Below, one piece after another: positions 1-49,023 of a stretch of DNA of 49,023 bases. Within the stretch, counting starts at the first letter, position 1, and the number at the start of each line of letters is the position of its first letter. The stretch covers positions 1-49,023 of the forward strand of contig JAQBPE010000264.1 of assembly GCA_028287685.1 (NCBI GenBank), in the 5' to 3' direction. The DNA comes from Cyanobacteria bacterium RYN_339 (GTDB lineage Bacteria > Cyanobacteriota > Sericytochromatia > S15B-MN24 > JAQBPE01). The position numbers and the translations under genes are program-made. The notes below the pieces were generated by a model. The model searched no databases. It was given only the letters and a program-made list of their open reading frames with translations, and was not told where the DNA came from.

Positions 1-1197
1 AGTCACCGTGAACAGCGGGAGCGAGCAGATGACCAAGATCAAGGTGCCGGCGGCGAGGAAGCGCGCCGGGAACTTCATGACCAGCTGGGCCCAGTTGTAC
101 CACCAGCCGGAGACGCTGAAGCGCTCGATGAAGCGCGTCAGGCGGTAGGGCCAGTCGATGCGCTTGCCCAGGATGCCCAGCGCGGCCGGCAGCAGCGTGA
201 GCGAAAGGGCCACGGTAGCGAGCACCGTCAGCGAGCCGGCCAACGCCAGCGAGTTGGTGTCGATCAGCCCCGGGAAGAACAGGGCCAGGAAGCCGATCAT
301 GACCGTGAGGCCGGAGTAGAGGATCGCCTGGCCGGCGGTGGAAACCGTCTCCGCGACCGCGTCCTCCACGCTCATATCCTTCGCCAGCGCCTCGCGGAAG
401 CGGCTCACGATGATCAGCGAGTAGTCGATGCCCACGCCCAGGCCCACCATGCTGGAGATGGCCTGGGCCATCGCGCTGAGGTTCCACATGTGGCCGAACA
501 CGAAGAGCAGCGCCAGCGTCAGCACGGAGGCGACGGCGCCCACCAGCACCGGGATGCCGGCCGCGGCCAGGCCGCCGAATGCGGCCAGCAGGAAGAGCAT
601 GGCCAGCGGGATGATGCGGTGCTCCGCGGTGGTGGTGTCCTCCATCAGGACGCGCGTGCCGTCGAAGCCAATCGGGATCTCGCCCGTGACGAAGACCTTC
701 AGGCCGGGGTCTTCCTTCTGCCACTTCTCGATCACGGGCGCCAGGGCGTCGCGCGTCGGGTTCACGAATTGCTCGGCCGCCAGGTTGTCCTTGGCCTTCA
801 GGCCCAGGATGAAGAAGGTGCGGTGGCCGTCCGGGCTGCGCAGCGTGGCGATGGGGTGGTCGAGGAAGGACACGGCCCGGCCCACGAAGGGCTGCGCGGC
901 GGCGGTCTTCTCGAGCTCGCCGAGCAAGTCCTGGAAGGGCTCGTCCTCCAACACGTGCTTGGGGCTGGTGACCGTCACCAGGAAGCTGTATTGGAAGGGG
1001 TTGTCGAACTCCGTGCGCAGAAGGTCCGTGGCCCGGGAGGAGCTGCTGTCCGGGATGCCGGCCGCGCCGCCTTTGAGCACCTCGGGCGCGCGGGCGGCGC
1101 CGAGGCCGGCCACCACCAGCAGCACCAGCCAGACCGCCACCACTGCCTGGCGCCACTTGTAGAGCCAGACGCCGTACTTGTGGAAGCGAACGGTCAT
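1..1197 (-). CDS. MMPL/RND-family transporter, C-terminus missing
   Basis: This frame stays open from the ATG at 1197 to the window edge, giving 399 residues of a longer protein. Residues 1-35 hold a basic start and a first membrane helix. An extracytoplasmic loop of about 150 residues follows, then at least four hydrophobic segments, including the stretch reading SSMVGLGVGIDYSLIIVSRFRE. That GxDYxL/RFRE motif in the fourth to fifth helix is the hallmark of MMPL exporters, where the aspartate belongs to the proton relay. The family exports lipids, hopanoids or drugs across the inner membrane. No strong ribosome site precedes the ATG, so the exact start is less certain than the identity. The substrate cannot be read from the sequence. 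About half of a typical MMPL protein is present. Confidence 0.9.
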   Translation of the reverse strand, partial: MTVRFHKYGVWLYKWRQAVVAVWLVLLVVAGLGAARAPEVLKGGAAGIPDSSSSRATDLLRTEFDNPFQYSFLVTVTSPKHVLEDEPFQDLLGELEKTAAAQPFVGRAVSFLDHPIATLRSPDGHRTFFILGLKAKDNLAAEQFVNPTRDALAPVIEKWQKEDPGLKVFVTGEIPIGFDGTRVLMEDTTTAEHRIIPLAMLFLLAAFGGLAAAGIPVLVGAVASVLTLALLFVFGHMWNLSAMAQAISSMVGLGVGIDYSLIIVSRFREALAKDMSVEDAVAETVSTAGQAILYSGLTVMIGFLALFFPGLIDTNSLALAGSLTVLATVALSLTLLPAALGILGKRIDWPYRLTRFIERFSVSGWWYNWAQLVMKFPARFLAAGTLILVICSLPLFTVT

Positions 1198-1304
1198 GGG
1201 GTGGCCGGATTCGAGATGCACCTGGTCTTACCTCTTGCTTAGGAGGCAGCATGCTACCACGCACCTAGGTGAGGGCCAAGCCGACAAGCAAGGCAGGACG
1301 GGCT

Positions 1305-2105
1305 TTAGCCCAGGACCCGTTTGACGTAGTTCTGCGTCTCCGCGTACGGAGGCACCCCACCATACTTCTGTACCGCGCCAGGGCCTGCGTTGTAGGCCGC
1401 CACGGTCTTGGTGAGGTCGCCGTGGAACTGGTCCATCAATTGTTTGAGATACTTCACGCCGCCCTCCACGTTCTGGCGGGGGTCGTAGGCGTTGGTCACG
1501 CCCAGGCCCGCGGCGGTTCCCGGCATCAATTGCATCAGCCCCTGCGCGCCGACGGGCGAGGTGGCGTTGGGGTTGCCGCCGGACTCCTGGCGGATCACGT
1601 TGCGCACGACCCAGTCCGGCACCTGGTACTTGCCACTCATCTCGCCGATCAGGGTCTCGAGCTCCGGGCCCATGGGGCGGCTGGCAAGCTTGGCGACCGG
1701 CGCGGCTTCCACGTGGGCGTTGGGGATGCCCGTGACGGGGGGCGTGAGGTAGGCGCCGTAGGTCAGCAGGGGGCCGCCGACGCCGAGCACGCCCTGGAAG
1801 GGGGCCACGGACGCATCACTGTGAGGCGACGCCCCGCCGACGCCACCGCCCAAAAACGGGTTGGGCGCCTGGTGCACGCTGAACATGGCGCCGGCAGGTC
1901 CGCCCGCCGGGGCGGCCGGTTCGGGCGCGGGCGGCTTGACCGCGTTCTCCAGCGCATGCGCGAAGCTCTGTTCGAGGTGCTGGTCGAGCTGGTGCACCGG
2001 ATCCGGCCCGCCGTGGGCGATGTGATCGCGCAGCATCGCATCGGCCTGTTGGACGAAGCGCTGGGGCTGGCGAACGGGATCGGCAAGCGGGTACATCACG
2101 CTCAT
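1305..2105 (-). CDS. Lytic transglycosylase, SLT/GH23 type
   Basis: The last 120 residues are an SLT-type lytic transglycosylase domain, which cleaves peptidoglycan glycan strands to 1,6-anhydro products. The motif RQESGGNPNA carries the catalytic glutamate (about E174), followed by GAQGLMQLMPGTA and VAAYNAGPGAV, all intact. The first 140 residues are a low-complexity, Pro/Ala/Gly-rich region with a helical start, and I see no signal peptide. The enzyme may be exported by a non-Sec route or belong to an envelope-spanning machine. ATGs at 2138, 2105 and 2096 are in frame. I chose 2105 (MSVMYPL). A TACAAT -10-like hexamer overlaps this ATG, so 2096 with a very short or absent leader is also possible. 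The gene is divergent from the dehydrogenase at 2207. Confidence 0.85.
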   Translation of the reverse strand: MSVMYPLADPVRQPQRFVQQADAMLRDHIAHGGPDPVHQLDQHLEQSFAHALENAVKPPAPEPAAPAGGPAGAMFSVHQAPNPFLGGGVGGASPHSDASVAPFQGVLGVGGPLLTYGAYLTPPVTGIPNAHVEAAPVAKLASRPMGPELETLIGEMSGKYQVPDWVVRNVIRQESGGNPNATSPVGAQGLMQLMPGTAAGLGVTNAYDPRQNVEGGVKYLKQLMDQFHGDLTKTVAAYNAGPGAVQKYGGVPPYAETQNYVKRVLG

Positions 2106-2206
2106 TGTACCCGCCCGCCCCGCCGCTGCCCCGTGCATTCGTCACAGACCTTGACGAACGCTTGGCTGTAACGCACACTGGAGCGTCATTTGCGGGGAGG
2201 AACATA

Positions 2207-2983
2207 ATGCCTACGGCACTCATTACCGGCGCATCCAGCGGCATCGGAGCGGCGTTCGCGCGGCTGCTGGCCAAGGACAAGCACGACCTGGTCCTCGTCG
2301 CCCGGCGGGCGGACCGCCTGGACGCCCTCCGCGAGGAAATCGTCGCCGCGCATGGCGTGAAGGTGCTTTGTGTGCCCGCCGACCTGAGCCTGCCGGAGGC
2401 CCCGGCCGCCATCGCCGCCAAGGTGACGGAAGCCGGCCTGGTGGTGGACATCTTGATCAACAACGCCGGCCTGGGCAAGCACGGCGCCTTCACCACGGCG
2501 TCTTGGGAGATCGACCGCAGCATGATCGACCTCAACATCACGGCGTTGACCGCCATGACGCGCCAGTTCCTGCCCGGCATGGTCGAGCGCAAGACCGGCG
2601 GCGTGATCAACGTGGCGTCGACCGCGTCGTTCCAGCCCATCCCCTACATGGGGGTGTATGCGGCCACCAAGGCCTACGTGCTGTCGCTTTCCGAGGCGCT
2701 GGCGGAGGAGATGGCGCCGCATGGCGTGAAGATCGTCTGCCTGTGCCCCGGCCCCACGGAGTCGGAGTTCACGGCCGTGGCGGAGTTCAAGACGGACATC
2801 ACGGAGAAGGCGCCCATGATGAGCGCGGAGGCCGTGGCCGCCGAGGGCATCTCCGCCTTCCGCGCCGGCCGCGTGATCCAGATCCCGGGCATGATGAACG
2901 CCCTGACGGCCCTGAGCCCGCGCTTCCTGCCGCGCAGCATGGTCGCCAAGGTCACCGGGATGATCTTCAAGCCCAACCGCTAA
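2207..2983 (+). CDS. Short-chain dehydrogenase/reductase (SDR)
   Basis: This is a classical NAD(P)-dependent SDR of 258 residues. It has the cofactor motif TGASSGIG (residues 7-14), NNAG (85-88), the catalytic serine in NVAST (S138) and YAATK (Y151, K155), so the active site is complete. The arginine-rich stretch after the second strand (VARRADRL) suggests NADPH preference. The long C-terminal region with a hydrophobic end resembles the 3-oxoacyl/DltE-like group of SDRs. The start at 2207 is set by GGGGAGG at 2194-2200, and an upstream in-frame ATG at 2105 has no such site. Its 3' end overlaps the converging lipoprotein gene by four bases. The substrate is unknown. Confidence 0.9.
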   Translation: MPTALITGASSGIGAAFARLLAKDKHDLVLVARRADRLDALREEIVAAHGVKVLCVPADLSLPEAPAAIAAKVTEAGLVVDILINNAGLGKHGAFTTASWEIDRSMIDLNITALTAMTRQFLPGMVERKTGGVINVASTASFQPIPYMGVYAATKAYVLSLSEALAEEMAPHGVKIVCLCPGPTESEFTAVAEFKTDITEKAPMMSAEAVAAEGISAFRAGRVIQIPGMMNALTALSPRFLPRSMVAKVTGMIFKPNR

Positions 2984-3429
2984 GGGTAGGTGACGCGGGG
3001 CTTGGACTCGTTGATCCAGGCCCGCACCGCCGGGTCGCTGGTGACGGCTGCGAAGGCGCCTACCAGCGCGCTGGCGGTGTGCACGGCGTTGGGATCCTTC
3101 TTGGGGATCTGGTCGCGCAGCCGCGCGATCATGGGCCGCAGCTTGGTGATGCGGCGGCGCACCGCCTTGCTGATGTCTTCCGCGCCCTCGATCTGGGCCA
3201 CCTGCCGGTCGATGTAGCTGAGCTCGTCGAGGGCCTTCTCCCAGTCGCGCGCCACCACATCCGCATGCAAGCGGGGCGCGTGGCCGTAGGCGTCACGGAA
3301 CCCCCGCTCGTCCGGCGACAGCACGCCGCCCTGGCTCTTGGCGGCCTGGGCGCTGCCGCCACCGCCGCCGCCGCCGGGATGGCAACCGGTAGCCAGGAGG
3401 AAAACCAGAAGGAGCGCGGTTCTCTGCAT
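2980..3429 (-). CDS. Small lipoprotein, function unknown
   Basis: A 149-residue protein with a short signal peptide ending in the lipobox LATGC (Cys16), followed by a run of seven glycines. The remainder is predicted helical (for example DWEKALDELSYIDRQVAQIEG and ISKAVRRRITKLRPMIARLRDQ) and probably forms a small helical bundle at the membrane surface. I recognise no family. It is placed just after the 325-aa gene and the TPR/M1-like pair on the same strand, so it may be the last member of that envelope cluster. The upstream GGGTGAG is a plausible ribosome site. Confidence 0.8.
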   Translation of the reverse strand: MQRTALLLVFLLATGCHPGGGGGGGSAQAAKSQGGVLSPDERGFRDAYGHAPRLHADVVARDWEKALDELSYIDRQVAQIEGAEDISKAVRRRITKLRPMIARLRDQIPKKDPNAVHTASALVGAFAAVTSDPAVRAWINESKPRVTYP

Positions 3430-3480
3430 ATCTCACCCTACTCCGGGCCGGTGGCCGGCCGCTTCGTCCAACTTGGCCAA

Positions 3481-4458
3481 CTAGCCTGGGCGGGGGAACG
3501 GCACGATCTTCGCGGCAAGCGCATCGGCTTCGGCCGGCGTCAGCCCGTCCAATTCCGGCCGCGGGGTCTCCCGCCAGAGCGCCTCCAAGGAGGCCTGCGC
3601 CTTTTCGCGATCGGCCGGCTCGCGCGGCGGGAACTCTTCGAGGAACGCCGGCAGCGCGTCTGCCAGGTTCGGCACCTGGCTCAGGTAGCGGCGGGCGGCG
3701 GCGTCGGTGTGGAAGTGGGCCAGCCGAACCTGGCGGCCGTCCGCGGACACCAGCAGCCGGGGCTCCACGCCTACCAGCCGGGCCGTGAAGGCTTCGGGCG
3801 GCGTGCCCTGGCGGTAGTCGATCAAGCCGAGCACGCGGGCCAACAGCCGCTCGAACGGCACCCAACCGCCCAGCTCCTCCAGCACGTCGCAGGCCGCATC
3901 CAGCACCCGGGCGCTGCGGCGGCGCAACACGCCCTCGTCGCGATCCAGGCGCGGCACATGGTCCAGCACCAGCAAGGGGGTGGTCACGTCGCGCACGTGC
4001 ACGAGCACGTCGTCGCCGTGGGCGAAGCCGACGGCCGCGTACCAGGCGTCTACGCCCGGCAGGACCAGCGCCTTGGCGTCGGGTCCGCCCGGGGCCAAGC
4101 TGGCGCGGTGCGGCCCCGCCGGTGGCTCGTCCAGGCCGCGCCAACTCACCTCGCCCGGTGGACCCTGGGTAGCGAGTGCCACCGCCACCTCCGTGCCGTC
4201 CAGGCGGAGCACGCCCTGGGCATGTTCCCAGGGCTGGGGCGTGAGCCGGAAGTTGGCGGCCGTCACGCGTTCGCGCAGCAAGGCCAGCTCGCCGTTGCCC
4301 AGCCGTGTGATCTGGGGCGCCGCCGCCACCCGCTCGCGCAAGGCCGCCAGGCCGGCCGGATCGGCGGCCGATAGCTCGCGTTCCAATGCCTCGAGCGGCA
4401 TGTGGCCGTCGTTTTGCTCCAGGCAGTTCACGATCCAGTCGAGGTCCCCGGGTTGCAT
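3481..4458 (-). CDS. Unrecognised 325-aa cytoplasmic protein
   Basis: Clear coding sequence with a good ribosome site (GGAGGACGG before the ATG at 4458) but no family I recognise. Residues 1-65 (LDWIVNCLEQNDGHMPLEALERELS...ITRLGNGELALLRERV) look like a winged-helix fold, and a second similar segment follows around residues 185-240 (LDAACDVLEELGGWVPFERLLARVLG). Between them is a beta-rich segment. There is no signal peptide, membrane helix or obvious catalytic motif. The tandem winged-helix-like pattern would fit a nucleic-acid-binding or scaffold protein, but that is an inference. It lies downstream of the M1-like gene on the same strand with an 83-base gap. Confidence 0.75.
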   Translation of the reverse strand: MQPGDLDWIVNCLEQNDGHMPLEALERELSAADPAGLAALRERVAAAPQITRLGNGELALLRERVTAANFRLTPQPWEHAQGVLRLDGTEVAVALATQGPPGEVSWRGLDEPPAGPHRASLAPGGPDAKALVLPGVDAWYAAVGFAHGDDVLVHVRDVTTPLLVLDHVPRLDRDEGVLRRRSARVLDAACDVLEELGGWVPFERLLARVLGLIDYRQGTPPEAFTARLVGVEPRLLVSADGRQVRLAHFHTDAAARRYLSQVPNLADALPAFLEEFPPREPADREKAQASLEALWRETPRPELDGLTPAEADALAAKIVPFPRPG

Positions 4459-4541
4459 AGGCCGTCCTCCAACCGGATCATTTTACGGCCGGCGGCGACG
4501 GGATGAAACAGGCTAGTTCGCGGTTCTATTGGGAGCGCGCT

Positions 4542-6371
4542 TTACTGGGCCGGGGCCGTGAGGTCGATCGGCTCGACGGGCGTAGCCAGGACGTCATGCA
4601 GCGGATCCACGAAGAGCTTCGTCGGCTTCGAGCGGGCCACCAGCTTGAAGCCCGTCCGCTGGGCGCGCACCGGCACCTCGTAAAGCACCTGGCCCTTGGC
4701 AGTGCTCACGACCATCGGCAGCCCCAGGAAGTAGGCGGGGGCTTGCTGCACCACCTCGCCGGTGATCTCGTAGAGGTCCTTGCCCTTCGCCGTGACCTCG
4801 ATGTTCTCCAGCTCGAAGCCGGGGATCCCAGCGTGGCCGAGCCACTGGTCGAAGAACGGCTCCAGCACCTTGCCCGAAGCGATCTCGAAGGCCTTGCGGA
4901 AGCGCGTCAGCGTCACGGCCTCGCCCCGTTGGGCGTAGAGCCCGCGCAGGGCCTGGTCGAAGGCCGCGTTGCCCACCTGGCGTCGCAGCATGTGCAGCAC
5001 CAGGATCGCGCGTGCATCCACCTGGTCCGGCGTCATGCCGGGCTCGCGGGGGGTGTCGTCGGGCGTCATCAGGCCTTCCCAGATCACGGCCTGCGCCTCG
5101 GCCAGGCCCTGGCGGAAGGCCTTGGGACCGCCCAGCTTGGCCTGGTAAAGCTGCGCCATATAGGCGCCGACGCCCTGGGTCATGAAGCGTCGCTCGAAGG
5201 GCGTGCCTTCGTAGCGGACGTTGGCGACCCAGGCTTGCGCCAGGCCACGCGCCAGCACCTCATGGGCCAGTGCCGGCGAGATAAGGGCGGCATGCGGCAT
5301 GGGGATGGCCGCGGGGGAGGCCAGCTCCGGGTGGGCCTCCAACAGCACGACCGCCAGGTGGTGGGTGGCCGGCGCGCCGTAGTGCGTCGTGTAGAAGGCG
5401 GCTGTGGCCCGGCCGGACTCCAGCAAATCGACGCCAACGCCCTTGTTCTCGGGGGGCACCAGCGCCGCCAGGCGCGGCTCGCCCTTTTCGCCCTCCATGC
5501 GCTCCAGCGGGCCCGCGAACAGGCTTTCGCCGGCGATCGCCGCGTCCGCCGTCCACAAGAAGGTCCAACGGTCTGCTTCCCGCTCAACCGCATGGGGCTC
5601 GCCGGCGGCGGACGCCTCCATTCCAGGGGGCAGCACGGCCGTCAACTGGAAGGTGGCGAAGGCGCCATCGGCGGGCTGCGGGTACCAGCCGGCGCGGGCC
5701 GGCAGGATCAGCAGCCCGGCTGGCGCCTGGACCGGCAGGTCGCCGGTATAGGCCAGGGTCACGGGCCCGGCGTCCGGCGCCTGGAAGTAAATCAGCTCGT
5801 CGGTCTGGACCACGGCCCACGGTTGGTCGCCGGCGGTGGCACCCGCCACCTTGAGGCCCGGTGCCAGGCGCAGGAACACGCGGCGGTCCGGCCCTTGGGC
5901 CTCCAGCGTCAAAGTGTCGGAGGCCGCGAGTTTGCCGTTGCGGAGGTCGACGGCCAGGTTGTGGGCCGTCACGCGCACCTCGCCGTGGTCGACGTCGATC
6001 GGCTCGCCGGCGACCCAGCTGGCGCCGCGTGGCACGATTTCCAGGTTGAAGCGCCCTTCGGCTCGCTGGCCGTTCGCTTCGCGCGCGGCCAGCGAGAGCC
6101 GGCCGCCCAGGCGCTGGCCCAGGTGGTAAAACGGCGTGAACTTCACGTCCCACGCCACCGGGTCGAGCTTGCCCGCCCGCACGTCGTGCCAGCGCCGCTG
6201 GAGGAAGGCCAGGGCCGGGTCGCCTTTGGCGGGGAACAGCGGGGCCACGTGGCTCCATTCCCCGGAGCCCAGCGCGTCCTGCAAGGCCTTGGCGAAGGCC
6301 TCGTCGCCCGTCGGGACCTTCGCGGGGGCCGGCTGGGTGAACAGAGACAGCGCGATGAGGGCGGCTAACAT
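4542..6371 (-). CDS. M1 aminopeptidase-like protein with degenerate zinc site
   Basis: A secreted 609-residue protein with a short signal peptide (MLAALIALSLFTQPAPA) and an M1-peptidase layout: a beta-rich N-terminal region (to about 210), a catalytic-like region and a typical helical tail (VLHMLRRQVGNAAFDQALRGLY ... ASGKVLEPFFDQWLGHAGIPGF). The zinc motif HExxH is HEVLA at 370-374, with the second histidine replaced, and the downstream ligand in the usual NEG motif is TQG at 398-400, with Glu replaced by Gln. Two of the three zinc ligands are therefore lost and the protein is probably not a peptidase. It could act as a binding or chaperone-like module. The start is the ATG four bases after the stop of the TPR gene, suggesting translational coupling. 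Confidence 0.85.
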   Translation of the reverse strand: MLAALIALSLFTQPAPAKVPTGDEAFAKALQDALGSGEWSHVAPLFPAKGDPALAFLQRRWHDVRAGKLDPVAWDVKFTPFYHLGQRLGGRLSLAAREANGQRAEGRFNLEIVPRGASWVAGEPIDVDHGEVRVTAHNLAVDLRNGKLAASDTLTLEAQGPDRRVFLRLAPGLKVAGATAGDQPWAVVQTDELIYFQAPDAGPVTLAYTGDLPVQAPAGLLILPARAGWYPQPADGAFATFQLTAVLPPGMEASAAGEPHAVEREADRWTFLWTADAAIAGESLFAGPLERMEGEKGEPRLAALVPPENKGVGVDLLESGRATAAFYTTHYGAPATHHLAVVLLEAHPELASPAAIPMPHAALISPALAHEVLARGLAQAWVANVRYEGTPFERRFMTQGVGAYMAQLYQAKLGGPKAFRQGLAEAQAVIWEGLMTPDDTPREPGMTPDQVDARAILVLHMLRRQVGNAAFDQALRGLYAQRGEAVTLTRFRKAFEIASGKVLEPFFDQWLGHAGIPGFELENIEVTAKGKDLYEITGEVVQQAPAYFLGLPMVVSTAKGQVLYEVPVRAQRTGFKLVARSKPTKLFVDPLHDVLATPVEPIDLTAPAQ

Positions 6372-6375
6372 TCCC

Positions 6376-7032
6376 CTAGCGTAACAGGTCGTCGACGTTC
6401 TGGTAGAGCAGCACGGACTTCTGCATCTCCGACAGCGCCTTGTCCTTGAAGCCCTGGGCCAGGAAGGTGCGCGCCAGCAGGGCATGGCCCTGGGGCGTCT
6501 CGCCGGCCTGGAGGTGGCGCTGGCAGTAATCGACGGAGCGGTCGTACCACTTCATCGCGAAGCAGGCCTCGGCCAGGTCGTAGTAGACGGCCTGCAGCGA
6601 GCGGCCGGAGTTGAGGCGGATCAAGCCCTCCAGCACCCAGATCGTCTCCGGGAAGCGGCCCTGGCGCAGCATGGCGTGGCCCCAGAGCGCCTGGATTTCT
6701 GGATTTCGCTGGTCCAGCCTGTAAGCCTTCTCCGCGCTGGAGGCGCACTGGGCCCAACGGCGCAGGCGCTGGTAAAGCAGCCCCAGTCGGTAATAGGCCT
6801 CCACGATGCCTGGATCGGCCTGGATCGCGATCTGGTACTCCGTGACCGCAGCCTCCCACTGCCCCTGGTTCATGAGGTCGGTGGCCTTCTCGAAGACGTC
6901 CCCGGCGCGGCGCGGCGCCGTGCTGGGCTTCGGCGGCTCGATGTACTCCTCCGCCCGCACGGGGGGCGCGGCGATCGCCCCCAGCGCCAGGGCGGCGAGC
7001 AGCAGGCGAGTGTACTTGGTTGCTTGGGTCAT
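6376..7032 (-). CDS. Exported TPR-repeat protein
   Basis: A 218-residue protein with a signal peptide (YTRLLLAALALGAIAAPPVRAEE) and at least four TPR-like helix pairs from about residue 45 onward, such as AGDVFEKATDLMNQGQWEAAVTEYQIAIQADPG and VEAYYRLGLLYQRLRRWAQCASSAEKAYRLD. TPR proteins are protein-protein adaptors, and this one should act in the periplasm or outside. It is the first gene of a short operon with the M1-like protein four bases downstream, so the two may form a complex. AGGA just before the ATG serves as ribosome site, and a TAGAAT -10 element at 7048-7053 implies a leader of only about 10 nucleotides. Confidence 0.88.
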   Translation of the reverse strand: MTQATKYTRLLLAALALGAIAAPPVRAEEYIEPPKPSTAPRRAGDVFEKATDLMNQGQWEAAVTEYQIAIQADPGIVEAYYRLGLLYQRLRRWAQCASSAEKAYRLDQRNPEIQALWGHAMLRQGRFPETIWVLEGLIRLNSGRSLQAVYYDLAEACFAMKWYDRSVDYCQRHLQAGETPQGHALLARTFLAQGFKDKALSEMQKSVLLYQNVDDLLR

Positions 7033-7047
7033 CGTCCTGAATTCCGC

Positions 7048-7053
7048 ATTCTA
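7048..7053 (-). promoter_or_regulatory. Extended -10 element before the TPR gene
   Basis: On the minus strand the sequence reads TGGTAGAAT, an extended -10 (TGn plus TAGAAT). Transcription would start near 7041 and give a leader of about 10 bases before the ATG at 7032. No convincing -35 is visible. The 152-base gap to the divergent gene at 7185 also contains a GTTAAC palindrome, and I see nothing else in it. Confidence 0.45.
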
Positions 7054-7184
7054 CCAGGGGTTCCGGGCATGAGCATACAGGCTCTTCTTTCCACGCGCGG
7101 TGATGCCACTAACTTTAGACGCTGTTAACAGGGCGTTAATCGCAGCTTGACCGGGCTTCGGGCCTGCCCGCGCGATAAGGCTGT

Positions 7185-8207
7185 ATGCAGGTCTCCCCCC
7201 TCGCCAGCCGGGTGCTCGCCCCCGCCGCCGCCGCCCCGGCCGCGGCGGATCCGGCGCTGGGCAACAACGCGGACCTGGTGGACGTGCTCAAGCTTCGGAT
7301 GAGCGCCGTGGGCGATCTGCCGGGTGGCAGCGCGCTGAAGCTGGCCACGGCCCTGGACTCCGGGCTCGATGCCGACGACGCCTACGACATGGCCAGCGCG
7401 GCGAACGCGGCGCTGGCGGCGATCGCCCCCGCGCTGAACGAGACCCTGCTGGGCGCGGGCCTCAACGCCATGATGCTGGGTTCAGGCGGCAAGGAGCTGA
7501 AGGCCCAGCACCAGGCTTTGAAGGCCAGCATGGACACCTACAAGCAGGCGCCCGACGGCGACCACGTCGATGCCGCCCTGGGCGTGGCCGCCGCCGCCAC
7601 CAAGCTGACGGTGATGTACCGGACGGCGGTCAACGCCGGCAGCGCCGTCGTGAAGTACGCCTTGAAGGCGGTTGGCAAGGTGCCGGCCCTGGCGGGAGAC
7701 GCCGCCAGCATCGGCCGCGCGGCCGCCCAGGTGGTTGACTCGCCCGTCGGCGTGGGGCTGCGCTTCGTCAACAAGTGGATCCCGCTGCTGAACGCTACCT
7801 GGACGCTGATGGCCTTCCGCACGGCTTACCAGGTCTTCGGCGACCACAAGGCGTCGCACACCTCGCGCACGCTGGCCTGCCTGAACATCGGCGCGTCGGT
7901 GGGCGTGCTGCTGGCCGGCATCTGGGCCGGCATGCCGGCCTTCCTGGCCACGGTGGCGGTGGGCTTGCTGTTCGACATGGGCCTGGCGGGCAGCCGCCAA
8001 GTGGACGCCGCCGGTGGCCAGATGGACGCCCAGATGGCCGCCGCCGCCGCGGACCCGGTGGCGGGGCTGCAGGCCTTCGGGAGCTGGTTGGTCCGGTTGG
8101 GTCGCGCGATGTTCCGGCAGCAGGCGCAGAAGACAGGCGACGCGGTCGATCGGTTGACGCCCAAGCGTCGCGTACCGGTCGCGAAGGACCGGGTGCTGGT
8201 CGGTTAA
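7185..8207 (+). CDS. Unknown protein with central membrane segments
   Basis: A 340-residue Ala-rich protein with no signal peptide and no family I recognise. Residues 1-90 are helical and begin with a Pro/Ala-rich tail. Residues 100-165 are amphipathic helices. From about 200 to 270 there are two or three hydrophobic segments (PLLNATWTLMAFRTAYQVF, TLACLNIGASVGVLLAGIWAGMPAFLATVAVGLLFDMGLAG). The basic C-terminus (KRRVPVAKDRV) would sit in the cytoplasm. The N-terminal style, a short polar tail running straight into helices, resembles that of the LysM protein at 25083. AAGG at 7177-7180 is close to the ATG but usable. Confidence 0.7.
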   Translation: MQVSPLASRVLAPAAAAPAAADPALGNNADLVDVLKLRMSAVGDLPGGSALKLATALDSGLDADDAYDMASAANAALAAIAPALNETLLGAGLNAMMLGSGGKELKAQHQALKASMDTYKQAPDGDHVDAALGVAAAATKLTVMYRTAVNAGSAVVKYALKAVGKVPALAGDAASIGRAAAQVVDSPVGVGLRFVNKWIPLLNATWTLMAFRTAYQVFGDHKASHTSRTLACLNIGASVGVLLAGIWAGMPAFLATVAVGLLFDMGLAGSRQVDAAGGQMDAQMAAAAADPVAGLQAFGSWLVRLGRAMFRQQAQKTGDAVDRLTPKRRVPVAKDRVLVG

Positions 8208-8214
8208 GGAACTG

Positions 8215-10518
8215 CTAGAACGGTGAAACCAGCGTGATCGGCAGCAGCGACTTCGGCTGGATCCGCCCGGTCGAAGCGCGCTCGTACAGCCCGGTGTAAA
8301 TCGCTTCCGTATCCGAGGACTTGGCGTTCGCGATCGCCAAAGCCGTGTCCACCACCGGGTCCGCGGCCACACGATCGCTGCCGAACTTGTGGGGGTCGAA
8401 GGCATTCCAGGACGCGTCCAGCTCCGCGATGCGCGAATCGACGATCGCCTCGCCCGCCTGGAAGTCCTTCACCTTCTGGGCCAGCTGCTGGAAGAGCTTG
8501 GACCTGGTCGGCACGGTCTGGGCCGCCGAGGCGGTCTTGACCTGGCTGGCCTTGAAGAACGCCGCGATGGCACTCAGGCGGTCCTTCTCGGGCGGGATGA
8601 AGTTAAATAGGTGCACGGTGCTGATCGCCATCAGCGTGGTGCTGCTGTCTACCGCCGCCAGCGCCGTCTGGTTGCCGGGCGCGAAGACCTGGGAGTAAAC
8701 GTGCAAGTTGCCGGTGACGTCGGAGCACTCCAGGAAGAAGACCATCGGGGTGTTCTTCACGGGCAACTGGAAGGCGCCGCGTCCGTCCGTGGCGACCCAG
8801 TCCGTCAGGGCGTTGCCCTCCACGTCGATCGCGCGGACGCTCAGGGCGTCTGGCCACAGGTACTCCAGCACGCCGCCGGCAGTTCGGCGGATGCCGGGGA
8901 CGAAGGCGGACACGTTGATGGCCAACAACTGGAACTTCGCCAGCATCGGGGCCACCGGCAGGTACGGGAAGCCGGTCAGCATGCCGCCGTTGTTGGCGAC
9001 GATGCCGGAGGCGTTGTTCCCGATCAGTTGCGACCCATTGTTGGCGACGATCCCCGAGGCGTTGTTGCCGACCAGCTGCGACCCATTGTTGGTGATGATG
9101 CCGGAGGCGTTGTTGCCGACCAGCTGCGACCCGTTGTTGGTGATGATGCCCGACGCGTTGTTCGCGATCAGCTGGGTGGTGCTCGTCTGGCCGGCCACCG
9201 TGTTCGGGTCGAACGTCGTGGCGGCGCCCGTCACCACGCTGACGTTGCCTGCTTGGGGCAGCGCGGGCGCGGTCACGGCCAGCGTCAAGCCGGTGGCCAG
9301 CGTGGCACCGGTGCGCGTTACGCCCGGCAGGGCGATCGCGGCGCGAGCGGCGACCGCCGTAGCGCCGGTGCTGTCCGCGACCGGGGCCGCGAGATCGAGC
9401 ACGCCGGATTCCCGGATCGTCTGGGGGATGAGGTCGGGGCCCACGTCCAGCGGCTTGCCGTCGGCGGCGAAGCCGAAGGCGCTGTTGATGTCCGTGGTCG
9501 TCAGCGTGACCTCGAGGCGCACGCCCAGGAGCTCGGCGCCCGGCACGGCCACGCGCGTGAAGCCGCCCAGCAGGGCGGTGGGGTCCGCCGCGACGGGCAA
9601 GGTCAGCACGTCGCCGTTGAGGGCCAGGCCGAAGGCGCCCTTCACGCCGCTGCGCCAACTGGGGTCGCCGGTGGCGTCCAGCGCCTGGTAGGCGTTCAGC
9701 AGCTGCGCGGCCGCCAGGGCGTTTTGCTTCTGCACGTCCGTCCAGCCTGCCGCGCCCGTCTCCCAGGGCGGGGTGCCCTGGCCGCTCCAACCGTTCAGCA
9801 TCTGGCGGAGGTTGAGGTCGATTTTCAAGTTGCCGCTGCCGTCGCTGCCGGACGCGGAAGCGTCCACGTTCACCGACAGGCCCAGCGCCGTCTTGATCGG
9901 CAGGCACGCCAGCGGGGCGGCGCAGCTGCCGGACGCCGGCACGGCCTGCCCACGGGCCCGGTAGAGCTTGGTCAGGTCTTGCTGGTAGGCCGCCGCTACC
10001 GCGTCCTGGCCGCCCGGGGTGTAGGCGCCCAGGGCCAGCGAGGTGCTGCCGTCCAACAGGCCGGCGGGCACGTAGACGGCGACGGCGCCGTCGCTGGAGG
10101 AAAGCTTGCCGCCGGCCGCGTCGATCCGGATCGCGGGCCCCAGCGTAAGCAAGGGGGAAAGCGTGACGCCGGCCAGGGCCGCCTCGGCGCTCAGGCGCAC
10201 CGGGGCGTAGCCGCCGGCCATGATCAGGAGGTTGCCCAGGCGTTGGCCTTCCTGGAAGACGGTCTCGGACACGGCGATCGCCCCGTCCTTGATGGGGAAG
10301 GCTCGGCCGTCCACGTAGGCGGTGCCGTCCTGGATGGGCTTCCCGTCTGCGCGCAGCACTTTCAGCAGGCGCACGGCGCCGGCTTCCAACGTACCGCGTC
10401 CCTTGACCACGCTTTCCGTCGAGGCACCCGGCCCGAACGGCAGCTTGCACCCACTGGTAAGCAGCAACGCCGCCACCAGCGCGCCCGTACGGCAACGCGA
10501 AGTGAAGTTAAAGGACAT
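8215..10518 (-). CDS. Large lipoprotein with Asn-rich octapeptide repeats
   Basis: A 767-residue protein with a signal peptide and lipobox LLTSGC. An early segment (VLRADGKPIQDGTAYVDGRAFPIKDG) resembles a carboxypeptidase-regulatory-like beta domain. The middle is long and beta-rich, typical of surface proteins. At about residues 447-513 it carries eight octapeptide units alternating NNASGI(I/V)x and NNGSQL(I/V)x, probably a small beta-solenoid. A second beta domain and a helical C-terminus follow (residues 515-767). The ATG at 10518 is preceded by GAGGGGG, and the longer frame upstream has no signal peptide at its start. It is probably anchored in the outer or inner membrane, and its function is unknown. 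The unrelated lipoprotein at 30252 has a different octapeptide repeat. Confidence 0.85.
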   Translation of the reverse strand: MSFNFTSRCRTGALVAALLLTSGCKLPFGPGASTESVVKGRGTLEAGAVRLLKVLRADGKPIQDGTAYVDGRAFPIKDGAIAVSETVFQEGQRLGNLLIMAGGYAPVRLSAEAALAGVTLSPLLTLGPAIRIDAAGGKLSSSDGAVAVYVPAGLLDGSTSLALGAYTPGGQDAVAAAYQQDLTKLYRARGQAVPASGSCAAPLACLPIKTALGLSVNVDASASGSDGSGNLKIDLNLRQMLNGWSGQGTPPWETGAAGWTDVQKQNALAAAQLLNAYQALDATGDPSWRSGVKGAFGLALNGDVLTLPVAADPTALLGGFTRVAVPGAELLGVRLEVTLTTTDINSAFGFAADGKPLDVGPDLIPQTIRESGVLDLAAPVADSTGATAVAARAAIALPGVTRTGATLATGLTLAVTAPALPQAGNVSVVTGAATTFDPNTVAGQTSTTQLIANNASGIITNNGSQLVGNNASGIITNNGSQLVGNNASGIVANNGSQLIGNNASGIVANNGGMLTGFPYLPVAPMLAKFQLLAINVSAFVPGIRRTAGGVLEYLWPDALSVRAIDVEGNALTDWVATDGRGAFQLPVKNTPMVFFLECSDVTGNLHVYSQVFAPGNQTALAAVDSSTTLMAISTVHLFNFIPPEKDRLSAIAAFFKASQVKTASAAQTVPTRSKLFQQLAQKVKDFQAGEAIVDSRIAELDASWNAFDPHKFGSDRVAADPVVDTALAIANAKSSDTEAIYTGLYERASTGRIQPKSLLPITLVSPF
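8989..9171 (-). repeat. 48-bp tandem repeat coding for paired octapeptides
   Basis: About four 48-bp units, each encoding two octapeptides (NN-A-S-G-I-x-x and NN-G-S-Q-L-x-G), inside the 767-aa lipoprotein gene. Units differ mainly at third codon positions and by Val/Ile and Thr/Ala swaps, so the array is old enough to have diverged at DNA level while the protein pattern is kept. It is coding and in frame, not a CRISPR array. Confidence 0.85.
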
Positions 10519-10609
10519 CCGGATCCCCCTCGATCGATCGACCTTCCCAGGATCCAACATACCCATCACCTGGTCGGTTAAATTGAGGTTATCCAGCTAG
10601 AAATCCGGC

Positions 10610-12409
10610 TTAGAACAGCCACCAAATCTTGGTGCGCGCCTTGGCGATGTCGGAGTAGTGCGGCTGGGCCTGCGCGTCCGCGGCGTTGACGCGGAAGCGG
10701 TAAGAGCGGAAGCGCGCGAGGTGCTCGATCCGGGCGGTGTGCTCCGTGCTGGCCGTGGCCTCGGGCTGCGTGAGGTTGGCCATGTCGGCGGTGTCGCCCC
10801 AGGAGAGCGTGCAGCGCATCGGCGTGACGGTGTGCCAGGTGATCGTCAGGTGGTCCGTGCCACGCTCCTTGGCGCCCAGCGCCGTGATGGCTTCGGAGAC
10901 CGCGCCGGGCTGGCCGTTGATGGCGTCGGAAGCGGCGCCGTCCGTGCCGTCGGCGTCGAAGGCCTGCACGGTGTAGCGGCCGGCCGCGGCCACGCCGGGG
11001 TCGGTGAAGTGGGTGGCGGCGGCGGTGCCGATGGCCATGCCGTCGCGCAGGATGCGGTAGCCGGCCACGCCCACGTTGTCCGTGGCGGGGGCCCACGTCA
11101 GGTCGACGTCGCCGGGGCGGCCACCGTTCGCGGCCAGGCCGGTCACGCGGCTGGGGGGGGTCAGGTCCAGGGCGGCCACGGCCGTCAGGGCGGCTTCGGC
11201 ATCGAGGCCCTTGGGCGCGCTGCCGCTGAAGCCGGTGGTCGCGCGGCCGCCACGCTGCAGCGCGGTCTGGATGTTGCCGGCCGTCAGCTTGGGGAAGGCG
11301 GAGAGCAGCAAGGCGGCCGTGCCGGCCACGTGCGGGCTGGCCATGCTGGTGCCGCTCATCGTGAGCGTGCCGCCCTTGAAGTTCAACGAGCCGATGCTGG
11401 AGCCGGGCGCGGCGATGTCGATGTAGCCGCCGAAGTTCGAGAAGTAGCTCTTCTTGTAGGCGCTATCCACGCTGGCGACGCCGATCACCTCGTCGCAGGC
11501 CGCGGGGTAGAAGTTGTCGCTGACGTTGTCGTTGCCGGCGGCGCAGATGACCACCACGCCCATGGCCTGGACCTTGGCGATCGCCCGCCGGATCGACTCC
11601 GAGGAGCTCGGACCGCCCAGGCTCATGTTGATGATCTTGGCGCCGCGGGTGGCGGCTTCGACGATGCCGTCCGCGATGGCCTGGTTGGTGCCCGTGCCCT
11701 GGGCGTCGAGCACCTTGATGGGCAGGATCTTGGCATGCGGCGCCACGCCGGCCACGCCCAGGCCGTTGTTGGCGAGCGCGGCGATCGTGCCGGCGACGTG
11801 GGTGCCGTGGCCGTGGTCGTCGCTGGCGTCGTTGTCGTGGTTCACCAAGTCCAGGCCGGGCAGCACCTGGCCGGCCAGGTCGGGCTGGTTGGCGGCGACG
11901 CCGGTGTCGACGACGGCGATCGTGATGCCTTCGCCCTGGGTGATGCCCCAGACGTCCGGCGCGTGGATCGCGCCCACGCCCCAGCTCAGGTTGAAGTCCG
12001 GGTCGGCGGGGGTGCCGGCCACGCGGTAGATGAAGTTCGGCTCGACGTAGTCGACGTCGGGGGCGGACTCCCAATCGTTCACGGCCATCAGCGAGTAGGC
12101 GTTGGGCTTCAGCTTGTAGACGTAGGTGTTCGACAGGCCGAGCTGGCGGTCGCGGGTGGCGCCCGGCAGGTCGCGCGCGCCGCCCTTGAAGTGCACGATC
12201 AGCTCGCCGGGCACGGCCTCGTCAGGCTGGGTGGTGTTGGCCGGGGCCACTTCGGCGGCGCCCTTGGTCACGGTCACGCCCGGGGCCAGCGCCACGCGCT
12301 GGGCGGAGGCGAGCGGCACGGTCACCAGGGTGCCGCCAGCACCCTTGCCGCCGCAACCGGCAAGCAGCAGGGTGGCGATCACGATCGGGAGGTGGCGGGG
12401 CATGCGCAT
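10610..12409 (-). CDS. Subtilisin-like serine protease lipoprotein with FN3 domains
   Basis: A 599-residue S8 protease. The signal peptide ends in lipobox LLAGC (Cys19). Residues 65-128 form an I9-like propeptide (PGELIVHFKGGARDLPG...DVDYVEPNFIYR). The catalytic triad is complete: D168 in AVVDTGV, H201 in HGHGTHVAGT and S355 in GTSMASPHVAG, with oxyanion N293 in AAGNDN. After about residue 430 come two fibronectin-III-like domains (PPSRVTGLAANGG...VDLTWAPATDNVGVAGYRILRDG and EAITALGAKERGTDHLTITWHT). It should be an active, membrane-tethered extracytoplasmic protease. Start codons at 12409 and 12403 are both possible after AGGT at 12415-12418. I chose 12409. It is divergent from the gene at 12598. 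Confidence 0.93.
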   Translation of the reverse strand: MRMPRHLPIVIATLLLAGCGGKGAGGTLVTVPLASAQRVALAPGVTVTKGAAEVAPANTTQPDEAVPGELIVHFKGGARDLPGATRDRQLGLSNTYVYKLKPNAYSLMAVNDWESAPDVDYVEPNFIYRVAGTPADPDFNLSWGVGAIHAPDVWGITQGEGITIAVVDTGVAANQPDLAGQVLPGLDLVNHDNDASDDHGHGTHVAGTIAALANNGLGVAGVAPHAKILPIKVLDAQGTGTNQAIADGIVEAATRGAKIINMSLGGPSSSESIRRAIAKVQAMGVVVICAAGNDNVSDNFYPAACDEVIGVASVDSAYKKSYFSNFGGYIDIAAPGSSIGSLNFKGGTLTMSGTSMASPHVAGTAALLLSAFPKLTAGNIQTALQRGGRATTGFSGSAPKGLDAEAALTAVAALDLTPPSRVTGLAANGGRPGDVDLTWAPATDNVGVAGYRILRDGMAIGTAAATHFTDPGVAAAGRYTVQAFDADGTDGAASDAINGQPGAVSEAITALGAKERGTDHLTITWHTVTPMRCTLSWGDTADMANLTQPEATASTEHTARIEHLARFRSYRFRVNAADAQAQPHYSDIAKARTKIWWLF

Positions 12410-12597
12410 GCCGTTACCTATCGTCGCCGGAGGCGCGCGGCTTGCAACATGCCCCAAAGCTTACCAAACGGATAACATGGATTTAAGCACACCCCTGGTC
12501 GCCCGCCGGGCCTGCGTTTGCGCCCTTCCACGCGCGGGCATATAGGATCGTGACGGCGCTCATCGCCGCATCCCGTGCGGTTTGTTAGGATTCGGCC

Positions 12598-13416
12598 ATG
12601 CTTCGCCACTCCACCTTCTGCCTTCTGCTGGCCGTCCTGCTGGCTACCCCGGCCTCGGCGGCTCCCAAGCCCGCGCCCAAACCGGGGGCGCCGAACACGT
12701 CGGTGGACCCCTACAAGGTGCCTCCCGCCCCACCGTTGCCGAGCCTCGACAAGGTGCCGCGGCCGGTGCCGGGCGTCTTCGTCGAGACCACGGCGGAGAA
12801 GCCCCGCCTCGCAATCCTCTTCAGCGGCACGCCGCCGGAGTTCACCAACCGCCTGGGCGATGCGCTCGAAGCCACCCACCGCTTCTCCGTCGTCGTCGCC
12901 GGGACCGCGCTGGACTCCGCCAAGCCCAAGCTGGTGCCCGGCCTCATGTTGCCGGCTGCGCTCGCCATCCGGAACAGCACCCGCATCGACATGGCCGTGA
13001 CCTGCACCTCCCTGGCCACGGCCGGCGAGCTGCGGGCCAAGGCGCGCCTGGTCGACCTGCGCACGGGCGAGGTCTCCCGCGAGCTCGCCATCTTCGGGCA
13101 GAACTCCGACGTGCGCACCCTGGCCAAGACGTTGGCCCTCTACATCCGCCAGGCCGCCCCGTTGCGCTGCCTGGTCAACCACACCTCGGAAGATGAGATC
13201 CTGCTCGACCTGGGCAAGAACGACGGCGTCCAGGAGGAGTCGATCTTCCGGGTCGTGCGCTACCCCCAGAACCTCATCCCGGTGCCGGTCGCCACCGTGA
13301 AGGTGACGAAGACCGACGCCTTCCGGACGCACGCGGAGGTCGAAGAAAGCCGCCCCGGCTTCACGATCGCCCCCGGCGACGTCGCCATCGAAGACACCGG
13401 CGATCTCAAGATCTAG
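12598..13416 (+). CDS. Exported protein with FlgT-C-like domain
   Basis: A 272-residue protein with a clear signal peptide (LLLAVLLATPASAAP) and a Pro-rich linker up to about residue 60. Residues 68-165 (RLAILFSGTPPEFTNRLGDALEA...AVTCTSLATAGELRAKARLVDLRTGEV) look like the alpha/beta domain shared by TolB-N/CsgG-like periplasmic proteins. The C-terminal part (ILLDLGKNDGVQEESIFRVVR...VATVKVTKTDAFRTHAEVEE...ITIAPGDV in outline) resembles the FlgT C-terminal beta domain. I infer a periplasmic or outer-membrane-associated structural role. No flagellar genes are nearby, so a flagellar job is not supported. TTAGGA lies nine bases before the ATG. Confidence 0.75.
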   Translation: MLRHSTFCLLLAVLLATPASAAPKPAPKPGAPNTSVDPYKVPPAPPLPSLDKVPRPVPGVFVETTAEKPRLAILFSGTPPEFTNRLGDALEATHRFSVVVAGTALDSAKPKLVPGLMLPAALAIRNSTRIDMAVTCTSLATAGELRAKARLVDLRTGEVSRELAIFGQNSDVRTLAKTLALYIRQAAPLRCLVNHTSEDEILLDLGKNDGVQEESIFRVVRYPQNLIPVPVATVKVTKTDAFRTHAEVEESRPGFTIAPGDVAIEDTGDLKI

Positions 13417-13419
13417 CAG

Positions 13420-14130
13420 CTAGCCCTGGTGGATGGCGTTCCAGTCTGCCAGGAGCGCCTTGAACACCGCCCGGAAAATCGCCTGGTCTCGCTCCTTGTC
13501 CATGGCACCTACCAGCTGGCGGGTGAGCAGCGGCAGCTCGCGCAGGTCTTGCAGCGCGTCGTTGCTGGGCAGCTTGAGCGTGCATTCCTTCCAGATCGGC
13601 TGCATGAGCGTTGCCATCAGCTGGCGGGCAATGAAGTCCTGGAGCTGGGTGGGCATGCCGCCGCGCGCCGCGTCCAGGGCCTCACGCACCCACATGGCGC
13701 GGTTGCGGATCTCGCCGGTGAAGCGGTCGGACATGCGGGCGGGGCGCTGGTAGCCCCTGAAGAAAGGCTCGGCGTAGGCGGTGGCGGCACCGGCGCCGGC
13801 CCAATAGACCAGGAAGCCCGGCAGGCCGAAGCGCATCCCCAGCATCCCCAGCAAGCCCATGAAGCCGTAGCCGAACAAGGCCATCCCGATCGGCCGCACG
13901 ATCGTGCGGAAGTTGAACGCCCACAGGCCGTAGAGGACCGTCAGCACCGTGCCCCAGGCGTAGGCGAAGGACCAGAAGCCCTCGCCGGCCCCAAGCACGC
14001 GGCCGTCACCGTACCAGTGGCCGTACATCTGGCCCAGCCACACCATGCCGATCGTGGTCAGCATGCCCACCACGGCGATGAACGCCGTGCGGGTGAAGAA
14101 GCGCTTGGGGCCGCCGAAGGAGCTGAACAT
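13420..14130 (-). CDS. Membrane protein with C-terminal domain shared with its operon partner
   Basis: A 236-residue protein with four or five hydrophobic segments in residues 14-125, then a soluble helical domain (about 130-236). That domain matches the 123-aa protein encoded at 14379 over its length: the order R-x-x-D, then VREALDAARGGMP, W(K)E, LPxxDxxxDLR, and a closing LLADWN is repeated there as R-x-x-D, VRNDVVTALPGGAP, WREN, LPADVADLR, LLEDWLANWN. The two genes thus encode a membrane-anchored and a soluble version of one domain. It is the last gene of the five-gene operon, starting five bases after DUF350. I recognise no family. Confidence 0.8.
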   Translation of the reverse strand: MFSSFGGPKRFFTRTAFIAVVGMLTTIGMVWLGQMYGHWYGDGRVLGAGEGFWSFAYAWGTVLTVLYGLWAFNFRTIVRPIGMALFGYGFMGLLGMLGMRFGLPGFLVYWAGAGAATAYAEPFFRGYQRPARMSDRFTGEIRNRAMWVREALDAARGGMPTQLQDFIARQLMATLMQPIWKECTLKLPSNDALQDLRELPLLTRQLVGAMDKERDQAIFRAVFKALLADWNAIHQG

Positions 14131-14135
14131 CGGCC

Positions 14136-14366
14136 CTAGGTCACGATCGCGGTCACGACGATCGCCGCCAGCGCGAGCGCCACGGCGCCCATCTGGATGC
14201 CGGCCGCGACGTTGCCGCGTTCGATCTCCGAGCGGTAGTCGATCGGGTCCAACCGGTCATACAGCCGCAGCCCGAAGTAGAGCAGCAGCACGCCGAACAG
14301 GGCCCAGCCCGTGGCAGAGACCAGGCGGGTCATGGTGTGGATGACGTTGATGTCGAAAATCATCAT
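14136..14366 (-). CDS. DUF350-family small membrane protein
   Basis: A 76-residue protein with two membrane helices (TGWALFGVLLLYFGLRLYDRL and IQMGAVALALAAIVVTAIV) joined by the signature stretch LDPIDYRSEIERGNVAAGI. This is the DUF350 pattern. Full DUF350 proteins such as E. coli YjfL often carry two copies of this unit, while this one has a single copy. In other bacteria DUF350 genes sit near PspA-family and polyamine-type genes, which fits the spermidine-synthase-like fusion at the head of this operon. Two adjacent ATGs (14366, 14363) are possible, with AAGG upstream. Gaps to both neighbours are 5-12 bases. Confidence 0.85.
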   Translation of the reverse strand: MMIFDINVIHTMTRLVSATGWALFGVLLLYFGLRLYDRLDPIDYRSEIERGNVAAGIQMGAVALALAAIVVTAIVT

Positions 14367-14378
14367 GGGGTTTTACCT

Positions 14379-14750
14379 TCAACGACTCGGAGGGCCGGGA
14401 TTGCCCGGGGCGTTCCAGTTGGCGAGCCAGTCTTCCAACAAGCCTTGCAGGGTGGACTGGTAGATCGGGAACCCCCGACCATACGGGTCGGGGCTCGCCA
14501 CGGAATGGGCCAGCTCGATGAACGAGCGCAAATCTGCCACGTCGGCCGGCAGCAGCCCGTCCGTGTTGTCGTTCTCGCGCCAGTCGCGTAAGACCACGTC
14601 GAGCACGGCCTCCAGCGTGAAGGCGTCCGCCTTGGCGGGGGCGCCGCCCGGCAACGCCGTGACCACGTCGTTGCGGACGGTGGCGATGGTCTTCTTGAAG
14701 AGGTCCGCCGTCTCGTCGGGGACCCGGCCGTAACGTGGCATGCTTACCAT
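14379..14750 (-). CDS. Small soluble protein, partner domain in the FemAB/DUF350 operon
   Basis: A 123-residue helical, soluble protein with no signal peptide. Its body aligns by eye with the tail of the membrane protein at 13420 (see that entry), so it is probably a free copy of the same domain, possibly a competitor or subunit in the same assembly. The start at 14750 overlaps the end of the FemAB gene by seven bases (ATGGTAA), implying translational coupling. The ATG at 14741 is the alternative. It ends in a Pro/Gly-rich tail. I recognise no family. Confidence 0.75.
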   Translation of the reverse strand: MVSMPRYGRVPDETADLFKKTIATVRNDVVTALPGGAPAKADAFTLEAVLDVVLRDWRENDNTDGLLPADVADLRSFIELAHSVASPDPYGRGFPIYQSTLQGLLEDWLANWNAPGNPGPPSR

Positions 14751-15763
14751 CCAATCTCTTGGACCGCCCGCACGACGGCGTCGGCGAGGCGATCGAGGAA
14801 GAAGTGCTCCTGGGCGCCGATGAACTGGACCGCCTGCCCGCCGAACTGGCGCTTGAAGCGCGAGAAGCTGGCGTACAGGTGGTCGGGCCGGCCGAAGGGG
14901 TCGAAGCCATAGAAGTCGTAAGTATCGCAGCCCGCCGCGTGGGCGTGGCGGATCGCGGCCCACTGCAACGCGTAGCCGGCCATGCGGTTGCGTTCGAGGC
15001 CGGTGACGCCCCCGTAGAGGTAGGTGGCCCGTCGCCCGTGCGTTACCATCAGGTGCGCCCCCAGGAACTGGTCGCCGTGCCAGGCCACGTGCACCGTCGG
15101 GTTCAACGTATCGAGCAGCGTGGCGAAGAACGCGCGTGGCTCCAGGAAGAAGCCGTGGCGCATGGCGGCCTGTCCAAGCGCTTCATACAGGAGGTCCAGC
15201 CCTTCGCCTGGCGGCAACGCTTCCACCACCACGCCCTTGCGGCCCGCGAGCCGGACGTTGTAGCGGCCCTTGGGGTGCATCGCCGCCAGCACCTGCTCGG
15301 GGCCGGGCGTGAGGTCCAGGTAGAGCGTCTCGCTGGGCAGCAGGTCGACCGGCGCGCGCTTGAAGGAGCGCAGCGGCCTGGGCGACGGAGGCAACAGACG
15401 CGGCTCCACGCGCCAGGCGATCGCCCCGCGCCGGGTGGCGACTTCCGCGAAGGCCTCGTGCAGCACGCGCATGCCGGCGTGCGCCAAAGCCTCGTCGGCC
15501 CACGGCAACACCGGCCCCTCGGGCGAGACCAGCAGCCCGCCGGGCAGCGGGGCCGCATAGGCGATCGCCCCGCCCACCAGCCGCTCGCCCTGGTACACGC
15601 CCAGGTGCATCACGTCCAGGCCTTGGGCTCGCTTGAAGCCGGCCCAAGCGATGCTCTGCATGAACCCGCTTTCGGGGGTTGCGGCGACCAGCGCGTCCCA
15701 CTCGGCGGCCAGGGCGTGGCCGGGGGCCAGCTCCGGCAACTCCCGCGCGATGAGCAGGGTCAT
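14744..15763 (-). CDS. FemAB-family GNAT acyl/aminoacyl transferase
   Basis: A 339-residue protein with the double GNAT fold of FemAB/FemX proteins. Recognisable pieces are ATPESGFMQSIAWAGFKRAQG near the N-terminus, the central KGRYNVRLAGRKGV, and the C-terminal signature FLGAHLMVTHGRRATYLYGG followed by AGYALQWAAIRHAHAAGCDTYDFYGFDPFG. Family members transfer amino acids from aminoacyl-tRNA to lipid II or act on exopolysaccharide and other amine acceptors. The acceptor here is unknown. The start overlaps the stop of the upstream fusion gene as ATGA (15760-15763). In this context it may conjugate an amine product of that partner to an envelope component, which is an inference. Confidence 0.9.
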   Translation of the reverse strand: MTLLIARELPELAPGHALAAEWDALVAATPESGFMQSIAWAGFKRAQGLDVMHLGVYQGERLVGGAIAYAAPLPGGLLVSPEGPVLPWADEALAHAGMRVLHEAFAEVATRRGAIAWRVEPRLLPPSPRPLRSFKRAPVDLLPSETLYLDLTPGPEQVLAAMHPKGRYNVRLAGRKGVVVEALPPGEGLDLLYEALGQAAMRHGFFLEPRAFFATLLDTLNPTVHVAWHGDQFLGAHLMVTHGRRATYLYGGVTGLERNRMAGYALQWAAIRHAHAAGCDTYDFYGFDPFGRPDHLYASFSRFKRQFGGQAVQFIGAQEHFFLDRLADAVVRAVQEIGW

Positions 15764-18231
15764 GGCTTGCCGCCTGCGTGCATGAAGCGCTCTTGCAATT
15801 GCCGGTAGGTGGCCATGGTCGAGGGCAGCTTGCCGATCTGGCCGTAGATGTCGTTGTACGTGGCTTGCGCCCGGTTCAAGGCGTCGTTGGACAGCTGCAG
15901 CGCGGTGGCGCAACTGACGTTCTGCGTGCCGTAGGTGACGGACGAGCCCATGCCGTCGCTCTGCCCGATACTCGTGTACTCCGCGATGTCCGCGCGCAGG
16001 CTGGAGAGGTCGGCCTGGTAGTCTTGCAAGCTCTTGGTCAGGCCGGCGCGGGTGGCCTGCTCGTCCTTGGTCTGCTGGGCCAGGTGGTGGGTGATCACGT
16101 CGCGCAGGGCGGGCGTGTAGGGCAGGGCGGCCGGCATGGTCAATTGCTCGTTCTGGAAGAAGCCCCGCACGGGATCGAGGTAGACGTAGCTGCCTTGCTC
16201 GGTCTCGATCGCGAGCGCGTTGCCGTTGATCATGATCCACGCGCCGTTGAAGAGCTCCTGCGCCCCCGGCGTCGGCGCTCGGGCCGTGGCAGGCGTGGTG
16301 GTGGGCTGGCTCGGCAGCTTGAAGGTGGCGGTCTCCAGGCGCTTCGCCATGGTGCGCACGTTGGTGGCTTCCGCCACGTCGTCGGCGCTGCCGGGCATGA
16401 ACGAGAGCCAGTCCATCCAGTAGATCCAGCGGTCCTTGGCGTCGCCGGTGGCTACCAGCCCCTTGCGCTGCCGGTCCAGCTCGTGGGCCAGGCGCCACAT
16501 CAGCAGGGGCTGTTGGGCCACCGACAAGACGGGTTGCCCGGAATCCCGGTCGAAGAGCGTCATGGGGCCCTTGTCGATCACGAAGAAGGCCTTGTCGTTC
16601 AGGTCCATGACCAGCTGGCCCTTCTCCGTCAGGCCCACCTCCGGCGTGAGCCGGTAGACGACTTGCAGGTCCTCGGGTTCGCCGAACGTATCGCCGCTGC
16701 CCACGCCCGGGTTGGTGCCGCTGCCGCTGCCGCTGTGGTAGGTGCCCCCGCCGTAGTAGTGGGTGTGGTAGACGCGGTAGTGCGGCACGTTGACCACGTA
16801 GCCCATTTCGTCCACCGCGTGGCCCCGGCCGTAGCTGCTGGTACGGAAGCCACCATGCGAGGCGATGCTGGGCGGCTCGAAGGTGGAACTGGAACTGCGA
16901 CCGGCATGCAGGAAGCTGCCCGCGTGGCCGCCGGCGGAGGCGCCCTTGCCGAACACGCTGTCCGGGAAGGCCAGGTTGCCCACCACCACGACCACCATGA
17001 CCACGGCCAACACGCGTGCGCCCACCCGGGCGATGTGTTCCAGCGCGGGGCCGGGCTCGGCCAGGGTCTGCTTCAGGAGCTGCAGCTCGCCGACGAACAG
17101 GGCGGGCAGCTCCTTGGCGCGGGCCAGCAGGCGGTCCACCAGCCCGGGCAAGTCGACCGCGGCCAGGAAGCGCGCGGGGGCCTCCAGGAAGCTCGCGACC
17201 ATGGTCCTGGTGGGCTCGCGCTGGAGGCCCGGCATCAGGTCGAGCACGCGCTCCACCAGGGTCTCCTGGTCGGCCTGATCGAGGCGCGCTTCGGCGAGTG
17301 CCGTGCGGATCGGGGCGGGCACCAGGGCCAGCCCCGCGGGCACCGGGCCCGTGCCGGCGCCGAGCTCGGCCGCCAGGGTATCCCAGGCCGCGTCGGGCTC
17401 GCCCACGGGGCCGGGGCGCTGCAGCAAGGTGAACAGCACGGCGCCGTCGTCGCAGGGGGCCGTTTCCTTGGCCAGGCGCTCGTGGTCGGCCGGGAAGAAG
17501 GCGAGCCGCCGGAGCTGGGCCGCATCCCGCAGCGCCCGGCGCGGGCCGGGCAGCGCCACGTCGAACGACGGCAGCGGGGCCGGCGAGGCCACGATCATGC
17601 CCCAGTCCGGCCCGTAGCCCTGGGCCTGGAAGGACGGCAGGGCGAAGCGCAGCGGCCGGGCGTGCAAGCCCGCGTGGCGCAGGCCATTGACCATGGCCCA
17701 GTAGGCCTCCGGCGTGGCGCTGGGCGAGGCGGCGTTCAGCGACAGCACGCCACCGGGCGTCAGGGCGCTCGCCAGCCGGGCGTACCAGCCCACGGTGTGG
17801 AAGCCGGCGTCCGTGGGCGTCTTGGGCCACGTCAGGTCGGAGATGATCACGTCGTAGCGGCCCGTGCAGGCTTCAACGAAGGCCCGGGCGTCGCCCACGT
17901 GGACGCTCACGCGCGGGTCCGCCAGGCTCCGGCCGTTGAGCTCGGCCAGCTCCGTGCGCGCCAGCGCCACCACGCCCGGGTCGTAGTCCACCAGATCGAC
18001 GTGGGCCACCCGCTCGGCCTTCAACAGCTCGCGCAGGGCCAGGCCGTCGCCGCCGCCGCAAACCAGTACGTTGAGGGGCGTGGGCACGGCCGCGAGGGCG
18101 ATCGCCAGGGCCGGCAGCGCCAGGACCTCGTGGTAGATCTGCTCGTCTCGGCTGTCGAACTGCAAATCGCCCCCGATGTAGAGGGCGACCGATCCATCTG
18201 ATGCGGCTTGGAGACGGTGGTGGTTGGTCAC
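15760..18231 (-). CDS. Spermidine-synthase-like domain fused to TM and extracytoplasmic region
   Basis: An 823-residue fusion. Residues 15-220 match spermidine synthase: YIGGDLQFDSRDEQIYHE, the AdoMet/dcAdoMet loop GGGDG (59-63), acidic D82/D84, and SDLTWPK (131-137). The key aspartate at 132 is kept, but the usual DxSDP is altered. Residues 225-400 are helical and end in a single membrane helix (VLAVVMVVVVVGNLAF, about 407-422). Beyond it is a Gly/Ser/His/Tyr-rich stretch, a beta domain and a C-terminal coiled coil (DYQADLSSLRADIAEY). The synthase part is probably cytoplasmic and the rest outside. The start is a GTG with AGGAG six bases before it. An extended -10 (TGCTATAGT, 18269-18277) lies upstream. 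It heads the five-gene operon. Confidence 0.88.
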   Translation of the reverse strand: MTNHHRLQAASDGSVALYIGGDLQFDSRDEQIYHEVLALPALAIALAAVPTPLNVLVCGGGDGLALRELLKAERVAHVDLVDYDPGVVALARTELAELNGRSLADPRVSVHVGDARAFVEACTGRYDVIISDLTWPKTPTDAGFHTVGWYARLASALTPGGVLSLNAASPSATPEAYWAMVNGLRHAGLHARPLRFALPSFQAQGYGPDWGMIVASPAPLPSFDVALPGPRRALRDAAQLRRLAFFPADHERLAKETAPCDDGAVLFTLLQRPGPVGEPDAAWDTLAAELGAGTGPVPAGLALVPAPIRTALAEARLDQADQETLVERVLDLMPGLQREPTRTMVASFLEAPARFLAAVDLPGLVDRLLARAKELPALFVGELQLLKQTLAEPGPALEHIARVGARVLAVVMVVVVVGNLAFPDSVFGKGASAGGHAGSFLHAGRSSSSTFEPPSIASHGGFRTSSYGRGHAVDEMGYVVNVPHYRVYHTHYYGGGTYHSGSGSGTNPGVGSGDTFGEPEDLQVVYRLTPEVGLTEKGQLVMDLNDKAFFVIDKGPMTLFDRDSGQPVLSVAQQPLLMWRLAHELDRQRKGLVATGDAKDRWIYWMDWLSFMPGSADDVAEATNVRTMAKRLETATFKLPSQPTTTPATARAPTPGAQELFNGAWIMINGNALAIETEQGSYVYLDPVRGFFQNEQLTMPAALPYTPALRDVITHHLAQQTKDEQATRAGLTKSLQDYQADLSSLRADIAEYTSIGQSDGMGSSVTYGTQNVSCATALQLSNDALNRAQATYNDIYGQIGKLPSTMATYRQLQERFMHAGGKP

Positions 18232-18268
18232 GCGGGCTCCTGCGGGGACGCAAGCAAGCGACCCACGC

Positions 18269-18277
18269 ACTATAGCA
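18269..18277 (-). promoter_or_regulatory. Extended -10 of the spermidine-synthase-like operon
   Basis: The minus strand reads TGCTATAGT, a TGn-extended -10 element about 38 bases upstream of the GTG start at 18231. No good -35 is visible, as expected for extended -10 promoters. The 99-base gap separates this operon from the divergent aspartase gene. Confidence 0.5.
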
Positions 18278-18330
18278 CAACCCCTGGCGGCCCGTCGCCA
18301 TGGCAAGCCGCTTGCGCTAGCCTTGGGGGC

Positions 18331-19725
18331 ATGCGCACCGAGCAAGATTCCCTGGGCGAGCTGGCGCTGCCGGCCGACGTGTATTACGGCATCCAGACCG
18401 CCCGGGCGGTGGCCAACTTCCGCATCAGTGGCCAGGGCTTGCCGGTGGCCATGATCCGGGCCATGGCCTTGCTCAAGCAGGCGGCGGCGCGCACGCACCG
18501 TTCGCTGGGCGAGCTGGAGCCGCGCCTGGCCGACGCCATCGAGGCGGCTGCCGGGGAAGTGCTTGCCGGCAAGCTGGACGCCGCCTTCGTGGTGGACGCC
18601 TTCCAGGCCGGTGCCGGCACCAGCTTCCATATGAACATGAACGAGGTGATCGCCAACCGCGCCAACGAGCTGCTCGGCCGGCCGCTGGGCTCGTACGACC
18701 CCATCAACCCCAACGACCATGTGAACATGGGCCAGTCCACCAACGACGTCTTCCCCAGCGCCATGCGCCTGGCCGCGTTGCTGGAGCTCCCGGGCCTGGA
18801 ACGGGCCCTGGACGCCCTGGGCGACGCCCTGGCCGAACGGGCCTCGGCCTTCGCGCACGTGATCAAGTCCGGCCGAACCCACCTCCAGGACGCGGTGCCC
18901 GTGACGTTGGGCCAGGAGTTCGGCGCCTACGCCCTCACCGCGCGCCGTTGCCGCGCCAAGCTGCGCGCCGCCGCGGACGCGTTACATGAATTGGGGTTGG
19001 GTGGCACCGCGGCCGGCACGGGCCTGAACACCCTGCCGGCCTACCAGGCCGCCGTCGTGGCGGAGCTGGCGGCCTTGTCCAAGCTCCCGCTGCGCCCCGC
19101 GCCGGACCTGTTCGAAGCGATGCAGAGCCTGGCCCCGATCGGCGACCTGTCCGCCGCCCTGCGCGGTACGGCGCTTGAGCTCACGCGCGTGGCGAATGAC
19201 TTCCGGCTGCTGGCTTCCGGGCCCCGCACCGGCTTCGACGAGCTGCTGCTGCCGGCCGTGCAGCCCGGGTCGTCGATCATGCCGGGGAAGATCAACCCGA
19301 GCATGGCGGAGATGCTGAACCAGGTCTGTTTCCAGGTGTGTGGCCATGACGCGGCGATCGCCCTGGCCGTCCAGGCCGGCCAGCTGGAGCTGAACGTCAT
19401 GATGCCGGTGGCCGCCCTGAACCTCTTGAACGCCATCACCTGGCTCGGCAACGCCGTCGACGCGTTCACGCGGCGTTGCGTCGTGGGCGTGTCCGCCCGG
19501 GAGGCGAGCAGCCGCGCGCATGCCATGAACAGCGTGGGCCTCGCCACGGCGCTCAACCCCTTGATTGGTTACCAGGCTGCCGCCGAGGTGGTGAAGCAAG
19601 CCGTCAAGGAGCAGCGCTCGATCGTGGACGTCGTGATCGAGCAGGGGCTGATGACGCCGGACCAGGCTGCCCGGGCCTTCTCTCCGGAGACGTTGACGCG
19701 TCCGGGCAAGCTCCAAAAGGAATGA
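18331..19725 (+). CDS. aspA: Aspartate ammonia-lyase (aspartase)
   Basis: A 464-residue fumarase/aspartase-superfamily enzyme. It converts L-aspartate to fumarate and ammonia in the cytoplasm. The N-terminus RTEQDSLGELALPADVYYGIQT, the loop PGSSIMPGKINP with the catalytic serine, SGRTHLQDAVP, and QVCFQVCGHDAAIALAVQAGQLELNVM all favour AspA over FumC, since fumarases usually read PTQCEALT after the signature. Length is close to the family's 470-480. The start at 18331 directly follows a GGGGG stretch. An upstream in-frame ATG at 18208 would overlap the divergent gene and encodes non-conserved residues. Fumarase activity cannot be excluded. Confidence 0.88.
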   Translation: MRTEQDSLGELALPADVYYGIQTARAVANFRISGQGLPVAMIRAMALLKQAAARTHRSLGELEPRLADAIEAAAGEVLAGKLDAAFVVDAFQAGAGTSFHMNMNEVIANRANELLGRPLGSYDPINPNDHVNMGQSTNDVFPSAMRLAALLELPGLERALDALGDALAERASAFAHVIKSGRTHLQDAVPVTLGQEFGAYALTARRCRAKLRAAADALHELGLGGTAAGTGLNTLPAYQAAVVAELAALSKLPLRPAPDLFEAMQSLAPIGDLSAALRGTALELTRVANDFRLLASGPRTGFDELLLPAVQPGSSIMPGKINPSMAEMLNQVCFQVCGHDAAIALAVQAGQLELNVMMPVAALNLLNAITWLGNAVDAFTRRCVVGVSAREASSRAHAMNSVGLATALNPLIGYQAAAEVVKQAVKEQRSIVDVVIEQGLMTPDQAARAFSPETLTRPGKLQKE

Positions 19726-19747
19726 CCCCCCTCCGGGTGGAGGGGGG
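19726..19747 (+). terminator. Hairpin after aspartase
   Basis: A perfect 9-bp stem (CCCCCCTCC / GGAGGGGGG) with a GGGT loop begins one base after the aspartase stop codon. No long T-run follows directly, but GGGTTTT occurs 12 bases on and is part of a GGGTTTTAAAACCC palindrome at the end of the converging gene. It is likely a transcription terminator used by one or both converging genes. Confidence 0.6.
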
Positions 19748-19765
19748 CCGGTTCGGGCTTGGGTT

Positions 19766-20191
19766 TTAAAACCCGAGGGCCGTCAGCGTCGCCGGGGTGG
19801 GCTCGCCGTCGACCGGCAGGCCCTTGGCCGCCTGGAAGCTGCGCACCGCCGACTTGGTCAGCGGGCCGTAGTTGCCATCCCAGTGGCCGCCGTAGAAGCC
19901 GTGGTTGTAGAGCGCCTTCTGGAACATGCCCACGGTCAGGACCGCGGTGGCCTTGGCGACAGGGCCTTCCGCCTTGGTGGCTTCGGGTGCCTTCTCCATG
20001 GGCTGGTTCGCCAGGGCGGCCGCCACGGTCGGGGCAACGGGGGCCTCGGCCTTGGGCAACTCGGCCTTCGGCAGCTCGGCCTTGGGCGCTTCGACGTGGG
20101 CCGCGGCGGCCATCACCTTCTTGTTCGCCTTCACGGTCTTGGTGGCGACGGCCGGCTCGGCGACGCTCTTCTTGGTCTTCTTGGTGGTCAT
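19766..20191 (-). CDS. Peptidoglycan-binding-domain protein with Ala/Lys-rich tail
   Basis: A 141-residue protein. Its C-terminal half is a PG_binding_1-type domain (VGMFQKALYNHGFYGGHWDGNYGPLTKSAVRSFQAAKGLPVDGEPTPATLTAL), which binds peptidoglycan. The first 75 residues are basic and low-complexity, starting MTTKKTKKS and including the repeat PKAELPKAELPKAEAP. There is no signal peptide. The lysine-rich start recalls small nucleoid or DNA-binding tails, so the protein could link the wall-binding fold to something else, though this is unproven. The ATG at 20191 has AAGGGA 10 bases upstream. Confidence 0.8.
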   Translation of the reverse strand: MTTKKTKKSVAEPAVATKTVKANKKVMAAAAHVEAPKAELPKAELPKAEAPVAPTVAAALANQPMEKAPEATKAEGPVAKATAVLTVGMFQKALYNHGFYGGHWDGNYGPLTKSAVRSFQAAKGLPVDGEPTPATLTALGF

Positions 20192-20318
20192 ATCTATAGG
20201 TCCCTTCAATCACGCTAGGGGGGTGTGCAAAAGCGCCCTTATGTTAGCCGCATTCCCTCGGGCCTGTTGTGATGGCGGGCACCAACGCCGCAAACCCCCG
20301 TGCCGTTAAATTGTCACC

Positions 20319-20801
20319 ATGTCCTTGATTCCAAAAGCCATCGAGCGTGCGTTCAGCGCGGGCCCTATCCATGTAGAACATGCGCTGCGCGTATGGGATC
20401 GGTTCCGCCGCCACCGGCCGCTGGGCGATCTCGCGTTCCGGCGCTACGAGGAGCTCTGCTGCATCGCCCTCCTTCACGACACCATCCGCTCCGGTCAGGC
20501 CAGCGAAGATGAGCTTTACGCGGAGTTCGGGCCCTTCGTGGCCGGCGGCGTGGCGCGCACCAGCCGTCCGGAGCCGCCCGACGTGGCGGACGATCCGGAC
20601 CTCCAGCTGATCATGATCCTGGATCGCGTGGACACGCTGTCCGCGGAAGCCGCGCTGCTCGACGCGCCGGAGCTGGCGCGCCGGGCCGATGAACTGGAGC
20701 ACCGCTGCCTACCCTTCGCCCATGCGCTGTCCAGCGTGTTGGCCCGCGAGGTGGTCTTCCAACTCGACGACCTTCGCCGCCAGCCCCACCTGATACAATG
20801 A
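20319..20801 (+). CDS. Small HD-domain protein, SpoT-hydrolase-like
   Basis: A 160-residue protein resembling the HD hydrolase half of RelA/SpoT/MESH1 proteins: HVEHALRVWDRFRR, CIALLHDTIRSG, FGPFVAGGVARTSR and LIMILDRVDTLS align with H...HDxxED...FG..V...D in order. The HD and the later aspartate are present, but the ED pair of HDxxED is RS here, so classical (p)ppGpp hydrolysis is doubtful. It may act on another phospho-substrate or be regulatory. The gene ends inside the inverted repeat that precedes the aldolase gene, 23 bases away, so the two may be co-transcribed. Confidence 0.7.
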   Translation: MSLIPKAIERAFSAGPIHVEHALRVWDRFRRHRPLGDLAFRRYEELCCIALLHDTIRSGQASEDELYAEFGPFVAGGVARTSRPEPPDVADDPDLQLIMILDRVDTLSAEAALLDAPELARRADELEHRCLPFAHALSSVLAREVVFQLDDLRRQPHLIQ

Positions 20802-20811
20802 GCGCATTGTA
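20794..20811 (+). promoter_or_regulatory. Inverted repeat TACAATG-AGCG-CATTGTA before the aldolase gene
   Basis: Two perfect 7-bp arms, TACAATG and CATTGTA, flank AGCG and lie directly before the ribosome site GAAGGAG. The left arm contains TACAAT, a good -10 hexamer, and also the stop codon of the HD gene. It could be an operator over a promoter or a small mRNA hairpin controlling translation of the aldolase. Confidence 0.45.
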
Positions 20812-20824
20812 GAAGGAGACAAAC

Positions 20825-21478
20825 ATGAAGTTTTTCCTGGACACCGGGAACATCGACGAAATCAAGCAAGCCGTGGCGTGGGGCCAGGTTGACGGCGTCA
20901 CCACCAACCCCTCGTTGGTGGCCAAGGAAGGGCGCGACTTCAAGCAGCTCGTGCTCGAGATCTGTGGCATCACGTCCGGCCCCGTCAGCGCCGAGGTGAT
21001 CGCGCTTGATTACGAGGGCATGCTCAAGGAAGCCCACGAGTACGCCAAGTGGGCGCCCAACGTCGTGATCAAGCTGCCCCTCACGGAGAACGGCCTGAAG
21101 GCCGTGAAGTCGCTGAGCGGCGAGGGCATCAAGACCAACGTCACGCTGTGCTTCTCGGCCAACCAGGCCCTGTTGGCGGCTCGCGCGGGCGCGACCTACA
21201 TCAGCCCGTTCGTCGGCCGCCTGGATGACATCGGCCAGGACGGCATGGTCCTGATCGAGGAGATCCTCGACATCTATTCGAACTACGGCTACGAGACCCA
21301 GGTGCTGGTCGCCAGCGTGCGCCACCCGATCCACGTGACGCAGGCCGCCCGCCTGGGTGCGCACGTTGCCACGATGCCGTTCAAGGTCTTGCAGCAGTGC
21401 TTCAAGCATCCCCTGACGGATCTCGGGATCGAGAAGTTCTTGTCCGATTGGAAGAAGGCCGAAGCGGTCGCGAAATAG
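20825..21478 (+). CDS. fsa: Transaldolase / fructose-6-phosphate aldolase-like enzyme
   Basis: A 217-residue short transaldolase of the Fsa/TalC type, a TIM barrel that forms a Schiff base with ketose phosphates in the cytoplasm. The start [27 protein letters not shown], the Schiff-base lysine in VVIKLPLT (K83), [32 protein letters not shown] and the end SVRHPIHV are all typical and intact. Whether it acts as transaldolase or as fructose-6-phosphate aldolase cannot be decided from sequence. It is preceded by GAAGGAG and the inverted repeat at 20794, and followed by a strong terminator. Confidence 0.93.
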
Positions 21479-21500
21479 GCCGGTTATCCGGAATCCAGCG

Positions 21501-21523
21501 GGGGGAGGTCGTTGACCTCCCCC
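21501..21523 (+). terminator. Intrinsic terminator after the aldolase gene
   Basis: A perfect 10-bp GC-rich stem (GGGGGAGGTC / GACCTCCCCC) with a three-base loop, followed by GTTATGTTTCGTT. It is a strong candidate intrinsic terminator 22 bases past the stop codon. Confidence 0.8.
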
Positions 21524-21554
21524 GTTATGTTTCGTTACGAAACGGCCCCACGCG

Positions 21555-21582
21555 TTGACTTTCCAGACAAGCGAGTGATAAT
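21555..21582 (+). promoter_or_regulatory. Housekeeping-type promoter of the LysM-M23 gene
   Basis: TTGACT at 21555-21560 and GATAAT at 21577-21582 are separated by 16 bases and lie in an AT-rich patch. Transcription would begin near 21589. That is only about nine bases before an ATG at 21598, which favours the GTG at 21649 with its own ribosome site as the true start. Confidence 0.75.
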
Positions 21583-21648
21583 CTTTTTCAACTTGTAATG
21601 AACGTCACATACACTCGCCTTAATCTTCTATCTAACGGAGGCAGCCGC

Positions 21649-22992
21649 GTGGCCGAACCCACTTTCGCCCAGACGACTCCGCATGACATCGCCGACATCC
21701 CGGCCTATGTGATCCAGCCGCGCGGGTCGAACAACCGCTACCACGCGCCGCGGCTTTCCCGGACCGCCCTGAGCCTGCGCGAGCTGCGCGATCTGCACCG
21801 CCGCAGTTGGGGCCAGCGCCTGGTCGAGGGCTGGCGCCGCCAGCAGGGCCAAGCGCCCACGACCCCGGACGAGCTCGTCACCGAGCTGCGCTACCAGAGC
21901 ACCGCTCGCGCCCCCATCTACCGCCCGGTGGGCGCTGCGCCCACGGCGTTGCACAATAGCTACCCCGAGTTGAAGCGTCCGTCCCGTGCCCGCCGTATGG
22001 CCGGCAAGACCGCCGTCTTCGCCGCCCTGTGCGTCTCCGCCGGCGCCCTCGGCTGGACGATCGGCTCCCAGATGCAGCCGGCCCAGGCCAGCTCGCCCCG
22101 CATGGTGCCCGCCAGCGTGTTGATCGCCGGCCAGAACCTGCCCACCAAGTTGCCCAAGATCGAGCAGAAGGCCCCCTCCGAAGGCGGCCTCGAGCAGGGC
22201 CACCGCGCCGGTCGCCTGAGCTACGTCGTGGCACCGGGGGATACCTTCGCCAGCATCGGCCACAAGTTCGGCCTGACGCCGCGCACCGTGCGCCTGATCA
22301 ACGAGCTGGCGCTGGGCTCCCGCCTGCGCCCCGGCCAGAGCCTGACCATCACGCCGGCCGATGGCGCCATCATCACCACCACGGCCGGTGAGACCCTCGA
22401 AGACGTCGCCACCCGCTACGACCTCAAGGTCCCCGCCCTCGAGGCCGCCAACCCGGGCTTGAAGGTGCCGCTGTCGCCCGGCACGTCGCTCTTCCTGCCT
22501 GGCGTGCAAGAGCTGAAGGCCGCCGTCGTGGCGAGCCGCGGCTACCGCACCTCCGACAAGAACGATGGCTCCGGCAACCAGCGCCTGGTGGCCTCGCGCA
22601 GCCTGATCGGCCAGTTCGGCAACCGCGTCGGCTCGCTCAGCTGGCCCGCGGCGGGTCAAATCTCCTCGCCGTTCGGTATCCGTGGCTACTCGTTCCATCC
22701 CGGCATGGACATCTGCAACAACGTCGGCACCCCCATCCACGCCGCCAAGGCGGGCACCGTGATCTCCTCCGGTTGGATGGGCGGCTATGGTTACGCCATC
22801 GACGTGGACCACGGCGGCGGCATCGTGACCCGCTACGGCCACTGCTCCAAGCTGTTGGTGACGACCGGCAAAAAGGTCGACGTCGGCGAGCAAATCGCCT
22901 TGATGGGCAGCACGGGGTACTCCACGGGCCCGCACGTCCACTTCGAGGTCCGCATCCAGGGCCGCGCGGTCAACCCGGCTGGGTTCTTGTAA
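21649..22992 (+). CDS. LysM-M23 peptidoglycan endopeptidase
   Basis: A 447-residue membrane-anchored protein. Residues 1-115 are a cytoplasmic, Arg-rich region. One helix follows (KTAVFAALCVSAGALGWTIG, about 120-139), then LysM modules (YVVAPGDTFASIGHKFGLTPRTVRLINEL and a second ITTTAGETLEDVATRYDLKVPALEAANP). The C-terminal M23 domain has its metal ligands (SFHPGMD, HVHFEV) intact. It should cut peptide cross-links or act in division like a NlpD/EnvC relative. The GTG start is set by GGAGG seven bases before it at 21637-21641. The long cytoplasmic N-terminus is unusual for this class and could report to internal partners. Confidence 0.9.
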   Translation: MAEPTFAQTTPHDIADIPAYVIQPRGSNNRYHAPRLSRTALSLRELRDLHRRSWGQRLVEGWRRQQGQAPTTPDELVTELRYQSTARAPIYRPVGAAPTALHNSYPELKRPSRARRMAGKTAVFAALCVSAGALGWTIGSQMQPAQASSPRMVPASVLIAGQNLPTKLPKIEQKAPSEGGLEQGHRAGRLSYVVAPGDTFASIGHKFGLTPRTVRLINELALGSRLRPGQSLTITPADGAIITTTAGETLEDVATRYDLKVPALEAANPGLKVPLSPGTSLFLPGVQELKAAVVASRGYRTSDKNDGSGNQRLVASRSLIGQFGNRVGSLSWPAAGQISSPFGIRGYSFHPGMDICNNVGTPIHAAKAGTVISSGWMGGYGYAIDVDHGGGIVTRYGHCSKLLVTTGKKVDVGEQIALMGSTGYSTGPHVHFEVRIQGRAVNPAGFL

Positions 22993-23014
22993 AGCGCCTC
23001 ACCACTTATGACAT

Positions 23015-23049
23015 CAGAGATCCCGCATCGTTACGGTGCGGGATCTCTG
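23015..23049 (+). terminator. Intrinsic terminator after the M23 gene
   Basis: A 13-bp perfect stem (CAGAGATCCCGCA / TGCGGGATCTCTG) with a nine-base loop, followed by TCTATTCTT. It separates the M23 gene from the HU gene. Confidence 0.82.
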
Positions 23050-23132
23050 TCTATTCTTACACTGCGCCAGTTTGAGCATATGCGTCGTTGCCGACATAGG
23101 CGAAAAGATTTCAATAAATCGGCGCAAATCCC

Positions 23133-23161
23133 TTTACAAAGCTTCGTCGCCAGGTTAATAT
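23133..23161 (+). promoter_or_regulatory. Promoter of the HU gene
   Basis: TTTACA at 23133-23138 and TAATAT at 23156-23161 with a 17-base spacer. Transcription would start near 23168, giving a leader of about 37 bases to the GTG. The surrounding 120 bases are distinctly AT-rich. Confidence 0.7.
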
Positions 23162-23204
23162 CCCGCAACTATCCGTTATGTGTACCTGAAAGGGGAATTG
23201 AACC

Positions 23205-23510
23205 GTGAACAAGGAAGAGCTGGTTAAGATCGTTTCTGAGAAGGCCCGCATCACGCAGAAGGACGCGCACGAGCTGATTGGCACGACGCTGGACTGCATT
23301 ACGCACGCCCTCTCGAAGGGTGATAAGGTCACGCTGGTGGGCTTCGGCACCTTCCAGGTGCGTGAGCGCGCTGCGCGCGAGGGCCGCAACCCCCGCACGG
23401 GCGCCGTCCTCCACATCGCCGCCAAGAAGACCCCGGCCTTCGCGCCCGGCAAGCTGCTCAAGGAGCGCGTCATCGCCGGCGGCCGCAAGCTGGTCGGCTC
23501 CCGCCGCTAA
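23205..23510 (+). CDS. hup: HU-family DNA-binding protein
   Basis: A 101-residue HU/IHF-family nucleoid protein that bends DNA as a dimer. The start MNKEELVKIVSEKARITQKDAHELI and the signature GFGTFQVRERAAREGRNPRTG with its beta arm are typical, and the length is near the usual 90-100. A basic C-terminal extension (AGGRKLVGSRR) adds about ten residues. The start is GTG with AAGGGG upstream. The gene has its own promoter and probably stands alone. Confidence 0.95.
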   Translation: MNKEELVKIVSEKARITQKDAHELIGTTLDCITHALSKGDKVTLVGFGTFQVRERAAREGRNPRTGAVLHIAAKKTPAFAPGKLLKERVIAGGRKLVGSRR

Positions 23511-23586
23511 CCCGCTCGGTGGCGCCGAGGGGGCCTAGCGGCACATCGTTAGACCCCTCCGGCTCCACCAGGTGAGGAAGCAAAGT

Positions 23587-24057
23587 TTACGATGGCCCCG
23601 TCAATGGCGACGGGGCCATCGTCGCGCTTGGAACTGGCGAAGGCGACGGCGAGGGTTCCGAATACGTGAACGTCACCCCGCCCGGCTGACCCGTGAACTG
23701 GATCTCCCGCGGTTCCGTCACGCTCAGCAAGACCCCCTGCGGGTCGGGCCGGTCGAACGCACGCACCACCCAGAAGTAGGGGCGGTCGCGTATGGGGTGC
23801 CCTTCGTGCCAGGCGATCTTGGTGGTATCGAGCTGGGTGACCGTCCCAAACGCCGTCGTCCCCACCGGTTCCATGCCCGATCGATCGAGGCTCACGATCA
23901 CCTGGTAGGCCAGCGCCCCCGGTACGGGCGTCCAAGCGGTGGCCGGGGCGGCATCACCGCCGGGCGAATACCCCACCACGCCCTGCGTGAGCTCGCCGCA
24001 CGCGGCGCTCGCCATCACCACGGCCAGGAACAGCCATTGCCCAAACGTCCGCTGCAT
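23587..24057 (-). CDS. Small lipoprotein with one FN3-like domain
   Basis: A 156-residue protein with signal peptide and lipobox (ASAAC, Cys20). Residues 25-125 look like a single Ig/FN3-type beta sandwich ([22 protein letters not shown]...[29 protein letters not shown]). The C-terminus is a Ser/Pro-rich linker ([12 protein letters not shown]). It is probably a surface-exposed accessory protein of unknown function. GGGGAGG lies six bases before the ATG. It is divergent from folD. Confidence 0.8.
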
Positions 24058-24156
24058 CGCACACCTCCCCGAGCTTCCATGCTCGCTCGGCCGGCGGCTG
24101 GGAACTACGGCCCGATCGCCCAAGCTCGCTGGGCGGCGTGTACAATGGACAGCATT

Positions 24157-25026
24157 ATGGAAACCCAACTTGCCAGCCGCATCGACGGCAAAGCCATCGC
24201 CGCCGATCTCCGCGCGTCCCTGAAAGACCGCGTGGACGCCCTGCCCGGAAACGCGCGCCGGCCGGGCCTTGCCGTCGTCCAGGTCGGAGCGGATCCGGCC
24301 TCCTCGGTCTACGTGCGCAACAAGCGCCAGGCCTGCGAAACGATCGGGTACGCCAGCTTCGGCCACGAGCTGCCCGCCGATACCAGCCAGGCCGATTTGC
24401 TGGCGCTGGTCCACCAGTTGAATGCCGATCCCGCCGTGGACGGCATCCTCGTCCAGCTCCCTTTGCCCACCCAGATCGATCCGGACGCCGTGATCGGCGC
24501 GATAGATCCGGAGAAGGACGTGGACGGCTTCCACCCCTTCAACCTGGGGCGCCTGGTATTGGGACAGCCTACCTTCGCCTCCTGCACGCCCGCCGGCGTC
24601 ATGGTCCTGTTGGAACGGTCGGGCGTCTCATTGAAGGGCAAACATGCCGTGGTGGTCGGTCGCAGCGCGATCGTGGGCAAGCCGATGGCCGCCCTGCTGC
24701 TGAACGCCCACGCCACCGTCACGATCTGCCACTCCCGCACGCCGGACCTGGGAGCCATTACCCGCCAGGCGGACGTGTTGATCGCCGCGGTGGGCCGCAC
24801 GGGCATCATCACGGGCGATATGATCAAGCCCGGCGCGGTGGTGATCGACGTGGGCATGAACCGCGACGATGCCGGCAAGCTGTGCGGCGACGTCGAGTTT
24901 GCCTCCGCGCAGGTTGTGGCCGGCCAGATCACGCCCGTTCCCGGCGGCGTAGGGCCCATGACCATCGCGATGTTGATGGCCAATACCTGGGATAGCTACC
25001 AAAAGCGCTGTGCGGCCGCGCCGTAG
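24157..25026 (+). CDS. folD: Methylenetetrahydrofolate dehydrogenase/cyclohydrolase
   Basis: A 289-residue bifunctional FolD that interconverts 5,10-methylene-THF and 10-formyl-THF for one-carbon supply. It has the catalytic [13 protein letters not shown] (Tyr and Lys), [29 protein letters not shown] and the NADP loop [17 protein letters not shown], with [18 protein letters not shown] at the end. All key positions are intact. ATGs at 24145 and 24157 are possible. A TACAAT hexamer at 24141-24146 would place transcription start near 24153, so the message may be leaderless or nearly so. Confidence 0.95.
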
Positions 25027-25040
25027 GCGTTCAAAAGATA

Positions 25041-25066
25041 ACCGCCGGCCCCTGAGGACCGGCGGT
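25041..25066. terminator. Bidirectional hairpin between folD and the LysM gene
   Basis: An 8-bp stem (ACCGCCGG / CCGGCGGT) with a ten-base loop lies between the converging folD and LysM genes. AAAAGATA precedes it, giving a T-rich tail on the minus strand. Confidence 0.6.
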
Positions 25067-25082
25067 ACGACTTGGTTAAGGC

Positions 25083-26396
25083 TTACTGGCGGGGAACGCC
25101 CTGGAGCTTCAGCAGCTCCTGCTTGAGCACCTCCACCGTGTTCGGTCCGACGTACTCGTTGATGCCGAACGAGCCGTCCGCCAGGCGGTAGCTCTGGTGC
25201 AGGCCGTGGTCCTGCTTGAACTGGGTGATGGCGGCGACGAACGCCTCGTCCGTCATCGGCTGGCCCTGCGCGTCGCGCAGATCCTGGCCGTTGGCGTCCG
25301 TCTTGAAGTACGAGCCCGACAGGGGCAGGTCTGTCACGGGCTGGCCGTTGCCGAGGTGCGGCTTCAGCTGGCCGGACTTGATCAGCAGCGTCAGCGCCTG
25401 CTGGATCTGCTGCACGCTCTGGCGGATCTGCTGGGCTTCGCCTGCGTTGGCCGCCAGGGCCTCCATGCCGGGGCCGAAGACCTTGCCGCGGAATTCACCC
25501 TGGTACGAGTCCAGCTCGTCCATGAACGCCGCGATGTTGGCCTTGGCGTCCGGCGTCACCTGCGCGTTGGGCTGCATCAGTCCGAACTCGCGGCCAACCT
25601 GGAACGCGTCTTGATCGCTCAGGTTACGGTTGGTGCGCGTGGGCGACACATCGGCCAGGCCCACGTTGTTGCCCACGCCCGGCGGGGGCGCCTGTGGAAT
25701 GGGAGGCAGCGGGTTCGGAACCGCGGGGATTTGGTTGTTCGGCTGCGCCGGGGGCCACTGGTTGTTCGGCAGCGGGTTGTTGGGCTGCGCATTGTTCGGC
25801 TGCGCGGGCGGCCAGGCCGGCACGTTGTTGGCCGGCTGCGGCTGGGGCTGTGGCTTGATGGCCGGCTTCGCACCGGGCATCTTCAGGACCTGGCCCGGCT
25901 GTAACAAGTTGGGGTTGTCGCCGATCGCGTCCTTGTTGAGCGCGTAGATCTCGGTCCAGCGGTTGGCGTCGCCCAGCTGGTCGCGCGCGATCTTCCACAG
26001 GTAGTCGCCCGGCTTGACGCTGTAGCTGCCGCCGGCCTCGGCCGTGCCGGGCGTGGCGGTGGCAGGGCCCGGGCTGGGGATCATCGGAACGTCGTCACCG
26101 AGATCGGCAGGCGCGGGGCCGGCAGCCTGCGTGTCCAGCTGCCGCATCATCTCCATGAGCTGCTTGTCGATATCCATCAGCTCTTTGCGGAGCGCCAGGA
26201 GCTCGCCGCGCATGTCAGGCGATGCCGTGACGGAGGCCGCGTTGGCAAGGTCGTTCGGCGTCGCCGAGATGCGCGCCATGTCGGCCGGCTGCACGGGTGC
26301 GGCGGGCACGGCATTAGCGTTGGCCGCTGCCGCGTTGTTCGGGACGACGCGGTTCCCGAAAAGGGCCCCGTAATTGCTGGAGACATTGTTCGACAT
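25083..26396 (-). CDS. LysM protein with Pro/Asn-rich linker, no signal peptide
   Basis: A 437-residue protein. Residues 60-90 form a short coiled coil (RGELLALRKELMDIDKQLMEMMRQLD). Residues 124-173 are one LysM module (YSVKPGDYLWKIARDQLG...NPNLLQPGQVLKMP). A linker full of PNN/PAQPNN units follows to about 250, then a helical and mixed C-terminal region of about 180 residues (NIAAFMDELDSYQGEFRGKVFGPGMEALAANAGEAQQIRQSVQQIQQ), whose end resembles a peptidoglycan-binding-like fold. No signal peptide is present although LysM normally binds wall glycan, so export may be non-classical or the protein may belong to a trans-envelope apparatus. The start is supported by GGGAGG upstream. Confidence 0.85.
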   Translation of the reverse strand: MSNNVSSNYGALFGNRVVPNNAAAANANAVPAAPVQPADMARISATPNDLANAASVTASPDMRGELLALRKELMDIDKQLMEMMRQLDTQAAGPAPADLGDDVPMIPSPGPATATPGTAEAGGSYSVKPGDYLWKIARDQLGDANRWTEIYALNKDAIGDNPNLLQPGQVLKMPGAKPAIKPQPQPQPANNVPAWPPAQPNNAQPNNPLPNNQWPPAQPNNQIPAVPNPLPPIPQAPPPGVGNNVGLADVSPTRTNRNLSDQDAFQVGREFGLMQPNAQVTPDAKANIAAFMDELDSYQGEFRGKVFGPGMEALAANAGEAQQIRQSVQQIQQALTLLIKSGQLKPHLGNGQPVTDLPLSGSYFKTDANGQDLRDAQGQPMTDEAFVAAITQFKQDHGLHQSYRLADGSFGINEYVGPNTVEVLKQELLKLQGVPRQ

Positions 26397-26562
26397 GGGG
26401 GGTCCTCCCGTTGCTGAGGGTGAAGTCCGTCATGTATTCATATAGTTAATGCCGGGCTGCAACTTGTCGGGCAATCGGTTATTGGTTCGCTAAATTTGCG
26501 AGAAATCCGATCGCGGTGCCAAGGATCTTGTGCCCCAGCAGGCGGCCCTTGAATCTAGCGCT

Positions 26563-26955
26563 CTAGCTGCAGGCGTCCCGTACCGCGGCCACGATCGCGT
26601 CGGTGGGAGTCCCCGGCCCGAATACGGCGTTGACCCCAGCGGCCTGCAAGGCCGGGACATCCTCCGCGGGGATGATCCCGCCGCAGAACACCAGCACGTC
26701 GCCGGCCCCCTGTTCCTGGAGCTTGCGGCAGATCTCCGGCACCAGCGTCATGTGGGCGCCGGACAGCAAGCTCAGCCCGACGGCATCCACGTCCTCCTGG
26801 AGCGCGGCGGCGACGATGTCGTCCGGCTTCTGGTGGAGGCCGGTGTAGATGACCTCCATCCCGGCGTCTCGCAGAGCCCGCGCCACCACCTTGGCCCCGC
26901 GGTCATGTCCATCGAGGCCGGGCTTGCCGATCAAGACGCGAATTTTGCCTGCCAT
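26563..26955 (-). CDS. Stand-alone B12-binding subunit, methylmalonyl-CoA-mutase C-terminal type
   Basis: A 130-residue Rossmann-like cobalamin-binding domain as in the small subunit of methylmalonyl-CoA or isobutyryl-CoA mutase. It carries the DxHxxG signature ([12 protein letters not shown]), [10 protein letters not shown] and the nucleotide-tail loop FCGGIIP, all intact. The catalytic large subunit is not in this window, so the partner must be elsewhere. The start at 26955 ([13 protein letters not shown]) has GGAG upstream. A TACAAT -10-like hexamer lies at 26990-26995. Its 537-base upstream region is packed with CATG-centred hexamers, which suggests dedicated regulation, perhaps by the XRE protein at 27493. 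Confidence 0.92.
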
Positions 26956-26989
26956 TGCCTTGTTTCTCCTCGGTGGTGGGGGTGCAAAC

Positions 26990-26995
26990 ATTGTA
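26990..26995 (-). promoter_or_regulatory. Candidate -10 element of the B12-binding gene
   Basis: The minus strand reads TACAAT about 35 bases upstream of the ATG at 26955. No -35 is evident. It lies at the gene-proximal end of the CATG-hexamer array. Confidence 0.4.
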
Positions 26996-27066
26996 GCAGC
27001 AACGGCTGAAATCGAAGTAAAAAACGGATCGTTGCAACACGCTGGTTACAGGTGTACGACTGCTTT

Positions 27067-27490
27067 GCATGCTAAAGCATGTCGGGCCTTTTCCACGGCC
27101 TGAAAGTCACTTGGTTCTACAAGCAGGCGGATATTACGTCACCCAGGTGGTTAGAAAAACCACTTGCTTCTACATGTGGGCATCCCACACGCATGTGCGA
27201 AACATGCAAGTTGCTTGTAGTTACATGCATCAGACCTGGAGCTGCCAAGGTGTCTCGCTTGTTAATGCATGTGAATCGGCATTATGTGAATGATGTAGGG
27301 TTGTGTCCGAATGTTTAAACATGCGGACCAGATTGAGCAACAATGGGAAACATGCAAATGACATGCAGGATTGATAAAAAATGGCTAAAGACTGCGTGGT
27401 GCAATGTTATATAGGCGCAGCCGCCGGGGCTTTGAATGGAAAGACGTTCTATATAGAGGGCCAGGTCTCCAAACGCCCCAATCGACATGT
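27067..27490. repeat. Array of 11 CATG-centred hexamers upstream of the B12-binding gene
   Basis: This 537-base gene-free stretch (26956-27492) is AT-richer than the rest of the window. It holds eleven RCATGY hexamers, mostly ACATGC or its complement GCATGT. CATG begins at 27068, 27078, 27173, 27192, 27203, 27224, 27268, 27320, 27351, 27362 and 27486. Neighbour distances are 10, 95, 19, 11, 21, 44, 52, 31, 11 and 124 bases, most of them close to multiples of 10.5. A hairpin CAGGTGGTT/AACCACTTG sits at 27144-27166. Short open frames exist but have no ribosome sites. I read it as an operator array; the binding factor is unknown. Confidence 0.65.
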
Positions 27491-27492
27491 CC

Positions 27493-27873
27493 TCAGTGCG
27501 ATATTTCGAAATCGCCGTAGGTTTGCCAGAGCGTCCGCAGTTTTGCGAGCAACATCATGCGATCGTTGTCCGGGATCTGGTCCGAATTCATCACGGCGTC
27601 GAAAAGCTTGTAATAGTAATCCTCTTCCCACCGTAGCTGCTTCTGAACGTCCGTCGTTGCTACACCTCGGACCATGGCGTCCAACGTCATGTAGTTCGTC
27701 TTCAACCCCTTGGCTAATTTCTCGAGGGTCATGGGGCGAGGCGCCTTCACCTGGCGACCGGACTCGATGCCGGCCAGGGTACCCAGGGGCAACTCGCAAA
27801 TAGTGGCCAAGTCCCGCTGGGAGAGCTTCAATTCTTTACGCCGTGCGGCGATATACAGTCGAAGGTCGTTCAT
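27493..27873 (-). CDS. XRE/Cro-type HTH regulator
   Basis: A 126-residue protein with an N-terminal HTH_XRE domain (residues 1-66: LRLYIAARRKELKLSQRDLATICELPLGTLAGIESGRQVKAPRPMTLEKLAKGL). The C-terminal 60 residues are helical (LRWEEDYYYKLFDAVMNSDQIPDNDRMMLLAKLRTLWQTYG) and probably form a dimer or effector domain. The ATG at 27873 is preceded only by AGAAAG, a weak site. Five CATG-centred hexamers lie in the 270 bases upstream of it and eleven downstream, before the B12-binding gene. Autoregulation plus control of that gene is the simplest model but is not shown by the sequence alone. Confidence 0.88.
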   Translation of the reverse strand: MNDLRLYIAARRKELKLSQRDLATICELPLGTLAGIESGRQVKAPRPMTLEKLAKGLKTNYMTLDAMVRGVATTDVQKQLRWEEDYYYKLFDAVMNSDQIPDNDRMMLLAKLRTLWQTYGDFEISH

Positions 27874-27949
27874 GTCCAAACTTTCTGCTTGTTTTACCAA
27901 GTGGCCCTGGAGGGCAACCAGGCCGATTGTAAAGCGGTATACGGGAAAA

Positions 27950-28123
27950 ACATGCGATGGTTATTTCCGAATGTAAATTGGTTGGTGTTTTGCATGTGTA
28001 CGCATGTTGTAGGCTCCCCCTGGACCGCTGTGGCAGCATCCATCGGGGAGCCCATGATTGTCAAGACATGCGGATGGAACACGCTATTTTCGCGATGTTG
28101 CCTTGCTGATTGTAATCACATGC
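27950..28123. repeat. Second array of five CATG-centred hexamers upstream of the XRE gene
   Basis: RCATGY hexamers with CATG at 27951, 27993, 28003, 28067 and 28119, all within the 270-base gap between the XRE gene and the YihY gene. Distances are 42, 10, 64 and 52 bases, each within about one base of a multiple of 10.5. Same motif as the array at 27067-27490. The gap is AT-rich and I see no small gene in it. Confidence 0.6.
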
Positions 28124-28143
28124 GAATCAACGAAACCCTGAAG

Positions 28144-29025
28144 TCACCGCCCTGTAAGCACTCCAGGAGGGTCCAGAGGGGAGTGCTCGGGGCCGAGCGG
28201 GTGACCCATGCGAACTTCGTAGGAAACGCGGGATACCTCGGCCCCCATCAAGAAGAGCAGGGCCGACACATAGATCCAGAAGAGGAAGCCCACCATGCCC
28301 GAGAGCGATCCGTAGACCATGTCGTACCTGGCCATGTGGTCGAGGTAGTAGCCGAACAAGCGGCGGAGCGCTTCCCAGGCCAATGCGGCAGTTAGAGCGC
28401 CTGGCAGCACATCTCGGAGGTGCAGCCGGCGGTTGGGCAACACCAGGTAGAGCAGCGTCACGACAACGATTACCCCGAAGAAGGGCAGCACGCTTGCCAG
28501 GAAGAACAGGAACCCAGGCAAATCGGACGGAGAGTAATCGAAGTACGGCAACTTGTAACTGGTCAGGGCCCCCAGCAGGGCCAGCGCGATGGATGCGAAG
28601 ATGATCAGGATGCCGACGGAGAAGGCCATGGCCATGGCCAGCAGGTTCTCGCGTACCCATCCGCGGTCCGCCGGCACCTTCCAGATCACGTTCAGGGCCT
28701 GGCCCAGCGAGCTGAAGATGTTCTTGGCCGACCAGGTCAGCAGCAGGACGCCGAACAACGAGAACTCCCCGCGGTGCTGCATCACGCCTTTCAGGATGTC
28801 CGTCAGCACGACCGCCTGGAGGGGGAAGAGCTGCTGGGTGAAGATTTCGGCCTGAACCATCGTCTGCTCGGCCGTCAGGAAATGGCCCGCAACGGCCACC
28901 AGAAGCAGCAACAGCGGGAAGATCGAGAAGAAGACGAAGTAGCAAAGTCCGGCAGCGAGGTACGAGCAGTTGTCCGAGTTGAACGCCTGCACGACCCGCC
29001 AGATGAATCGCACGAATGAAAGCAC
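28144..29025 (-). CDS. YihY/BrkB-family inner-membrane protein
   Basis: A 293-residue protein with six hydrophobic segments and the family landmarks NCSYLAAGLCYFVFFSIFPLLLLLVA at the first helix, LLLTWSAKNIFSSLGQALNVIW, and the end YGSLSGMVGFLFWIYVSALLFLMGAEVSR. This is the UPF0761/YihY group, formerly annotated as ribonuclease BN. Its biochemical role is unsettled. The start is a GTG with AAGGAGG seven bases before it. It is divergent from the DUF167 gene. Confidence 0.92.
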   Translation of the reverse strand: MLSFVRFIWRVVQAFNSDNCSYLAAGLCYFVFFSIFPLLLLLVAVAGHFLTAEQTMVQAEIFTQQLFPLQAVVLTDILKGVMQHRGEFSLFGVLLLTWSAKNIFSSLGQALNVIWKVPADRGWVRENLLAMAMAFSVGILIIFASIALALLGALTSYKLPYFDYSPSDLPGFLFFLASVLPFFGVIVVVTLLYLVLPNRRLHLRDVLPGALTAALAWEALRRLFGYYLDHMARYDMVYGSLSGMVGFLFWIYVSALLFLMGAEVSRVSYEVRMGHPLGPEHSPLDPPGVLTGR

Positions 29026-29103
29026 CAGGAAGCCTCCTTGAGGTATCCCGTAAGCCTACCAGCGGGGCCGGGAAAGCGGTAGAAAACCAGCAAGGAAAAA
29101 AGC

Positions 29104-29400
29104 GTGCCGTATTATCTGGATAAATCTGATGGCCTGAGCGTCAGCTTGCGGGTCCAACCCCGATCGTCGCGCAATGCGCTGGAGTTCGGCCCCGCCGGGG
29201 AGCTGCGCGCGCGCGTGACGGCCCCGCCGGTCGACAGCGCGGCCAACGACGCGGTCATCGCGCTACTTGCGGAGGCCGCCGGCGTGGCGAAGTCCCAGGT
29301 CCGGCTGGTGCTGGGCAAGACCGCGCGCGACAAGACGTTCCTGATCGGCGGGCAGGCGGCCGTACTGCGCGAGCGGCTGGAGCGTGCGCTCAGGGCGTGA
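29104..29400 (+). CDS. DUF167/YggU-family protein
   Basis: A 98-residue member of the DUF167 (YggU) family, a small alpha/beta protein of unknown function. Landmarks are SLRVQPRSSRNAL, GELRARVTAPPVDSAANDAVIALLAE and VRLVLGKTARDKTFLI. The start is a GTG with AAGGAA upstream. Its last 11 bases overlap the end of the converging lipoprotein gene. Confidence 0.9.
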   Translation: MPYYLDKSDGLSVSLRVQPRSSRNALEFGPAGELRARVTAPPVDSAANDAVIALLAEAAGVAKSQVRLVLGKTARDKTFLIGGQAAVLRERLERALRA

Positions 29401-30181
29401 TGGTGAGCTTGTCGTTGTAGACGCGTTGGCCGGCCACGTTGGTGCCGGGGTCCTGCTCGGACGTCACGATGACGCGGGTGCGTACGACCTGCGGGGAATC
29501 GGGCAACTGGACGTAGCCGGGATCGAGCTTCTGGATGACCCTGAGCGACGCCGGGATGGTGTGGACGCCGTCCTTGTCGTTGGCCCGCGATGCGTTCGCG
29601 ATGCTGACGATCGACAGGCTGCCGTACAACACCTTCACCTGCAGGTCGGCCACGTAAATCTTGGCGATCGGGCTGTCGGACCGCACGGACAGGATCGCGG
29701 AGGACAGGGAATCCGTTTCGGTCACCTGCACGGTGATCGGCACCGTCAGCTTGGGCGGCGTGCCCACGTCGACCTGGCCGCCACCCACCAGCATGCCGAC
29801 CTTGAGCTTCTCGAAGTGGAAGCTGGCATGCTCGATCAAGGTGTGCGTCTCGCGCACCTCCAGCTCGGCCTTGGTCTGGTAGATGTCGGTCGTGACGCCG
29901 GGGCTGTTGCCGGCCTTCAAGGCGTCTAGCGTAAAGGTGAGCTTGGGCGCGAACTTGGTCGCCGTATCGACGTCGGTGAAGGTCGTGATGGTAAAGGGGT
30001 CGTAGGGTGAAGGCGATGCGGCCGCGCTGTTGGCCGTCGGCGTCGGCGACGGGGCGAAGACGTCCAGGAAGTCGGAGGACGCGGGTCGGGGGACCTCCGG
30101 CTGGTTGGTGGGCAGCGGCAAGAACTGGCAGCCTGCCAGCAAGATCACGGCAACCGAGAGGAGCTTGAGGCCCACGTTCAT
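29390..30181 (-). CDS. Lipoprotein, beta-rich, function unknown
   Basis: A 263-residue protein with signal peptide and lipobox (LLAGC, Cys18), then a Pro/Ser/Thr-rich linker to about residue 60. The remaining 200 residues alternate short beta strands (TKAELEVRETHTLIEHASFHFEKLKVGMLVGGG, IYVADLQVKVLYGSLSIVSIANAS) and look like two beta-sandwich modules. I recognise no family. GAAGG abuts the ATG. A very strong terminator hairpin separates it from the upstream lipoprotein gene, so it is probably transcribed on its own. Confidence 0.8.
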   Translation of the reverse strand: MNVGLKLLSVAVILLAGCQFLPLPTNQPEVPRPASSDFLDVFAPSPTPTANSAAASPSPYDPFTITTFTDVDTATKFAPKLTFTLDALKAGNSPGVTTDIYQTKAELEVRETHTLIEHASFHFEKLKVGMLVGGGQVDVGTPPKLTVPITVQVTETDSLSSAILSVRSDSPIAKIYVADLQVKVLYGSLSIVSIANASRANDKDGVHTIPASLRVIQKLDPGYVQLPDSPQVVRTRVIVTSEQDPGTNVAGQRVYNDKLTITP

Positions 30182-30196
30182 CCTTCGATTCTAACA

Positions 30197-30232
30197 GCAA
30201 GACGACCCGGATTGGGATCCGGGTCGTCTTGC
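30197..30232 (-). terminator. Long-stem terminator between two lipoprotein genes
   Basis: A perfect 16-bp stem (GCAAGACGACCCGGAT / ATCCGGGTCGTCTTGC) with a four-base loop, 20 bases downstream of the stop of the 639-aa lipoprotein gene. The T-tract is weak, but the stem is the longest I found in the window. Confidence 0.75.
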
Positions 30233-30251
30233 AAGGTTTGGAGCTTAGCCC

Positions 30252-32171
30252 TTAGGGGCCGGGGCTCGGAGGGGTGCTCGTCGAGATCGCATCCACCCGA
30301 TCGGCCTGGTTGTCGTTCCGCGAGGTCATGATGACTTCCGCATTCAGGTCGCCGCCGCCGGCGATGTTCAGGTGCGGGGTCGTGAGGCGCGTCTTGTGGC
30401 CGGAGGTCGTCAGCTCGAACGAGTCGCTCAACGCGTAGTTCGTCACGACGTAGGTGAAGGTGCCGTCGTAGAAGACCTGGAAGTAGGCCACGGCAACCGA
30501 GCCGTTGACGAGGTAGCCCTTGAACTTGGACTGGGAGCCGCCGGAGGTAAACACCGTGCCGCCGAAGCCGTCGGGCAACTCGAGGTTCGGGAAGGCCGTG
30601 GGGGCACCCGGAACCGTCGAATTCGTCACGACCAGGCCGCCGCCTGCGATGGCCTTCGTAGCGTCCGTGCTGCCGCTGCCGAGAATGCCCGTGCCCGAGA
30701 AGGCGAAGACATCGCCCCTGAACCGGGCCACGATCTGCTTGATGTCGTCCTCGCCGGACGGCTGCGTCACGTCGATCGTCACCGTGCCGCTGTTCTCGTA
30801 GATGTTGACGTCCGGCTGGAAGTCGGTGCTGGTGAAGACCGGGTGGCCCAGCGTGGCGCCGACGGCGCTTGCCGCGTCGTCGTCCGACGCACCGGTGTTC
30901 TCGTCGGGCGGGATCGGGTCGCCCGGGTTGGGCGGGTTCGGGGTGTCGCCGGGGGTGGTGGAGTCGCCGGGGATGTCGATGACCTCGCCGCCGACGGAGA
31001 AGTCGCCACCGGCCGTCAGGCCGACGCCGATCGAGTCGAAGTCGCCGGGATCGAAGCCGCCGCCGGACAGCACGCCGCCGGCCGAAGCCGCCGCCGAGTA
31101 TTCCTGGGCCACGGTCTTGAAGTCGGCCTGGAAGTCATCCAGCACGCCGGCCTCTGCGAGCAAGGCCTGCATGTCGCCACCAGACAGGTCGCCATCGCCA
31201 GCGCACATCTTGTCTTCCAAGGCCGGGTTCTTGTCGAACGCCGCCTGGAGGTCGTCGCCCTTTTCGGCGGCCTTGTCCATGGCCTTGTCGATGGCTTCGG
31301 TCGGATCCTTCAGGTTGGAGTCCAGCGCCAACATCGCCGAGCAGGCGTCGTCCAGGGCGCTGGTGATGGGATCCATGTAGGCGTCCGAGGACGGCGCGTT
31401 GTCCAGCGCCGTGAGGTCGGAAGCGTTGAAATCGCCGGGGGCGTTCGGATCGTTGACGTTGGCGAAGCCGTCGTCGGTCTGCAGGTGGTGGTAAGGCGCG
31501 GCCTTCTTCTTGATGTTCTTGTCCAGCGTCTTGCCGGAGCCGGTGATCAAGCAGGTCACGGTCTTGCCGTTGGCCGTCGCGATGATGCGGGCGACCTTGC
31601 CGGGCGCCAGGCCCAGCACCGCCAGCTTGAACTGGCCGGCGCCGTCCGTCTGCACCAGGGCCGCGAGCTTGGGCGCGGCAGCGGCCTTGGGCTTGGGCGT
31701 GGCGAGGGCGGTCGTCGTCGGGGCCGCGGTGGTTGCTTGCGTGATGTGACGGTGGGCCCGGTAGTTGCCGGCGCCCTGGGCGACGATGTTGCCCGCGCCC
31801 TGGGCAACGATGTTGCCGGCGCCCTGGGCGATGATGTTGCCCCCGCCGGCGGCGACGATGCCCAGCGGCTTGCCGGTGATGGCATCTTCCACGCGCAACT
31901 GAGCATTGGCCATGGGGCCCTTGCTCAGCGTCGCCAGGCCCTTGAGCACGGTCGGCTTGGAATTGGCGACGGGGTTCGCCGGCGTCACCGTGGTGGTGTT
32001 GTTGCCGGACGGCGTGGTGGTGCTCGCCGCCGGGTTGGTACCAGCCGGGTTACCGGCGGGCGCGTTGGGGTTGAAAGAGGCTAATTGGCAGCCAGAAACC
32101 CCCACGGACAGCGCCACGGCGGTCGCAAGACCGATGGTGGCCCTGAGGGTCCGAATCCGCTTCACTGTCAT
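30252..32171 (-). CDS. Large lipoprotein with Gly-Asn octapeptide repeats
   Basis: A 639-residue protein with signal peptide and lipobox (VSGC, Cys28), then a Thr/Asn/Pro-rich spacer. Residues 75-103 (LKGLATLSKGPMANAQLRVEDAITGKPLG) resemble a carboxypeptidase-regulatory-like strand set. It is interrupted by four octapeptides (GGGNIIAQ, GAGNIVAQ twice, GAGNYRAH; residues 105-136), after which the domain seems to resume (LVQTDGAGQFKLAVLGLAPGKVARIIATANGK). An acidic helical region follows (230-380), then a Gly/Pro/Asp linker and a C-terminal beta domain with conserved Asn/Thr. The function is unknown. AGGAG lies upstream of the ATG. The repeat placed inside a beta domain parallels that of the lipoprotein at 8215. 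Confidence 0.83.
   Translation of the reverse strand: MTVKRIRTLRATIGLATAVALSVGVSGCQLASFNPNAPAGNPAGTNPAASTTTPSGNNTTTVTPANPVANSKPTVLKGLATLSKGPMANAQLRVEDAITGKPLGIVAAGGGNIIAQGAGNIVAQGAGNIVAQGAGNYRAHRHITQATTAAPTTTALATPKPKAAAAPKLAALVQTDGAGQFKLAVLGLAPGKVARIIATANGKTVTCLITGSGKTLDKNIKKKAAPYHHLQTDDGFANVNDPNAPGDFNASDLTALDNAPSSDAYMDPITSALDDACSAMLALDSNLKDPTEAIDKAMDKAAEKGDDLQAAFDKNPALEDKMCAGDGDLSGGDMQALLAEAGVLDDFQADFKTVAQEYSAAASAGGVLSGGGFDPGDFDSIGVGLTAGGDFSVGGEVIDIPGDSTTPGDTPNPPNPGDPIPPDENTGASDDDAASAVGATLGHPVFTSTDFQPDVNIYENSGTVTIDVTQPSGEDDIKQIVARFRGDVFAFSGTGILGSGSTDATKAIAGGGLVVTNSTVPGAPTAFPNLELPDGFGGTVFTSGGSQSKFKGYLVNGSVAVAYFQVFYDGTFTYVVTNYALSDSFELTTSGHKTRLTTPHLNIAGGGDLNAEVIMTSRNDNQADRVDAISTSTPPSPGP
31764..31859 (-). 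repeat. 24-bp tandem repeat coding for G-A-G-N-I-V-A-Q
   Basis: Four consecutive in-frame 24-bp units in the lipoprotein gene at 30252. The first three differ at a few positions, and the fourth (encoding GGGNIIAQ) is more diverged. It is coding, and the octapeptide periodicity suggests one strand or turn per unit. Confidence 0.85.
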
Positions 32172-32239
32172 GGGGGAGAATCTCCTTCGTCGTTTTCGAA
32201 TGATGGTTTGATATGAAGTGGCACACTGGCCATTGCTAT

Positions 32240-32269
32240 ACGATATCCAGGTTTATGGGACGCGGTCAA
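32240..32269 (-). promoter_or_regulatory. Possible promoter of the 639-aa lipoprotein gene
   Basis: On the minus strand TTGACC (32264-32269) and TATCGT (32240-32245) are separated by 18 bases in the AT-rich 203-base gap 32172-32374. TATAGC overlaps as an alternative -10. The match is moderate. I see nothing else in this gap. Confidence 0.35.
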
Positions 32270-32374
32270 TGAAGTTCGTCACACCCAAAAGATATACCCG
32301 CCTGCCTGGAGGCGATCACGGCGCGGCGCCATGAATGGTACGCGCCGGGCCGTAACGAGGGGATAACGGAGGGG

Positions 32375-33415
32375 TCACACGACGGCCGGTTCGCCTGCGG
32401 GTTGCTTGATCGGCAAGGTGATATTGAACGTCGTGCCCTTGTTCACCTCGCTCGTGACCACGATCTTGCCGTGATGGGCCTCGATGATGTCTTTCACGAT
32501 CGAGAGCCCGAGCCCCACGCCGCCGGTCACCCGGGAGCGCGCCTTGTCCACGCGGTAGAAGCGCTCGAAGATCCGGGGCAGATCGATCGGCGGGATCCCG
32601 ATCCCGGAGTCGATCACCTTGCAGAGCACGGTCCGGCCATCGTCGTTGGGGCTGACGTCCAGGGTCACGGCGCCGCTGGCGGGCGTGAACTTGATCGCGT
32701 TGTCCACCAGGTTGATCAACACCTGTTGGAGGCGATCGCGATCGGCCTCGATCGCGGGCATGTCTTCGGGGCACTTGATCACCAAGTTCACGTTGGCGAG
32801 CTTGGCGTGGTGTAGGAGGGTGCTCTCGACCTCGTCCGCCAGGCCCTGGAGCTCGAAGCGCGACATGTGCAGCACCGGGCGGCCCATCAGGTTGGCCACC
32901 GTCAACAGCTCGTTGACCAGGCGCGTCAGGCGATCGGCCTCGCCCTGGATGTTGTTCAGGAACTTCGCACGCATGCGGTCGTCCCGCATGGCGCCCATCT
33001 GCAACGACTCCGCGGCCATCCGGATGGCGGTCAACGGCGTGCGCAGCTCGTGGCTGACGTTCGCCACGAAGTCCTGCTGCATGCTGCCGAGCTTGTAGAT
33101 GTGGGTCCAGTCATGCACGGAGAGGATCGTCTGATTGCCTTCGCGCAGGGCCGTCACGGCCACCGTGCGCTCGGGCCACCACTCGGGCAGCAGCTCGACC
33201 GTCTGGCTCTCGCCCTTGGCCTTGGCTTCGGCGATCACGGCCTGGACTTGGGGCTCCGCCAACAGCTTCTCCAGCCGCTCGGCCCCGTCCTCGATCGGCA
33301 TGTCCGACAAGGACTGGATCGCGCCTCGGGTCTGGCCGACCACCTTGTTCGCGTCGTCCAGCACCACGATGCCGTCGTACAGCCGGGGCTTGAGGCTAAA
33401 CTCTTCTTTCGCCAT
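32375..33415 (-). CDS. Cytosolic histidine kinase, PhoR-like core
   Basis: A 346-residue sensor kinase. Residues 8-108 are PAS-like (YDGIVVLDDANKVVGQTRGA...TVAVTALREGNQTILSVHDWT). The HisKA domain has the phospho-acceptor H122 in FVANVSHELRTPLTAI. The HATPase domain has the N box (QVLINLVDNAIKFTP), G1 (IDSGIGIP), F box (RIFERFYRVD) and G2 (GVGLGLSIV), all intact. There is no membrane helix, so the signal is internal. No response regulator is encoded in the window, so its partner is elsewhere. It lies 16 bases after the M20-like gene on the same strand and is probably the last gene of that operon. GAAAGGA precedes the ATG. Confidence 0.93.
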   Translation of the reverse strand: MAKEEFSLKPRLYDGIVVLDDANKVVGQTRGAIQSLSDMPIEDGAERLEKLLAEPQVQAVIAEAKAKGESQTVELLPEWWPERTVAVTALREGNQTILSVHDWTHIYKLGSMQQDFVANVSHELRTPLTAIRMAAESLQMGAMRDDRMRAKFLNNIQGEADRLTRLVNELLTVANLMGRPVLHMSRFELQGLADEVESTLLHHAKLANVNLVIKCPEDMPAIEADRDRLQQVLINLVDNAIKFTPASGAVTLDVSPNDDGRTVLCKVIDSGIGIPPIDLPRIFERFYRVDKARSRVTGGVGLGLSIVKDIIEAHHGKIVVTSEVNKGTTFNITLPIKQPAGEPAVV

Positions 33416-33431
33416 GAGGTTCCTTTCGTGT

Positions 33432-34673
33432 TTAACCAGAGATCCCGTGGGAGATGGCGGCGTAGCCGCCGACCGCCTGCACGAGCTTGTCGATCGATAG
33501 CCGGTCGAAGGGGGTCTGGGCGAACTTCTCGTCGCCCGGTGCGTAACCGATCGTCGCGATCTTCTTGATCGCGGCCGTGTAGCCCCCATCGGTCGAGAAG
33601 TTCCACTTGCCCAGGCGGGGCTGTTGGCCGGTGCCCTCCAGGGCGGCGACCGCAGAGCGCACCAGGGCGTGGTTGCTCTCCGTGACGAAGGGGTGCATCA
33701 GCTTGGTCGCGGTCTGGTGCAAGCCCGTGTAAGACGTGACCGCAGCCTGGCGCACCCGCACCTCGCCCTTGAATTCCGGGTCGGCGGCCGTGAGCTGGTT
33801 GACGATCGATTGGACCTGCCAGACCACCGCATCCGGGGCCTCCGCCGGCAGGAAGCGCCGGTCTAGCGAGACAAGGCAGCGGTCGGGCACGCGGCTGCTG
33901 CCCGTGGGCGCGCTCTCGATGCCGGTGATCGCAATCGTGCTCTTGTCGAGGAAGGGGTGGCCCGGCAAGCTCGTGGCGAGTTGTTCCACGCCGGCGATCA
34001 CGCCCACCATCTTGGCCACGGCGTTGACCCCCAGCCAGGGCGCGCCGGCATGGCTGGTGCGACCGATCGTCAGCACCTCGAGCTCCAGGCGGCCGCGGTG
34101 GCCCAGGTGCACGTCCAGGTTGGTGGGGTTGCCCAATACCACCAGATCGTATTGCAGCCCGCGATCGGGCAGGCTCTTGTCCACCAGGTAGCGCATGCCC
34201 ACGTTGCCTTTGGCATGGGCCTGTACGACGCCGGCGAAGAGGTAGTCACCGCGCAGGGGCACGCCCAGCTTCTTCAGCAGCGCGCCGCCGTAAATCATGG
34301 CGGCAAGGGCGCCCTTGTGGTTGCTGGCGCCGCGGCCATGCAGGTAGCCTTCCGCCAACCGGCCCTCGTAGGGCCCGTATTGCCAGTCCGCTCGCTCGCC
34401 CGGATCCTGGTGGTCCAGGTGGCACGTGAACAACACGGAGGGCCCGGTGCCGTTGCCCTTGATCCGGCCGATGCAGTTGCCGAGATCGTCGACGCCCACT
34501 TCGTCATAGCCCAGGGAGCGCATCTTGTCCGTCAGGACGTTGACCAGCGCGCCTTCCTCGCCACAGAGGCTGGGGGTGCTGACGAGGCGCCGGGCCAACT
34601 CCACGATCTCGTCCCGCCAGGCCTCCGCTTGGGTGGCCAGCGTGCTGGGATCGAGCTGTTCCGTGGGGCTCAT
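33432..34673 (-). CDS. M20/YgeY-like metallohydrolase homologue lacking metal ligands
   Basis: A 413-residue protein with the overall sequence pattern of M20 peptidases, closest by eye to the YgeY group. The first motif keeps H85 and D87 (CHLDH), but the bridging Asp of GRGxxDxKG is N118 (GRGASNHKG), the base/ligand pair EE is A152-H153 (QAHA), the Glu of the EP motif is N182 (GNPT), and the C-terminal His is Q386 (FAQTPFD). Four of the five conserved metal/catalytic motifs are lost, yet the frame and the rest of the fold are intact, so this looks like a conserved non-catalytic binding protein. Starts at 34679 and 34673 are possible, and GGAAGG fits 34673. A TATAGT -10 lies at 34702-34707. 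Confidence 0.88.
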   Translation of the reverse strand: MSPTEQLDPSTLATQAEAWRDEIVELARRLVSTPSLCGEEGALVNVLTDKMRSLGYDEVGVDDLGNCIGRIKGNGTGPSVLFTCHLDHQDPGERADWQYGPYEGRLAEGYLHGRGASNHKGALAAMIYGGALLKKLGVPLRGDYLFAGVVQAHAKGNVGMRYLVDKSLPDRGLQYDLVVLGNPTNLDVHLGHRGRLELEVLTIGRTSHAGAPWLGVNAVAKMVGVIAGVEQLATSLPGHPFLDKSTIAITGIESAPTGSSRVPDRCLVSLDRRFLPAEAPDAVVWQVQSIVNQLTAADPEFKGEVRVRQAAVTSYTGLHQTATKLMHPFVTESNHALVRSAVAALEGTGQQPRLGKWNFSTDGGYTAAIKKIATIGYAPGDEKFAQTPFDRLSIDKLVQAVGGYAAISHGISG

Positions 34674-34701
34674 CGGCATCCTTCCAGAAGGTGGATGCAC
34701 C

Positions 34702-34707
34702 ACTATA
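34702..34707 (-). promoter_or_regulatory. Possible internal -10 before the M20-like gene
   Basis: The minus strand reads GGGTATAGTGG about 30 bases before the ATG at 34673, which could give the M20-like and histidine kinase genes an extra promoter. No -35 is evident. Confidence 0.35.
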
Positions 34708-34754
34708 CCCTATGGGCGCCCCGTTCAGGTGCGTGGCGCCACTAGCCGCAGGCG

Positions 34755-35585
34755 CTAGCTCTTGGGTTTTTGGCGGCCGAGCTTGCCGCGCACGGTGTCC
34801 CAGAAGCCGGCTTCCGGGATGGGGCCGGTGGCCTTGGCGGTGGAGGGAAGCTCCGTGGTGTTCTTGCCGGGCTCCGTGCCGGCGGGAGCCGTTTGCTTGT
34901 TGGGGCTGCGTGGGGGGAAGAGCTTGCCCAGCAGCGGGTCGCCGCGGAAAGTCACGTTGAAGTTGGTCACGATGTAGTACTTGCCGCGCACCTTGGGCAG
35001 CGGCAACGCTTCCAGGAACACGGTCGAGGCGGGTGGTTCCAGCTCGCCGGCGCGTTTCAGGCGCTCGCGCAATGCGTCGAGCGCCCGCGTGGCGTCGCTG
35101 TATTGGAAGCAGGCTACTTGCATCTGGCGCGCCAGGCGCGGGTTGGATGCGGCGCGGCCAAGCAACGCGCGGATCAACGGTTGGACGTCAGGCGGCAAGC
35201 CGGCCAGGCGCTCCTCGGCCTCGTGGCGGGTGCGCGCGAACAGGTCCATCGCCAGGCGGATGGCGTTGATCTTGGTCTCCACGGGTTGGCAGATGCGCTC
35301 GCCCACCTTCAAGACCTCTTCGGCCTGGCCTTCCAGCAGCACCCAGGCGCGGATGGCGGCGTCGCTAGGCCCCGACGGTGGTTCCATGTCATCAGGTGTC
35401 ACCAGGGGGGCCGTTGCGTCCGGCGAACCGGTGCGTGGGACCTCCAACTCCTGGAAGCGCACGAAACGGTCCGTGTGCCCGTCAGGCGCTAGCCGCCCGA
35501 TCATGGGCGTGCGCCGGGTGCCGGGGTCTGGCAGCTCCGTCGTTTGCTCCGGTGCAGGTTTCTCGGCTTCTGGCTCGTCCGTCAC
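34755..35585 (-). CDS. Unrecognised 276-aa protein coupled to the HisC-like gene
   Basis: A soluble protein with a Glu/Pro-rich N-terminal 70 residues, a helical core (AIRAWVLLEGQAEEVLKVGERICQPVETKINAIRLAMDLFARTRHEAEERLAGLPPDVQPLIRALLGRAA and on to about 200), a short beta segment (GKYYIVTNFNVTF) and a Pro/Thr-rich, basic tail. No family is recognised. The start is a GTG (35585) two bases after the stop of the HisC-like gene, with GGCAGGTAGG upstream, implying coupled translation. Its place between a pseudo-aminotransferase and a pseudo-M20 protein suggests a role in the same signalling block. Confidence 0.75.
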   Translation of the reverse strand: MTDEPEAEKPAPEQTTELPDPGTRRTPMIGRLAPDGHTDRFVRFQELEVPRTGSPDATAPLVTPDDMEPPSGPSDAAIRAWVLLEGQAEEVLKVGERICQPVETKINAIRLAMDLFARTRHEAEERLAGLPPDVQPLIRALLGRAASNPRLARQMQVACFQYSDATRALDALRERLKRAGELEPPASTVFLEALPLPKVRGKYYIVTNFNVTFRGDPLLGKLFPPRSPNKQTAPAGTEPGKNTTELPSTAKATGPIPEAGFWDTVRGKLGRQKPKS

Positions 35586-35587
35586 GC

Positions 35588-36673
35588 CTACCTGCCCGAG
35601 GTTTTGAAACCCACGGCCGGGGGGTCGGCCCCGAACAGGGCGGTCATCGCATCCACGAAGATGGCGTTCATGGCCGGCGTGCCCACCGTGACGCGCACGC
35701 AATTCATCAAGGGGGACCGGTCGAAGGCCTGCACGGCCACGCCCTTGTCCAGCAGACGCTCGGCCAGGTCGCGCCCATCCAGGGTGGTGCCGACCAGCAG
35801 GAAGTTCGCGGCGCTGGGCCACGTCACCACCCCCTGTACGGCAGACAACGCTTGCCGGAGGGTTTCCCGCTCGCGGACCAAGTCCGCACGGGATGGCGGC
35901 CAATCGTCGCTGGAGAGCAGCACCTGCGCCGCCAGCAGCGCCGTGCCGCCCACGTTATGCGGCAGCCGGATCTTCTCGATTTCGGCCGTCACGCGTGGGT
36001 GGGCCAGCAGGTAGCCGACGCGGAAGGCGGCCGCGTGGGAGAAGGCGCGCAGCACCGCCAGGTTCTCGACCTCCGGGATCGCGTCGGCCAGGGAGACGCC
36101 GCTGTATTCGATATGGGTTTCGTCCACGACCACCAGGGCGCCGGTGTCGCGGGCTATTGCCAGGATCTCGTCGCGCGCGAAGAGGTTGCCCGTCGGGTTG
36201 TTGGGGTTGCCGACCAGGACCACGCTGGCTTCCTGGTTGTTGGCCGTGGCCACGACCTGCTCGACCGGCAGCGTGAAGTCGGCTTTCAGCAGCACCGCCA
36301 CATGCTTGATGCCCAGGGTTTGCGCCAGGCGGCCGTAGGTCGGGTTGGTGGGCACGGGGTAGACCAGCGTGCCGCGCAAGCACCAGGCCGTGAGCACGTT
36401 GCGCAGCATGTCGTCGGCGCCCGCGCCCAGGCTGACCCAGTCCGGCTCCAGGCCCAGGGGTTCGGCGATCGCCCGCTGTAAATCAAGATGGCCGGGCGGG
36501 TGGCGGTTCCAATCGACGGCCAGAAAGGCGTCCGCCCAGCGGCGCTTCAGCGCGTCCGGCCAATCCAGGGGCGACTCGTCCTCGTCCAGCTTGGCTACCA
36601 CCGTAGGCGTAGCCTCCCGCCCCACGGGCAGGTTCAGCAGATCCAGGCGTTGCAGCTTGTCGAGCTTGCTCAC
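35588..36673 (-). CDS. HisC-like class II aminotransferase homologue without PLP lysine
   Basis: A 361-residue fold-type I protein closest by eye to histidinol-phosphate aminotransferase. It keeps VGNPNNPTG (154-162), VVVDETHIEY with D184, FRVGY with R218 and the C-terminal arginine in NCVRVTVGT. The lysine that binds PLP, normally in FSKxxxLAGLRxGY, is missing: the motif reads AFSHAAAFRVGY, with His213 at the Lys position and three residues deleted. The DEAY tyrosine is also His187. Transamination is thus unlikely. The start is GTG, overlapping the stop of the giant kinase gene as GTGA (36670-36673), so the two are translationally coupled. Confidence 0.87.
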   Translation of the reverse strand: MSKLDKLQRLDLLNLPVGREATPTVVAKLDEDESPLDWPDALKRRWADAFLAVDWNRHPPGHLDLQRAIAEPLGLEPDWVSLGAGADDMLRNVLTAWCLRGTLVYPVPTNPTYGRLAQTLGIKHVAVLLKADFTLPVEQVVATANNQEASVVLVGNPNNPTGNLFARDEILAIARDTGALVVVDETHIEYSGVSLADAIPEVENLAVLRAFSHAAAFRVGYLLAHPRVTAEIEKIRLPHNVGGTALLAAQVLLSSDDWPPSRADLVRERETLRQALSAVQGVVTWPSAANFLLVGTTLDGRDLAERLLDKGVAVQAFDRSPLMNCVRVTVGTPAMNAIFVDAMTALFGADPPAVGFKTSGR

Positions 36674-39600
36674 GCTTTGGGGCTGGCCTCTTCGCCGGAG
36701 AGCTCTTCGCTCCAGGCCACGACCCGGTCGCGGCCCGTCGCCTTGCCATGGTACAGCGCGGCGTCGGCGCGGCCGAGGATGGCGGCGGCGTCCTTGTCGC
36801 CCGCGGCCAGGCCGGAGACGCCCAGGGTGGCGGTCACGCCGCGGATGGGGCGGCCTTCCACGTCCACCACCTCGATGCTTGCCAGCGCCTTGCGGAAGCG
36901 CTCGGCCAGGATCATCGCGCCCGGCGCGTCCGTGTCCGGGCACAGCACCACGAACTCCTCCCCGCCGTAGCGGGCGGGCAGGTCACAGGTGCGCGCGGCC
37001 TTGGCGAGCGCGTCGGCCACGGCCACCAGCACCCGGTCGCCCACGGCGTGGCCGTAGGTGTCGTTGATGCGCTTGAAGTGGTCCACGTCCACCAGCAAGA
37101 GCGACATCGCGCGCTTGTAGCGGCGGGAGATGTCCAGCTCGCGCGCGGCCTGGTCCAGGAAGAACCGTCGATTGCGCAAGCCGGTCAGGGCGTCCGTGCT
37201 GGCCTCGTAGTCGGCCTTGCGGTACATCTCCAGCGCCCGCTCCAGCTCCGCCGCGCGTTGGTTGAGCGTGGAGTAGAGCGTGGCGTTCTCGATGGCGACG
37301 CTGGCGTGGCTGGCGATCGCCTTCAAGAGGTCCAGGTCCTTGTCCGAGAAGGTGGTGACGACCGCCTGCGAGTCCACGTACAACACGCCCAGGCTCTTGC
37401 CCTTGGCTTGCAGGGGCACGCACATCAGGGTGCGCAGGTTGAGCGCCATGATCGACTTGCTGCTCTGGAACTCCTCGTTGGTGGTGGCGTCCATGATCGC
37501 CAGCGCCTGCCCGGTAGCCAGCACCTTCTGGCTGACGGACATGGAGCTGCGCTCGTGGGCGATCGCCCGCCCGAACTGGTTGAAGGCCGCGCGGCAGATC
37601 AGCTTGTCCGGCTCTTCTTCGTCGCGCAGCAGCACGAAGCCGCGCTCCGCCTTGGTGATTTCGAGCGTCAGGCGCACCACCTGGTCCAGCACCGCGTCGA
37701 TCTGCAACGTTTCGTTGATCTGGCGCGCCAGGTCGTTGAGCATCTCCAGCTGTTGGCTCTTGGCCGTCCACTCCTTGAACAGCACGCCGTATTGGCCGGC
37801 CACGTTCTGGAGATCGAGGCTCACGCGTTGCAGGCGCTCCAGCGTCAGCTGGCTGGCCTCCGGCGAGGCCAGCGGGCTCTCCGTGGTGATGCCCGGGATC
37901 TTCTCCATCACGCGTTGGAGGTCGGGCTGGGCCAGGAAGCGCGCGCGGGCCTCCGGTTCCAGCTCGTCGCCCAGGCCCCTCAGGGTCTTCTGGGCGTCGA
38001 GCAGCATGGTCGAGGCGCCTTCGCCGGCCGTCACCTGGCTCAGGCCGAAGAGCGCGAGCGCGCGGAACTGGGGCTCGCCGGCTTGCTCGGCCAGCGTCAG
38101 GGCCGCCTGGTAGAAGCCCGTGGCCTCCGGGTAGCCGCCGGCGGCGGCCAACTCGCCCTGGACCAGGGCCGTGCGGCAAGATAGCAGGTCGGCGCCGATC
38201 ACCGAGCAGACGCCGGCGGCCTGGTCGGCCGCCTTGCGGGCCTCGTCCGGTTGGTCCTTGCGCAGCAGCATGGCCTTGGCGAACAGGCCACGCGCAAGCG
38301 AGCCCTTGGCATCGGCGTCGATCGCGGCCTGGATCGCGCGGTCCGCGAAGTCGCGGGCCACGTCGGATTGGCCCATGCGGCTGTGGATCTCGGCGAGGTA
38401 GGTGGAGAGGCGCACATGGGCGCCGGTGTCGTCCATCGAGCGCAGCATGAACAGGCCCTCCTGGGCCGCGTTCAGCGCTTCCTGGATCTCGCCCAGCAGC
38501 AGCCAGCCCTCCACCACGAAGGGCAGCACGATCGAGTAGACGTAGTTGCTGGTTTCGCGCGCCAGCTGCTCCGCCGCGCGCAGCTGCTCCACGCCCTTGG
38601 CGTAGTCGCCGCGGTGCAGCAGCACCAGCGCCAGCACGGCCCCGCCGATCGGCAGCGCCTGCTTGTGGTCCAGCTCCTTGGCGAGGGTCGCGCACTGGCC
38701 GGCCAGGTCCAGGGCGCGCCAGAGGTTGCCCAGCTCCAGCGCCACGATCGACTGGTTGAGCACGCCGATCACGTAGTCGTCCTGGATGCCCAGCTCCTTG
38801 GCGAGGGCGGTGTTCCGGCGCGCGGACTCCTGGGCGTCCTTGAGCTTGCCGGCCTGCAACTGGACCTCGAACAGCAAGTTGTAGCTGTACTCCACGCCGC
38901 CCTTGTCGCCGATGCGCTCCTGGAGCTCGATCGCCTCCGTGATGTGGCCGAAGCCTTGTTCGCGGGTGGAGCCGCCAGCGGCCACCTCGAGGTAGCCCAG
39001 GAAGCACAGGCTGCTGGCGTACCAACTGGTCAGATCGGCGGCCTTGGCGCGTTCCGCCGCAACGGAGAAGACCTCGCGGGCGCGGGTGAAGCTGCCCTGG
39101 AAGAACAGGCAACGGCCCATGTTCACGCGGGCGCGGGCGGCGGTGCGGGCGTTGCCCAGCTCGTCGGCCAGCTCGATCGCGCGCTCGAAGCCCTTGATGG
39201 CCTCCGAGATACGCGCGCCGGTGCCAGACAGCGACCCGTTCTTGGCCTGGGTCACGACCATCTCCAGCAGCCGGGCCTTGTCGCCCAGCTTCTCCGCCAG
39301 CGGGATGCCCGCGCTCAGGTACTGGTTGGCCTTCTCGAGGTCGTAGCGCCAGTGGGCCACGGTGGCGAGCAGGTTGAGGTAGTCGCAGCGCGTCTCCTCC
39401 CAGACCTCGGCCACCTTGCGGCCGTCGACCAGCGCCAGGCCGGCCGTCAAGAGGTCTTGGGCCAGGTCCAGCGCGAAGATGTCGAGGTTCTTGCCACCGG
39501 CGTCCAGGGCGTAGCGGATGGCGCGCCCTGCCAGGTCGCTGGCGCCGTCGGGGCTCGCGGCCAGGAAGTGGCGGGCCAGCAGCGTAAGGTCGCCCAAGGA

Positions 39601-41505
39601 CGTACCTTGCTCGCCCATGCGCGTCTCCAGCTGGACGGCCAGCTCGCGGTGCAGGCGCAGGCGCGTCTCTACCGGGATGCGGTCGTAGACGGCCGCGCGC
39701 AGGGCGGCGTCGCCGAACATGTAGCCACGCTCGCCGGCTTCCAGCACCCGGGCCTGGGCGGCCTCGTCGAGCGCGTCGAACAGCGTGTCGTCTTCCATGC
39801 CCAGGATCGCGGACGCCATGGCCACGCCGATGGGCTGGCCGTTCACGGCCGCCAGCTCGCAGACGCGCAGGGCCTCCGGCGAGAGGCTGGCCAGGCGGTC
39901 CAGCAGCAGATCCTGGATGTCACCCGGCAGGTCCTCGGGGGCGATCGCCTCCGGCAGCTGCCAGCGGCCGCGGCTGCGGCCCAGCGAGCCCACGCGTTGC
40001 AAGTGCTCCAGGAGGTTGCCGATCAGCTGGGGGTTGCCTCCCGTCAGCTCGTGGGCCTGGGCCACCAGCCCGGCGGGCAAGTCGTCCACGCCCAGCATGG
40101 AGCGGATCATCTCGCCCGTGGCCATGGCATCGAGTGGCAGCAACGGCAGGCCAGGCACCTTGGCGGTGCGGGCGGCGCAGACGATCAGCAGCGGCTTGTC
40201 GGCGGCGTTGCGGGCCAGGTAGTTCAGCGTCTCCACGGACAGGGCGTCGGCCTGGTCCCAGTTGTCCAGCGCCACCACGCCACCCTTGGCAGCCGTGGCC
40301 TGCAGGATCAGGTGGGTGAAGGCGGCCTGCAGGGCGGTCTTCTCTTCCTTCGGCTCCATGCTGGGGGCCGGCCGGCCGTCCGCCAGCTCGGGCATCAGCT
40401 TGGAAAGCAGCGGGGTGTGTTCGAGCAGCACTTGCGGGCAGGCTTCGCGCGCTAGCGGCAACAGGCCGCGCAGGATGTCGAGGAAGGCGCCGTAAGGGGC
40501 CGGGTCATCGGCACAGGTGCCCTGCAGGAAGGGCAGCTCCTCCAGCTGGACGGCAAAGCGGAACTCCGTCAGCAGGCGGCTCTTGCCGGCGCCCGCGGGG
40601 CCCGTGACCCAGACCGTCTGGCCCTGGCCCTTGTCCACCGCGTTCAAGGCGTCGATCAGCTTGGCGAGCTCGCCGCCGCGGCCCACGAAGGCACTGGCCA
40701 GCAGGCTCGCGCCCATGCCTTCGTCGACTTCCAGCCCCAGGGCGGCCAGCATGTCGTAGGCGCTGGCGTAGCGGGAGGCAGGCTCCTTGGCCAGCAGCTT
40801 CAGCACCACGCGCTCGAAAAGCGGCGAGACGTCGGGCGTCAGCTCGCGCAGGGGGCGCGGCGGCTGCGACAAGTGAGCGCGCAAGACCTCGACCGGGTTG
40901 CTGCCCTCGAAGGGCGGCCGGCCGGTCAGCAAGTGGTACGTGACGGCGCCCAGGCCATACAGGTCGGCGCGCTGGTCCAGGCGGTCGAGCTTGACCATCT
41001 CCGGCGCCAGGTAGGCGATCGTGCCCTTGATGGCGGTGGGCGTCTGGCCGGCCAGCTCGATCAGGCCGAAGTCCATCAGCTTGACCGTGCCGTCCGGCTT
41101 GATGCGGATGTTCTCGGGCTTCACGTCGCAGTGGACAAAGCCCTGCTGGTGGATGTAGCCCAGCGCCAGGCCCAGCTGCCGCAAGATCGAGGGCAGCTCC
41201 GCCTGCGAGACGGGCCGCTCGTCCAGGCCCGTGCCCGGCACGACCTCCATCGTGTAGTAGGGCGTGCCGTCGGGCAACCGACCGTAGTCGAAGACCTCGC
41301 AGGTGTTGGGGTGCCGGAGCTTCGCCATCGTGCGGAACTCTTGCTTGAACCCCAGGAAGGTGGCCTCGTCCATGCCGGCTTGCCCGGCCAGGGCCTTCAG
41401 GGCCACCTGCCGGCCACGCGTGGCGTCCTCCACCAGCCAGACCGACCCCATGCCGCCTTCGCCGAGCTTTTCCAGGACCTTGTAACGGTTGCCTGCGTCG
41501 ATCAT
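36670..41505 (-). CDS. Giant Ser/Thr kinase - ATPase - TPR - GAF - diguanylate cyclase
   Basis: A 1611-residue cytosolic signalling protein. Residues 8-255 are a PknB-like kinase: GEGGMGSV, K37 in VALK, HCDVKPEN with D127 (HRD is HCD here), DFG 145-147 and APE. A STAND/AAA-type ATPase follows, with Walker A GPAGAGKS (302-309) and a Walker B-like VVALDNWDQ. Then comes a long TPR-like helical region (about 680-1140), a GAF domain (about 1220-1390) and a C-terminal GGDEF domain. GGEEF begins at 1514 and is preceded by an RxxD inhibitory site (RTCD, 1505-1508), so c-di-GMP synthesis with feedback is expected. No clear ribosome site precedes the ATG. TATATA at 41547-41552 between TACCCCT direct repeats may be the promoter. 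Confidence 0.93.
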   Translation of the reverse strand: MIDAGNRYKVLEKLGEGGMGSVWLVEDATRGRQVALKALAGQAGMDEATFLGFKQEFRTMAKLRHPNTCEVFDYGRLPDGTPYYTMEVVPGTGLDERPVSQAELPSILRQLGLALGYIHQQGFVHCDVKPENIRIKPDGTVKLMDFGLIELAGQTPTAIKGTIAYLAPEMVKLDRLDQRADLYGLGAVTYHLLTGRPPFEGSNPVEVLRAHLSQPPRPLRELTPDVSPLFERVVLKLLAKEPASRYASAYDMLAALGLEVDEGMGASLLASAFVGRGGELAKLIDALNAVDKGQGQTVWVTGPAGAGKSRLLTEFRFAVQLEELPFLQGTCADDPAPYGAFLDILRGLLPLAREACPQVLLEHTPLLSKLMPELADGRPAPSMEPKEEKTALQAAFTHLILQATAAKGGVVALDNWDQADALSVETLNYLARNAADKPLLIVCAARTAKVPGLPLLPLDAMATGEMIRSMLGVDDLPAGLVAQAHELTGGNPQLIGNLLEHLQRVGSLGRSRGRWQLPEAIAPEDLPGDIQDLLLDRLASLSPEALRVCELAAVNGQPIGVAMASAILGMEDDTLFDALDEAAQARVLEAGERGYMFGDAALRAAVYDRIPVETRLRLHRELAVQLETRMGEQGTSLGDLTLLARHFLAASPDGASDLAGRAIRYALDAGGKNLDIFALDLAQDLLTAGLALVDGRKVAEVWEETRCDYLNLLATVAHWRYDLEKANQYLSAGIPLAEKLGDKARLLEMVVTQAKNGSLSGTGARISEAIKGFERAIELADELGNARTAARARVNMGRCLFFQGSFTRAREVFSVAAERAKAADLTSWYASSLCFLGYLEVAAGGSTREQGFGHITEAIELQERIGDKGGVEYSYNLLFEVQLQAGKLKDAQESARRNTALAKELGIQDDYVIGVLNQSIVALELGNLWRALDLAGQCATLAKELDHKQALPIGGAVLALVLLHRGDYAKGVEQLRAAEQLARETSNYVYSIVLPFVVEGWLLLGEIQEALNAAQEGLFMLRSMDDTGAHVRLSTYLAEIHSRMGQSDVARDFADRAIQAAIDADAKGSLARGLFAKAMLLRKDQPDEARKAADQAAGVCSVIGADLLSCRTALVQGELAAAGGYPEATGFYQAALTLAEQAGEPQFRALALFGLSQVTAGEGASTMLLDAQKTLRGLGDELEPEARARFLAQPDLQRVMEKIPGITTESPLASPEASQLTLERLQRVSLDLQNVAGQYGVLFKEWTAKSQQLEMLNDLARQINETLQIDAVLDQVVRLTLEITKAERGFVLLRDEEEPDKLICRAAFNQFGRAIAHERSSMSVSQKVLATGQALAIMDATTNEEFQSSKSIMALNLRTLMCVPLQAKGKSLGVLYVDSQAVVTTFSDKDLDLLKAIASHASVAIENATLYSTLNQRAAELERALEMYRKADYEASTDALTGLRNRRFFLDQAARELDISRRYKRAMSLLLVDVDHFKRINDTYGHAVGDRVLVAVADALAKAARTCDLPARYGGEEFVVLCPDTDAPGAMILAERFRKALASIEVVDVEGRPIRGVTATLGVSGLAAGDKDAAAILGRADAALYHGKATGRDRVVAWSEELSGEEASPKA

Positions 41506-41565
41506 TCGGAATGGGTCACTTTCGAGGGTAAGACGGGTCGTACCCCTATATACCCCTGGCGCGGC

Positions 41566-43095
41566 TTAAGCCTTATTGCTGACCGGCTCCCAGTTGCTAA
41601 GCAATTCAACCACCATGCGGACGGGCACCCCGGTCGGGCCCTTCGGACGGTAAGGCTTCTCGCGCTCCGTCCAGGCGGTGCCCGCGATGTCCAGGTGGAC
41701 CCAGGGCGTGTTGTCCGTGAAACGGTTCAGGAAGCAGGCCGCGGTGATGGTGCCGGCTTCGCGGCCGCCGATGTTCTTCATATCGGCGATATCGGACTTC
41801 AGCAGCTCGTTGTACTCCTTCCAGAGCGGGAGCTGCCAGCCGCGATCGCCGGTCTTCTCGCCGCAGGCCAGGATCCGGTCGACCAGTGGCTGGTTGTTGC
41901 CCAACACGCCAATCGCCTCCATGCCCAGCGCGATCACGCAGGCGCCGGTCAGCGTGGCCATGTCGATGATGGCCTGGGCCTTGAGGTCCTTCACGGCGTA
42001 CGCGATCGCGTCCATCAGCACCAGGCGGCCCTCGGCGTCGGTGTTCAGCACCTCGACGGTCTGGCCGTTGTAGCTCGTGAGGATGTCGCCCGGCTTGATG
42101 GCGGTGCCGCTCGGCATGTTGTCCGTGGCCGGCACCAGGCCGACGACGTTGCGCTTCACGCCCAGCTTGGCGATCGCCCGCATGATCCCGATCGTGGCCG
42201 CGCCGCCCGCCATGTCGTACTTCATCTTCTCCATGCCTTCGCCCGGCTTGATGGAGATGCCGCCGGTGTCGAAGGTGATGCCCTTGCCGATCACGGCGAT
42301 CGGCGCCTCGCCCTTCTCGCCGCCGTTGTGGGTCATGATGATGAACTTGGGCGGCTCGACGGAGCCCTGGTTGACGCCCAGCACGCCGCCCATGCCCAGC
42401 TTCTCCATGTCGGCCTTCTCGAGGATCGTGACCTCGAGGCCCACTTCCTTGCCGATGCGCACGGCCTCTTCCGCCATGCGCGTGGCCGTGACGACGTTGC
42501 TCGGGTGCATGACCAGGTTGCGGGTCTCCGTGATCGACTCCGCCAGCACGCGGGCCACGCCCACGGCGCTTTCCAGCTGGGCCTTGGCGCCGGCGTCCTC
42601 CGTCACGAAGGTCACGCTCTCGACGGCCTTGAGCTCGTCGCGCTCCTTGGTGCGGTAGTCATGCATCGACCAGAGCGACAGCAGCGCGCCCTCCGCGACG
42701 GCCTGCGCCAGGGCGGGCCAATCCTTGCCCAGGTCGGTCTTGGCGTGCGACGGACCGGGGATCAGCACCGCGACGTCCTTCACGCCCAGGTCACGCAGGC
42801 TGGACGTGCCCTTGCCGCCGCCGTTGCGCATCTTGTCCAGGCTGAGGTCCGCGGCCTTGCCCAGGCCCACGAGCGCAAAGCGCTTGATCGCCTTGTCCGG
42901 CGTGTGCAGCACCAGCACCTGGTTGGCCTTGCCCTTGAAGTCGCCCGAGGCCAGCACCTTGGCGATCAGGCCGCCGGAAATCTCGTCCGCTTCCGCCTTG
43001 GGACCCGCCAGCTCCATGTCGCCTTCCAGGAAGCCCAGCGCGAGCGCCTCGGTCTTGAGATCGGCCAGCTTGCCTGCGGTGACTTGAACGTTCAT
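41566..43095 (-). CDS. pepA: Leucyl aminopeptidase, M17 family
   Basis: A 509-residue cytosolic aminopeptidase. The catalytic half has both signatures intact: VIGKGITFDTGGISIKP (metal-binding Lys and Asp) and NTDAEGRLVLMDA, plus KYDMAGGAA. The N-terminal 170 residues are the regulatory/DNA-binding-like macro fold of this family. Length is the usual 480-510. The start at 43095 (MNVQV) has GAGGA upstream. It lies on the same strand as, and 41 bases after, the hydrolase/ArsA pair. Confidence 0.95.
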   Translation of the reverse strand: MNVQVTAGKLADLKTEALALGFLEGDMELAGPKAEADEISGGLIAKVLASGDFKGKANQVLVLHTPDKAIKRFALVGLGKAADLSLDKMRNGGGKGTSSLRDLGVKDVAVLIPGPSHAKTDLGKDWPALAQAVAEGALLSLWSMHDYRTKERDELKAVESVTFVTEDAGAKAQLESAVGVARVLAESITETRNLVMHPSNVVTATRMAEEAVRIGKEVGLEVTILEKADMEKLGMGGVLGVNQGSVEPPKFIIMTHNGGEKGEAPIAVIGKGITFDTGGISIKPGEGMEKMKYDMAGGAATIGIMRAIAKLGVKRNVVGLVPATDNMPSGTAIKPGDILTSYNGQTVEVLNTDAEGRLVLMDAIAYAVKDLKAQAIIDMATLTGACVIALGMEAIGVLGNNQPLVDRILACGEKTGDRGWQLPLWKEYNELLKSDIADMKNIGGREAGTITAACFLNRFTDNTPWVHLDIAGTAWTEREKPYRPKGPTGVPVRMVVELLSNWEPVSNKA

Positions 43096-43136
43096 GGAGA
43101 TCCTCTTTTTTGCTGTTGCTGGGTCGGTTGGTAGGT

Positions 43137-43748
43137 TCAGTTGAAGAACGGATTGCTGCGTCTCTCGGCACCCACGGAGGTCGTGGGGCCGTGGCCCGGG
43201 TAGAGCGTGACCCGATCGTGGAGCGTGAAGAGGCGCTCTTCGATCGAAGCCTGCAGGGTCGGCCAGGAGCCCCCCCACAAATCGGTGCGACCAACGCCGC
43301 CCGCGAAGATGGTATCACCCACGAACACATGATCGCCGAAGCGGTAGGAGACGCCGCCGGGGGAATGGCCGGGCGTGGCGATTTGCTCGAGGTGGGCGGC
43401 GCCGAACGGCAGGGTCTCGTGGCCTTCCAACACGCGATCGATGCGCGGCTGGGGCAAGGGCGGCATGCCGAAGAGCTGGCATTGCAGGGGCAGGTTCTCC
43501 AGCAGCTCGACCTCGTCGCGCGGCACGCAAACCGGGATGTCGTACCGGTCTTGCAGCGCCTTGCAGGCGCCCACGTGGTCGAGGTGGGCGTGGGTGAGCA
43601 GGATGTAGCGGGGCTTCGCGCCCGTCTGCTCGATCGCCTCGATCAGGCGGTCCGGCTCATCGCCGGGGTCGAAGATGGCCAGGTCGCCGTCCTGGACGAG
43701 CAGGTAGCAGTTCTCCTGGAAGGGTCCAACGGTCAAGCAGGTGATCAT
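43137..43748 (-). CDS. Metallo-beta-lactamase-fold hydrolase, glyoxalase II-like
   Basis: A 203-residue protein of the YcbL/short glyoxalase II type. The metal ligands are complete: THAHLDH, GHSPG, VGDTIF and GHGP. Such enzymes hydrolyse thioesters like S-lactoylglutathione, but substrates vary. The gene starts inside the stop codon of the ArsA-like gene (ATGA, 43745-43748), so the two are translationally coupled, which is not a pairing I would predict and may be meaningful. Confidence 0.92.
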   Translation of the reverse strand: MITCLTVGPFQENCYLLVQDGDLAIFDPGDEPDRLIEAIEQTGAKPRYILLTHAHLDHVGACKALQDRYDIPVCVPRDEVELLENLPLQCQLFGMPPLPQPRIDRVLEGHETLPFGAAHLEQIATPGHSPGGVSYRFGDHVFVGDTIFAGGVGRTDLWGGSWPTLQASIEERLFTLHDRVTLYPGHGPTTSVGAERRSNPFFN

Positions 43749-44917
43749 GAGGTCCTGGCTAGCGTAACCAGCAGCCTCCCTTCCGCGAACTTGGCCTTCA
43801 CGGGCTGCATGTCGGTGGTCTCCGGCGGCAGCACTAGGTTCCGCCGGTGCTGGCCTATTGTAATGTACAATTCGTTCTCGAATTTGGCCAGGTCGACGTC
43901 CTTGGCGGTCACGAAGGGCAGCTTGATGTCCACCATCACCTGCTCGCCGTCCTGGGTCACGCGCAAGGCCAGGTCTTGGGTCTGGCGCGCCGTGGCGTCG
44001 GAGCTCGGCCAGACCTGCTCGCCGAACGCGGTGAGCTTCGCGATCCCGCGCGGCTCTTGTGCCAGCATCTCGACCTCCGAAACGGCCACCGGCGCAAACT
44101 CGGCCTGCGCGCGGGCGCGGACGCCCTGCTCGCGCTCGCGCGGCTCGGCGAAGAACGGGTCCACCACCGCCGCGGGCAGCAGGCGGTTCACCAGCACCTG
44201 GTCGGTCGTGATGCCGTAGAGGCTCAGGTGGGCATACAGGTTGCGCGCCTCGTCCAGCGCGGGCGTCTCGGGCGTCAGCACCAGCCGCGCGGAGGTCACG
44301 GCCGGGTCCGCCAGCAGGGCGGGCAGGCCGCGCAACAGCTCCAGCGTCTCCAACCCCTTGCCGATCATGCCGCCGGTAGGTAAGGGGATGTTGGCGCCCA
44401 GCATGGGCAGCGCCATCATCATCTGCGCGCCGTAGCGCTCCCACAGCCGCTTGCCGTGCTTCGCGTAGAAGCCCATCACGTCGGGCAGGCTGAGCAGGCG
44501 CAACGCGAAGGCCGTGGGGGCATGGTCCACGATGATCACGTCGAACTGCTTGGAATCGGCATGTTGCTTGAGCCGCAGCAAGGCGGCGAACTCGTGCACG
44601 CCGGGCAAGGAGGCCAGCTCCGCGCCGGCGCCTTGTTGGAAGCCCTGGCTCTTGATCACGCTGTCGAGGTAGCCGCGCAAGTCGCCCCATTGATCGTCCA
44701 GCAGGGAGAGGGCCTCCAGCTCGGCCGCCCACAGGTTCGGGCCCAGCGGGGTGGGCGTGCCGCCCACGGCCTGGTCGAAGGTCCAGGCCAGGCTGTGCGC
44801 CGGGTCGACGCTGTAGACCAGGGTGCGCTGCCCCACCGCCGCGGAACGGGCGCCCAGCGCCGCGGCGAGCGTGCTCTTGCCGACGCCGCCCTTGCCACAC
44901 ATGAGGATGATGCGCAT
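43745..44917 (-). CDS. ArsA/GET3-type ATPase with C-terminal Hsp20-like domain
   Basis: A 390-residue deviant-Walker ATPase. P-loop CGKGGVGKST (7-16), switch I-type DPAHSL and switch II-like VDHAPTAFALRLL are present. The last 75 residues (ALRVTQDGEQVMVDIKLPF...LYITIGQHRRNLVLP...AKFAEGRLLVTLA) form the alpha-crystallin-like domain found on ArsA homologues of cyanobacteria and relatives. The conserved arsenite cysteines are not apparent and there is no ArsB/ArsR nearby, so client-protein targeting is more likely than arsenic export. GAAAGGA precedes the ATG. A TATAAT -10 lies at 44943-44948. Confidence 0.92.
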   Translation of the reverse strand: MRIILMCGKGGVGKSTLAAALGARSAAVGQRTLVYSVDPAHSLAWTFDQAVGGTPTPLGPNLWAAELEALSLLDDQWGDLRGYLDSVIKSQGFQQGAGAELASLPGVHEFAALLRLKQHADSKQFDVIIVDHAPTAFALRLLSLPDVMGFYAKHGKRLWERYGAQMMMALPMLGANIPLPTGGMIGKGLETLELLRGLPALLADPAVTSARLVLTPETPALDEARNLYAHLSLYGITTDQVLVNRLLPAAVVDPFFAEPREREQGVRARAQAEFAPVAVSEVEMLAQEPRGIAKLTAFGEQVWPSSDATARQTQDLALRVTQDGEQVMVDIKLPFVTAKDVDLAKFENELYITIGQHRRNLVLPPETTDMQPVKAKFAEGRLLVTLARTS

Positions 44918-44942
44918 GCCAGTCCTTTCAAACGAGGGCCCT

Positions 44943-44948
44943 ATTATA
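44943..44948 (-). promoter_or_regulatory. Consensus -10 (TATAAT) of the ArsA-like operon
   Basis: The minus strand reads GCTATAATAGGG, with a perfect TATAAT 26 bases upstream of the ATG at 44917. No -35 match is visible at 16-18 bases. Confidence 0.6.
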
Positions 44949-45026
44949 GCGCGACGCTCGCTCGCCGGTTGTTTTCGCCCCGGACCGGCCCTAGGATTGT
45001 AAACGATTGTGAATGGAGGGGGCGCC

Positions 45027-45428
45027 ATGTCCGACCGTGACGACATCCGGAAGAAACCGATGCTGCTTTGGCCGATCGGCGTGACCGTCGCCCTGATGGC
45101 CGGCCTGCTGATCGGCATGCTCGTGTTGCTGCCGCTGTTCGGCCGCACGGAGTACAGGGTCGGTCTCTACGACGCAACGCACCCGGTCGCCCAGGTGAAG
45201 TACCACAACGAGACCTGGGCGCCCACGGGCCCGGCCCAGAAGACGCCGGACCGCCAGATGGTGGCCATCGGCCACACGGACGAGGGCTATTACCTCTACG
45301 TGGACACCCTGCGGGGCCAGACGGGCGGCGGCGGCGGTATGCCGGAGACCAGCGCCAACGAAACCAACTTCAACCAGGTGTTCCTGCGCACCAAGGAGGG
45401 GACCTACGTGCCCTTGGCGCGGCGCTGA
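45027..45428 (+). CDS. Single-pass membrane protein, function unknown
   Basis: A 133-residue protein with a basic cytoplasmic tail (SDRDDIRKKP), one membrane helix (PIGVTVALMAGLLIGMLVLLPLF) and about 95 residues outside, rich in Thr/Gly with a probable beta fold (TEYRVGLYDATHPVAQVKYHNETWAP...GYYLYVDTL). I recognise no family. The ATG at 45027 has GGAGGGGG before it. It is divergent from the ArsA-like gene and 152 bases before the PRC-barrel gene on the same strand. Confidence 0.78.
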   Translation: MSDRDDIRKKPMLLWPIGVTVALMAGLLIGMLVLLPLFGRTEYRVGLYDATHPVAQVKYHNETWAPTGPAQKTPDRQMVAIGHTDEGYYLYVDTLRGQTGGGGGMPETSANETNFNQVFLRTKEGTYVPLARR

Positions 45429-45580
45429 TGCACCGGGTGGGAAGACCTTCTTCGCGCGACGGGGCGTGGAGGCTGGCGGTGGAGGCGGCGGCGGCAACGG
45501 GGCCCCGACGATCCATCTCCAGGTGGGGCCGGGCAGGTACCAGCCCCTGATCGCCCAGCAAACTCGAGGGAGGTAAGACC

Positions 45581-46096
45581 ATGGCCCTGAAGCGCCTGGA
45601 TTGGAACAGCCACTACCATGTGGCCGCCGGCAGCACGGACGTGCGGGGCTGGCATGTGGTCGACATGGACCACAACGCCGTCGGCAAGGTCGACGGCTTG
45701 CTCTTCGACCCGGTTGCGAAGCTGGTTCGCTACGCGATCGTGGCCGTCACCGACCACCGCGTGCTCGTGCCGATCGGGCAGTTAGAGATCGACGAGGCCG
45801 CGCGCCAGGTCATCACCCATGCCCATGGCCACGACGCGCTGTTGGCGTTGCCGACCTATGACGAGGCCAGCTTCGACGAGGCCGACCACTACGCCGGCGT
45901 GAACCCGACCTGGCAGCGCGACGATCAGCCGGATTACGCGCTCGAGCCCTTCGCGAATGCACCGCAACCGATCCGCGCGATCGAGCAAGGGTTGCGCTCG
46001 CCCGCGCGTCAGCTCACGTTCACGGGCTCGGAGCCCGTCGAGATGGAGTTGCCCCTGATCAACCCGCACGAAAAGGCCTGGCGGCCAGGCGAGTAG
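45581..46096 (+). CDS. PRC-barrel domain protein
   Basis: A 171-residue cytosolic protein. Residues 15-95 are a PRC barrel (VRGWHVVDMDHNAVGKVDGLLFDPVAKLVRYAIVAV...RVLVPIGQLEID), the beta-barrel also found in photosynthetic reaction centre subunit H and RimM. The remaining half is a charged, flexible tail with an extra strand (ARQLTFTGSEPVEMEL). Stand-alone PRC proteins are often stress-associated, with no fixed function. GGGAGG precedes the ATG. Its stop codon directly abuts that of the converging antiporter gene. Confidence 0.88.
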   Translation: MALKRLDWNSHYHVAAGSTDVRGWHVVDMDHNAVGKVDGLLFDPVAKLVRYAIVAVTDHRVLVPIGQLEIDEAARQVITHAHGHDALLALPTYDEASFDEADHYAGVNPTWQRDDQPDYALEPFANAPQPIRAIEQGLRSPARQLTFTGSEPVEMELPLINPHEKAWRPGE

Positions 46097-47269
46097 CTAG
46101 ATGACGGCCTTGAGCCCCAACCGCGTGATCAGCTTGCCGACCGTCAGGCCCTGCGCCAACAGCGAGAACAGGACGTAGCCAAAGGTCATGGAGATCACCT
46201 GCTCGCGGAAGGGGAACGCCGGCGGCAGGCCCAGCGCCAGCGCCATCGACAGCGCGCCGCGCAGGCTGCCCCAGACCAACAGGTGTTGCCACGAAGGCGG
46301 GAGGCCGGCGCCGACCGCCTTCAAGGGCAGCGCCAGGCCGTAGATGCAGATGGCGCGTGCCGCCATGATCGCGGCGGTTGCGCCCAATACCAGCTCCCAG
46401 TGGGTCCACCAGGCCACCTGGCAGGCCTGGATGCCGATCAACAGGAAGACGATCGAGTTGACCACGAAGGCGGCATACTCCCAGAAGGCATGGACGGCGA
46501 CGCGCGACTGCTCGGACATGGCGGTGCGCATCCCGTAGTTGCCGACCACGAGGCCGCCGGCCACCACGGCGATCACGCCGGAGACATGCATGGCTTCGGC
46601 CAGCAAGTACGCCCCGAAGGCCACGATCGTGGTCAGCATGATCTCCAGCAGGTGGTCGTCGAAGTCCTTGGTGGCGCGGGAGGCGGCCCAGCCGACCAGG
46701 CCGCCCACGGCGATGCCGCCCAGCATCACCCAGGCGAAGCGGCCGACCACGCCGAGGACCGTGGCGTCCTGCCCCATCGCGCTGCCCAGAAGCACCAGGA
46801 AGACCACCACGGCCACGCCGTCGTTGAAGAGGCTCTCGGCCTCCACGATCAGCGCCAGGCGGGGGTTAACGCCCAGCTGCTTGAGCACGGCGATCACGGA
46901 GATCGGGTCCGTGGGCGAGATCAGCGCGCCGAACACCAACGCCACCGGCAACGGGATGCCAAACCCCCAGGCCACCGCCGCCCCGACCAACCCGGTCGAG
47001 AGGATCGTCCCCACGAGGGCGAAGGCGCCGATGGGTTTCCAGTCAGCCCGCAGTTGGCCGCCCGGCAGGTTGATCGAGGCCTCGAACAGCAAGGGCGGCA
47101 AGAACAACGTGAACAGCGTCTGGGGATCGAGCTGGGCCTGCGGCATCAGGTGCCAGAACCCGATCGCCAGGCCCGTCACCACCAACGCGAGGGCGTAAGG
47201 CAACTTGAAGCGCCGCGCCACCATCGCCACGATCGAAGCCGTCACCATCAAGGTGACGAACACGGTCAT
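46097..47269 (-). CDS. CPA1-type Na+/H+ antiporter
   Basis: A 390-residue polytopic transporter with about 10-12 helices. Landmarks of the CPA1/NhaP family are LPPLLFEASINLPGGQLR, GALISPTDPISVIAVLKQLGV, VEAESLFNDGVAVVVF with the ion-binding Asp, and VWGSLRGALSMALAL. It should exchange Na+ or K+ for protons at the inner membrane. The cytoplasmic C-terminal domain of larger members is absent. The ATG at 47269 has no clear ribosome site, and a TTG at 47281 preceded by TAGG is an alternative. It follows the M3 peptidase gene by about 20 bases and is probably co-transcribed. Confidence 0.92.
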   Translation of the reverse strand: MTVFVTLMVTASIVAMVARRFKLPYALALVVTGLAIGFWHLMPQAQLDPQTLFTLFLPPLLFEASINLPGGQLRADWKPIGAFALVGTILSTGLVGAAVAWGFGIPLPVALVFGALISPTDPISVIAVLKQLGVNPRLALIVEAESLFNDGVAVVVFLVLLGSAMGQDATVLGVVGRFAWVMLGGIAVGGLVGWAASRATKDFDDHLLEIMLTTIVAFGAYLLAEAMHVSGVIAVVAGGLVVGNYGMRTAMSEQSRVAVHAFWEYAAFVVNSIVFLLIGIQACQVAWWTHWELVLGATAAIMAARAICIYGLALPLKAVGAGLPPSWQHLLVWGSLRGALSMALALGLPPAFPFREQVISMTFGYVLFSLLAQGLTVGKLITRLGLKAVI

Positions 47270-47288
47270 ATCGAACGGCAAGCCGAGC

Positions 47289-48812
47289 CTATGCGTCGAC
47301 CCCGGCGACCGCGGGCGCGCCGCCCAACACTGCTGCCAGCTCTTCCTTCAGCGGCCCGATGTCCAGGCCCTCGTAGCCGAATTCCTTGACGAGCAGCTCG
47401 GCCGGCAGGCTCTGACCCAGGGCCCAGACCTTCTTGAGGTAGGCGCCGGCGGCCTGGGAGTTGAACCACTCCGTACCGAACTCCTTGCGGAGGTACTTCC
47501 GCAGCTGCGCCCACATGATCCAGGCGCGCAGGTAGTTCGCGCAGTAGAAGCCAGGGTCCACATCGGACAGGTAGAGCTCCGCGCTGTGCTTGACGATCAG
47601 GTTCTTCTCCATGACCTCGGAGTAGAGGTGCTCCTTGCCTTCGAGGTCGCCCTCGTCGTGGAGGCGCAGCTCGTACTCCAGCTTGGAGGAGTAGCGGCGG
47701 AACAGGTAGAAGAGCACGGTGTAGGCGTACTTCTGGTACTCCTTGATCACGTCCTCGGGCATGTGCAGGTGCTGCTTGAGCCAGCCCTCGTCGAGCGTGA
47801 GCAGTTCCATCGTGAAGGCGAAGCACTCCGTGACGGAGTAGTCGCCCAGCCAACGGAACTCGTAAGGGAGGTTGGTGCTGGTGTTGCCGAAGTGCTCGGC
47901 GTGGCCGCTCTCGTGCAGGATCGCGGCGTAGTCGTCGCGGCCGCCGCGCGGCTGGACCACCAGGTAGACCTCCTGCGGGACCTGGGCGGCCACCACGAAG
48001 GCACGCGGGCTCTTGGTGGGTCGCTTCTCGAGGTCCAGGATGATGTTGCTCTGCGAGCGCAGGTCGATGCCCAGGTTGGCCATGGTGTTGACCAAGGTGG
48101 TCTTCAGGCGCTCTTCCGGGAAGTAAGGGTCGAACTTCACGGCGCGCATGATGAAGGTGATGTCGTGGCGGTAGCACTCCGTGGCGGCCACGCCCAGCTC
48201 TTCCTGGGTCCATTCGTTCAGGCGGCGCACGTAGAGGTCGTGCGTGTCCTTCATGAACTGCTGCATGAGGCCGCTGAAGCCGCGGAAGTCGACCTGCTTG
48301 AGCTCGTGGTAGAACGCCGTGTAGCCCGGATAGCCCAGGTCTTCCTTGATCAGGCGGCGGACGCACTCCAGAGAGGCGCGGCGCTGGACGTTGACGTCGC
48401 GGATCACGTGGCGGCGGGCGGCTTCGATTTCGAGGCGCTTGAGGCGGTCCGTCTCGTTGGACATGAGCGCGGCGGACTGGCGGAAGGCCACGTCCTTGCC
48501 GTCGACGTGGACGGTGCGCTGGCTCTCGGCGGTGGCGACGGCGTCATCCACTTCGGAGACGGCGGTCTGGATGTAGCCTTCCAGGCAGTCGCCCAGCAGG
48601 TAGGCCAGCTGGCGCTTCTCCGTGGGGTCGTTGGTGGCGTGAAGCGCGTCCATCACCGTCTGGATGACGTCGCGGCTGTTCAGCGCGGCATACGAGTTGA
48701 GCACCGACGCGAGATCGAGGGTGTCTTTCAGACCAGCGCCATGCGGGTAGTACTCCCTGCCGATCGCTTGATTGCGCTCCTCGGCTAACTGGCGGATCTG
48801 TTCCAGCTGCAT
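47289..48812 (-). CDS. M3-family metallopeptidase
   Basis: A 507-residue helical oligopeptidase-like protein. The zinc motif is HESGH (in AAILHESGHAEHFGNT), with a candidate third-ligand Glu about 27 residues on (SVTECFAFTMELL), so the site is intact, unlike the M1 and M20 homologues in this window. Conserved helical stretches (YCANYLRAWIMWAQLRKYL, FYLFRRYSSKLEYELRLHDEGD) fit the M3/oligoendopeptidase F fold, though it is shorter than typical PepF (about 600). GGGAG precedes the ATG. There is no signal peptide, so it is cytosolic. Confidence 0.9.
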   Translation of the reverse strand: MQLEQIRQLAEERNQAIGREYYPHGAGLKDTLDLASVLNSYAALNSRDVIQTVMDALHATNDPTEKRQLAYLLGDCLEGYIQTAVSEVDDAVATAESQRTVHVDGKDVAFRQSAALMSNETDRLKRLEIEAARRHVIRDVNVQRRASLECVRRLIKEDLGYPGYTAFYHELKQVDFRGFSGLMQQFMKDTHDLYVRRLNEWTQEELGVAATECYRHDITFIMRAVKFDPYFPEERLKTTLVNTMANLGIDLRSQSNIILDLEKRPTKSPRAFVVAAQVPQEVYLVVQPRGGRDDYAAILHESGHAEHFGNTSTNLPYEFRWLGDYSVTECFAFTMELLTLDEGWLKQHLHMPEDVIKEYQKYAYTVLFYLFRRYSSKLEYELRLHDEGDLEGKEHLYSEVMEKNLIVKHSAELYLSDVDPGFYCANYLRAWIMWAQLRKYLRKEFGTEWFNSQAAGAYLKKVWALGQSLPAELLVKEFGYEGLDIGPLKEELAAVLGGAPAVAGVDA

Positions 48813-48837
48813 CCTAGAGATCTCCCTTTTTTCCCAC

Positions 48838-49023
48838 TCAAAACCGGATTAGATGATAGTTGTAGGGGTTGATTTCGACGTCGTCCGGGTCGAACCATTC
48901 GTCCAGGGGACGGAAGACCAAGATCCCGAGCTTGCCGTCCGTGTACTTGTAGTGGAGCTGTTTCCTCAGTCGGGTGATGCGTTCTGTAAACTCCAGGTCC
49001 GTGAACTCTGGGTCTTCGTCACC
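48838..49023 (-). CDS. C-terminal 61 residues of an unidentified protein
   Basis: The frame runs from the window edge to a TGA at 48838-48840 and has no start codon inside the window. The visible residues are charged (GDEDPEFTDLEFTERITRLRKQLHYKYTDG ... WFDPDDVEINPYNYHLIRF) and give no family. It is 25 bases upstream of the M3 gene on the same strand and may be its operon partner. Confidence 0.6.
   Translation of the reverse strand, partial: GDEDPEFTDLEFTERITRLRKQLHYKYTDGKLGILVFRPLDEWFDPDDVEINPYNYHLIRF

Follow-up and report, generated by a model that had tools for sequence, protein, structure and literature searches.

Within the window analysed here, the whole stretch of 49,023 nucleotides from Cyanobacteria bacterium RYN_339 (a MAG of the Cyanobacteriota, in all likelihood of the Sericytochromatia), five genes that we call A to E follow one another on the minus strand between positions 13420 and 18231 (Table 1). 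Their coordinates agree with the overlaps and gaps from which an earlier note, made from the sequence alone, had proposed a five-gene operon. Homologues of A, B and C, at 42%, 53% and 53% identity respectively, stand in the same order in a sister Sericytochromatia genome, and this collinearity argues that A to E are real genes. Gene C could equally begin at an ATG at position 14741 (120 amino acids), which fits its homologues as well and turns the B-C overlap into a 2-base gap. A promoter scan of the operon returned 0 hits against about 0.3 expected, the scan being uninformative at such GC, and P0005, when sought in 59 relatives, matched only itself. An origin in a phage or plasmid was considered and rejected: B has no match in phages, the operon DNA has none in plasmids, and the GC of the operon equals that of its flanks. 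A defence system was rejected too, the sole strong PADLOC match (mads_2) lying over the spermidine-synthase-like (SpdSyn) domain of A, where it was taken as a common enzyme fold.

Table 1. Genes of the operon and features of their products, with positions in the window.
Feature	Residues	Coordinates	Strand	Description and basis
Gene A		18231-15760	-	823 aa, GTG start
A aminopropyltransferase-fold domain, cytoplasmic	5-216	17584..18219	-	profile, model, alignment
A helical cytoplasmic linker	237-396	17044..17523	-	model, low confidence
A single membrane helix	397-421 (about)	16969..17043	-	helix prediction and model; ~395 residues beyond
A motif N-x3-P-[DE]-x-[AVST]-[YF]-[AG]-K	419-429	16945..16977	-	33/33 A proteins
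A Gly-rich disordered segment, then outer domain	430-823	15763..16944	-	model; family unnamed
Gene B		15763-14744	-	339 aa; overlaps A by 4 bases
Gene C		14750-14379	-	123 aa; overlaps B by 7 bases
Gene D		14366-14136	-	76 aa; 12-base gap after C
Gene E		14130-13420	-	236 aa; 5-base gap after D
E C-terminal divergent copy of C domain	~135-236	13423..13728	-	profile/sequence match

The head gene encodes the fusion that had been suggested for it: a SpdSyn-type domain, one membrane helix and a long part beyond. The PF01564 profile matches the N-terminal domain with an E-value of 1.8e-28 (99.8 bits against a curated cut-off of 22.9), and the best match of the predicted model (mean pLDDT 79) in a fold search of the PDB is the T. 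thermophilus aminopropyltransferase 1uir (E-value 2.4e-15). Pfam methyltransferase profiles match A too. A falls far short of the SpeE cut-offs (108 versus 250 bits), and PRK03612 aligns with an E-value of 5e-60 (203 bits against a cut-off of 472) over only profile positions 263-497, the C-terminal half. Asp132, the first Asp of the DxxDP motif and the residue we take to be catalytic, is invariant in 32 of 32 A proteins. The second Asp, which presumably has a role on the acceptor side, is replaced by V, F, L or W in all 32 (Trp135 in the window), as is the Gln in the motif that follows, there by Asn; 7TM-SpdSyn relatives retain both. The earlier note had made its reading hinge on a nucleotide or AdoMet site in the head protein, and this is present: the GGGDG motif and its Asp62 are kept in 32 of 32, and the acidic residue of GxG(D/E)G is required for dcAdoMet (PMC10349129). 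We do not file A as a spermidine synthase because the second Asp is missing. With the dcAdoMet-binding residue and Asp132 kept and the second Asp lost, A is probably an aminopropyltransferase whose acceptor is other than putrescine. Some A-carrying genomes (e.g. G087, G081 and G088) have a separate, adjacent speD-speE pair, so in those genomes A is an additional enzyme. Of the polyamine-like pathway first proposed, a membrane-bound operon with polyamine-type chemistry therefore stands, but ordinary spermidine is unlikely to be its product, since the second Asp is lost in every relative and several genomes carry speD-speE separately.

The motif just past the membrane helix of A resembles a cleavage site: it occurs in every A protein and in none of the 445 other predicted genes of the surveyed loci, and its sequence agrees with the -3/-1 rule for signal peptidase I. 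The segment that follows opens on an invariant Lys, is rich in Gly, His and Arg, and is almost missing in Elusimicrobiota. In the model, the outer domain (about residues 520-818) is built of strands and helices, with a long helical hairpin at its end. A Pfam profile search with this domain found no family, and a profile search of the PDB gave only chance-level low-complexity and coiled-coil matches. When the whole of A was used in fold searches, the top 50 PDB matches were SpdSyn-type chains only, and those among viral models were chiefly SpdSyn proteins and methyltransferases, alongside some unrelated viral matches. Since the fold searches matched the enzyme domain and the profile searches gave no match for the outer domain, its fold is left unnamed.

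The FemAB and DUF350 calls made earlier for B and D hold as well. PF02388 matches B with an E-value of 5e-32 (111.6 bits against a cut-off of 24), and the alignments of B with FemX 4ii9 (E-value 5e-27, 4ii9 residues 8-329) and FmhB 6snr (E-value 1.5e-42) span the full length of B. The catalytic residue of FemX, Lys305 (PMC12945691), corresponds to Lys304 of B and is kept in 23 of 23 B proteins, and the equivalent of FemX Phe304 is invariant. B scores far below the NCBIfam equivalog cut-offs for FemABX. At the position of FemX Arg211, which we take to contact the acceptor phosphate, B has an invariant Glu208, and a UDP- or lipid-linked precursor would thus not be obligatory for it. Judged on these alignments, B appears to be a FemX-type aminoacyl-tRNA transferase, a double GNAT protein without the coiled-coil arm. 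Gene D matches PF03994 (DUF350; E-value 6e-12, 46 bits against a cut-off of 26) over profile positions 4-66 of 133 (63 positions), as a half-length DUF350 with two membrane helices. Gene C encodes a soluble four-helix-bundle domain with no Pfam domain and, in a fold search of the PDB, no match at an E-value of 0.001 or below. A profile scan found no Pfam domain in E either; its product has N-terminal membrane helices followed by a C-like domain. The pairing of novel domains noticed earlier is thus real: C matches the sister-genome homologue of E with an E-value of 2e-18, the match between C and E inside the window being weaker (7e-4). E evolves too fast to be used as bait, and a contig scan of genomes with E alone found nothing.

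Relatives of A are present in 33 further genomes of the Cyanobacteriota, Chloroflexota (Herpetosiphon), Armatimonadota and Elusimicrobiota. In all 28 loci long enough to judge, the window included, B is the gene after A on the same strand, in four phyla; the intergenic distance runs from -32 to +29 bases in 27 of 27 such loci, and the 28th (G196) was located only through its DUF2617 gene, in the order DUF2617-F7-A-B, where F7 is an Armatimonadota membrane protein of no known family. DUF2617 as a remote AdoMetDC homologue is not claimed, a profile comparison giving only 17% probability over 13 columns. The full order A-B-C-D-E recurs in five Herpetosiphonaceae, and in four Herpetosiphon loci a sixth gene is an AdoMet_dc homologue (E-value 6.5e-33). 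Most Obscuribacterales loci, and those of Armatimonadota, lack C, D and E. The earlier expectation that the genes are kept together in relatives is therefore borne out for A and B, which form the stable core, whereas C, D and E are optional. The trees of A and B both divide by phylum, with an identical deep order, and within the class Sericytochromatia B-like FemAB proteins are restricted to the two genomes that have A. AdoMetDC occurs in 16 of the 18 genomes of the class; because it is so common, its co-occurrence with A is weak evidence except in the Herpetosiphon operon. Homologues of AdoMet_dc can instead decarboxylate ornithine or arginine (PMC10407285). The 7TM-SpdSyn form occurs with DUF4178 in sister genomes of the class, in two of them together with DUF350, and the Elusimicrobiota A carriers have DUF4178 and full-length DUF350.

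Clusters of AdoMetDC and MFS-SpdSyn with DUF350 were reportedly described by Li et al. 2019 (Biochem J 476:2579), who are said to have proposed a polyamine-independent role and the aminopropylation of a non-putrescine substrate; the A operon differs from these in its membrane architecture and in its FemX-type transferase. The association of DUF350, PspA and polyamine genes, given as known in the earlier note, is indeed published (PMC11237479), and the 7TM/MFS-SpdSyn fusions of such DUF350/DUF4178/PspA operons (PRK03612 type) are the closest family to the enzyme domain of A. The window shares DUF350 with them, but not DUF4178 or PspA: a profile scan for the PspA family, DUF4178 and PspA-CesT/Tir gave no match among A to E or four scanned flanking genes. 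Unlike these fusions, A lacks the 7TM N-terminus, the second Asp and the nearby Gln; it has a single C-terminal helix with an outer domain, and an invariant FemX partner. B shares whole-length alignment and the two key residues with FemABX proteins (FemX of Weissella, FmhB/FemA of S. aureus), but differs in its Glu at the Arg211 position and in having A, not cell-wall genes, as its partner; natural-product members of FemABX are VlmA, PacB and DhpH-C (PMC12945691). The fungal AN4663, a 7TM SpdSyn-like protein that makes no spermidine, is the N-terminal histidine methyltransferase of lytic polysaccharide monooxygenases (PMC10349129); it is a membrane protein with a SpdSyn-like domain, as A is, but has seven N-terminal helices, where A has one at the C-terminal side, and Ile in GxG(D/E)G, where A has Asp. 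No description of the A-B pairing was found in the searchable literature, and we regard the operon as a variant of the known SpdSyn/DUF350 clusters in which FemX is a previously unreported core partner.

Our main reading, to which we assign a probability of roughly 45%, is that A and B modify the same acceptor in succession, likeliest a membrane-linked envelope precursor, as a two-enzyme module at the inner membrane face. Anchored in the membrane, A would transfer the aminopropyl group of dcAdoMet to an amine other than putrescine, B would take the amino acid of an aminoacyl-tRNA and pass it to an amine, and the two could act in either order on one amine-bearing acceptor. D and E would be membrane partners, C and the tail of E providing a common helical docking domain. 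As for the outer part of A, it would be displayed outside, or released by signal peptidase between A/G and K of N-x3-P-D-x-A-Y-A/G-K-G, and its role may be to bind the envelope once modified, or to sense it. A bolder version, which we consider rather doubtful, is that signal peptidase cuts A between [AG] and K-G after C-terminal export, so that the aminopropyltransferase stays membrane-bound inside while an envelope protein of ~395 residues with an N-terminal Lys is freed; combined with the FemX-type transferase, it would amount to a novel route, dependent on both tRNA and dcAdoMet, for the aminoacyl-aminopropyl modification of an envelope component.

The PF01564 score and the T. thermophilus fold match would also suit an ordinary spermidine or agmatine aminopropyltransferase, merely tethered to the membrane beside unrelated envelope genes, and in Herpetosiphon and the DUF2617-bearing Armatimonadota A is indeed the only strong SpdSyn-type gene; however, the substituted DxxDP and Gln positions in every relative, the shortfall against SpeE cut-offs, the speD-speE pairs of several carriers and the invariant FemAB partner make this quite improbable. 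We think it similarly improbable that A is an AdoMet-dependent methyltransferase akin to the fungal N-terminal-histidine enzyme: one SpdSyn-like membrane protein is a proven methyltransferase (PMC10349129) and methyltransferase profiles match A, but the Ile of the fungal protein stands against an Asp in every A, and an AdoMet decarboxylase homologue lies inside the Herpetosiphon operon.

The fusion through a single helix to a large outer domain raises the thought that the SpdSyn domain, with slow catalysis or none, serves to sense dcAdoMet or polyamines and signals outwards, much as PspA-type systems have been proposed to monitor polyamine concentration or aminopropylation (PMC11237479). Yet neither Asp132 nor the residues of the nucleotide site vary across very divergent relatives, a constancy uncommon in pure sensors, and the FemX partner would be left without a role; we judge this unlikely. 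Perhaps, finally, A and B modify not a lipid or glycan precursor but a protein, either the Gly/His/Arg-rich segment of A itself, with its invariant first Lys, or a co-exported small protein, such as the separate Gly-rich membrane or secreted proteins encoded in 7TM-relative operons. The catalytic domain of A and B are both cytoplasmic, however, whereas the segment is predicted outside and is nearly missing in Elusimicrobiota, and this seems to us very unlikely.

As read from the sequences, the A-B pairing suggests an undescribed chemical modification taking place at the envelope. The loci also define three domains without a known family: A's outer domain, the four-helix domain shared by C and E, and F7 of the Armatimonadota. 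According to published work, many of the SpdSyn-like membrane fusions of bacteria may aminopropylate substrates other than putrescine, and to this the operon contributes an invariant partner whose type of reaction is known: FemX, which transfers from aminoacyl-tRNA to an amine. Named cultured Herpetosiphon strains carry the same five genes together with the AdoMet-decarboxylase homologue, and their operons could make the question of polyamine-independent aminopropylation directly testable.

Re-examination of the sequence bore out the earlier note's account of five minus-strand genes, here A to E, with the gaps and overlaps it had claimed. In Pfam profile searches, the 823-aa product of A contains PF01564, B is a FemAB protein and D a half-length DUF350 protein, while C and E match no family. 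The GC content of the operon is that of its flanks. A subtilase (S8) gene adjoins the operon on the same strand in the window and in the sister Sericytochromatia genome (G010, locus L034), directly after E in the latter, possibly as a processing protease or by chance. The window also encodes a predicted lipoprotein with tandem NNGSQL[VI]GNNASGI[VI] repeats.

Coordinates of the operon and of other genes discussed
Feature	Locus	Position	Strand
Operon A-E	window	13420-18231	minus
Predicted lipoprotein	window	8215-10569	
Subtilase (S8)	window	10610-12457	minus
Subtilase (S8)	L034	10796-12019	as operon
TPR-caspase (Peptidase_C14)	L051 (Cyanobacteria bacterium TGS_CYA1)	12873-15032	
FAD amine oxidase	L030	7277-8896	
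DUF2617 (PF10936), two genes upstream of A, Armatimonadota	L039	1043-1555	
DUF2617, likewise	L041	3628-4155	
DUF2617, likewise	L044	642-1112	
DUF2617, likewise	L053	8806-9402	
DUF2617, likewise	L150	9751-10377	

The operon is real, ancient and spread across phyla. Scanned by profile with two peptide patterns of A's enzyme domain, 84,980 species genomes yielded 48 loci, 32 of them A fusions of the window type, in Sericytochromatia, Obscuribacterales, Herpetosiphonaceae, Armatimonadota and Elusimicrobiota; with G196, a genome chosen blind via its DUF2617 gene, the carriers besides the window number 33. B directly follows A on the same strand in the window and in all 26 loci where the contig continues (gaps of -32 to +29), and the trees of A and B agree. 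The order A-B-C-D-E is kept in five Herpetosiphonaceae, four of which have as sixth gene an AdoMet decarboxylase (AdoMet_dc) homologue with the processing motif ESHxSxHTYPE. L034 and L036 show A-B-C-E, and in G010 no DUF350 gene lies in between and E has more membrane helices; Elusimicrobiota have a DUF4178 gene with a membrane segment, A, B and DUF350; Armatimonadota have DUF2617 (4/6 loci), the membrane protein F7, which has no family, A and B, as does G196. Among 18 genomes of the window's class, most likely Sericytochromatia (Cyanobacteriota), full-length A occurs besides the window only in G010 (42% identity). The survey was conditioned on A; the reverse question, B without A, was covered within the class, where B-like FemAB proteins occur only in the two A-bearing genomes. 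In 292 genomes of the phylum, no copy of the outer domain turned up apart from A. In L051, B overlaps at its end with a TPR-caspase gene, and more related genes lie close by.

The enzyme domain of A, modelled at pLDDT >90, matches the Thermus thermophilus aminopropyltransferase 1uir (E 2.4e-15) and the Trypanosoma cruzi spermidine synthase with decarboxylated AdoMet, 4yuv, in fold searches. Among curated families, the seven-helix membrane form PRK03612 comes nearest to it, with its C-terminal half (E 5e-60), but at 203 bits against a cut-off of 472. Asp62, in GGGDG, and Asp132 are invariant in 32 relatives, all of which have V, F, L or W for the second Asp of DxxDP, Asn166 for the Gln of the following motif, and a GYG-x-DW insertion, whereas the seven-helix relatives retain both DxPDP and Gln. 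Spermidine synthase requires the acidic residue of GxG(D/E)G for decarboxylated AdoMet, and a fungal methyltransferase has Ile there (PMC10349129). Because this residue is kept while the DxxDP Asp and the Gln are replaced, the best reading of the sequence is that A uses decarboxylated AdoMet with an acceptor other than that of spermidine synthase. The rival readings make A an ordinary spermidine synthase, a methyltransferase, a sensor or a protein-modifying enzyme. It is not the housekeeping spermidine synthase of carriers such as G081-G084, G086-G088 and G090, because speD and speE occur there as well, next to each other. The window genome has two other PF01564 matches, in long proteins with MFS-like membrane N-termini. 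The PADLOC profile mads_2 matches residues 40-217 of A (E 3.7e-19), which suggests a spermidine-synthase-like domain in that defence protein too.

As to a donor source, AdoMet decarboxylase occurs in 29 of 33 searched carriers, window included (there on another contig, L145), which proves little alone since 16 of the 18 genomes of the class have it. DUF2617 occurs in exactly the four carriers without it, and the two never occur together in 14 control genomes. DUF2617 may replace AdoMet decarboxylase as donor source; this idea is weakened by G002, which has both, and by the many Armatimonadota that have neither. DUF2617 proteins (L039, L041, L044, L053, L149, L150) contain ASHA..LLxC..HTYPEEG, the elements of the SpeD active site (ESHxSIHTYPExG..C) in different order, but the match in a profile comparison was not significant (17% probability).

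After the membrane helix, N-x3-P-[DE]-x-[AVST]-[YF]-[AG]-K is present in all 33 A proteins (window and 32 fusions) and in 0 of 445 other predicted genes of the surveyed loci. Signal peptidase I sites are described by the -3/-1 rule, and since the motif agrees with it, release of the outer part is possible. This part, predicted as a Gly-rich start, folded strand and helix modules (pLDDT about 90) and a long terminal hairpin, matched no Pfam family or PDB structure in profile searches.

Along the whole double GNAT, the B profile (24 relatives) matches FmhB 6snr (E 1.5e-42) and FemX 4ii9 (E 5e-27). At FemX Lys36 and Arg211, the latter an acceptor-phosphate contact, B has Lys44 (24/24) and Glu208. 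FemX Lys305, near the substrate (PMC12945691), corresponds to Lys304 (23/23). The acceptor of B may be a small molecule, because FemABX members also aminoacylate small amines (PMC12945691). C shares a domain with the C-terminal part of E (C versus the G010 E homologue, E 2e-18), with 11 invariant columns, such as Trp54, in alignment A4; structure prediction gives a four-helix bundle for it (mean pLDDT 86), and structure and profile searches found no relative among solved structures.

In the likely mechanism, a single acceptor that carries an amine, located at the inner face of the membrane, would receive aminopropyl through A and aminoacyl through B; D and E would act as membrane partners, and the C/E domains would serve for docking. 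Anatomy, conservation and active-site residues are seen directly, whereas donor, acceptor, order of action and cleavage are inferred.

Operons of seven-helix spermidine synthase with DUF350, DUF4178 and PspA have been described, and aminopropylation of other substrates suggested (PMC11237479). Sister genomes of the class (G001, L028; G006, L030; G002, L033) carry the seven-helix synthase operon with DUF4178, two of the three with DUF350, and two of the three with a small single-helix protein rich in Gly plus a membrane protein of ~131 aa without family; the window operon likely descends from this form. In L030, the gene after the synthase encodes an FAD amine oxidase (Amino_oxidase, E 7.7e-9) whose N-terminus is Tat-like. 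FemAB and spermidine synthase were not found together in one paper in the literature collection searched, nor was any relevant paper among the matches listed of a wider search. The operon is a variant of the spermidine synthase/DUF350 clusters, with an invariant FemX partner unreported within the literature searched.

Follow-up and report, generated by a model that had tools for sequence, protein, structure and literature searches.

Helically phased arrays of probable operators on both sides of an XRE regulator gene point to a cooperative self-regulating switch in a non-photosynthetic member of the cyanobacterial phylum

In Cyanobacteria bacterium RYN_339, rows of short, operator-like elements on one face of the DNA helix lie to either side of a small XRE regulator gene. 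The gene was found in a window of 49,023 nucleotides, by which we mean the whole stretch of DNA that was analysed. These rows are kept in a related genus and, judged from sequence, they point to a cooperative switch through which the regulator would control its own gene. Specifically, we consider it probable that the adjacent XRE protein uses the arrays as its operators; it would bind them cooperatively on one DNA face, repress XRE and possibly bridge the gene. Operator spacing and helical phase have been kept between the two genera; the half-site core has shifted, and the inter-operator DNA is without detectable similarity.

The host appears to be a member of a non-photosynthetic, probably Sericytochromatia-like class within the cyanobacterial phylum. 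None of the 18 genomes of this class that were searched gave a psaA/psaB hit, and such hits were obtained in phylum-mates and in a Synechococcus control.

Density and helical phase of the hexamers

The non-coding DNA flanking the XRE gene (0.77 kb) carries 16 RCATGY hexamers where about 0.6 to 2 are expected, and 13 of the 16 are ACATGC or GCATGT. Mononucleotide shuffles yield an expectation of 0.7 and dinucleotide shuffles one of 2.1 (maximum 9 in 2,000), with the shuffled flank sequence itself including the motif. Background statistics were taken from 612 kb of stretches sampled from the same genome. Against the low-GC background of this genome, ACATGC occurs 13 times compared to an expected 0.21, and the density of RCATGY is 20.8 per kb in the XRE flanks versus 0.73 per kb. 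Because the count over the entire window is not enriched (65 observed, 58.5 expected), the high density is local to the XRE flanks.

The placement of the hexamers follows the turn of the double helix. At a period of 10.5 bp, neighbour distances have a mean cosine of 0.83, which was equalled by none of 5,000 random placements, and a scan of periods from 5 to 30 bp gives maximal phasing at 10.55. Strict half-sites phased at 10.5 bp yield R = 0.87 for the left array and R = 0.99 for the right array. Four extra copies of ACAAGC/GCTTGT are broadly in phase with the RCATGY set; the left flank holds three of them and the right flank the fourth.

A first-pass annotation of this DNA had reported the 16 hexamers and their helical phasing, and had placed the arrays upstream of a B12-binding gene and of XRE, both on the minus strand. 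Every one of the 16 copies was recovered in place, and the phasing and the gene placement likewise hold. What that list overlooked are the four in-phase ACAAGC/GCTTGT copies and a weak half-site described below. The annotation had also named three outcomes that would speak against it, namely equal density elsewhere, loss of phase under permutation and absence of the arrays at orthologous genes, and none of these was observed.

Neither a genome-wide pattern search nor the 612 kb of sampled stretches revealed a comparably dense array elsewhere. Other triple CATG matches in the genome were dismissed, as most look coding by eye. A CATG cluster at G000:C371 5542-5579 (L051) was rejected as an array since it is a hairpin between convergent genes; its inverted repeat, ACATGCAAATTGCATG...CATGCAATTTGCATGT, gives a terminator-like hairpin that imitates a phased CATG array.

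A pseudo-palindromic operator unit

When all sites are oriented as ACAWGC, a degenerate inverted half, [GA][CA][AT]TGT, emerges exactly 10 bp upstream as the sole strong partner signal. Half-site matching peaks at offset -10 alone when all 27 sites are used (z 7.5), and the same offset stands out in the relative's sites only, with strict neighbours excluded (z 7.2). Given that this partner half recurs at 10 bp, the hexamers are mostly the strong halves of a dyad, and the predicted functional unit is the pseudo-palindrome RMWTGT-N4-ACAWGC. Each unit usually combines one strong half with one degenerate half, the two being one helical turn apart, and the second halves are poor in units 27199, 27347, 27947 and 28009. 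The earlier description of a ‘CATG-centred hexamer’ was thus too narrow for the motif, whose core is ACAWGC inside a dyad and is mainly ACAAGC in the relative.

The exact pattern RMWTGT-N4-ACAWGC has five distinct copies in the 7-Mb genome, four of which reside at the XRE locus (Table 1), and the reversed-pattern control has no copy at all in the same genome. A position weight matrix (PWM) for the dyad, trained on the same sites that it scores, finds 0.1 matches per kb in the 612 kb background, and weak motif matches do occur elsewhere in the genome. Pseudo-palindromes with half-sites offset by 10, present on both flanks of the XRE gene, constitute the architecture of XRE/Cro-CI-type operators, with binding itself being putative.

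Table 1. Coordinates of the operator arrays, their dyads and the adjoining genes in the window
Feature	Position	Strand	Basis or remark
Stand-alone B12-binding subunit, methylmalonyl-CoA mutase C-terminal domain type	26563..26955	-	TIGR00640 8.2e-50
Left operator array, located between XRE stop and B12-binding gene	27067..27366		PWM scan; phasing
Left-array dyad centres	27074, 27116, 27169, 27199, 27220, 27264, 27316, 27347, 27358		PWM scan
Perfect dyad operator GCTTGT-agtt-ACATGC	27213..27228		Exact pattern and PWM
Dyad operator GAATGT-ttaa-ACATGC	27309..27324	+	Exact pattern and PWM
Isolated ACATGT adjoining XRE stop codon	27485..27490		Doubtful member: without good weak half, missed by PWM
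XRE/HTH_3 regulator gene, 126 aa	27493..27873	-	ATG at 27873; start placed by ortholog alignment
Right operator array, XRE promoter region	27887..28123		PWM scan; phasing; positions conserved in G001
Right-array dyad centres	27894, 27947, 27999 (28009), 28063, 28115		Spacing 5-5-6-5 turns
Dyad operator GATTGT-caag-ACATGC	28056..28071	+	Exact pattern and PWM
Dyad operator GATTGT-aatc-ACATGC	28108..28123	+	Exact pattern and PWM
BrkB-like membrane protein gene	28144..29025	-	PF03631 1e-55; ends at right array

Conservation of the arrays in a related genus

The arrays were compared with those of one family-mate, G001, which belongs to a different genus. The XRE ortholog of G001 is 56% identical and begins at the same Met, and the gene order (folD-type, LysM, B12-binding gene, array, XRE, array, DUF167-type) is syntenic with that of the window. 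The last of these, located beyond the right array in G001 and beyond the BrkB-like gene in the window, is a gene that we take to be of the DUF167 type. The BrkB-like gene separates the right array of the window from the DUF167-type gene, and the ORF list of G001 has none at that spot.

An unbiased 6-mer enrichment ranks CAAGCA/ACAAGC at the top in G001, and therefore the core differs between the genera, being ACATGC in the window and having shifted to mainly ACAAGC in G001. The G001 arrays are also phased at 10.5 bp (p = 0.0013). No strong similarity between the intergenic DNA of the window and that of G001 was found by blastn; in the alignment with G001, the operator at 28056..28071 falls near GCTTGTcgagAGAAGT.

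Upstream of the XRE start codon, dyad centres are located at 21, 74, 126 (136), 190 and 242 bp in the window and at 31, 86, 137, 200 and 243 (253) bp in G001. After a one-turn shift of 10-12 bp, five of the six positions agree within 2 bp, a match that has p = 0.0008 against phase-locked random arrays. In each of the two genomes, operators are most commonly 51-55 bp, or five turns, apart. For this class, which was selected after inspection of the data, 13 pairs were observed, a number reached in 0 of 5,000 phase-locked simulations, which predict 3.6. Taken by itself, the window's left array has 3 such pairs versus 1.7 expected and falls short of significance (p = 0.21, phase-locked null). Furthermore, the phases of the left and right arrays agree across the XRE gene to within about 1.3 bp in both genomes, assuming 10.5 bp per turn.

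The start-proximal operator in G001, GCTTGTATAATAAAGC, includes a perfect TATAAT, and thus a dimer bound there should block the XRE promoter. No clear sigma-70 promoter was found at the XRE start in the window.

Two genomes in all carry this XRE gene, each with arrays to its left and right, and no arrays of this motif surround divergent XRE homologs. Beyond G001, no XRE ortholog was found in the order, in viral contigs, in plasmids (tblastn, 1e-5) or in phages, and a GTDB scan for orthologs returned none except a Hellea XRE that matches in the HTH only. A sensitive many-query search of the intergenic regions for conserved small ORFs gave weak, scattered matches, none of them convincing.

The XRE protein and its gene neighbourhood

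The protein contains an HTH_3 domain that exceeds the curated cut-off (Pfam PF01381, 4.7e-9). In a structure search with a predicted model, its N-terminal fold matches the DNA-binding domains of SinR, 434 Cro and P22 c2, with SinR (3zkc) giving a TM of 0.86 by target and an rmsd of 1.3. For the C-terminal helices, the search returned no convincing structural match. AlphaFold2 models these helices as a hairpin with a pLDDT of about 60-85 over most of its length and less at the extreme end; for the whole model, the pLDDT is 57 from a two-sequence alignment, which is poor, and 79 from a ten-sequence alignment. A TTG at 27900 offers an alternative start that is without counterpart in the G001 ortholog.

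A set of XRE regulators (L056, L060-L062, L065, L066, L069) shares the C-terminal motif LDxPPxxRxWxFxxLE, and some order-mates encode several per genome. The C-terminus of the window XRE protein weakly resembles these regulators.

The B12-binding gene adjoins the left array on its downstream side, with a start (about 26955) placed by an AGGAG sequence and ortholog alignment. No phage or ICE genes were found among the scanned neighbours of XRE. Given this, and since searches of phage, plasmid and viral collections gave no match, we rejected the identity of a phage or ICE immunity repressor.

Proposed mechanism and alternative explanations

We propose that an XRE dimer would occupy each dyad, whose halves lie one turn apart, and that dimers on the same helical face might touch via their C-terminal helices to give steep cooperative occupancy. 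The operator nearest the start would cover the XRE -10 box, such that XRE would repress its own gene. Bridging between the downstream and upstream arrays may close the XRE gene into a short loop or a compact complex; the downstream array may also influence the promoter of the B12-binding gene. A further reading, which we hold as tentative and rather unlikely, is that on both sides of the gene XRE assembles into a defined higher-order complex, either a filament or a wrapped particle, that repeats every five turns (about 52 bp), with spacing and not site sequence as the conserved information. Phased AT-rich spacers, as expected for DNA wrapping, were not significant (p = 0.12).

The first-pass annotation had proposed that a cooperative XRE operator system regulates B12 metabolism. 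Its first part is well supported, because arrays accompany XRE in both genomes, are missing ahead of the B12-binding gene where order-mates lack an ortholog, and have an XRE-like dyad architecture. Its second part, which draws on position only, is not supported, and control of the B12-binding gene by the arrays has weak support. The left array could be a distinct operator of the B12-binding gene, which would make XRE a regulator of B12 metabolism, a possibility that we regard as doubtful. In both genomes this gene does have the array upstream of it, and in the window operators are overlapped by a weak promoter-like match on the minus strand (27309-27281). However, such matches are at chance level (1 found, 1.3 expected), the left operators are 119-403 bp from the B12-gene start codon in the window and 279-437 bp in G001, and no cobalamin riboswitch or other Rfam RNA was found in the region. 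Moreover, six order-mates that lack an XRE ortholog retain a close B12-binding homolog (66-75% identical in alignments), and no array is present upstream of it in any of the six, which together offer one stray ACATGC. Since these order-mates without XRE have no arrays at the gene, the arrays go with XRE and not with the B12 gene. Across the order this gene occurs without array or XRE, in one family beside mutase-like genes. It directly follows a mutase-like gene in three genomes of that family (G004, G005 and G007; L136, L134 and L133, respectively); the window and G001 have it as a detached gene that adjoins XRE.

Another protein, such as a nucleoid-associated or global regulator, might own the arrays, with the XRE gene being a mere neighbour or one target. 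The tie between XRE and the motif comes from sequence comparison, and weak motif matches exist elsewhere, but we judge this idea improbable given that no comparable dense array emerged from the genome-wide pattern search or the 612 kb sampled, that the sites flank XRE in both genomes and are absent where XRE is absent, and that a dyad of the TTGT-N4-ACAA type with halves 10 bp apart suits an HTH_3 dimer. Still less probable, and the least so of all, is a partition or tethering scaffold of centromere-like iterons with no role in transcriptional control. Short phased repeat arrays around a small DNA-binding gene are the layout of parC-type loci, and the paired arrays here do resemble it, but ParA, ParM or TubZ-like genes were not seen among the scanned neighbours, the gene context is chromosomal and the G001 operator overlaps a perfect -10 box. 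We give hardly more credence to the repeats being RNA structure, in the form of CATG-rich hairpins in a leader RNA, or debris of a tandemly duplicated 52-bp unit. Minus-strand RNA of the left array (27060-27380) folds better than shuffles (z -3.4), and 27109-27124 and 27162-27177 are similar in appearance. However, the spacers have no self-similarity at shifts of 40-67 bp (means 0.23-0.26), there is no Rfam match, phasing at 10.5 bp is a property of the double helix, and both dyad and phase persist in the relative, where the core is mainly ACAAGC in place of ACATGC. If the left array is transcribed, its folding is probably a by-product of the palindromic sites.

As operators of the XRE protein, the arrays would make the cooperation of dimers on spaced operators open to direct test with a single small protein and a 1-kb piece of DNA. 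They also provide a search rule for poorly studied bacteria, which is to look for phased degenerate dyads around an autoregulator.

Comparison with known systems

Among the papers searched, none was a direct precedent for helically phased or five-turn XRE arrays. The first-pass annotation could match the arrays to no described operator, but described look-alikes do exist in RcoLS20 and EspR. Phage 186 CI is a repressor that, as an oligomer, wraps or condenses its operator DNA. Oligomers of the Helicobacter pylori repressor Fur likewise compact promoter DNA by wrapping or condensation (PMC5007355). These systems differ from XRE in belonging to unrelated families or in having other site spacing, and wrapping by XRE is speculative. 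SinR, 434 Cro and P22 c2 match XRE at the HTH only.

EspR of Mycobacterium tuberculosis has an N-terminal HTH and a C-terminal dimerisation domain, multimerises and loops DNA, and binds its own promoter at two flanking sites (PMC3315491). It is like XRE in its small two-domain plan and in self-promoter binding, which is putative for XRE. However, EspR is a nucleoid protein with hundreds of genomic sites and the half-site TTTGC, whereas the XRE sites are nearly confined to one locus. We rejected an EspR-type nucleoid-associated protein given the five distinct dyads in 7 Mb, four of them at the XRE locus, and a PDB sequence search with XRE up to E = 1 returned no EspR chain.

RcoLS20 from the Bacillus subtilis plasmid pLS20 also has an N-terminal HTH, and it controls its own gene through two cooperatively bound operators, in which an 8-bp motif occurs 11 times in mixed orientation (PMC4207663). 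The protein is a tetramer that forms a DNA loop, and a 5-bp insertion between the operators abolishes regulation (PMC4207663). Its operators, with clustered motifs, are 75 bp apart in one intergenic region of a plasmid, whereas the XRE arrays flank the gene in a chromosomal context and consist of dyads mostly 4-6 turns apart. Tetramerisation and looping have been demonstrated for RcoLS20 and are proposed here for XRE. We liken the two by their working, not by sequence, and in this respect RcoLS20 is the nearest system; like the XRE locus, its locus has several short motifs arranged in a pair of phased operators.

Follow-up and report, generated by a model that had tools for sequence, protein, structure and literature searches.

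Do five consecutive minus-strand genes that place two protein kinases beside two relatives of metabolic enzymes make up one signalling circuit, or more than one? The window, that is, the whole stretch of 49,023 nucleotides analysed here, is contig C294 of a draft genome (7.0 Mb, 95% complete, 6.7% contamination) of a non-photosynthetic relative of cyanobacteria. An earlier note on this DNA had proposed a single metabolite-sensing circuit, in which two catalytically dead enzymes (HISC and M20) serve as receptors beside a giant kinase-cyclase (KIN) and a histidine kinase (HK).

Layout and conservation of the block

All five open reading frames were recovered with the sizes and spacings that the earlier note had given (Table 1). 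The GTG start of HISC overlaps the KIN stop as GTGA, gaps of 2, 81 and 16 bases separate HISC from UNK, UNK from M20 and M20 from HK, and the leucyl aminopeptidase gene LAP (41566-43095) sits 60 bases upstream of KIN. Pfam gives the domains that had been assigned to KIN (Pkinase, AAA_16, TPR, GAF and GGDEF) and no convincing match for the 276-aa protein that had been called unknown. Both pseudoenzymes were recognized correctly, since the PLP lysine of HISC is replaced and M20 keeps one of six catalytic-centre residues. Two further genes were observed in the window: one (30252-32171) encodes a lipoprotein-like product of 639 aa that carries AGNIVAQGAGN repeats and matches no Pfam family, and the other a B12-binding-domain protein (26563-26991), 78% identical in a sister genus and downstream of the block there too.

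Table 1. Positions in the window of the block's genes and of candidate transcription signals
Feature	Position	Strand	Basis
KIN: Ser/Thr kinase-AAA_16-TPR-GAF-GGDEF protein, 1611 aa	36670-41505	-	Pfam
HISC: pseudoenzyme of 361 aa resembling histidinol-phosphate aminotransferase, with His213 in place of the PLP lysine	35588-36673	-	Aminotran_1_2
UNK: order-specific family member, 276 aa	34755-35585	-	no Pfam/NCBIfam family
M20: YgeY-like M20 pseudoenzyme, 413 aa	33432-34673	-	Pfam Peptidase_M20, M20_dimer
HK: cytosolic HisKA/HATPase_c histidine kinase, PnpS/PhoR-like, 346 aa	32375-33415	-	Pfam, NCBIfam
GGGTATAGT, probable extended -10 before M20	34702-34710	-	position agrees with relatives' TGNTANNNT sites
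GGGTATA before KIN, possible promoter element	41549-41555	-	also before KIN in G001
Terminator-like stem-loop downstream of HK	32298-32315	-	terminator scan

The block was compared among 18 genomes of the class: the window genome (G000), the sister genus (G001), eight further genomes of the order (G002-G009, with G008 and G009 86% and 64% complete) and eight from other orders (G010-G017). Ten genomes represent the order, one of them UBA8530. In G001 the order LAP-KIN-HISC-M20-HK recurs, with identities to the window of 61, 36, 43, 48 and 75%, respectively, and UNK is missing. This shared order, together with the agreement of the two HISC genes at codon positions 1, 2 and 3 (0.56, 0.63 and 0.40), which fits selection on the protein, indicates a block beyond chance. 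KIN and HISC precede M20-HK only in the window and G001; in G002-G009, M20 is followed by HK in all eight genomes, without KIN or HISC, and the pair adjoins in 10/10 order genomes. Rather than one ancient circuit of five genes, the block has the M20-HK pair as its core. The neighbourhood conservation that the earlier note had named as a check holds for this pair throughout the order and for KIN-HISC-M20-HK in the sister genus. Its single circuit is contradicted by the M20-HK loci of the other eight order genomes, which contain neither KIN nor HISC, and by the G001 block, which lacks UNK. That note had named scattering or independent promoters as evidence against itself; such evidence was found as regards KIN, but M20-HK gave none.

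The transcription signals point in a similar direction. An extended -10 site, TGNTANNNT, lies upstream of M20 in 8/8 relatives (background 0.017 per 120 nt), at distances that are rough because the M20 start codon is not fixed in five of them; in the window, GGGTATAGT lies 37 nt upstream of M20 and fits the relaxed pattern only (background 0.046). Because of these sites in the relatives and the similar one in the window, M20-HK is probably a transcription unit of its own, and KIN-HISC-UNK is probably a separate one. The window has three copies of GGGTATA, all in gaps of the block, a count reached in 2 of 100 shuffles; in G001 it stands before KIN, behind a strong LAP terminator. Since this terminator, read by eye, separates LAP from KIN, LAP was ruled out as the first gene of the operon. 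The stem-loop after HK is the only minus-strand terminator-like site between 32100 and 43400, with none inside the block, and the overall number of terminator-like sites, 9, is close to the shuffled mean of 6.2. A general sigma-70 scan gave nothing useful.

The M20 protein and the histidine kinase

The window M20 has H85, N118, A152, H153, N182 and Q386 where active relatives align H, D, E, E, E/D and H. The G001 copy keeps none of the six residues, and the UBA8530 copy keeps all six. In the wider alignment, the first Glu of the EE pair is the catalytic base and is the residue lost in most M20s of the class. This base is absent in 9/10 HK-linked copies, UBA8530 being the exception; in G003 and G006 it alone is missing, the metal ligands H, D, E, D and H being kept. 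The catalytic Glu is gone from 10 of the 12 class orthologs, and one more (G015) lacks four other residues. Outside the class, 66 of 72 M20 relatives carry the full H-D-E-E-E/D-H set; of the six exceptions, L146 is gapped, L161, L164 and L171 have Q for the second Glu, L162 has G and L175 is poorly aligned. Two genomes from other orders, G010 and G015, carry degenerate copies without an HK beside them, and catalytic loss therefore occurs also without linkage; the G010 gene (L099:515-2975) overlaps an open reading frame that, by eye, resembles threonine synthase. The minimum number of losses on the tree is two. In this quick tree the HK-linked copies do not form one clade, and a one-clade topology (p-AU 0.222) is neither rejected nor shown.

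The M20 fold with its dimerisation domain is found both by Pfam and in a confident structure model, with a mean pLDDT of 95 and DapE (7uoi) as the top PDB match (TM 0.81/0.87); the alignment behind the model contains many active relatives. The protein shares this fold and the profile family (313.5 of 321 bits) with the YgeY-type M20 hydrolases (NF009555, TIGR03526), but unlike them it has lost the base and the majority of the metal ligands, and its gene is linked to that of a histidine kinase. The E. coli protein YgeY has been called an uncharacterized M20 peptidase, found near purine genes (PMC4016543).

HK has the HisKA and HATPase_c domains of PnpS/PhoR kinases (Pfam), and its match to the PnpS/PhoR models begins in the N-terminus, at residue 12; the best NCBIfam matches, PnpS (297.3 of a cut-off of 400) and phoR_proteo (252.7 of 334.2), both stay below cut-off. 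The earlier note's cytosolic kinase agrees with these domains and with the lack of any hydrophobic span in the window protein (maximum 19-residue Kyte-Doolittle value 1.03) and the G001 protein, but the PAS domain that it had assigned did not appear in the Pfam search. An HK ortholog is present in 18/18 class genomes. In all eight genomes of the other orders (G010-G017), it follows the gene of a 230-aa OmpR/PhoB-type regulator, whose best profile matches are YycF and PhoB. At E<=1e-80, 16/18 class genomes each yield a single regulator match (C31:22358-23044 in G000), and the incomplete G008 and G009 yield none; in the eight order genomes that have it, no HK match was found in its 1.5-kb flanks, and in the window HK has no adjacent response regulator. 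Because HK accompanies the regulator in the outer orders and the regulator stands alone in the window's order, the regulator-kinase operon is, judged from gene order, split in this order, with HK placed behind the M20 gene. Compared with the PnpS/PhoR-PhoB systems (NF046044, TIGR02966, TIGR02154), to which both HK and the ancestral regulator are most similar, HK differs in being soluble, without the membrane-spanning sensor, below the family cut-offs, apart from its regulator and linked to M20. In none of the 72 relatives outside the class does an HK lie in the 200 bases that follow M20. A gene that we take to be rplT lies near M20-HK in 7/8 of G002-G009, the G009 contig ending before it. In four of these eight genomes the genes after HK belong to one family, with FUR in both members tested by Pfam, and in G006 (L102:12298-13109) a STAS protein and an anti-sigma-type ATPase lie after HK.

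KIN, HISC and UNK

The PLP-binding lysine of HisC is replaced in HISC by His213, with a three-residue deletion: HISC reads AFSHA and then, across the deletion, AAFRVGY, versus TFSKAFxLAxxRVGY in others. The lysine is present in 27/27 other loci read and in L016. HISC lacks it, and so does the ortholog in G001, the one close relative of HISC; in this ortholog the GNGSDE motif is gone as well, together with the Tyr and the neighbouring Arg. HISC belongs to the fold family of HisC (TIGR01141) and retains the C-terminal Arg motif, but it lacks both the PLP lysine and the Tyr and scores 207.3 bits against a cut-off of 276.55. In a quick tree with long branches, HISC and its ortholog form one clade (100), sister to cyanobacterial HisC (92). 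No HisC above cut-off was found in G000 or G001, and IGPD (hisB) is absent in 17/18 class genomes, including the window genome, and found only in G007. Judged on the IGPD and HisC genes, histidine synthesis has apparently been lost and HISC kept. Between the two genera, M20 (48% identity) and HISC (45%) change much faster than HK (74%), as relaxed proteins would.

KIN joins kinase, TPR and GGDEF in one chain. Its kinase domain carries HCD...DFG and its cyclase GGEEF with an upstream RxxD, as read off the sequence. Against the TOMM kinase/cyclase model TIGR03903, KIN scores 151.7, with a cut-off of 705.75. The KIN family has 50 matched stretches in G000 (for example, C258:5373-10193 and C125:9978-13565) and 24 in G001 at E<=1e-40, a big expansion of kinase-ATPase-TPR giants. 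A Clostridium thermocellum protein of 1826 aa, described in 2005, combines a Ser/Thr kinase, TPR and GGDEF in one chain (PMC1262709); KIN additionally has AAA_16 and GAF. Cyanobacterial proteins of the HstK type combine kinase, GAF and HisKA (PMC2176072); KIN shares the kinase and GAF but has GGDEF in place of the C-terminal HisKA.

UNK was ruled out as a member of a known family, there being no match in Pfam or NCBIfam (nor, by Pfam, for one paralog), and its single-sequence structure model is poor (pLDDT 45). Its own family gives 54 matches at E<=1, in 10/10 order genomes and 0/10 others, with 20 in G000. We examined each of the 20 places in G000 and 21 of the 34 in other genomes; the UNK-family gene abuts a KIN-type kinase gene (no more than about 110 bases apart, or with an overlap of at most 160) in 9/20 and 2/21, respectively, and ten of these eleven pairs are divergent. 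No KIN-type kinase occurs in 45 control loci (255,720 bases), a weak control with one locus from the kinase-richest genome, G000. In the window one gene, HISC, separates UNK from KIN. At L185, L188, L189, L191, L201, L202, L205 and L207, UNK-family genes diverge from kinase genes with starts 24-92 bases apart, and several family members have TRPL-like stretches near the N-terminus.

Weighing the explanations

We tentatively prefer, with a little less than even confidence, two adjoining signalling units, in which the M20 pseudoenzyme would be a ligand-binding partner that sets HK activity toward an unlinked regulator. In the M20-HK unit, a soluble PnpS/PhoR-like kinase whose ancestral partner is an OmpR/PhoB-type response regulator left the regulator operon and landed, in the window's order, behind the gene of an M20-family amidohydrolase. 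This protein retained its fold and lost catalysis, and would most likely bind a small cytosolic ligand of an amide or amino-acid-like kind and contact HK; we think that it is a cytosolic receptor or regulator of HK. Against this reading count the fast change of M20 and HISC relative to HK, the degenerate M20 copies without HK in G010 and G015, the scatter of the HK-linked M20s in the quick tree, and the intact M20 beside HK in UBA8530. The KIN-HISC-UNK unit would combine a Ser/Thr kinase-diguanylate cyclase, a HisC-derived pseudoenzyme and a member of a kinase-accompanying family, with HISC and UNK probably being ligand-binding or substrate partners of KIN. A version in which the M20 amidohydrolase was recruited as the receptor subunit of HK, catalysis was lost at least twice afterwards, and the HISC relic plays the same role for KIN seems rather doubtful. 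It is also rather unlikely that the linkage is transcriptional only, with M20 sharing a promoter and having a non-signalling task such as altered amide chemistry, storage or a chaperone-like function. The full catalytic centre of UBA8530 beside the same HK shows that catalysis is compatible with linkage and that the pair could be mere co-regulation, and the G003 and G006 copies, lacking only the base, fit this too; however, the pair has been kept in every order genome while the base has gone in nine of ten.

The integrated five-gene circuit, with input from both pseudoenzymes to the TPR kinase as well as to HK, we consider improbable. The identical order of KIN, HISC, M20 and HK in G001 and a block interior free of minus-strand terminator-like sites agree with it, but it is at odds with the eight order genomes in which the pair stands without KIN and HISC, the loss of UNK from G001, and the promoter-like site before M20 in 9/9 genomes (in the window by the relaxed pattern only). 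More improbable still is that HISC and M20 are decaying, functionless relics carried by their neighbours: despite the many active-site changes and the long G001 branches (2.09 for HISC and 1.3 for M20), both have full-length open frames in both genera with divergence concentrated at codon position 3, and M20 is present in all ten order genomes.

Among the papers searched, none joins pseudoenzyme, histidine kinase and M20, or M20 peptidase, histidine kinase and operon. A kinase gene beside a dead M20 suggests that an old enzyme may have turned into a sensor part. The change from enzyme to sensor has mostly been inferred from end products, and in this case a single order appears to display the steps: the regulator-kinase operon of the outgroups, then HK beside M20 proteins that are intact (UBA8530), deprived of the base alone, or wholly dead. 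This graded series beside one conserved kinase is what would be most useful for work at the bench.
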